Virus record (IMG/VR): IMGVR_UViG_3300049027_000046
Location: 1 to 28,674 of that record
Reading direction: 5' to 3' (one strand)
Length of the DNA stretch: 28,674 bases
Origin: a virus
How positions within the stretch are numbered: position 1 is the first letter of the stretch; each line of letters starts with the position of its first letter. The notes beneath the pieces were generated by a model. The model ran no database searches. It saw only the letters and a program-made list of their open reading frames with translations, and was not told the DNA's origin. The position numbers were made by a program, and so were the translations under genes. Positions 1 to 28,674 of this stretch are shown in pieces.

Positions 1-39
1 GCGGGGCGGTATCGAGCCGTACCACGCCCTAGGAAATAG
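1..39 (+). CDS. possible 3' end of an upstream gene
   Basis: Frame 1 is open from the window edge to a TAG at 37-39, giving 12 residues that end in RPRK. The stop is directly followed by the ATG of the next gene, the tight spacing seen elsewhere in this block, and the AAATAG-ATG junction resembles the one before the portal gene. The fragment is too short to assign any function, and an open frame of this length could occur by chance. Confidence 0.3.
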   Translation, partial: AGRYRAVPRPRK

Positions 40-501
40 ATGCCAAAATGCCCAAGTGACTGCAAATTGTTGTCGCACAATACTTTACACCAAATTTCGC
101 CAGAGCCGGTGTTCCACGTGAAACGCTCGAAGCCCTTGACTGGCATGGGTTTTGTGCCCATACGTAAAACCATGAATCGACCGCTTTTACCCGCGACTCG
201 CCCCGCCAACGTGCGGGGCTTCGGAGATGCCGATGGCGCCGTCATCGCGCACGCCGGCCGCTACTCGCGCGAGTGTGTGTTGCTCGCGTTCGAGATGATC
301 GGCGGCGTTGAACGCATGGCTTCGTGGGCTGACCGGAATCCTGAGCTCTTTTATACTCGGCTCTTTACCAAGGTCATCACGCGGGAAGTGGAAGTGAACG
401 CCGGGCAGGGGATTGAGGATTTGCTTGCGTTGCTGGACCGCGGTGGGCATCCTGATAACACATCACACCCCACTTTAGATGCGGAGATCATCGATGAATG
501 A
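40..501 (+). CDS. putative terminase small subunit-like protein
   Basis: 153 residues if started at ATG 40, which has AGGA at 31-34 at good spacing. The C-terminal 85 residues form a helical segment of the type GGVERMASWADRNPELFYTR followed by a short lysine/valine stretch and an acidic end; this resembles conserved phage proteins often annotated as small terminase or terminase-associated. The first 45 residues are odd: AT-richer than the neighbours, with two cysteines and no clear domain, so ATG 145 or ATG 172 remain possible starts though neither has a good ribosome site. In a P22-type genome the small terminase recognises DNA for packaging and normally sits next to the large subunit; here a lysis cassette separates them. 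The family call is from memory of similar proteins; the reading frame itself is well supported by the overlap with the next gene. Confidence 0.5.
   Translation: MPKCPSDCKLLSHNTLHQISPEPVFHVKRSKPLTGMGFVPIRKTMNRPLLPATRPANVRGFGDADGAVIAHAGRYSRECVLLAFEMIGGVERMASWADRNPELFYTRLFTKVITREVEVNAGQGIEDLLALLDRGGHPDNTSHPTLDAEIIDE
200..219 (+). other. perfect inverted repeat inside the small-terminase-like gene
   Basis: GCCCCGC and GCGGGGC form a 7-bp all-GC stem around the 6-nt loop CAACGT. It lacks a following T tract, so it is a poor terminator. It lies inside the frame of the small-terminase-like gene and could be an mRNA structure, a protein-binding site, or chance in GC-rich DNA. Confidence 0.4.
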
Positions 502-826
502 GGGACAGTCCAGCCAGCAAGAGCAAGCCGACGCGGATGACCGCACGTTTCAGGATGCGGTTGCCGGGCAAGCCAGCGATGCGAAGCCCGTAATGCGTCA
601 GGGCGAAGAGATCGGCGGCCCCACGGCCGCGCTCGATCAGGAACACATCCTACAATACTTCCGGTATGAGCATCTGCCGGCGCATCTGCAAGAGATCTCG
701 CGGCCGTTCGGTGAGCTCGCGCAGAACGTGATTATGAAGCAGCCGCGCAACCCTGAGCGGTCGGTTGCGCTGCGAAAGTTGCTCGAATCGAAGGATGCCG
801 CCGTCCGCGCGGCGCTCGCACAATAA
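494..826 (+). CDS. Acb2/Tad1 hook-domain-like protein (candidate cyclic-nucleotide sponge)
   Basis: 110 residues from ATG 494, chosen because GGAG at 483-486 sits 7 nt upstream; an in-frame ATG at 479 lacks this. It overlaps the previous stop by 8 nt. The N-terminal half is polar and Gln/Asp-rich, probably disordered. The C-terminal 60 residues match the pattern of the Acb2/Tad1 hook family as I know it: an aromatic-Tyr-His start (YFRYEHLP), helix, ELAQ, then PRNPERSVALRKLLESKDAA and a final short helix. Known members bind cyclic di- and trinucleotides or gcADPR and neutralise CBASS or Thoeris defence in the host cytoplasm. Many phage relatives of this form are uncharacterised, so ligand binding here is inference. 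Its place beside structural and lysis genes means it may be expressed late, or be a structural/regulatory derivative of the fold. Confidence 0.55.
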   Translation: MNEGQSSQQEQADADDRTFQDAVAGQASDAKPVMRQGEEIGGPTAALDQEHILQYFRYEHLPAHLQEISRPFGELAQNVIMKQPRNPERSVALRKLLESKDAAVRAALAQ

Positions 827-849
827 CCCAATAACAGGAGCCGGCTACC

Positions 850-1011
850 ATGGGCATACTCTCACTACTCGTCATCCTCATCGTAGCCGGCATTCTGGTT
901 TGGGCGATCCAGACCTACCTGCCGATTGCTCAACCGTTCAAGGGGCTCGCGATCTTCGTTGTCATCCTGATCGCGTGCTACTTCCTGCTCAAAGCAGCCG
1001 GCATCGCGTGA
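850..1011 (+). CDS. small two-helix membrane protein (Thivi_2564-like), possible holin partner
   Basis: 53 residues, ATG 850 preceded by CAGGAG at 836-841 at 8 nt. Almost the whole protein is two hydrophobic helices: residues 3-20 (LLVILIVAGILVWAI) and 31-49 (LAIFVVILIACYFLLKAAG), joined by a short polar turn with TYLPIAQPFK. Size and pattern resemble the small 'Thivi_2564' membrane proteins found in bacteria and phages. Two membrane passes and position directly before lysis genes allow a class II holin or antiholin role, but this is inference from context. It overlaps the next gene by 4 nt (GTGA). An overlapping longer frame that begins at 765 is a shadow of this gene and of the gene before it. 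Confidence 0.72.
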   Translation: MGILSLLVILIVAGILVWAIQTYLPIAQPFKGLAIFVVILIACYFLLKAAGIA

Positions 1012-1418
1012 ATGAAATCACGCAGCTGACGCAGCGCAACGCGCTGGTAGTGTTACTGTTAGTCGCAGTAATTCTATCAGCGTTTGCGTTTGTGATTTGG
1101 CTGTTGCTGCGCAACCGAGCTGAGATCAAAGACTTTATGACCGACTTCCCGACGCAGGGCGGCGGCGTGGTTGTAGCTCTCACACTCATCTTTTTCACTG
1201 GGCTTGTTGTCATCGTACGGCTTGCGCTCGGTGTCGAATTCCCCGATGGCTATGAAACGTGGATTTGGGCGCTGATCGCTCTAGCCGGTGTTACCACTGC
1301 CGGCATGATCGGTAAGCGCGCTACGGACTTCAGGTACAAGGAAGCCGGCCGAAGCCCCAGCCCGGTTACTGTGCAGGCGCCATCCACTGTTACGGTTGAA
1401 GAAAAAGAGGTTGGATGA
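1008..1418 (+). CDS. three-helix membrane protein, putative holin
   Basis: 136 residues from GTG 1008; the GTGA overlap with the preceding stop makes this the natural start, with translation probably coupled because no strong ribosome site is present. The frame is open further upstream but that part overlaps two real genes. Three membrane segments are visible, roughly residues 12-32, 47-70 and 80-98, then a polar C-terminal tail rich in Pro, Val, Thr and Glu (residues 105-136). Class I holins have three membrane helices, and this gene precedes a spanin-like and an endolysin gene, so holin is the best guess. No family-specific motif was recognised. Ends with an ATGA overlap to the next gene. 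Confidence 0.6.
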   Translation: MNEITQLTQRNALVVLLLVAVILSAFAFVIWLLLRNRAEIKDFMTDFPTQGGGVVVALTLIFFTGLVVIVRLALGVEFPDGYETWIWALIALAGVTTAGMIGKRATDFRYKEAGRSPSPVTVQAPSTVTVEEKEVG

Positions 1419-1990
1419 TCCCGCGGAAAGCCTACTGGATCGGCGGCGGTGTTGTAGCTCTCATTTTAGCCATTTCTCTTTGGTTCGCAGCTCATAACGC
1501 ACGGATCCGGCGCGAAGCCGTTGCCAAGGCAGCGACCGAGCGGTTGGTAAAGGAACGCCAGCGCGTTGACTCAGTTAACGTTGTGCTGCGCGATTCCTTG
1601 CGTATCGAGCGCGTGCGCACAGATACGGTCAAGATCGTGATTACGGCCGCGGCTGAGAATTACCAGCGCGAGCGGGGCAAGGTGGATCTAGCTGCGCCAC
1701 AGCCTGCAGGCGTGCCGGCCGGGCATGTAGTCGTGCCGGTCAGCTACGTGCAGGCAGCGGATTCCGTGGCGAAGCTGGTTCCTGTGCTCACCAATCGCAT
1801 CGAGAGCGAGCGCATCACGTACGAAGCGCGCATCGATGGGTTGGTTCGAGCTGACAGCCTGAGCCGCGCGATCAATGAGCAGTTGCGGATCCAGATAAAA
1901 GCGGCCGGGCCGGGCGTAACAGGCCGCTTGAAGTGGGCGGGGGTTGGGGCATTGGTTACACTTGGAGCTGTCGCAATCCTGAAAAACTGA
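1415..1990 (+). CDS. membrane-anchored coiled-coil protein, putative spanin (Rz-like)
   Basis: 191 residues, ATG 1415 in an ATGA overlap with the holin-like gene. Residues 8-26 form one N-terminal membrane anchor, followed by a basic and then long charged helical region (residues 28-90) with heptad-like spacing, a Pro/Val-rich centre (95-112), a second charged helix (115-165), and a hydrophobic C-terminal segment (about 172-188, VGALVTLGAVAIL). The N-terminal anchor plus periplasmic coiled coil is the layout of an i-spanin, which joins inner and outer membranes in the last step of Gram-negative lysis. A second hydrophobic segment at the C-terminus is unusual for Rz and might make this a unimolecular spanin-like or a different membrane protein. 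No Rz1-type lipobox was seen. Confidence 0.5.
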   Translation: MIPRKAYWIGGGVVALILAISLWFAAHNARIRREAVAKAATERLVKERQRVDSVNVVLRDSLRIERVRTDTVKIVITAAAENYQRERGKVDLAAPQPAGVPAGHVVVPVSYVQAADSVAKLVPVLTNRIESERITYEARIDGLVRADSLSRAINEQLRIQIKAAGPGVTGRLKWAGVGALVTLGAVAILKN

Positions 1991-1997
1991 GGCTCAT

Positions 1998-2702
1998 ATG
2001 AAAGTACGGTGCACAGCTAACGCGTTGGTCATCCGAGCGCTGCCGGGCGGTGTGGATGTGAGTAAGCGGCTAAAGCGCGGGCAGATTGCAACAGCTGTCG
2101 GCATGTCGTTCGATGAAAACTGGCTTTACATCACTAACGATGAGCTCGCAGGCTGGGCATCGCGGCAGTATCTCGAAGAGGTTTCCGAAGATGAGCCCGA
2201 TTCCATCAAGCCCCGCTGGATCGGCGCGCATGAAAACAATTTCCGCACTGGCCGGCACAACGACATGAAGCCTGACATGATCGTGATTCACGTCATCGAA
2301 GGCACGTTGAAGAGCTGCGACAACTGGTTTAACAACGGCGATGCCGGCGTCAGCGCTCATTACGGTATTGGGCTAAGGCGCGAGCTGCATCAGTACGTGC
2401 GCGAAGAGGATACCGCATACCACGCCGGCCGCGTGCAGGGCGCAACAGCTCCATTGGTCAAAGAGCGCAATCTTAACCCGAATTACTACAGCATCGGAAT
2501 CGAGCACGAAGGCACGGCAACTAGCGAGTGGCCGGATACGATGTACGAAGATAGCGCGCGGCTGGTTGCTGACATCGCGAAGCGACACAACATCCCGCTC
2601 GACCGCAGACACGTGGTTGAGCATCACGAAATCTACGCGCCGAAATCATGTCCCGGCCGCGGTGACGTAGATCGTATTGTAAAGATGGCGCGGGCACTTT
2701 AG
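1998..2702 (+). CDS. endolysin: SH3-like domain plus N-acetylmuramoyl-L-alanine amidase (Amidase_2)
   Basis: 234 residues, ATG 1998. Residues 1-62 resemble a bacterial SH3 cell-wall-binding domain (VIRALPGGVD, WLYITND, GWASRQYLE). Residues 85-230 are an Amidase_2/T7-lysozyme-type zinc amidase: IVIHVIEG gives the first zinc ligand H98, ISAHY-like GVSAHYGIG follows, then SIGIEHEG, and HHEIYAPKSCPG supplies H209 and C218. This enzyme cuts the amide bond between N-acetylmuramic acid and L-alanine in peptidoglycan. The SH3-first order is the reverse of many endolysins. No signal peptide is visible, so release through a holin from the neighbouring membrane genes is expected. In T7 such an amidase also inhibits RNA polymerase, but nothing here shows that role. 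Confidence 0.9.
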   Translation: MKVRCTANALVIRALPGGVDVSKRLKRGQIATAVGMSFDENWLYITNDELAGWASRQYLEEVSEDEPDSIKPRWIGAHENNFRTGRHNDMKPDMIVIHVIEGTLKSCDNWFNNGDAGVSAHYGIGLRRELHQYVREEDTAYHAGRVQGATAPLVKERNLNPNYYSIGIEHEGTATSEWPDTMYEDSARLVADIAKRHNIPLDRRHVVEHHEIYAPKSCPGRGDVDRIVKMARAL

Positions 2703-2710
2703 GGGGAAGA

Positions 2711-2863
2711 ATGGCTAAGAACAAAGATAAGGATGCTGACCGGGGCAAGGGCGCACAGTCAGGCATCGAAAAGACGGTGCGGAAAACGCAGAAGGGCGGC
2801 GGCAAAAAGAACGGCGGCAAGTCAGGAACAGGCGGCGCATCACGAAGCGGGATCCGCAAGTAG
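2711..2863 (+). CDS. 50-residue Lys/Gly-rich basic protein
   Basis: ATG 2711 preceded by AGGGGGAAG at 2701-2709, a very strong ribosome site, encodes 50 residues that are almost entirely Lys, Gly, Arg, Ser, Asp and Thr, with blocks such as KGGGKKNGG. No hydrophobic core is possible, so it is probably disordered and nucleic-acid-binding or a flexible partner. Its stop TAG shares one base with the GTG start of the next gene (TAGTG), which ties its translation to the proteasome-like gene. I do not recognise a family. The strong ribosome site and exact junctions argue that it is real despite its size and low complexity. Confidence 0.65.
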   Translation: MAKNKDKDADRGKGAQSGIEKTVRKTQKGGGKKNGGKSGTGGASRSGIRK

Positions 2864-3291
2864 TGACTGTCATCGCTTGGGACGGCGCAACGCTCGCCGC
2901 AGACAAACGCGCTGAGAACAGCGGTCACGCTTACAGCGTTACCAAGATCTTTGACTGTGGCGATGCGTTGGTCGGAGTTTGTGGGCATTTTGCACGTGGC
3001 TTAGCCATGATGCAGTGGTGGAAAGACGGCCGCGATCCTGCGAAATTTCCGGAAGAGCGCGATGGCGACTGGGCAACATTGCTGGTTGTGCATCGCTCAG
3101 GGCTAATCGAGCGCTTCGAGTCGCGTCCAACACCCATTCCGGTTGAGGCACCTTTCCACGCTGCCGGCAGCGGCCGTGATTTCGCAATCATGGCGATGCA
3201 TCTAGGTCACGATGCTGTGAAGGCTGTTGAGTTAACATGCGAGTTAACTGTTGAATGTGGAAACGGCGTTGACTCGTTGAGGTTTGAATGA
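2863..3291 (+). CDS. proteasome beta/HslV-like Ntn-hydrolase
   Basis: 142 residues from GTG 2863. After removal of the initiator Met the protein would begin with Thr (MTVIAWDG), the N-terminal nucleophile of the proteasome/HslV superfamily. Further matches: LAADKRA gives an Asp at residue 14 (equivalent to proteasome D17), VTKIF gives Lys 28 (equivalent to K33), followed by the glycine-rich VGVCGHFARG; the C-terminal helix DFAIMAMHLGHDAVKAVELT and CGNGVD fit the family. At 142 residues it is shorter than HslV (about 175). Proteasome-like proteins of this type occur in phage genomes, where substrates are unknown. It is translationally linked to the basic protein upstream and overlaps the terminase start (ATGA), so it is co-expressed with packaging and lysis genes. 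No ATPase partner is visible in the window. Confidence 0.8.
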   Translation: MTVIAWDGATLAADKRAENSGHAYSVTKIFDCGDALVGVCGHFARGLAMMQWWKDGRDPAKFPEERDGDWATLLVVHRSGLIERFESRPTPIPVEAPFHAAGSGRDFAIMAMHLGHDAVKAVELTCELTVECGNGVDSLRFE

Positions 3292-4949
3292 GCTCAGCAA
3301 ATGATCAGCGAACGTTAGAGCTGTTAACCAAGTATCGCGCAGATCTGAACGCCTACGCGCGAGACTGCCTTACCATTCGCGACAAGCAGGGAATGGTTGA
3401 GCGATTCCCCGGCTTCAATTCCGCTCAGAAATACACGCATTCGCAGCTCGAAGCGCAGCTGCAGCGCATCGGCAAGGTGCGCGCGCTAGTGCTGAAGGGC
3501 CGCCAGCAAGGCATCTCGACTTACACAGCCATACGCTTCTATCGCCGCGCAACACTCTACCGCGGCACGAACGTTTACATCCTTTCGCACGAACAGCGCT
3601 CAGCTGATCAGCTATTCAAAATGGTTGATCGCTTCCAGACCAATAACCCCATCGCCCCGCATGTGGGCGTCAGCAACGTTAAAGAGCTTGTTTTCGACAA
3701 ATTAGACAGCTCCTACACTGTTGCAACTGCCGGCGCGAAAGCGGGCGGCCGTGGCGGTACTACGTCGCTGTTTCACGGCTCAGAAGCCGCGTATTGGGAA
3801 AATGCTGCAGACCACTTCTCTGCATCTGTGCAGACGGTGCCTGATGTTGAAGGTACTGAGATCATTTTGGAGTCAACCGCGGCCGGCGCGAGCGGTGAGT
3901 TTTACGAACGCTGGCAAGATGCAGTAGCGCAGCGCGGTGATTACATCCCGATTTTCGTTCCGTGGTTCTGGCAGGAAGAGTATGTGCGTAAAGTGCCTGA
4001 TGACTTCGAGCTCGAAACTGAGCCCGGCGACACAGGCATCAGTGAAAAAGAGTACGCGCAACTTTTCAACTTGCCAAATGAGCGCATGGCATGGCGGCGG
4101 GCTAAAGTTGCTGAGCTGCGCAGTGTGCAACGCTTCGATCAGGAATATCCCGGTTCGCCTGACATGGCGTTTCAGAGCGCGGATACAAAGAAGAGTTTCA
4201 TTCTTCCAATTCAAGTGCTGCGCGCACGCAAACGTAAAATCGAAACGTCTGCAGGTCCGCTGATCATCGGCGCGGATCCATCAGGACCGGGTAAAGATCG
4301 TTTCAGTGTTGCGTGGCGACGTGGATTCAAAGTTGAAAAAATCGAATACCGGCAAATGCCGGAAACGAACGAAGCCGTGCACTGGCTACGCTCGATCATC
4401 GATGATGATCAACCTGACCGGATGTTTATTGATCTCGGTAACATCGGGCATGCCATCGTATCGTTGCTGAAAGCGATTGAAGAATTAACGCCGGATGGCC
4501 GTCGCTACGCGGAAATCGTACGTGGCATTAACTTCGGATCTCCAAGCCAAGCGAAGATGGCGCGGCCGAAGGTTCCCGGCCCGAAAAACCGCCGCGCAGA
4601 GATGTGGGACCGCTCGCGAGAGTGGCTAGATCTCGAAGAGGGAGTGAGCGTTCCGGACTTAGACATGCTGCAGGCTGATGCGACCGCGCCACGCATTAAA
4701 CCGTTGCTCAACAACGATTTCCTCATCGAGAGCAAGGATGAAATGCGCAAGCGCGGGGTACGCTCGCCTGACCTGTGGGATTCCGTGGTGTTGACATTCG
4801 CTGAGCTCGAAAGGATAGTTTCGGGGGTAAAGGGCGCCAAAACGCCGCGTAAATCGAGCAACGGTCAGAAGATGCCAGCTGGCACGCGTACTGCGCCGAA
4901 ATCGCCGGTAACACTACCGGGCGGCACTGACTCATGGATGGGTTTGTGA
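3288..4949 (+). CDS. terL: terminase large subunit (TerL)
   Basis: 553 residues, ATG 3288 in an ATGA overlap. The N-terminal ATPase has a Walker A-type motif KGRQQGIST at residues 70-78, a Walker B-type region LFHGSEAAYW at 161-170 and a coupling motif ESTAAG at 195-200. The C-terminal RNase H-fold nuclease begins at IIGADPSG with D330, has the second acidic site at D382 (FIDLG) and the third near D495/D498 in SPDLWDSVVLTFA. These are the acidic positions expected of phage headful nucleases. The protein pumps DNA through the portal into the prohead and cuts the concatemer. Length fits the family, and no frameshift is seen. The Walker B region shows Ser-Glu rather than Asp-Glu, a variation found in related terminases. 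Confidence 0.93.
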   Translation: MSSANDQRTLELLTKYRADLNAYARDCLTIRDKQGMVERFPGFNSAQKYTHSQLEAQLQRIGKVRALVLKGRQQGISTYTAIRFYRRATLYRGTNVYILSHEQRSADQLFKMVDRFQTNNPIAPHVGVSNVKELVFDKLDSSYTVATAGAKAGGRGGTTSLFHGSEAAYWENAADHFSASVQTVPDVEGTEIILESTAAGASGEFYERWQDAVAQRGDYIPIFVPWFWQEEYVRKVPDDFELETEPGDTGISEKEYAQLFNLPNERMAWRRAKVAELRSVQRFDQEYPGSPDMAFQSADTKKSFILPIQVLRARKRKIETSAGPLIIGADPSGPGKDRFSVAWRRGFKVEKIEYRQMPETNEAVHWLRSIIDDDQPDRMFIDLGNIGHAIVSLLKAIEELTPDGRRYAEIVRGINFGSPSQAKMARPKVPGPKNRRAEMWDRSREWLDLEEGVSVPDLDMLQADATAPRIKPLLNNDFLIESKDEMRKRGVRSPDLWDSVVLTFAELERIVSGVKGAKTPRKSSNGQKMPAGTRTAPKSPVTLPGGTDSWMGL

Positions 4950-4954
4950 AATAG

Positions 4955-7090
4955 ATGGCTACCAAAGTTGAATTAGCCGGCCCTTCAGTCGCCGGGATTC
5001 TCACTGAACCGTCAACGAACGGTGACAGCGATGAGAAGCCAGCGAAGCGGAAGCGCGAGAAAAATCCGCCGAAGCCGACGCCGCCCAGCGATTTTGAAGA
5101 TGAGCAGGAATTTCTGCGCTACATGCGCACCACGTATGACAAGGATCTCGAAGCGGATCAACAGAACCGCAAAGAGATGACATCCGATGCGCGCTTTGTA
5201 GCCGGCGATCAGTGGGACCATGCTGTAAAACAACGCCGGGATAGCGCGAGCAAACCAACACTCACAATCAACAGACTGCCGGCATACGTCGCACAGCTGG
5301 TTGGGAATCGCCGGCTAAACGATGTAGGTATCAAAGTCATTCCGGACATGGGTGGCACTAAGCAGGTTGCCAACATCCGTGAAGGGCTCATCCGCAGCAT
5401 TCAAAAAATCTCGCGAGCTCAATACGCTTATGATAAGGCGTTCGAGCAGCAAGTCATCGGTGGGCTTGGTAACTTCCAAGTGCACCTAGACTATGCACAC
5501 GATGACGTGTTCGAGCAGGATATCCGCATCGTGGCGATTCCCAACCCCTTAGCCGTTGTGTGGGATCAGAACAGCGTAGAACCTAGCGGCGCGGATGCGC
5601 ACCACGTGTTTGTTACTGATCGCATGTCACGGCGCGACTTCAAAAAGAAGTATCCGGAAACAAATGCTGCAGACTGGGCGACCGGCACGGAAACCACGCG
5701 TCATTTCGGATGGGACACCGAAGATGCAGTGCAGGTAGTCAGCTTCTGGCGCATGCGCACGAAAAAGCGCGTTGTAGCTATGATGCAAGACAGCTCGGTG
5801 CAGGATGTGACGGATCTCGATGAAGAGGAATGGTTCGATCTGGTTGCGGAAGATTCGGCCGGCATGCCGATGATCCGCGAAGTAAACCGCCGTTACGCAC
5901 AAATGTACCTGTGCACGTCGCAGGATATTTTAGCCGGTCCGTATGATCTGCCCATCACGCGCGTTCCGGTGTTCCGCGTTCCCGGCTGGGAAATTCTCAT
6001 CGAAGGCGACCGCATCCGCTGGGGCTTGATCCGGTTCCTGCGCGATCCGCAGAAGCTGCACAATTACTGGCGCAGCACGATTGCTGAGAAGCTGGTTGGA
6101 GCTCCCAAGCAAAAATGGGTTGCCGCGGACACAGCTGTTGAAGGCCGCGAAGATGAATGGCGCCGCTCGCATCTGAGCGATGATCCGCTGTTGATCTACA
6201 ACGCCGATTCTGGCGCGCCGCCCAACCGTATGCCGCCGATGGAAATGGAAGCGGCTTTAATCGAGCAAGCCGGCATCGCTGCGCAGGACATTCGCGACGT
6301 GAGCAACATTCACGAAGCGTCAATGGGTCAAGCGTCTAATGAAGTCAGCGGCCGTGCAATTACTGCGCGGCAGCGCGTTGGAGAGCTGGGCACGGTCATC
6401 TATCAGGACAACCTAAACATCGCGATTGAGGAAGCCGGCAAGATCATCAATGAGCTGATTCCTTTCGTGTACGACACGCCGCGACTGATAAAGGTTCTCG
6501 GTCCGGATATGTTGACTGAAAAACAGGTGAAGGTTAACTACACGGAAGATCCTGAAAGCGTTGACATTACCGCTGGTAAGTACGCCGTCACAGTGACGAC
6601 TGGACCGAGCTACACCACGCGCCGCGTAGAAGCACGCGAAGAGATGATGAGCATGGTCAACGCAATGCCGAATACGATGGCAATCGCCGCTGACAAGATC
6701 GTTGAGGCACAGGATTGGCCGGGTAGTGATGAAATCGCACGCCGGCTGCGCTCGCAGCTTCCTGCCGGTATGATCGCGGCTGAAGATCTCACGGAAGAGG
6801 AACAGGCCGCGCAACAGCAACAGCAACAGTCAGCTGAGCAGCAACAGCAACTGCAGCAAATCGCTTTTGAGCTCGAAGTAGCTGAGAAAAAGGCGAAGAT
6901 TGCGCAGCTCGAAGCGCAAGCCGCTGAGTCGCAGGCACGCACGCAGGAATCACTTGCGCGCGCAGAACAAGCAAAGGCTCAGGCAGCTAGCCTGATCGCC
7001 GGCATCGAAACTGACCGCGTTTCGACCGCGGTACAGATCGCGGATTCACTAGAGCAATCCGCCAACATTGGCGCTAACCAAGGAACGTAA
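4955..7090 (+). CDS. portal protein (P22 gp1-like)
   Basis: 711 residues, close to the 725 of P22 gp1. ATG 4955 follows the terminase stop by 5 nt; the ribosome site is weak. Recognisable portal features include the N-terminal DKDLEADQQNRKEM and RFVAGDQWD segment, LTINRLPAYVAQLVGNRR, the FRVPGWE and RFLRDPQKLHNYWRS stretch of the stem/wing, and NEVSGRAITARQ near residue 465. The dodecameric portal forms the DNA entry vertex and attachment point for gp4/gp10-like tail proteins. The last 100 residues are a long Gln/Ala/Glu-rich helix (from about residue 610), matching the helical barrel tube that extends into the P22 capsid. Position between terminase and scaffold supports the call. Confidence 0.92.
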   Translation: MATKVELAGPSVAGILTEPSTNGDSDEKPAKRKREKNPPKPTPPSDFEDEQEFLRYMRTTYDKDLEADQQNRKEMTSDARFVAGDQWDHAVKQRRDSASKPTLTINRLPAYVAQLVGNRRLNDVGIKVIPDMGGTKQVANIREGLIRSIQKISRAQYAYDKAFEQQVIGGLGNFQVHLDYAHDDVFEQDIRIVAIPNPLAVVWDQNSVEPSGADAHHVFVTDRMSRRDFKKKYPETNAADWATGTETTRHFGWDTEDAVQVVSFWRMRTKKRVVAMMQDSSVQDVTDLDEEEWFDLVAEDSAGMPMIREVNRRYAQMYLCTSQDILAGPYDLPITRVPVFRVPGWEILIEGDRIRWGLIRFLRDPQKLHNYWRSTIAEKLVGAPKQKWVAADTAVEGREDEWRRSHLSDDPLLIYNADSGAPPNRMPPMEMEAALIEQAGIAAQDIRDVSNIHEASMGQASNEVSGRAITARQRVGELGTVIYQDNLNIAIEEAGKIINELIPFVYDTPRLIKVLGPDMLTEKQVKVNYTEDPESVDITAGKYAVTVTTGPSYTTRRVEAREEMMSMVNAMPNTMAIAADKIVEAQDWPGSDEIARRLRSQLPAGMIAAEDLTEEEQAAQQQQQQSAEQQQQLQQIAFELEVAEKKAKIAQLEAQAAESQARTQESLARAEQAKAQAASLIAGIETDRVSTAVQIADSLEQSANIGANQGT
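6811..6859 (+). repeat. CAA/CAG microsatellite encoding polyglutamine in the portal barrel
   Basis: Two blocks of alternating CAACAG/GCAACAG units (6811-6829 and 6839-6859) separated by a short TCAGCTGAG spacer encode Gln runs in the portal C-terminus. The mixed CAA/CAG use limits slippage but the tract is a likely length-variable site between relatives. Confidence 0.7.
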
Positions 7091-7092
7091 CC

Positions 7093-8019
7093 GTGGCCGA
7101 AGAAAAGACCGCGCAAGAAAAAGCGGAGAGTGAGATTGCGACTTTCACAACGGAAGTTTACGACCGCGGTGAGCCGGTTGTTGAAAAGCCGCCAGCGACT
7201 CCCGCGCCCAAAGAAGGCGAGCAAGGCGAGCCGGCACCAAAAGAAGGTGAGCAACCGCCGCCACGGAAGAAATCCGTTCAGGAACGGATAAACGAAGTTA
7301 CGCGTGCCCGGCGTGAAGCTGAGCGGCGCGCGGAGAAGGCGGAAAGGGAGCTGGCGCAGCTGCGCGCAACGCAGCAACAGCCGCCGCCGAAAAAAGAAGA
7401 GCAGCCGCCGAAAGAGCCGGCCGCGGGGGAAGAGGATCCGAACGCCCCCAAGCCGGATGATTACGAATACGGTGAGCTCGATTCTCGCTACATCCGTGCG
7501 CTTGCATCGTATGAAGCCAACAAGGTTTTCAACGAACAACGCCAGAAGGATGAGCAGTCTCGGCAGACGCGGGAGCAGGAAGATCGGCAGGTAGCCGCTC
7601 GCGAAGCGTTTGAAGAGATGATTGACGCGGGGGCAAAAAAGCACGAAGATTTTTACCAGAGAGTTGTCATCGATTCAGAGGAAGGCAAGTGGCCGCTCTC
7701 TGAAACGCTCGGTGAGCTCCTACTTGGTTCGGATGTTGGCGATGACATCGCGTACCATTTAGCCACAAATCCCGAAGAAGCTGATCGGGTATATCGCTCT
7801 TCTCCTGTGGAGCAAGCGCGCTACTTCGGTAGGATGGAAGCAAAGTTCTCGGCAGGGCAGGCTGCCGCAACCGGTGATACCGGAAAGCCCGCACCGAAAA
7901 CCCCAAAGGCGCCCGCGCCCATTGAAAGTGCGCGTGGAGCTGGCGGACAATTCCACGCTACCGCGGACACGGATGACTTCTCAGCATTCGAGCAGCGGGT
8001 AAACTCAGGGAGTAAATAG
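7093..8019 (+). CDS. capsid scaffolding protein
   Basis: 308 residues from GTG 7093, with AAGGA at 7080-7084. The protein is highly charged and low in hydrophobics: a Pro/Glu/Lys-rich segment (residues 25-60), a long Arg/Glu coiled coil (KKSVQERINEVTRARREAER, about 58-95), an acidic linker, a helical region (135-240) and a Gly/Pro/Lys-rich end. This is the composition of P22 gp8-type scaffolds, and the place between portal and coat is the P22 arrangement. Scaffold directs coat assembly into the prohead and leaves before or during packaging. Two near-copies of a PAPKEGEQ-type octapeptide lie around residues 38-55, a small internal repeat. Confidence 0.85.
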   Translation: MAEEKTAQEKAESEIATFTTEVYDRGEPVVEKPPATPAPKEGEQGEPAPKEGEQPPPRKKSVQERINEVTRARREAERRAEKAERELAQLRATQQQPPPKKEEQPPKEPAAGEEDPNAPKPDDYEYGELDSRYIRALASYEANKVFNEQRQKDEQSRQTREQEDRQVAAREAFEEMIDAGAKKHEDFYQRVVIDSEEGKWPLSETLGELLLGSDVGDDIAYHLATNPEEADRVYRSSPVEQARYFGRMEAKFSAGQAAATGDTGKPAPKTPKAPAPIESARGAGGQFHATADTDDFSAFEQRVNSGSK

Positions 8020-8021
8020 GC

Positions 8022-9299
8022 ATGGCTAACACGTTTCTGAACGCAAAGGAGTATGCCAACGTCATGCTCCTATTGCTGAAGAATCAGCTGGTAATGGGCC
8101 GGCTGGTGGATGGGAAGTTTGAGAACCGGGTGACGGATGAGAACGGCTTGACGATTTACGTCAAGCGTCCGCCCCAGTTCATCGCGAAAGACGGTGCAAC
8201 GCTCGCTGAGCAGAGCATCGCAACCGGCAGCACGTCGCTGTCGGTGAACCGTTACCGGAACGTTCACATCGGTATCGGAGATCTCGAAGCGGTGCAGAGC
8301 TGGAATGCGCTGCTCAAAAACGCGACGATGCAGAGCGCTGCCAGCACGCTCGCGCACGATGTGGATCTGTACCTGCACGAACAGTTGCTTTCGTTCGCGT
8401 CACACGTGGGTACAGTCGGTGAGTCCATCAAGACCCCTGCGCAGACGTTCAAGGCGCATACGCGTCTGATGGATCAGGCAGTGCCCAACGCAGATCTCAG
8501 CGGCATCATGACGTTTGAAGATGCCGAGAACGTGCGCGCTTCGTTGATCGGCAGCAACATCGCCGGCACGAACAAGACCGCGTTGGAGCGCACGCGCATC
8601 CCGCTGCTCAGCGAAGTTGATTTCTACGCCACGCAGAACGTCAAGACGCTCACGACCGGCACGCGTTCGAGCGGCGCGGGCGCGATCAATGGCGCGGCGC
8701 AGAACGTCAACTACGTGACGGTGAAGGATCAGGATTACCAGACCATTGCCGTTGACACGCTCGGTGCAGGCGGCACGGTCAAGAAGGGTGAGATCTTCAC
8801 GATTGCCGGCGTGTACGCCGTCAATCCGCGCACTCAGCAGACGCTGAGCTACCTGCGCCAGTTTGTCGTTGTCGAAGATGCGACGGCGGACGGTGCGGGC
8901 GCGATTCCGGCGCTGAAGATCTGGCCGCCCATCATCGTCGCAGGCACTGGCGGCGCAGAAGCGGACACCAACACGGCATTCGCCACTGTCAGCGCAGCGC
9001 CGGCTGACAATGCGCTGATGACGTTCATCGGTGCCGCGAGCACTTCGTACCTGACTCGCGCGGTGTGGAACAAGCAAGCGATCCAGCTGGTTTCGGCACG
9101 CCTGCCCACGCCGATGAGTGACACATCCAGCTTCGCCACGGATCCGGAAACCGGCATCTCGATTCGCTACTGGCGTGGTTCGGATATCGCGACCGGCCGG
9201 CACATCCATCGCTGGGACATGATCTACGGCGCAAAGACCATTGATCCGCGGCTGGGCACGCGGTACAGCGGCGCGCCGTACGCAGTAACGGTGAAGTGA
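8022..9299 (+). CDS. major capsid (coat) protein, P22 gp5-like
   Basis: 425 residues, near the 430 of P22 gp5. ATG 8022 has AGGGAG at 8007-8012. The start MANTFLNAKEYANVMLLLLKNQLVMGRLVDGKFE resembles P22-type coats in which N-terminal helices lead to an HK97 fold with an extra inserted domain; VNRYRNVHIGIGDLEAVQSW and RIPLLSEVDFYATQNVKTLT are typical stretches. The gene is the first after the scaffold and is closed by a strong terminator, consistent with abundant coat production. Codon choice differs visibly from its neighbours: C-ending codons and CTG dominate, and none of the GAGCTC or CGAGCT combinations common elsewhere occur, a sign of selection for high expression. Confidence 0.93.
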   Translation: MANTFLNAKEYANVMLLLLKNQLVMGRLVDGKFENRVTDENGLTIYVKRPPQFIAKDGATLAEQSIATGSTSLSVNRYRNVHIGIGDLEAVQSWNALLKNATMQSAASTLAHDVDLYLHEQLLSFASHVGTVGESIKTPAQTFKAHTRLMDQAVPNADLSGIMTFEDAENVRASLIGSNIAGTNKTALERTRIPLLSEVDFYATQNVKTLTTGTRSSGAGAINGAAQNVNYVTVKDQDYQTIAVDTLGAGGTVKKGEIFTIAGVYAVNPRTQQTLSYLRQFVVVEDATADGAGAIPALKIWPPIIVAGTGGAEADTNTAFATVSAAPADNALMTFIGAASTSYLTRAVWNKQAIQLVSARLPTPMSDTSSFATDPETGISIRYWRGSDIATGRHIHRWDMIYGAKTIDPRLGTRYSGAPYAVTVK

Positions 9300-9311
9300 T
9301 GTTGTAACAGT

Positions 9312-9348
9312 AAGCGGCTCGGTTCGCAAAGCCGAGCCGCTTTTCTTT
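9312..9348 (+). terminator. Rho-independent terminator after the coat gene
   Basis: AAGCGGCTCGG at 9312-9322 pairs perfectly with CCGAGCCGCTT at 9332-9342 (11 bp), with a 9-nt loop, followed by a T-rich run TTTTCTTT at 9341-9348. It lies 13 nt after the coat stop. Since only about 20 nt separate it from the next ribosome site and no promoter is visible there, downstream genes probably depend on readthrough, which would set coat above tail-gene expression. Confidence 0.9.
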
Positions 9349-9365
9349 AACTCACAGGTGCATCG

Positions 9366-9713
9366 ATGCAAGAGTATCCGAAGTGGATGTACGGACCGAA
9401 GGGCGCGGATGGGCAACCCCAGTCGCGCATCTTCAACAAGGATGATCAGGTTCCGAAGGGTTGGGAAGATCATCCGGACAAGGTGAAGGAACCGGCTAAG
9501 AAGCCGGAAAAGCCAAACGGCGGTAAGAAGGATCCAGTTGAGCCGGGCAAGCCCGAACAGCCGGAACCGACGCCGGAAGAGCGCGCTGCAACAATCAAAG
9601 AAGTGCGCGAAGCTGCACAGGCGGCCGGTGTTGAAATCGAGCTCAGCGATGATGCGACGGTCGAAGAGATCAACGCCGCAATCGACAAGCTGACGGCAAC
9701 GCAAGGGAGCTAA
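9366..9713 (+). CDS. small virion-associated protein, function unknown
   Basis: 115 residues, ATG 9366 with AGGTG at 9356-9360. Three parts are visible: an N-terminal segment (residues 2-38) with YPKWMYGPKG, a phrase common at the start of small phage head proteins; a Pro/Lys/Glu-rich linker (40-75); and a C-terminal acidic helical segment (78-112). Position between coat and the gp4-like tail factor suggests a head-completion or decoration protein. The linker is likely disordered. No specific family can be named with certainty. Confidence 0.75.
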   Translation: MQEYPKWMYGPKGADGQPQSRIFNKDDQVPKGWEDHPDKVKEPAKKPEKPNGGKKDPVEPGKPEQPEPTPEERAATIKEVREAAQAAGVEIELSDDATVEEINAAIDKLTATQGS

Positions 9714-9719
9714 GTCATC

Positions 9720-10454
9720 ATGGGTACTCTGGTTTCGGAGATCGTGGTACAAGCGTTCCGTGAAGGCAACTACACGGCCGTTGGTGAAAGCACAACAGCG
9801 GAAGAAATGGCGGAAGCTGTGCCACGGCTCCGAAACCTGCTCTCTTCGCTGTTGGGTATCGAGCTCGGTGAGCAGTATCGCGATTGGTACGTGCCGCAGG
9901 AACACAACCCTGCAGCTCCGCTGCGCTATCCGCTGACGCCAACAGGCACTGGCGAAACAAGCAGCGAGCCGTGGGCATACCCGCCCGCAAATTCGCGGTT
10001 AGTGGTTAAGATAACCGACGCGAAAACGGTTTACTTCCCCGCATATCCGAACGATGGCGCGCGCATGGCGCTCATCGATACCGGATCCACAGGGGCCATT
10101 ACGTTGCACGGAAACGGCCGCCTAATCGAAGGTGTTGCATCGATGACGGCTGGCGGACCTGTAACGCAGTACAGCGGCAGGAAGTGGCTGTATCGAGCTG
10201 ATCTAGCTAACTGGATCCGCATTGATCAGCCGCTGACTTCAGCAAGCGAATTGCCGTTGCCGGAAGAGTTTGATGACCTACTCGTAACAGGGCTGGCTAT
10301 CCGACTCGCGCCGCGGTTTCAGGTTAAGGTGGATGAAGTCATCGGCGCTCGGTTTGAGGATATGCTTGGGCGGCTAAAGAAGCGCTACAAGCAGTCTGAA
10401 AAAATGCCGTCAGCACAAGAGCTGCGTCAGGTTTTCAGATCTGAAGGGATCTAG
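9720..10454 (+). CDS. tail accessory factor / head-tail adaptor (P22 gp4-like)
   Basis: 244 residues, ATG 9720, with GGGAG 9 nt upstream. The N-terminal helices (EIVVQAFREGNYTAVGESTT, EEMAEAVPRLRNLLSSLLG) and the C-terminal part (LPEEFDDLLVTGLAIRLAPR, then a basic helix MLGRLKKRYKQ) match P22 gp4-type adaptor proteins that bind below the portal and begin tail assembly. P22 gp4 has 166 residues; the extra length here is mainly a central beta-rich segment, about residues 85-170, with YPPANSRLVVKI, TVYFP and LHGNGRLIEG, seen in other podovirus gp4 relatives. The neighbours portal and gp10-like protein agree with this role. Confidence 0.85.
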   Translation: MGTLVSEIVVQAFREGNYTAVGESTTAEEMAEAVPRLRNLLSSLLGIELGEQYRDWYVPQEHNPAAPLRYPLTPTGTGETSSEPWAYPPANSRLVVKITDAKTVYFPAYPNDGARMALIDTGSTGAITLHGNGRLIEGVASMTAGGPVTQYSGRKWLYRADLANWIRIDQPLTSASELPLPEEFDDLLVTGLAIRLAPRFQVKVDEVIGARFEDMLGRLKKRYKQSEKMPSAQELRQVFRSEGI

Positions 10455-10457
10455 CCT

Positions 10458-11678
10458 ATGCCGAATATCCCGCTGGGAATTGGTGCGTACAACCGTCCGT
10501 ACGGCCGGCTGCCAGAGATTCGGATGGAAAACCGATTCTTTGAGCAGAATCCGGTTGGTGCGGAAAAGGTTGCGCTGCTATCGCGGCCGGGCTCGGATCT
10601 GTTCTTAGAAGTTGGCGACGGTCCGATACGCACCATGTTTTCGCAGCCCGGCGTCTTTAACGGCGATCTTTTCATCATCTCAGGGCAACAGCTCTACCGT
10701 CATGATGGCGCGGTTACAACGCCAATTACCGGTGTGATTTCAGGAACCGGCTTCCCGGTGATGACTGCGATTGCAATTCCGGATTGGGATGCTGTGTTTA
10801 TCACGAACGGTGTAACCTTGCAGTATTACGAAGGTGAAAGCCGCTCGACTAGCAAGCTGACTCGAACCGGTGCGATTGCTGCTAACGATGTGGTTGAGAT
10901 CGGCGGCACGTATTACAAGTTTGTGTCAGCGAACCTAGATGCCGGCCCGCCTGACGGCACTGCCGGCGCGCCGTGGTTGGTCAAGCTGGGAACCGATGAT
11001 AAAACGTCGCTGAGCAACCTAGCTGACGCGATCAATCTCACTGGCTTAGCCGGCACTACGTACAGCACTGCAGCTGACGCAAATCCGGATGTGCGCGCGT
11101 TTGGTTTGACCGAAACGGAATTCCAGATCCGCGCGCTGGTAGCGGGGGTAGGCGGTGACGCCATCACGACAACGGAAACCAGTGCAGGGCTTGCATGGAC
11201 CGGTGGAACACTCGATGGCGGTGGGGGACATGAGCTCAAACAAAGCGTGGTGCCTGACAACGTGCCGATTGTAGATCTCGCAACGCTCGCGAGTCACATC
11301 ATCTGCGTGCAAGGTCTGTCGCGTAAATTCTTCTGGATCCGGCCGGGTGAAGTGGACATTGATCCGCTGGACTTTTCGAGCGCTGAAGCTGAGCCGGATT
11401 ACATCGTTAACGTTGTTACGGTGGGCGATCAGTTTTGGCTCTTCGGTCAATCGAGCTCGGAAGTGTGGTACGCGTCCGGTGATGGCGACCAACCTTTTCT
11501 ACGCTCGCAAGGCCGCGCATTCTCGCAAGGCGTCATTCCCGGCACAGTGGCTAAGGTTCACGAAACAATCATCGTGACCGGGCAAGATGGTGTTGTTTAC
11601 AGGATCGCTGGCGGCCCTGAGCGTATTTCTCATCACGGCATTGAAGAGAAAATACGTCTGTGGCGCGAAACGTTGTAA
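10458..11678 (+). CDS. packaged-DNA stabilisation / tail-plug protein, gp10-like N-terminal part
   Basis: 406 residues, ATG 10458 with AGGGAT at 10446-10451. Residues 1-130 and 258-400 have the repeats of a beta-propeller-like gp10 protein: MFSQPGVFNGDLFIISGQQLYR, DFSSAEAEPDYI, DQFWLFGQSSSEVW, and a final IIVTGQDGVVYRIAGG with RISHHGIEE. Gp10 closes the portal channel below gp4 and keeps packaged DNA inside. Residues 136-256 look like a separate inserted domain (NDVVEIGGTYYKF, LSNLADAIN, ITTTETSAGLAWTGGTLDGG), a type I know from many phage tail proteins. The protein stops just where related proteins would continue into their C-terminal part; that part is found in two later genes. Whether the pieces assemble together is inference. 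Confidence 0.8.
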   Translation: MPNIPLGIGAYNRPYGRLPEIRMENRFFEQNPVGAEKVALLSRPGSDLFLEVGDGPIRTMFSQPGVFNGDLFIISGQQLYRHDGAVTTPITGVISGTGFPVMTAIAIPDWDAVFITNGVTLQYYEGESRSTSKLTRTGAIAANDVVEIGGTYYKFVSANLDAGPPDGTAGAPWLVKLGTDDKTSLSNLADAINLTGLAGTTYSTAADANPDVRAFGLTETEFQIRALVAGVGGDAITTTETSAGLAWTGGTLDGGGGHELKQSVVPDNVPIVDLATLASHIICVQGLSRKFFWIRPGEVDIDPLDFSSAEAEPDYIVNVVTVGDQFWLFGQSSSEVWYASGDGDQPFLRSQGRAFSQGVIPGTVAKVHETIIVTGQDGVVYRIAGGPERISHHGIEEKIRLWRETL

Positions 11679-11681
11679 CGT

Positions 11682-14582
11682 ATGCCAGCGCCGCTGACGC
11701 CCGCATCACTCGACGTTGTTATATCGGCGTACAACCTAGCTGCAGCTAGCTGGGCTGCATCGGTTGGCGCCGATACTTACACGCTCGAAGTTTATAACCC
11801 CACAACGACAGCATGGGCCGCGCTGTTATCTGGCATCGTGGCTACAGAAACCGACTGGGTGCCGCCCGCTGCAGTGCGCGGGCTTTCCGGTGTTAAGCTG
11901 CGTGTTAAAGCTGTCAACGTTGATGGCTCTTCCGGTTGGCGTGAAAGCGTTGAGTTTGTCGTACCTGAGTTTACCGGGCCAGCTCCCGTAGTTGAGCCGG
12001 GTATTGAGACAACGCTTGTTACGTGGGCTAGCAACGGCCGCGATGTGGAAGGTGAATACTGGGACGGTAACTTGTGGCGTACTTTGTTCGCTGCTCAGGC
12101 TGATGAGTTTTACGAGTGGGACACATCAAAGCGGAAAGGTGCCGCGGTCAAGGTGCGGCTGCGCGCGATTGCCGGCTTAGACGTTAGCAGCTGGGTTGAG
12201 AGCTCGGCTTTTGCTTTAACCGGTAAGTACAGCGGCAATCTGTGGCGCGCGCTTAAATCGTTCAGCTCGCTCGAAGTGCTGTACGAAATGAATGACGTTA
12301 GCGGGGATCCCGCGGATACATCTGGTAACGGCCGTGATGCAACCTTCTCAGCGATCAACAACTATCAACAGACTTCCATCATCACTAATCGGCCTAATGA
12401 TAAATCTGTTCGCAGAATCTGCATTCCGCCTTGCGGTTTCGGCTCTGCGATAGCTCAAACAGGTGGGGCTTGGTACAGCGATCTCATAACGCTGATCATG
12501 TGGATGGAGCAGATTGACCCTTACTCTGGCGGCTCTGCATCTGCGCATTTGCAGTTGGTGAATCGTGGCTACATCCATGGTTCTAACACAGGCGATCCGC
12601 GTAACCTTCGTTTGTTGGTTAACGGTTATTCTAGCGTAGATCTCGGACTGTGGCCGGCCGGTCCTGATCATATGCTGACTATGGTGATGCCGCCCGGCGT
12701 GGGCGCCCGCGTTGTTGCGTATTACGATGATGTGGTGAAGCACTCGGCTACGTACAACACAACGGCCGCGGTAGATCATCTGCGCCTTATCTCTACAGAA
12801 CAGCGTGAAGGCTATTTCCAAGGTGCTGCAGCGTTCAGTGAAGAGCTCGACGCACTGCAAGTCAGTTGGATCAAACAAGTATCAGTAAACCCGCCAAATG
12901 AACCGCCATCGCAGCCGGGTCCGTTCACTGCGCCGGTTTCGATGCAAACGTATGACAACAGCGTGCCGGTTACGTTCGGCGCATCTGTAGATCCTGAAGG
13001 CGGCGCGGTTACTTATCGGTTGGAATACTGGGATCCGAACGAAGAGACATGGAACGTCATCAGTGATGATTGGGATGCTGCGACGTGGGACACTAGCGAT
13101 ATCGTACAGGGCGATGGCTTTAAGCTGCGTGTAATTGCGCTCGATGAATACGAAGAGGAATCGACGCCGCGCGAGAGCGATCCTTTTAACATCCTGCACA
13201 CACATCCCGGTGCAACAAAGCCGACTGTGGATTTCGTTGGTGCCGGCGCGACTTACATCTATTTCGTGGCTTCTGATTTCGTGTCAACACATCCCGGTGC
13301 GACTGTGCGGCGCGCTCACTGGCGCTACGCAACAGATCAGGCGATGACCAACATCATCGTTTCATTTGTGACGGAAGGCCCGAATTGCCACGTAGGCGTT
13401 AACCCACGTGACATTAGTGCTGCAGGCGGCATTCAGCTTTTAGGGGCCGATGTGGATGTGTGGGCTGATATGCGCTATGAGGATAACGTTGGTGTGCTCG
13501 GAGCTCGCAGCACGCCCGTTCGCGGTCGTTCAGCCAAGATCCATTCGCCGGGCGCTCGACAGATTAAAATGCGTGACAGCTCGAACAATCAGCGGCATGG
13601 CGAGTATGGCATCATTTCCGGCACGGATGGATCCGCTGTAATGAATAATGGCGCAGGCGGCTCTGGCTTCCGGTTTCCCGGCGCGTATTTGAGGAATGCA
13701 CCGACAGGCGCAGCCGGCCGCTACGATGATCCTGACGCGTCTGAGCAGCTGCAGGGGCTAGTCCGAGTTGCGGCCAATGATCCTAAATCGCTCGGCTCTG
13801 CAGCGCGAGCTGATGGCTTGAAACGCACACTGGCTTACACTGCAGGAAACGGTGAAGCGTGCATTGTACCCGCTCGCGCGGTTTACTCCATCACGCCTGA
13901 GTTTGGTGTGTTAATCCGGCTTTTCATGCCGCGTGCGCTCACATACCCTAATCTGCGTTACGGTGTGTGTCAGCTGGGCGGCTACCTGCGCATCATCATG
14001 CAGAATCAAAGACTGTGGCTAGAAGGCTATCGGGGCTTCTACTACGGGTTTGATGCCGGCGCACCTTGTGGTACTAACCCCTACATTCAAGCGTTCGGTT
14101 ACGACTGGCGCCCGCGCGGCGGTGTTGCAATCGGTACAGTGCCGATTGGCGAGCTCTATACGCTGCGACTGTGGACTAAATCAACCGATGCGTATCCGGA
14201 TGGGCAGGCGGTAGCTGCAGGCGAAGCCGGCCGCACGCGCATTTATAATGGGTTGGGGCTAGACTCTGACATCTATCTCAACTTAGCTACCATTCAAACC
14301 GGCTTTACTTGGTCGGAGATTCGAGTGGGCCATTGCTGGCCGGGCACGCCAAACATGGCAGACGGCACGAACACATTTCCCGGCGCTATTGTTGAGCTCG
14401 CGGGCTGGCGTCATCCGGAAGTGCGGTATGACACGCCGGCTAAACCGTGGATCGCGGATCAGACAGACGCAGTAACAGCTGTTGAAGTTAAGAATTCGCC
14501 GGGGTTGATGTTCTACTATCGGTTGCAGGATCCTGATGCGCCGGAAGAGCCTGATATCTTTTTCGTGAATAGCGAAGCATGA
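11682..14582 (+). CDS. large modular virion protein with Fn3-like and LamG-like domains, probable tail fibre or appendage
   Basis: 966 residues, ATG 11682, 3 nt after the gp10-like stop. Reading in order: two Fn3-like beta domains (about 1-90 and 91-182; WAASVGADTYTLEVYN, VKLRVKAVN), a LamG/concanavalin-like domain (about 185-400; LYEMNDVSGDPADTSGNGRD), two more Fn3-like domains (about 405-505 and 508-610; VTYRLEYWDPNEETW, FKLRVIALD), and a second long LamG-like region (about 615-940; LYTLRLWTKST, YNGLGLDSDIYLNL). Such domains commonly bind carbohydrates or display on virion surfaces, so host recognition or surface adhesion is plausible. It lies between two parts of a gp10-like protein, an unusual position. 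It ends in an ATGA overlap with the next gene. Domain edges are estimates by eye. Confidence 0.8.
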   Translation: MPAPLTPASLDVVISAYNLAAASWAASVGADTYTLEVYNPTTTAWAALLSGIVATETDWVPPAAVRGLSGVKLRVKAVNVDGSSGWRESVEFVVPEFTGPAPVVEPGIETTLVTWASNGRDVEGEYWDGNLWRTLFAAQADEFYEWDTSKRKGAAVKVRLRAIAGLDVSSWVESSAFALTGKYSGNLWRALKSFSSLEVLYEMNDVSGDPADTSGNGRDATFSAINNYQQTSIITNRPNDKSVRRICIPPCGFGSAIAQTGGAWYSDLITLIMWMEQIDPYSGGSASAHLQLVNRGYIHGSNTGDPRNLRLLVNGYSSVDLGLWPAGPDHMLTMVMPPGVGARVVAYYDDVVKHSATYNTTAAVDHLRLISTEQREGYFQGAAAFSEELDALQVSWIKQVSVNPPNEPPSQPGPFTAPVSMQTYDNSVPVTFGASVDPEGGAVTYRLEYWDPNEETWNVISDDWDAATWDTSDIVQGDGFKLRVIALDEYEEESTPRESDPFNILHTHPGATKPTVDFVGAGATYIYFVASDFVSTHPGATVRRAHWRYATDQAMTNIIVSFVTEGPNCHVGVNPRDISAAGGIQLLGADVDVWADMRYEDNVGVLGARSTPVRGRSAKIHSPGARQIKMRDSSNNQRHGEYGIISGTDGSAVMNNGAGGSGFRFPGAYLRNAPTGAAGRYDDPDASEQLQGLVRVAANDPKSLGSAARADGLKRTLAYTAGNGEACIVPARAVYSITPEFGVLIRLFMPRALTYPNLRYGVCQLGGYLRIIMQNQRLWLEGYRGFYYGFDAGAPCGTNPYIQAFGYDWRPRGGVAIGTVPIGELYTLRLWTKSTDAYPDGQAVAAGEAGRTRIYNGLGLDSDIYLNLATIQTGFTWSEIRVGHCWPGTPNMADGTNTFPGAIVELAGWRHPEVRYDTPAKPWIADQTDAVTAVEVKNSPGLMFYYRLQDPDAPEEPDIFFVNSEA

Positions 14583-15562
14583 TTTTAACGTTTCGCTCAT
14601 CTGATTTTCTGTCGCTGTCGCTGAATAATGTGCCGCTCGATCCTACAACGTGGCAGGCTACACGTTGGGTTGTTTCGACGGATGAAACGTTCGCGCCTGA
14701 AAGTCTTTTGCTCGATACGTGGTTTTATGGCGATTACGCGGGCTCGCCTTGGACAACGGCGCAGGCGTTAGCGGACAACCCCAACATCAGCGCGCTGACG
14801 CTCGATGAGATAACGTTTGATGCCGGCGTGATTGTTGGTGAGCTCTACTTGCGGCTGTATCAGCGGGATAGTCTCGGCATCATCAGCGATCCCGGCGAAA
14901 CAACGTTAAGCAAAGCGCTGCGACCGCTCGAAAGAGCGTGGGCGTTTTTCTTCGATGGGCATGTGTTCTATGTGATGAATTACATCCTGCAGCCGTCGCT
15001 GATTTACGATGTGGCTACGCAGCAATGGTACGAGTGGTTTACCAACGGCGTTTCGTTGCTGGGCTCATCTGAACCGTACTGGAATATGTTTCGCGGAGTA
15101 GTCTGGAAAGGGCGCACGCTCGCAGCGGATCTAGGTGCACCGAAGATTTGGGAAGTCAGCAATTCCCCGCTCGATGAAGGGGAGAAGGCTATTAAACGCC
15201 TTGTAACCGGGTTTCAGGATCATCGCGGGACCGCTAGTGTTCGGCAGGGATCCATGCGCATCACAGCGCGGAAGGAAGATCCGGCAGAGTCGGCAACGCT
15301 CACAATGCGGTTCAGCGATGACGGTGGAAATACATGGAGCACTGAGCGCACGGTTGTCTTGGGCGCTAACAGCTATGCAAAGAACATCGAATTTCGTTCG
15401 CTGGGCCGCATTCGAGCGCCCGGCCGCATTTGGGAAATAAGTGACGTTGGCGGTTACGTAACAATCGCTGGCGCTGATGCTGATATCGAAGGCATCGAAG
15501 ATCTTGAAGAGGCTGAGTCGGCCGAAGAGCTCGAACCGGCAGCCGTAGAGGATGAGCTATGA
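14579..15562 (+). CDS. Fn3-like domain fused to gp10-like C-terminal part (copy 1)
   Basis: 327 residues, ATG 14579 in an ATGA overlap. Residues 1-112 look like another Fn3-type segment (WQATRWVVSTDETF, GELYLRLYQRDSLGIISDPG). From about residue 117 the protein resembles the C-terminal half of gp10-like tail-plug proteins: WAFFFDGHVFYVMN, YDVATQQWYEWFTNG, GVVWKGRTLAAD, LVTGFQ, RGTASVRQGSMRITA, RFSDDGGNTWS, FRSLGRIRAPGRIWEISD, GADADIEG. The last 20 residues are very acidic. The gp10-like part is homologous over about 190 residues to the next gene, so one is a duplicate. It probably sits in the short tail, either pairing with the 406-residue N-terminal part or carrying the fibre modules. Confidence 0.75.
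   Translation: MILTFRSSDFLSLSLNNVPLDPTTWQATRWVVSTDETFAPESLLLDTWFYGDYAGSPWTTAQALADNPNISALTLDEITFDAGVIVGELYLRLYQRDSLGIISDPGETTLSKALRPLERAWAFFFDGHVFYVMNYILQPSLIYDVATQQWYEWFTNGVSLLGSSEPYWNMFRGVVWKGRTLAADLGAPKIWEVSNSPLDEGEKAIKRLVTGFQDHRGTASVRQGSMRITARKEDPAESATLTMRFSDDGGNTWSTERTVVLGANSYAKNIEFRSLGRIRAPGRIWEISDVGGYVTIAGADADIEGIEDLEEAESAEELEPAAVEDEL
15395..15436 (+). repeat. direct repeat, copy 1 (39/42 identical to 16012-16053)
   Basis: This 42-nt stretch encodes RSLGRIRAPGRIWE and matches 16012-16053 with three differences by my reading. It is the best conserved DNA part of the duplicated gp10-like C-terminal module and a possible site for homologous recombination between the two copies. Confidence 0.8.
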
Positions 15563-16113
15563 GAGCGTGGGCATTCCAAATGGACGGACACATCTTCTAC
15601 GTGATGGATGATGTGAACGGTGACACCATGGTTTGCGATATGCGTACCGGTCAGTGGCATCACTGGTATAACGGCGCGGTTCCCGGCTTGTGGAACATGA
15701 AGGGCGGTGTGATGTGGAACGGCCGCGTAATAGCCGCTGATGCTGCGCTCGCGAAGATTTGGGAGATGGATCCTCACTCTATGCTCGATGAAGGTGTGAC
15801 GCAGATTAGCCGCGTTGTAACAGCGTTCCAGCCTGTTCGCGGTAAGGCAAGCACGCGTGTTGGATCTTTCCACGTGACTGCGAGTGTTGGAGCTCCTACC
15901 GCTGTTGATGCAGAAGTGCGGTTGCGTTTCAGCGATGATGAGGGGAATTCATGGAGTGTTACGCATGTGCGCGTGCTCGCGACTGGAAACTTTGCACAAC
16001 CGTTGCGCTATCGTTCGCTGGGCCGGCTTCGAGCTCCCGGCCGCATTTGGGAAGTGGCAGACACTGGCGGCTTGGTAGTGATTCAAGGCGCTGACGCGAA
16101 TTTAGAGGAATAG
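15559..16113 (+). CDS. gp10-like C-terminal part as a separate protein (copy 2)
   Basis: 184 residues, ATG 15559 overlapping the previous stop (ATGA). The whole protein aligns with residues 118-310 of the preceding one: WAFQMDGHIFYVMD, CDMRTGQWHHWYNG, GVMWNGRVIAAD, LDEGVTQISRVVTAFQPVRG, RLRFSDDEGNSWS, YRSLGRLRAPGRIWEVAD, GADANLEE. It begins exactly at the conserved RAWAF position, with no room for an N-terminal domain of its own, so it must rely on a partner such as the 406-residue gp10-like N-terminal protein. It keeps the LDEG and SDDEG motifs better than copy 1 and may be the ancestral C-terminal half. A tail-plug role is inferred from homology and order. Confidence 0.78.
   Translation: MRAWAFQMDGHIFYVMDDVNGDTMVCDMRTGQWHHWYNGAVPGLWNMKGGVMWNGRVIAADAALAKIWEMDPHSMLDEGVTQISRVVTAFQPVRGKASTRVGSFHVTASVGAPTAVDAEVRLRFSDDEGNSWSVTHVRVLATGNFAQPLRYRSLGRLRAPGRIWEVADTGGLVVIQGADANLEE
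16012..16053 (+). repeat. direct repeat, copy 2 (39/42 identical to 15395-15436)
   Basis: Second copy of the 42-nt segment, encoding RSLGRLRAPGRIWE. The two copies lie 617 nt apart in the same frame relative to their genes, so recombination between them would give one in-frame fusion gene with an Fn3 N-terminus and a copy-2 C-terminus. Confidence 0.8.
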
Positions 16114-16114
16114 A

Positions 16115-16927
16115 ATGGCTGTTGCCGTCAAGGTTCCGCCTGTTGATCCGCTCAACCACGATGTACCCATCGTTGATGAGCGTGGCCGGCCAACGCCGCA
16201 ATTTATGCAGCAATGGCTGAAGGCTAGAAACATCAGCCTTACGGTGGATGAGAGTGCGCTTGCTGTCGAAGATCTTTACGCGGCGCTGGCTAACAAAAGC
16301 GATATCGGCCACACGCACGATGAGCGGTATTACACTGAAGCTGAAATTGATGCGCTCGAAACTGAGCTCATCAATGCGATTGCCGCGGCGATGGAGAATA
16401 CATCCGCGGTTAACGTTGGCGGTCAGTCGAACGTTTTCAAAGAGCAGGTTGGCGATGAGTTGCGTTTCCGCACGATCAAAGCCGGCGCCAACATCACGGT
16501 CACACAGACCGCGGACACCATTGATATTTCGGCTGCAGGCGGGGCGGTTCGAGCTAGCCCCAACTTTACAACGGCCGTTCTCGGTATCGGCGCGACGGAA
16601 AGCGGGGCATTTAACATCGCCACAAAAACGGCGATTCCGTTGGTCATCACAGCGGACAAAGCCTGTTATATCGTGCTGTATGCCTCTTCAGCTGCGCGAG
16701 ATGCGGACGCTCGACCGCTGCCGGCAACTACGGACGCCAGCGCCGGCACAGGGGTTTTAGGGGAGTTTGCTTTTGGGGCTGGCGGTGGGACCATTCCCAT
16801 CTCGCCCACAAATCCGTACTACAACCAGCTTGGCACAAGCACGAACATCTACTACCGTATCTATAACGCACAGGGCGTGGCTAATGCGATTACGGTGACT
16901 TTAACCCTGCTCCCGATGGAAGCGTAA
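16115..16927 (+). CDS. tail fibre/needle-type structural protein
   Basis: 270 residues, ATG 16115 with GAGGAA at 16105-16110. Residues 1-35 (PLNHDVPIVDERGRPTPQFM) resemble the N-terminal attachment segments of podovirus tail proteins. GHTHDERYYTEAEID at about 67-81 is the tail-fibre hinge phrase HTHD-RYYTE; the flanking sequence is helical, followed by a short repeat (FKEQVGDELRFRTIKAGANITVTQ) typical of beta-structured fibre shafts, and a Gly/Ala/Thr-rich C-terminal beta domain (150-270). A trimeric fibre or needle is likely. In P22 the trimeric needle gp26 follows gp10, so the position would fit that role, but sequence likeness to gp26 was not seen. Confidence 0.72.
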   Translation: MAVAVKVPPVDPLNHDVPIVDERGRPTPQFMQQWLKARNISLTVDESALAVEDLYAALANKSDIGHTHDERYYTEAEIDALETELINAIAAAMENTSAVNVGGQSNVFKEQVGDELRFRTIKAGANITVTQTADTIDISAAGGAVRASPNFTTAVLGIGATESGAFNIATKTAIPLVITADKACYIVLYASSAARDADARPLPATTDASAGTGVLGEFAFGAGGGTIPISPTNPYYNQLGTSTNIYYRIYNAQGVANAITVTLTLLPMEA

Positions 16928-17817
16928 TGGCGACTCGACTCAGTACAACACTGTTACCCAACAACGCAGCTGTAGCTGATCTTCGCGCGTGGATTCAATT
17001 CATCCACGATCTAATGGTTACAACAGGCGGCTGGGTTAACACGGCGGATACCGGTCAGCTCGACATTGCTACGGCTGCAGCGCCCGGCGCAGCGAACACA
17101 AAGATTGGCTACAAGATCTATCGCATGGATGATGCGCTGCAGGCATCTGCGCCGGTTTTCGTGCGTTTCGATTTCGGATCTAGCTCGGTCGCAGCTCAGC
17201 CCGGCATGTGGGTTACGATTGGACAAGGCTCAGACGGCGCCGGCACCATTACCAGCATCCGTTACAACGGTGGAGCCATTGCCGCGCCGCCTATCGCAAG
17301 CGCGCAATCGCAATCGAGCGGTGCACACAACAGCTACGGATCCGCGGAAAACAACCGCGTTCAGTTTGCGCTTTTCGTAACATCCGCTGCGATCCGGCTG
17401 ATGATCTTTTCGCTCGAACGCTCGCGCGATGCGAACGGTGACGTAACAGGCGCTGGTTTGTATATGGTCACGAAGGATGTAAACACTATCCTCAACCATT
17501 CACGCTACATCGCATTGGGAACGACAGCGCAGCCGCCAGCGGACTCTGGCGTGCAGTACGTGCTTTCGAGCGCCAATCCTTCAGGCTTCAACGGCAACGT
17601 TGGTGTGGGTATGCCCATTCCCATGGCGACAGTTGCACAGCCGGCAGCGCTGGGTTTGTGCGTGGTAATGGCGAACGACTACGTATCTGAGTCGTTCATC
17701 AAAGTTAGCATCTACGGTGCGCAGCGAACGTACGTGCAGACGTGGAACATGACAGTAGCGCACGGCAACACAGGCGGTGCGAACGTAAACAATCGTTGCG
17801 CGATCAGGTATGACTGA
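16927..17817 (+). CDS. minor tail/structural protein, beta-rich
   Basis: 296 residues, ATG 16927 sharing one base with the previous stop (TAATG). The start LRAWIQFIHDLMVTTGGWVNTADTGQ, then GYKIYRMDDALQASAPVFVRFDFGS and a short GMWVTIGQGSD belong to a widespread kind of phage structural protein of unknown detailed role, usually near tail fibre genes. The rest is rich in Ala, Ser, Gly and Thr and predicted by eye to be beta. No enzymatic motif, signal peptide or membrane segment was seen. Tight coupling to the genes on both sides suggests a shared assembly in the tail or adsorption device. Confidence 0.7.
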   Translation: MATRLSTTLLPNNAAVADLRAWIQFIHDLMVTTGGWVNTADTGQLDIATAAAPGAANTKIGYKIYRMDDALQASAPVFVRFDFGSSSVAAQPGMWVTIGQGSDGAGTITSIRYNGGAIAAPPIASAQSQSSGAHNSYGSAENNRVQFALFVTSAAIRLMIFSLERSRDANGDVTGAGLYMVTKDVNTILNHSRYIALGTTAQPPADSGVQYVLSSANPSGFNGNVGVGMPIPMATVAQPAALGLCVVMANDYVSESFIKVSIYGAQRTYVQTWNMTVAHGNTGGANVNNRCAIRYD

Positions 17818-18671
17818 TGTTTCCTAACATCGCTTCGCAGACCCAAGGCGTAACGAACGCCGCAACGGCAACGCACACAATCAACTTGCCGGCTGGTATT
17901 GTTGCGGGCGATCTCATCATCGCGTTTATCCAGAACAGCGCTTTTAACCAGACGGTTCCAACTGAGCCGGTGGGTTGGGAAGAAATCTATTACGAAGGCT
18001 TCACAGGCGGCGCTGCATGGCCCGCAACAATGATTGTCTATGCTCGCGTTGCAACAGGTACTGAAGGCGCAACGCTGACTTTCAATGTGCCGGGCGGGCT
18101 TACGACTACGCAGACAGCCTATGTTACTGTGCGCATCGCCAAGGATACTTTCGGCGGCGGCACTAACATCAGCTGGACAACCAACGCTGACTGGAATCAC
18201 GCTCGAACAAACCCAACGAACGCTGTCAATCCGGATCCGCCGAACCTAGCGAGCGGCTTCACTGGCGGTGATGACACGCTGTGGATCGCAGTTTCGTGGC
18301 AGGAAGGGGCCGCTGTTGTCAGCGCGTATCCGGCAGGCTACACTGGCGGGGCTACATCCGGCTTAACTTCTGGAAATCTGAGCGTTGCGCTCGCTAACCG
18401 GAAAGTCACTGCCGCATCAGAAGATCCCGGCGTCTTTACCCGCGCTGCAGGGCGTTGGGTAGGTCAGACGTGGGCGATCCGCGGACTCGGTAACACCCCC
18501 AATGTGCAGGTCACTGGGCCGTACGTGCTCGATGATGGCACGGTTCAGGCGGCCGTCCCTTTTCAGGGGGTTGCTCCAAGGCACCACTACGCCCAAGTCG
18601 TACCCGAACCGGGCAGCGGGACGGCGGCGCCACGGCCCACATCCGGTCAAATTTGGCCGCGCGGTATCTGA
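17817..18671 (+). CDS. beta-sandwich structural protein, putative adsorption-device component
   Basis: 284 residues, ATG 17817 overlapping the previous stop by one base (TGATG). The main part (residues 1-225) looks like one jelly-roll or beta-sandwich: HTINLPAGIVAGDLIIAFI, WEEIYYEG, TMIVYARVATGTEGATLTFNVPGG, DDTLWIAVSWQEGAAVVSAYP and WAIRG. Proteins with the phrase 'G-I-V-AGDLIIAF' are common near phage tail fibre genes. Residues 230-284 form a Pro/Gly-rich tail ending WPRGI, possibly an attachment peptide. No glycosidase or lyase residues could be recognised. Function is inferred only from fold type and position at the end of the tail block. Confidence 0.68.
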   Translation: MFPNIASQTQGVTNAATATHTINLPAGIVAGDLIIAFIQNSAFNQTVPTEPVGWEEIYYEGFTGGAAWPATMIVYARVATGTEGATLTFNVPGGLTTTQTAYVTVRIAKDTFGGGTNISWTTNADWNHARTNPTNAVNPDPPNLASGFTGGDDTLWIAVSWQEGAAVVSAYPAGYTGGATSGLTSGNLSVALANRKVTAASEDPGVFTRAAGRWVGQTWAIRGLGNTPNVQVTGPYVLDDGTVQAAVPFQGVAPRHHYAQVVPEPGSGTAAPRPTSGQIWPRGI

Positions 18672-18736
18672 AAAAGCTGTTACAAAGACTCTTGGCTTTT
18701 TTGAAACGGCTGCGACCGTGAGCGATTCACAGGCGA

Positions 18737-19096
18737 ATGGGTAAGGAACCAGTGTTCGGTCTAAGCATCGAAGAGTGGCGTTTTCTCGTTACCGTTACCA
18801 CGGTGCTGCTCCCCTTTATTGCCGGTGGGCTCATCTTTTGGCTAACGAAGTTTTTTGTACGTACACTAACCTTCGAGTCTGCTTTGAAAGCTGAAAAAGA
18901 GGCTCGCGAAAAAGCTGATGAATCGCGCGATAAAGAACAACGTCGCGTAAGTGATGAGGTTCAAAAGGCGCTGGGTAAAATCGAGTTGCTGGATATGGAG
19001 ATCCGCAACACGCTGCTAGCTGTGCAATCAGATCTCGCGTACATCAAGGGCGGTCTTGATGCAACCGGCACTCTTAAACCAAGGCCGAAGGAATAA
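18737..19096 (+). CDS. membrane-anchored coiled-coil protein, unknown
   Basis: 119 residues from ATG 18737. GTG 18752 is an alternative start, with AAGGA at 18743-18747 just before it, giving MFGLSIEEWRF. One membrane segment spans about residues 17-40 (FLVTVTTVLLPFIAGGLIFWL), followed by a basic turn and a long charged helix (45-105) with heptad-like spacing (EKEAREKADESRDKEQRRV). The order membrane anchor then coiled coil is similar to a spanin or a superinfection-related membrane protein, but it lies away from the endolysin. About 65 nt upstream (18672-18736) hold no gene and no convincing promoter, only a short T run. Confidence 0.7.
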   Translation: MGKEPVFGLSIEEWRFLVTVTTVLLPFIAGGLIFWLTKFFVRTLTFESALKAEKEAREKADESRDKEQRRVSDEVQKALGKIELLDMEIRNTLLAVQSDLAYIKGGLDATGTLKPRPKE

Positions 19097-19099
19097 CCC

Positions 19100-19780
19100 A
19101 TGGGCTTCTTTGGTAAACTTCTGAAAGTTGCAGCGCCGATTGTCGGCGGACTGATTGGCGGTCCTGCAGGCGCAGCGATTGGCGGCGGTATCGCCGGCAT
19201 GATCGGCGGCAACGACAAGGCGAAGCAACAGACACGTGCCGGCCAGCAAGCGGGTCAGACTGCGATGGGCGGCTTCAACTACATGCAGAATTCGCCAGTC
19301 GGTCAAGCCTACTTACCGGCCGGCGCTGCAGCGTTGCAGCAAGAGCAAGCGTTGCTCGGTATCGGTGGAGATCCGAACGCTGCGAACGCTGGCTATCAAA
19401 ACTATCTCAATTCGATTGGCTTCCAAGGTCAGCTGAAAGCCGGTCAACAGGCTATTACAACCAGCCGCGCAGCATCAGGGTTGTTGGGTTCAGGTTCAAC
19501 GATGAAGGCGCTGCAGGCGCACGGCCAACAGCTCGGTCAGCAATCGTTTCAAAACTATCTCGGCAACTTGCGCGGGATCTCGCAAATGGGCCTGCAGGCA
19601 GGTGGCATGATGGGTAACGCTGCATCGCAGTCATATGGTCAGGCTGCGCAAATGCAGTACGGCGCCGGTCAAGCAGCTGCCGACTCGAAGGCGAGTGGTT
19701 GGGATGCATTGCTGGGCGGTTTGGGCGCTGGCTACGATGCGTGGCAGGCAGGCAGGGCGAAGAAAACCGCTAAGGCATAG
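19100..19780 (+). CDS. DNA ejection / internal virion protein, glycine-zipper type (P22 gp7-like position)
   Basis: 226 residues, ATG 19100 with AAGGA at 19088-19092. The N-terminus (residues 1-40) is a glycine-zipper membrane-active segment: VAAPIVGGLIGGPAGAAIGG. Then follow Gln/Gly/Ala-rich helices with GQQAGQTAMGG, AAALQQEQALLGIGG, YLNSIGFQGQLKAGQQAI and a second Gly-rich end. Short ejection proteins of podoviruses such as P22 gp7 have this composition and are expelled into the cell envelope to form a channel for DNA. The following large Ala-rich genes fit gp20/gp16-type partners. Assignment rests on composition and gene order rather than clear alignment. Confidence 0.72.
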   Translation: MGFFGKLLKVAAPIVGGLIGGPAGAAIGGGIAGMIGGNDKAKQQTRAGQQAGQTAMGGFNYMQNSPVGQAYLPAGAAALQQEQALLGIGGDPNAANAGYQNYLNSIGFQGQLKAGQQAITTSRAASGLLGSGSTMKALQAHGQQLGQQSFQNYLGNLRGISQMGLQAGGMMGNAASQSYGQAAQMQYGAGQAAADSKASGWDALLGGLGAGYDAWQAGRAKKTAKA

Positions 19781-19788
19781 AGGGGATC

Positions 19789-21198
19789 ATGGCTGACGGA
19801 TACTACGGCGGTGCGCCCAATGCGTTCCTTGGCGGTATGGATTGGAGCGCTGCGCGCCGAGCTCGCGCGATCAAAGAGAACGCGCTTGCTGCACTGATTG
19901 ATAAGTACGGTCCTGAGATCGCAGACCCAAACGCTGTTGCAACTGTGCAGGCGGTTGAGCAGAGCGCTGAGCTCCATCCGCTCGCGGTGCAGGAAGCACA
20001 ACGCGTGAATGCTGCGCGCGCCGCGGCCGTTGCTGAGCATGGCGCCATGGCAGGCGATCCGAACGTGCAGCAACGCGACATTGAGATTGAAGAGCGTAAC
20101 AACGCGCTGAAGCTGCAGGCTGGCCGGCGCGCAGCTGCCGTACTGCAGAAGGTGAAAAACGATAAAGGGGATCTAGGTCAAGCCTTCGATTTCGTGCAAC
20201 AGGCGTTGCCGGCCATCGGCATCCCGCCTGAGCATTTAGCCACGTTGCGCGAAGCTATCGTGAATGATCCGGATTCCGTTGATGAGTTTGTCGCGCTGCT
20301 CTCAGATCCGAACGGCCAAAAGGCACTGTCAGGCGGTCAGCCGTTCTACGATGATGAGAGCGGCAAGCTGGTATGGGGCATCCCGACAGCTGACGGTAGC
20401 GTGCGCGTGGTGAAGGGTTTGACGCCGGCAACCGCTGCGCAGTCCGAAGAGCGGCTACGTCAAGGGCAGGAACGCCTTGGGCTCGGTTGGAAGAATCTGC
20501 AATGGGATCAGGTTAAGGAATTCCTTCCGCAACGGCAGGAAGGCGTACAGCTCTTTCAGGATGAGAGCGGACGCGTGGTTGCGGATGTTGTTCCCGGTTC
20601 GCCGGCTGAAAAAGAGATGCAGAAGAATCTGCAGGAAGCTGAAGCTGGCGACCGCAAGTTTATGACTTCGTTCGAGACTGCATCACAGCACGGTGATGTT
20701 GTCACAACGTCAGCGCAACGCGCGCTCGAATACTTCAGCGATGCGGATGCCGGCATCTTGCTGCAGCTGATCCGGACCGGTGCAGCGAAAGTGCCGGGCA
20801 CGAAAGCGTACGAAGCTAACCGCGCGCTCGATGAGATCCGTAACAACATCGGTATCGATGAGTTGCAGCGTATGCGCCAGAACAGCCCCACAGGCGGCGC
20901 AATGGGTAACGTTTCAGATCGTGATATCCAGCTGTTGACCGGTGCGCTCGGTCAGCTCGAAGTAGCGCGGGATCCGGAAGTGATGCGCGAGAATCTGAAT
21001 CGCATTGTCATCAACTACGGCAAGATCATCGATTTTGCACGTCAGGATGCAGAACGTGCCCGCTTCCGCTCGCAGCTGCGCGAGCAAAACCGCGGGGCAT
21101 CGTTCGGTCCACAGCCGCGGCCGACGCCGAAGCGTCCAGCGTCTGAGCCGTCGCTAGATGACTTGCTCAACAAGTACGCGCCCCCGGTACGGCGATGA
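19789..21198 (+). CDS. internal virion / ejection protein
   Basis: 469 residues, ATG 19789 with AGGGG at 19781-19785. Mostly helical, rich in Ala, Gln, Glu and Arg; the N-terminus YYGGAPNAFLGGMDWSAARR resembles the starts of podovirus internal proteins. A small beta region near residues 180-215 (GQPFYDDESGKLVWGIPTAD) and around 245-275 is followed by long helices. The end is Pro/Arg-rich and disordered, finishing with a LLNKY segment. No lytic transglycosylase or peptidase motif was found. It overlaps the next gene by ATGA. In the P22 order this is the place of gp20, and an ejected role is inferred. Confidence 0.7.
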   Translation: MADGYYGGAPNAFLGGMDWSAARRARAIKENALAALIDKYGPEIADPNAVATVQAVEQSAELHPLAVQEAQRVNAARAAAVAEHGAMAGDPNVQQRDIEIEERNNALKLQAGRRAAAVLQKVKNDKGDLGQAFDFVQQALPAIGIPPEHLATLREAIVNDPDSVDEFVALLSDPNGQKALSGGQPFYDDESGKLVWGIPTADGSVRVVKGLTPATAAQSEERLRQGQERLGLGWKNLQWDQVKEFLPQRQEGVQLFQDESGRVVADVVPGSPAEKEMQKNLQEAEAGDRKFMTSFETASQHGDVVTTSAQRALEYFSDADAGILLQLIRTGAAKVPGTKAYEANRALDEIRNNIGIDELQRMRQNSPTGGAMGNVSDRDIQLLTGALGQLEVARDPEVMRENLNRIVINYGKIIDFARQDAERARFRSQLREQNRGASFGPQPRPTPKRPASEPSLDDLLNKYAPPVRR

Positions 21199-23558
21199 AT
21201 GAGCTACAGCGGCTGGAAGCTGCGTTAAGGGCTGCCCACGCTGCAGGCGATGAGGCAGCGGCTCAGCGCTTCGCTACGGCGATCCGCGAGCTGCAGGCCG
21301 GCATGCCCGATAGCGTGCCGCCCGAGCCGGTCAAGCCCCCGGCGTTGGAGAAGGCGGCTGAGCGCCCCGTAGTGAGCTCAGGGGCCGGTAGGACGTGGGA
21401 ACCTGACCCCCGCGTTGCCGGCCGGGAATTCGCTAAGAAGCGCGGTCCTGTGGGGGCTGTGATTCAGGGCGCCGGCAGCGCCGTGTTCGGGCTAGGTACT
21501 CCCGCCGCCGCGGTGGATGAGTATTTCCGCTCGCGCATGGATGATGACCCTGCAAAACGCACGTGGGCTGAGTCAATGGAATTCGCCCGCGGTCTGCGTG
21601 AAGGATCCGCAAAGGAACATCCGTACGCGTATGGCGGCGGTTTCGTTGGCGGAATTGCTGCGAACATTAAAGCCGGTGCAAAGGTGTTGGCTAAGGCGCC
21701 GGCTGCAGTGCGTAGTGTGTTTACACTGCAAAAGGGTCAAACCGCACGTAACATCGCCCGCCTGAGCGCAAGCAGCGCGGCCGTTGCCGGCACAACCGCT
21801 GGCATACAGGAAGGTGTTGAAGCGGTCCCTACTGCGACTGCAGTCGGTGCGGTTCTCGGTCCTGTTGCTGCCGGCGCAACGCGTGGCGCTGTGGCAGGCG
21901 GCCGTTACGTAGCCAGCAAGATCAGCCCCGATAACGCAGCAATCCGCATTCTCTCAAAGAGACTTGGCGAATCGGCTGACGCAATCGCTACGCGCTACAA
22001 TGAGTTTGTGCAGACCATGGGGCGCAAGCCGCGGCTGGTTGAGATCATGCGCCGTGAATCCGCGGAAGAGATGGGCCAGATCAGCACATCGAAAGTTGGT
22101 GTTGAAGCCGGCCGCGTGTTCCGCGAAGCTGAAGAGGCTGCATCTGCATCACGCCCCGGTGAGCTCCGAGCTCAAATCGAGCGTGGCGGCCGTACAACAA
22201 CGGTGCCTGAGCAGCAAGCGGACCTAGCCCCCATTACGGAAGAAACCCGGCGCGTTGTTGGCGGCCGTGTCCGTTCAACCGAGACTGCGCAGATCGCTCG
22301 ACGCGATGCATCGATGGATCGAGCCATGTCACGTATAGGCGATCATTACGTGCACATGACTCAGGACATGAAGGATATCATTGAGCATCCCGACATTCAG
22401 GGAGTCTTGCCGGCGCCGCTGCGCCGTCGCATCAACGATGCGATTGAGCAGGGGATGGATCTCGGCTCGATTGATATTCCGGTGCGGACGTGGGAAATGA
22501 TGCGGTACGAAATGGCTAAGCGCGCAGGCGGACCGGGCGCGAGCCAGATCTTTTCACAGTACCGTGACCGCATCCGTGACTACGTGAGCAATCGCGTCCC
22601 TGAGTACGATGCAGCGTTGAAGGAATTCGGCCGGCGCACGGTGGGCGCGGAAGCAACGACTGCAGCTGAGCGCGCTGTGGGCGGGAGCTCGCGCGAGTTT
22701 GCTGACATGATCCGCGTTGCCGGCAGCGAACCGCACAACGTGACGGCAAGAGCTACCAGCCGGGTAGGTGTGCGCAACTGGCTGGCTAACCAACTGGAAT
22801 CGCCGGTATCTGCGAAGCGGGTAATGGATCGGCTTGCGCGAGACAATAAGCTGCGCGCGAACCTGCGCACTGTCATGTCACGCGATGAGATGATGCAGCT
22901 CGATGCGCTCGGTGAGCAGTACGGCCATAAGCTGAATATCATCGAAGGGGTCAAGGTCGGCTCGAAGATCGTTACCAGTGACTCTGATCGCTTCGCTGAT
23001 GCTGTGCGTACGGCCGCGGATGTGCCGGGCGGAATGGTTGGAGCTCGAACCGGCGCGCGTGGGGCGTTAGCAGCTAAGGCTGGGGAGAGCCCTGCAGTTG
23101 CTAACACCACTGCGCGCGCCATGGCTCAGAATCCCGGTTTGCAAAGCAGACTGGTTACAGCGTTCGGCGGCGATGAGGCTGCCCGGCTGCAGCGTGTTGG
23201 CGAGCTCACAACCAAAGCCGGGCGCAACCTAGCTGCAGCTACCCCGCGGCAGACGGAAGCGCAGCTGCGTGCGCAGGCACTCGCTCAGGAAACACAAGAG
23301 ATCATCGGCGCGGCCGTTATGACGCTGGGCCGTTCATCCGGCGCGTTTCGAGCGAACATCGCCAATAATGCTGTGCAGCGTATGCGCATGAGCAAAGGCG
23401 TTGCGAAGCGGCTAGCTGAGATGGCGGTGGATCCAGACCGTGCCCACATCTTCATCAGCCGTGTTCGAGCTGCCGGCGTGCGTGATGAAGAGCTGTTACA
23501 ATGGTATCGAGATGCAGCCATCGCTGCCGGTGTGACTGCAGGGAGCTCAGTGCAATGA
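21195..23558 (+). CDS. large internal virion / ejection protein
   Basis: 787 residues, ATG 21195 (ATGA overlap). The start MNELQRLEAALRAAHAAGDE is a short helical pair common in phage ejection proteins, followed by a Pro/Glu-rich linker (35-75). Residues 85-235 are Ala/Gly/Val-rich with glycine zippers (AAGATRGAVAGGRYVASK), possibly inserting in membranes; residues 240-790 are long Arg/Ala/Glu helices. It is the largest gene of the ejection block and corresponds in position to P22 gp16 or gp20. No muramidase motif (such as a Glu in an SLT-type ESSF context) could be found, so cell-wall cutting is not supported for it. Confidence 0.72.
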   Translation: MNELQRLEAALRAAHAAGDEAAAQRFATAIRELQAGMPDSVPPEPVKPPALEKAAERPVVSSGAGRTWEPDPRVAGREFAKKRGPVGAVIQGAGSAVFGLGTPAAAVDEYFRSRMDDDPAKRTWAESMEFARGLREGSAKEHPYAYGGGFVGGIAANIKAGAKVLAKAPAAVRSVFTLQKGQTARNIARLSASSAAVAGTTAGIQEGVEAVPTATAVGAVLGPVAAGATRGAVAGGRYVASKISPDNAAIRILSKRLGESADAIATRYNEFVQTMGRKPRLVEIMRRESAEEMGQISTSKVGVEAGRVFREAEEAASASRPGELRAQIERGGRTTTVPEQQADLAPITEETRRVVGGRVRSTETAQIARRDASMDRAMSRIGDHYVHMTQDMKDIIEHPDIQGVLPAPLRRRINDAIEQGMDLGSIDIPVRTWEMMRYEMAKRAGGPGASQIFSQYRDRIRDYVSNRVPEYDAALKEFGRRTVGAEATTAAERAVGGSSREFADMIRVAGSEPHNVTARATSRVGVRNWLANQLESPVSAKRVMDRLARDNKLRANLRTVMSRDEMMQLDALGEQYGHKLNIIEGVKVGSKIVTSDSDRFADAVRTAADVPGGMVGARTGARGALAAKAGESPAVANTTARAMAQNPGLQSRLVTAFGGDEAARLQRVGELTTKAGRNLAAATPRQTEAQLRAQALAQETQEIIGAAVMTLGRSSGAFRANIANNAVQRMRMSKGVAKRLAEMAVDPDRAHIFISRVRAAGVRDEELLQWYRDAAIAAGVTAGSSVQ

Positions 23559-24262
23559 CACCCCCGAAAAAGGATCCGCGCTTTCGGCCGCCCAACCCCC
23601 GGCAAGCTGCGAAGAATTACGCAGCGCTTGCCGCACTGATGCAGAGTGAAGGGCCGGCCTTTGGTGTGCGTGTCATTGATCCGAACGCCCCGCCTGAGAG
23701 CGGGCTAGACCGAGCTCGAACCGCCTACGCGGCCGAGCCCGCAGATCCGCGGTCTTACCCCATGCCGGGGCCGATAAACTGGCTGGCTAACATGACTGCA
23801 GCGGATCTAAAGAACGCGCCGAAAGGCGTGCGCAACTGGATAACCAGTATGGCTAAGGCTGTCGCTCGCGATCCTGTAACCGCGATGATGCCATTGCCGA
23901 AAGGCGGTCTGGTTGCCAAGGAAGCTGCGCGAGCTGCGAAGCTGCGCAAGTATTCAGCGGCTCGCGCTGCGTATGACAGCGAGCGGATGCAGAACGTCAA
24001 CCGGTTCCTAGCAGAGAAGCGCACGCCCTTTGCGTTGGGGCTAGAACCGCCGCCACTTCGTTCGACGCCGGTAAAGCAGTACAAGGTACAGCGGGAAGGC
24101 TTCGGGCCACGTGTGGATGTTGTCGATGAAGTAGTTTCGCCGCCTGAAATGGTCACGCTCGAACAGGCGCGCGTTGCAGGAGTCATGGGGCCGGAAGCGT
24201 ACCCGCCCCCGCCGTACCGCTTTACACGCAACGGACCGCGTGTAGAATTCTTTGATCAATAA
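23555..24262 (+). CDS. basic, proline-rich protein, unknown (ejection block)
   Basis: 235 residues from ATG 23555, chosen because it makes an ATGA overlap with the previous stop and GGGAG lies at 23541-23545; the frame is open upstream to 23501 but that part is inside the preceding gene. The N-terminus is rich in Pro and Lys (TPPKKDPRFRPPNPR), the centre (75-165) is helical with many Lys and Ala, and the end contains Pro/Arg/Val-rich segments (FGPRVDVVDEVVSPPEM). No family was recognised. Coupled translation with the large ejection gene suggests a virion or assembly role. Confidence 0.65.
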   Translation: MTPPKKDPRFRPPNPRQAAKNYAALAALMQSEGPAFGVRVIDPNAPPESGLDRARTAYAAEPADPRSYPMPGPINWLANMTAADLKNAPKGVRNWITSMAKAVARDPVTAMMPLPKGGLVAKEAARAAKLRKYSAARAAYDSERMQNVNRFLAEKRTPFALGLEPPPLRSTPVKQYKVQREGFGPRVDVVDEVVSPPEMVTLEQARVAGVMGPEAYPPPPYRFTRNGPRVEFFDQ

Positions 24263-24282
24263 CCAACCAAGTGAGGTTCAAC

Positions 24283-24738
24283 ATGGCACAGACGTACGAT
24301 ACCGCCGCTGACCGCAGGGTGCTGCTCGATAATGAGCCGTTGAACCTGCGCACCTTCGAGCTGGTGTTGGTGGACGCCAACATGCTCGCAACCAAGCGTG
24401 TCGATTTCGACCGCACGCACGAAACCGTTGCCGATGTAATCGGCGGCGATGACTTCGCGCTGAATGCTGTGCGCATCGCGCTGCGTACGCAGCTGATTCG
24501 CCGGCCGCTGGATCCCGCCGACATGGCGCCGAAGATCCTGCAATTCTTTGCAGTGGATCCGAACAACAACGCGCTGGTTGACCGGCGCAACCACGGCATC
24601 CTCATCGAGAAGGTTGGGCAGGGTGAGGATATCGAAGAGTGGCTGTTGGTGCTGCTCAATCCGGATGAAGTGTGGAACATCGCGCACGGCGATGGCTTCT
24701 CCATGGAAGTGCAGACGGAAGATCAGGCAGCGAAGTAA
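24283..24738 (+). CDS. unknown protein with coat-like codon use
   Basis: 151 residues from ATG 24283; GTGAGG at 24271-24276 is the ribosome site, and the in-frame GTG 24271 is therefore unlikely to be the start. The sequence is balanced and globular: DRRVLLDNEPLNLRTFELVLVD, FALNAVRIALRTQLIRRPLD, ILQFFAVDPNNNALVDRRNHG, EEWLLVLLNPDEVW. I do not recognise the family. Codon use is dominated by CTG, AAC, ATC and ACC, like the coat gene and unlike the neighbours, which suggests high expression. It stands apart from the coupled cluster before it, with 20 nt of its own leader. An abundant virion component or assembly factor is possible. Confidence 0.7.
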   Translation: MAQTYDTAADRRVLLDNEPLNLRTFELVLVDANMLATKRVDFDRTHETVADVIGGDDFALNAVRIALRTQLIRRPLDPADMAPKILQFFAVDPNNNALVDRRNHGILIEKVGQGEDIEEWLLVLLNPDEVWNIAHGDGFSMEVQTEDQAAK

Positions 24739-24739
24739 C

Positions 24740-24754
24740 CGCGCTCGCAGCGCG
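24740..24754 (+). other. short GC inverted repeat after the preceding stop codon
   Basis: CGCGCT and AGCGCG pair around a CGC loop, directly after the stop at 24736-24738. There is no T run, so it is at best a weak terminator or an mRNA-stabilising hairpin. The remaining gap to 24803 (GTTAACCACGAAACATTAACG) is AT-richer but shows no convincing promoter. Confidence 0.4.
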
Positions 24755-24803
24755 CAGCACTGAGTGTTAACCACGAAACATTAACGCCAGCCGGGAGTGA
24801 CTG

Positions 24804-25025
24804 ATGGCGAAGAAAAAGAAGGAAGAGGATGAGCGCCGCTTGTCGGTGGATGAGCAGCGCGCGCAGGATGAGGCAGACGGCGAAGCGGATGACGGCCGCA
24901 TCATCCTGACCAACGATTCCGGTGAGATCAAAAAGGTCGCGCCGGAAGAGTGGGAAAACGAAGAGCGTCAGGCTGAGCTCTTGCGGGATGGCTGGAAGGA
25001 AATGGGGCTAGACCAAGTTGACTAG
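24804..25025 (+). CDS. small charged protein, unknown
   Basis: 73 residues, ATG 24804 with GGGAGTGA at 24793-24800. Very charged: a Lys/Glu start (AKKKKEEDERR), an acidic stretch (DEADGEADDG), then a small segment with RIILTNDSGEIKKVAPEEW and a helix (ENEERQAELLRDGWKEM). The last part could fold alone; the first is probably disordered. It is the last plus-strand gene before the convergent terminator. No family was recognised. Confidence 0.68.
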   Translation: MAKKKKEEDERRLSVDEQRAQDEADGEADDGRIILTNDSGEIKKVAPEEWENEERQAELLRDGWKEMGLDQVD

Positions 25026-25037
25026 CTCGAAGTGAAG

Positions 25038-25073
25038 AGCGCCGCGGCAATCCCCCTTGCCGCGGCGCTTCTC
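25038..25073 (+). terminator. intrinsic terminator between convergent operons
   Basis: AGCGCCGCGGCAA at 25038-25050 pairs perfectly with TTGCCGCGGCGCT at 25057-25069 (13 bp) around the loop TCCCCC. On the plus strand it is followed by TCTCATTTA, moderately T-rich. It lies 12 nt after the last plus-strand stop and 6 nt beyond the last minus-strand stop (TAA at 25076-25078), so it may stop transcription from both sides, more efficiently for the plus strand. Confidence 0.85.
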
Positions 25074-25075
25074 AT

Positions 25076-25579
25076 TTACTGCAGGATCCAGTAACCGTAC
25101 ACGCAGCGCCGCCGAACCGCGATGATCGGATTGCGCTTGGTTTTTGGATCATATGGACCGTGCTCGGTTATCTCGCGCTGGGGATCATAGGTATCGTGCA
25201 CCACGCCGTTAATGACCGCCGTATAATGTCGTGAGACAGCGACAACCAGCCGCCCCATAGGCAGCTCGCCATCATGCAAGTGTACGGTGCAGCCACTTCC
25301 GATTTGCATCGTGGGAACCCATGTGAATCCGAGCGACCGCATGTAATCCTTAAACCATTTGCGGCCGGTGTTGATGCCGGCGCTCGCAGTGCGCCTGCCG
25401 GCTGTGCTCTTCTTACTGTGCTTCGTGATGCGCTGCCGCGCGTTGCCCATTGCCAGCGCATCGTAGATCTCGCCGTACGGCCGGCCGCTCGCGATTGCAA
25501 TGGCGCGGGCTACACAGTCGCCGGCTCTGCTCTGATATCCCGCGGCGCGACGGCCGCCATCATCCTGAATGAATTTCAT
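25076..25579 (-). CDS. papain-fold (C39-like) cysteine peptidase-like phage protein
   Basis: 167 residues, start ATG at 25579, 2 nt after the upstream gene's stop. A catalytic Cys is at residue 22 in GDCVARAIAIASGRPYGEIYDAL, the Cys-helix signature of papain-like folds; the His is at 118 in SRHYTAVINGVVHDTYDP, with D129 or D132 as the third residue. Cys, His and Asp are thus all present in the right order. Small phage proteins of this pattern are widespread, with no known substrate. Between them (48-70) is a basic insert with many Lys, Arg and Ser that may be a flexible loop. The gene pairs with the 77-residue gene behind its own promoter, a setting that suggests early action on host proteins, but proteolysis is unproven. 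Confidence 0.72.
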   Translation of the reverse strand: MKFIQDDGGRRAAGYQSRAGDCVARAIAIASGRPYGEIYDALAMGNARQRITKHSKKSTAGRRTASAGINTGRKWFKDYMRSLGFTWVPTMQIGSGCTVHLHDGELPMGRLVVAVSRHYTAVINGVVHDTYDPQREITEHGPYDPKTKRNPIIAVRRRCVYGYWILQ

Positions 25580-25581
25580 GG

Positions 25582-25815
25582 TTACGCCTGCACGCTGAAG
25601 AAATTGCCAAGCAGGGTAGCCTGATCATACCCCGCCATCACGCCGGCATCCTGCATGCGCTTCCACATGCGATCATCCACCACGTACCACGTTTCGCGTT
25701 GGTGTTTGAGATCTGAGTTAGGATTCCGAACAGCGATGATTGGTGCGTTGTTGCGGGTGCGAGTCCAGCGGGCTTCGAGTCCTGCGCTGCGCATCGTGGC
25801 TACGTTGTATTTCAT
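25582..25815 (-). CDS. small basic protein, first gene behind a strong minus-strand promoter
   Basis: 77 residues, start ATG at 25815 with AAAGGA (minus strand, 25826-25821) 5 nt before. The sequence MKYNVATMRSAGLEARWTRTRNNAPIIAVRNP followed by ETWYVVDDRMWKRMQDAGVMAGY looks like a compact alpha/beta domain with several Arg and Trp residues. I do not recognise a family; such small proteins with WYVVD and a helix after it are common in early phage regions. It is co-transcribed with the papain-like protein, which starts 2 nt after its stop, and is the gene nearest the promoter. Confidence 0.75.
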   Translation of the reverse strand: MKYNVATMRSAGLEARWTRTRNNAPIIAVRNPNSDLKHQRETWYVVDDRMWKRMQDAGVMAGYDQATLLGNFFSVQA

Positions 25816-25864
25816 GTGTCATCCTTTGTTTGTCGGCACTGCGTTGTGCAGTCCGTACAATTAT

Positions 25865-25893
25865 AATATAACACATGGTGGCTAAAATGTCAA
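25865..25893 (-). promoter_or_regulatory. near-consensus sigma-70 promoter for the 77-residue and papain-like genes
   Basis: On the minus strand, TTGACA (25893-25888) is a perfect -35 box, followed by a 17-nt spacer and TATATT (25870-25865), five of six -10 bases. An AT-rich run with a second TATAAT lies just downstream. The start would fall near 25857, giving a leader of about 40 nt before ATG 25815. This is the only strong promoter seen in the window. Confidence 0.82.
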
Positions 25894-25898
25894 GTACC

Positions 25899-25913
25899 TG
25901 TTGTCACACAACA
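25899..25913. promoter_or_regulatory. palindrome abutting the -35 box, possible operator
   Basis: TGTTGT-CAC-ACAACA is a perfect inverted repeat with a 3-nt centre, 5 nt upstream of the -35 box of the minus-strand promoter and 2 nt beyond the stop of the previous minus-strand gene. The spacing fits a repressor or activator site. A stem this short without a T run is a poor terminator. Confidence 0.45.
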
Positions 25914-25915
25914 AC

Positions 25916-26122
25916 TTACGGCACTTCGAGTTTGCCAACAATTTCGGAAATTTGCTCTTTGGTCAGCTCTAGCCACGCACTATCAATGGCGGTGTGTTGC
26001 AGGAACAGGTCACGTGCGACGTTAACATCGCCGGTAAGATCAACGCACGCCGGCCACAGCAATTCCAGATCTGCGGCGCGGCGCTTTTCGTTGAGTGCTC
26101 TAACTGCTTTGTCGAAGTGCAT
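25916..26122 (-). CDS. small acidic helical protein, unknown
   Basis: 68 residues from ATG at 26122, which shares one base with the thyX stop (TGATG); a TTG one codon upstream is the other possible start. The sequence is helical: FDKAVRALNEKRRAADLELLW, DVNVARDLFLQH, SAWLELTKEQISEIVGKL. No family was recognised. It is the last gene of the right-hand minus-strand cluster and ends right at the palindrome in front of the next promoter. The translational coupling to thyX supports that it is real. Confidence 0.68.
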   Translation of the reverse strand: MHFDKAVRALNEKRRAADLELLWPACVDLTGDVNVARDLFLQHTAIDSAWLELTKEQISEIVGKLEVP

Positions 26123-26904
26123 CAAACTTTGCGGAATTCAGTACGGTACTCGAAGATCCCATTGATGTTTTCAACGGTGTAGTCATCGAAGTACAGCGGC
26201 GCGTATTCACGCACAGCTCGAACAATCTCAGCGCCCAGCCGGCGTATCTCTTCCTCTGCTACCCGCTCGGTGCGCATCTCGATAACATGACGCCACGTAC
26301 GCAGGTTGCCAGTCCACGTGCCGCGGGTTTCGAGCCCATGGGGAAGGATGTTGCGCGCCTTGCCACGTGCCCACTTCCTGAGCTCGACGCCTTCTAGCCC
26401 ACGTGGGTTGAGCTCCATCAGCGTTTCCACTTCCGCATGGTACTGGCGGACCGCCTGTTTGGCGCAGGCGAGATGGCTGGTTAACAGACCGTATTCCTTC
26501 GTGCTCAGCAACGCCGGCTCTTTTTGCTTTTTCTCGTACAGCATCGCGTAATACGGTTCGAGCACAATACTGCAATCCTCTTCGGCCGTGTAACGCGTGC
26601 TGCGCTGCGAGATGGCTAGATGCCGGTGCCGGTTGAGCTCCAACGACAGCGCTCGCGTGATGCCGGTAATGAAGAGGCTGCAGCTTACGTGTTCGAGCAC
26701 GCTGCCGTGCCGGGTTTGGATGATCTGCTTTTGATTCGCTTCATTGCTGCGCCCACTTTCGCCGTAGCTGTCGTAACAACCCTTGGCTGCGAATGAGCTG
26801 GTTTTTGTGGCATCATCGCCATCAGCCGGGATCTTGAAAACAGAATGCCCGCGGAATTGTGTGGCGGCGATGATCTCAACCGTTGGGCTTGTTATCACGT
26901 TCAC
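26122..26904 (-). CDS. thyX: flavin-dependent thymidylate synthase
   Basis: 260 residues from GTG at 26904, selected because GGGAG lies 10 nt before; GTG at 26898 is the other option and no ATG is available. The ThyX signature RHRx7S is exact: RHRHLAISQRS at residues 92-102. Also present are the substrate/FAD-binding stretch RHGSVLEHVSCSLFITGITRA (66-84 region) and the C-terminal NLRTWRHVIEMRTE with EEEIRRLGAEIV. The enzyme makes dTMP from dUMP with methylene-tetrahydrofolate, FAD and NADPH, supplying thymidylate for phage replication. Length fits the family. It overlaps the DUF3310 gene by 29 nt upstream and the 68-residue gene by one base downstream, so it belongs to one minus-strand operon. 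Confidence 0.95.
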   Translation of the reverse strand: MNVITSPTVEIIAATQFRGHSVFKIPADGDDATKTSSFAAKGCYDSYGESGRSNEANQKQIIQTRHGSVLEHVSCSLFITGITRALSLELNRHRHLAISQRSTRYTAEEDCSIVLEPYYAMLYEKKQKEPALLSTKEYGLLTSHLACAKQAVRQYHAEVETLMELNPRGLEGVELRKWARGKARNILPHGLETRGTWTGNLRTWRHVIEMRTERVAEEEIRRLGAEIVRAVREYAPLYFDDYTVENINGIFEYRTEFRKV

Positions 26905-27115
26905 GGTTTTGGATCTCCCGGTTTAAGTACCACGCGCCCTTTTTCAGATCTTCGAGCGGTGTTCCCTTATGGTCGCAACGCAAAATGTATTTCACAGCGT
27001 TGCCAAGATTGAAGCCGAGTTTGTGCGCTTCGATGATCTTGATGGCTTCGTATGGGTTATCAGCCCCGCCGTAGTGGGCGGGGTGATTAACCATTTCCTT
27101 TTTCTCTTCAGGCAT
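26876..27115 (-). CDS. DUF3310 family protein
   Basis: 79 residues, start ATG at 27115, one base after the stop of the upstream gene (TAAcATG). It has the family pattern: VNHPAHYGG near the start, YEAIKIIEAHKLGFNLGNAVKYILRC and LEDLKKGAWYLNREI. DUF3310 proteins are common in phages and are sometimes labelled nucleotide kinases, after T7 gp1.7, which affects dTMP metabolism. Next to thyX, a role in thymidylate handling is plausible, though the activity is not shown by any motif. The long overlap (29 nt) with thyX suggests coupled synthesis. Confidence 0.88.
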   Translation of the reverse strand: MPEEKKEMVNHPAHYGGADNPYEAIKIIEAHKLGFNLGNAVKYILRCDHKGTPLEDLKKGAWYLNREIQNRERDNKPNG

Positions 27116-27116
27116 G

Positions 27117-28157
27117 TTAATTCGGCTTTGCCTGTGCCGGCGTTTCGGTCTGCAGCTTCACATCATCAATGGTTTGCCGCAAACCTTTGCGCTCAACCTG
27201 CCGCTCGAACGAAGAGAGATCCACACCAACCATGCTTGCGCGGTGATAGATGTAATGTTCCCACCAATCGAGCCGCTGCGTATCCGGATGCGCGGTCAGG
27301 TTCTTTAGCCGCACATCGTACTTCTCTTCCGTAGTGTGACCGTCCCACGGCTTTTCGTACGCCGGCAAATGCTCGAACAGCTTTGCCTGAGTGTCGTGGT
27401 AGTGCCAGCTGACCTGACCGGTGGGCAGATCGATGTAAACGCAGCCGAACCATTCAGGATCCCAGCCTTCGATTTCCGTCCGTGCGATGCCGGCCGGGAA
27501 TAGCTTGGTGAGCGCGAGCACAACCAAGTTACGCTCGAAGTACGCAACATCCTTTTGATGCAACGCGCGTTCGAGCTCAGTGGGAACAGCCGGATCAATG
27601 TCGTACCACGTCTTGCCGCCATCGTTGGAGAAACACGATGACTTGCGGCGGCTCTGCCATACCGGGCGCTGATCCGGTGGGGCGTGCTCGCTCACTTCCA
27701 TCCATTCTTCCGGATCCGAAGTCAGCGGGGTGAGCACGTTGTAATGTGCCAGCTTGTCGAACAGATCCAGCGTCATCATTGCAGATTCGCCGGAATGGCC
27801 CTGCGCAGCGAAGTGATGCATCAGCTCTACAACAGCTTCAGCGATCATACCGCCGTAGTCAGCATCTGCATCGAACAGCCCGGCGCGCTGCAGCTCGCTG
27901 CGAGCATGGCGGACTAGGTTCGAGTCGCTTCCATCTTCGCGATGTTCCGGTGCGCGCAGGATCTCAACGTTGATCTCTTCGAGCACATCCATCGGCACAT
28001 GCGAAAGGATGAGATGCATTGCGCGGCCGCGGTCTGAAATGTCGGCAACTGCAGCGGTCAACCTGCTCTGCAGCTCTGCGCGCTGTTGCATCACTTCCGT
28101 AATGCCAACTTCTACGTTGGCGCCGGCTGCCTGTGGCAGCTCATCGTTGTTATGCAT
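27117..28157 (-). CDS. conserved phage protein, apparently two domains fused
   Basis: 346 residues, start ATG at 28157 with AGGCGGGG before it, overlapping the upstream gene by 8 nt. After a helical N-terminus (1-95), residues about 100-190 read like a small phage protein seen elsewhere: GGMIAEAVVELMHHFAAQGHSGESA, LTPLTSDPEEWMEVS, and WQSRRKSSCFSNDGGKTWYDID. The C-terminal part (about 195-325) reads like a second one: FERNLVVLALTKLFPAGI, EWFGCVYIDLPTGQVSWHYH, and WDGHTTEEKYDVR. I recall both kinds as conserved hypothetical phage proteins with no known function. No catalytic motif is clear. The order in the operon suggests an early metabolic or regulatory role. Confidence 0.75.
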   Translation of the reverse strand: MHNNDELPQAAGANVEVGITEVMQQRAELQSRLTAAVADISDRGRAMHLILSHVPMDVLEEINVEILRAPEHREDGSDSNLVRHARSELQRAGLFDADADYGGMIAEAVVELMHHFAAQGHSGESAMMTLDLFDKLAHYNVLTPLTSDPEEWMEVSEHAPPDQRPVWQSRRKSSCFSNDGGKTWYDIDPAVPTELERALHQKDVAYFERNLVVLALTKLFPAGIARTEIEGWDPEWFGCVYIDLPTGQVSWHYHDTQAKLFEHLPAYEKPWDGHTTEEKYDVRLKNLTAHPDTQRLDWWEHYIYHRASMVGVDLSSFERQVERKGLRQTIDDVKLQTETPAQAKPN

Positions 28158-28482
28158 CGCCCCGCCTGATTTGATGTACGTAATTCGCGCTGATGCCGTA
28201 CTGCTCAGCGATGTCAGCGTAGTGGGCTTTGCTGCGTCGGATGTTGTCGCGATCCTTAGCCGTCAGCTTCCGGTTATGATCTTTCCCATCCCACTTTTTG
28301 TCCCGCCACGCTCGCGCAGCTTCGAGCGCTTTTTGCTTGCCCCCGAATTCGCTATCAGCGAAAAACTTGGGCGTGTAACCGAGCACGCGGACCCGCCATG
28401 ATCCGTGCACTCGGCTGATGCGCGCGTTCGCGCTCCCCTTCGGCTTGGCCTTGGGCTTCGCCTTCTTTTTCTTCGCAACCAT
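28150..28482 (-). CDS. AP2-like DNA-binding protein with C-terminal HTH
   Basis: 110 residues, start ATG at 28482, one base after the upstream stop (TAAcATG). After a Lys/Pro-rich basic tail (1-18), residues 22-62 resemble an AP2/integrase-type DNA-binding domain: RISRVHGSWRVRVLGYTPKFF, then GGKQKALEAARAWRDKKW. Residues 75-107 form a helix-turn-helix of resolvase or sigma-region type (HYADIAEQYGISANYVHQIRRG). AP2-like domains in phages often accompany HNH homing endonucleases; no nuclease motif is present here, so this could be a remnant or a free-standing regulator. It overlaps the next gene by 8 nt. Confidence 0.75.
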   Translation of the reverse strand: MVAKKKKAKPKAKPKGSANARISRVHGSWRVRVLGYTPKFFADSEFGGKQKALEAARAWRDKKWDGKDHNRKLTAKDRDNIRRSKAHYADIAEQYGISANYVHQIRRGDA

Positions 28483-28483
28483 G

Positions 28484-28674
28484 TTACGCCGGCCCTTCCC
28501 GCATGCTGTTGGCGATGGCGGTGAGAGCTGCAGCGACTGCCACAGGCGGCAGCCCGGTCAGCTCGATCTTGATGCCCCCGCCGAAGTACCCATCCAGCGA
28601 CCCCGCCCGAACGGCCGCGCTGGCGGGCTCGCTACGGGCCGCGGATCCGGACCCCTGCTCTGCAGCGTCGGATG
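28484..28674 (-). CDS. 3' end of a minus-strand gene (partial)
   Basis: The minus-strand frame that ends with TAA at 28486-28484 is open to the window edge, giving about 63 residues: an Ala/Ser/Gly-rich stretch, then LDGYFGGGIKIELTGLPPVA and a helical end AAALTAIANSMREGPA. The stop lies one base before the next ATG (TAAcATG), exactly like other junctions of this operon, so the gene is probably real. No family is recognisable from this fragment. Confidence 0.6.
   Translation of the reverse strand, partial: SDAAEQGSGSAARSEPASAAVRAGSLDGYFGGGIKIELTGLPPVAVAAALTAIANSMREGPA

Follow-up and report, generated by a model that had tools for sequence, protein, structure and literature searches.

The stretch of DNA analyzed here, called the window, is a virus record of 28,674 bases that carries P22-type head genes (terminase, portal, scaffold, and coat), with Pfam matches at E values of 2e-154 for the portal and 2e-39 for the coat. 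Four plus-strand open reading frames lie where the first-pass annotation had placed them. The first, N406 (10458 to 11678; 406 amino acids), was recognized by PHROG 578, AF2, and Foldseek as the N-chain of a gp10-type nozzle, predicted to contribute the opening strands of the platform and five blades of the propeller. It is followed by F966 (11682 to 14582), an intervening protein of 966 amino acids, and by C327 (14579 to 15562; 327 amino acids), recognized by the same three methods as a nozzle C-chain with two predicted blades, a platform barrel, an N-terminal extension, and an acidic tail. The last gene, C184 (15559 to 16113; 184 amino acids), encodes a second C-chain that lacks the extension and was recognized by PHROG 578 and by its identity to C327.

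Gene order and translation signals

N406 adjoins a probable adaptor gene (9720 to 10454, plus strand; 244 amino acids) in a P22-type head-tail block with portal, coat, and scaffold upstream. This gene, directly upstream and outside the split itself, is an adaptor by position, occupying the place of P22 gp4; its protein matches PHROG 12985, of unknown function, and genes annotated as tail accessory factor or adaptor stand at the same place in X14, PAE2, Pam1, and Pan3. Only one gene is in the adaptor position, excluding a dual-adaptor arrangement, and the piece that is duplicated is gp10-like. A strong terminator-like stem-loop of 13 pairs (9312 to 9342) lies immediately 3' of the coat gene, upstream of the block from N406 to C184. 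Within the four-gene block, consensus scans found fewer promoter-like sites than in shuffled sequences and no more terminator-like sites than expected by chance.

The four genes are tightly packed. N406 stops at TAA and F966 begins one codon on in the same frame, and the starts of C327 and C184 overlap the preceding stop as ATGA. Calculated ribosome-site energies, a crude guide to the amount of protein made, were −5.1 for N406, −5.8 for C184, −1.5 for F966, and +0.3 for C327, so that N406 and C184 have a good ribosome site and F966 and C327 have none. Relatives usually have a site at both positions, with medians of −6.0 for the intervening gene and −4.0 for the C-gene.

The fiber-type label first given to F966 has one basis, weak Fn3 and Hoc-like matches around residues 402 to 503. 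The Pfam fn3 match (E = 0.016) fell below its cutoff, and the Hoc-like match in PHROG (residues 406 to 515) had an E value of 1e-6. F966 had no relative among phages, viral collections, or IMG/VR, and by BLAST it was unrelated to the intervening proteins of about 350 or 720 codons found in related viruses.

Two complementary parts of a nozzle protein

The proposal that a gp10-like protein is divided here between N- and C-terminal genes found strong support in matches to the family profile, in structure searches, and in relatives that keep the gene whole. N406 matched PHROG 578 (head closure Hc3, the P22 gp10 group) over profile positions 5 to 279 (E = 2e-33), residues 118 to 310 of C327 matched positions 289 to 476 (E = 2e-15), and residues 2 to 167 of C184 matched positions 290 to 453 (E = 2e-17). 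Because the matched stretches are distinct, the N- and C-pieces are complementary and do not overlap, and the C-part begins close to where the first-pass annotation had placed it, at about residue 117 of C327 and residue 2 of C184. On solved chains, the N-part profile reaches residue 256 of Pam1, 259 of Pan3, and 282 or 283 of P22 gp10, and the C-part profile covers residues 272 to 419 of Pam1 and 276 to 423 of Pan3, leaving a gap of about 15 residues between the two. The seam is crossed in one frame by the unsplit 467-residue protein of L009 (RRVSDHGIEERIRLNRDSFFGTGEKAWSFHFDGHFFYAL) and likewise in the single chains of Pam1, Pan3, X14, VvAW1, and others, as expected of relatives that continue past the end of N406. 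The end of N406 had been placed at RISHHGIEE, but nine more residues (KIRLWRETL) follow and are part of a predicted helix. All of the characterized PHROG 578 nozzle members that were found are single polypeptides. N and C are separate genes in the window and its clade, and the homology of the parts stands.

Single-chain nozzles are well known, and in characterized relatives the gp10-type nozzle is a hexameric ring that closes the DNA exit. The AF2 model of N406 had a mean pLDDT of 87, with residues 1 to 40 or so poorly predicted. The first 50 residues were undefined when N406 was modeled alone, as expected if the strands that partner them in the platform are in the C-chain. Strand order in the model corresponds to five blades and an end helix (residues 393 to 405), with an inserted domain of about 110 residues between blades 2 and 3 (residues 145 to 256; 10890 to 11225, plus strand) that is absent in L008, L009, Pam1, and Pan3. 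In the C327 model, residues 120 to 304 were good and formed two more blades followed by a barrel. Searches of solved structures with Foldseek, a check proposed with the first-pass annotation, returned Pan3, Pam1, P22 gp10, and Sf6 gp8 among the first matches for both models, and T7 gp12 as well for N406, each model holding only its own part of propeller and platform.

In the available text of the T7 and SU10 reports, the nozzle plan consists of seven blades and a platform of both chain ends (PMC6702177, PMC9509320); the T7 gp12 platform is formed from both termini (PMC6702177), and SU10 gp17 carries added domains between blades 2 and 3 (PMC9509320), the site of the N406 insert. T7 gp12 and SU10 gp17 differ from the window's nozzle in being single chains with additions made within the polypeptide, and the same text describes no break between blades 5 and 6 (PMC6702177, PMC9509320). 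Since the strand order of the models follows this seven-blade plan, the break sits between propeller blades 5 and 6, by a blade count taken from model strand order without superposition.

The domain inserted between blades 2 and 3 also occurs elsewhere. A one-ORF nozzle of 909 residues (L119:7850-10579) has three tandem copies of the domain that is single in N406. The domain also lies inside the intervening protein of L019:8669-10852 (hmm positions 167 to 256 at residues 544 to 633) and in many other intervening genes of about 720 codons, placing the same domain type in both neighbors.

The N-terminal extension of C327 (14579 to 14929, plus strand) spans about 117 residues. It had been taken for a fused Fn3-like domain, a claim that can be dropped: there was no Pfam match even at an E value of 10, and residues 1 to 96 had a pLDDT below 50. 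Nearly every split relative has an extension on its C-chain, usually of 60 to 130 residues and mostly made of repeats of about 20 residues; the extensions of the clade are unrelated to that of C327 but of similar length. In L026:3612-3845, for example, a unit of some 20 residues of the type xVSQAxVLAV is repeated about four times to make up the extension, a pattern typical of most split relatives, and no Pfam family passes its cutoff on extensions with repeats of this type.

Distribution of the split among related viruses

When IMG/VR was scanned with alignments of the N-parts and C-parts, about 155 related loci emerged, including several that were overlapping fragments of a single contig; the seeds were members of the split clade, and the counts therefore do not give a share among podoviruses. 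Besides the window, N and C were in separate genes, with a single C, at 137 loci. After near-copies were removed, 93 of the 109 representatives with a readable arrangement were split, including seven with the intervening part in frame with C or N, and 16 had one ORF. In nearly all split loci a single gene, either about 350 or about 720 codons long, occupies the seam, and in three (L023, L032, and L152) there is room for a further gene between N and C. The shorter and longer intervening genes are related to each other, and PHROG 2448 (unknown function), Laminin_G_3, or both were matched by those tested. The first-pass annotation would have abandoned the split if close relatives ended where N406 does and the later genes aligned to a different family. 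The N-parts of L005, L006, and L018 do stop at the same point as N406, but the split model stands because the later two genes align to gp10 and to no other family.

Split members were grouped in the tree (SH-aLRT 98) with one-ORF L009, L089, and L119 on long branches, and the P22-like isolates and other outgroups were all unsplit. A topology test did not reject a tree in which the split arose once and these three one-ORF members fall outside the split group (p-AU 0.155). Ten C-part loci were found in samples of 348 and 385 alphaproteobacterial genomes, all in one ORF with N, and an N-part was found on one 4-kb contig of an Erythrobacter MAG (L173). Queries of isolated phages with C-parts of the split clade returned only gp10s already found, and those of them that were read out are unsplit.

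A very improbable explanation is that the break is an artifact, with an assembly error, frameshift, stop-codon readthrough, or protein splicing restoring one chain. N406 and F966 do share a frame, one TAA and one codon apart, and fusion of an N-part to a PKD domain is known in L008. Against this, the same break occurs in the independent contigs L005, L006, and L007, with the next gene in another frame in L005 and L006, and the split recurs across the whole clade. Readthrough could not join N to C with F966 lying between them, C184 starts exactly at the seam and carries no additional sequence that splicing could remove, and C327 and C184 are too divergent for an assembly repeat. These explanations were set aside on the independent contigs, the clade-wide split, the position of F966, and the start of C184. 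We conclude that the split is no accident: it is ancient and has become fixed in a clade of uncultivated P22-like podoviruses.

Relatives close the seam in several other ways, which suggests that it tolerates additions: N is joined to C in L009, and the intervening protein is joined to C in L100, L114, L116, and L137. In L008:2663-4324 the N-part runs in frame past the seam into the PKD domain, and in L093:3252-4715 it also continues in frame beyond the seam.

Compared with P22 gp10/Sf6 gp8, Pam1 (7eeq), and Pan3 (9vyg), the window's protein has the same sequence family, predicted fold, and gene position after the adaptor. The known proteins are single chains of about 440 to 490 residues, whereas in the window the protein is divided into two chains whose genes are separated by a further gene, and the C-chain comes in two versions. 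The literature searched, which covered few subscription journals, yielded no description of a nozzle protein encoded in two separate genes. The N- and C-chains most likely rebuild one nozzle subunit. Of the seven propeller blades, five would come from the N-chain, together with the first strands of the platform, and the remaining two from the C-chain, together with the barrel of the platform. The two chains would assemble into one subunit with no peptide bond between them, and an unrelated gene lies at the seam. Pairwise distances correlated most strongly between N and C (0.86, versus 0.71 for N and the adaptor and 0.74 for N and the intervening protein), as expected for parts of one unit, and shared ancestry alone already raises the N-C value. 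Overall, we consider it likely that this gp10-type nozzle is made as two reassembling chains, by a split inherited across the clade, with the C-chain gene also duplicated in tandem in the window virus.

The nozzle protein keeps DNA inside the particle. According to a report that cites earlier work, few components of short-tailed phages are as well conserved (PMC6702177). If a clade-wide two-chain nozzle is real, blades 5 and 6 would not need to be covalently joined, the seam would be an entry point for surface-protein genes, and natural split variants would be available for experiments on gate assembly and opening.

A second C-chain and the possible composition of the ring

The alignment of C327 with C184 (49% identity, E = 4e-60) spans 188 residues, close to the 190 or so residues first estimated. 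Two C-parts were present only in the window; among 44 long records searched whole, the other 43 had exactly one, and in the closest relatives (L005, L006, L018, and L008) the contig stops before the C region. A single-protein scan of IMG/VR with C184 found no relative, and when C327 and C184 were used together to look for another virus with two C-parts, the only matches were distant relatives with an unsplit gene. In the C tree the two are nearest to each other, with an SH-aLRT of 92 that is not decisive. Because of this pairing, the sequences point to a tandem duplication, probably within the window's own lineage. Identity at codon positions 1, 2, and 3 is 62, 69, and 47%, as expected for constrained coding sequence. 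One stretch of 43 bases is 93% identical between the otherwise diverged genes (15394 to 15436 in C327 and 16011 to 16053 in C184), a possible case of gene conversion or strong conservation.

How the two C-chains would be used is addressed by several readings. We tentatively favor, at somewhat less than even chances, one in which N406 and C184 would form most ring subunits, and the scarcer C327, which has no ribosome site of its own and is coupled to F966, would take minority positions or lie beside the ring with its extension touching a neighboring protein. C184 is favored as the abundant partner of N406 by the ribosome-site energies, an indirect indication. Conversely, C327 might be the true ring partner and C184 a redundant or specialized extra copy outside the main ring. 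C327 is extended like the C-chain of nearly every split relative and the unextended C184 has no counterpart, but C184 keeps as many of the 47 family residues (34, versus 33 in C327), has the shorter branch (0.54 versus 0.68), and has the only good ribosome site of the pair, and we hold this arrangement to be rather unlikely.

Both C-chains could also occupy ring positions, giving a nozzle of mixed subunits. They share the domain, have similar counts of conserved residues, and as tandem sisters would both descend from a ring subunit; their 49% identity, however, leaves room for a binding surface to have been lost in one copy, and we regard a mixed ring as unlikely. Doubtful in a similar way is the fuller proposal that a ring with two kinds of C-chain, one extended, makes a sixfold gate of three polypeptides with fewer than six extended positions, and that, in the wider clade, division of the gate protein opened the seam to a surface-protein gene.

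A related doubling is known from phiGT1 and Bcep22-like phages, which carry dual tubeA paralogues (PMC10386132). There too a component of the short-tail ring is encoded in two neighboring copies, and a mixed ring is likewise at issue; in those phages the whole of tubeA was doubled by recombination of two lineages (PMC10386132), whereas in the window half of tubeB (gp10) was doubled within one lineage. In L009:1401-2862, two neighboring genes both match the window's probable adaptor and stand beside an unsplit gp10, an arrangement that recalls the dual tubeA of phiGT1.
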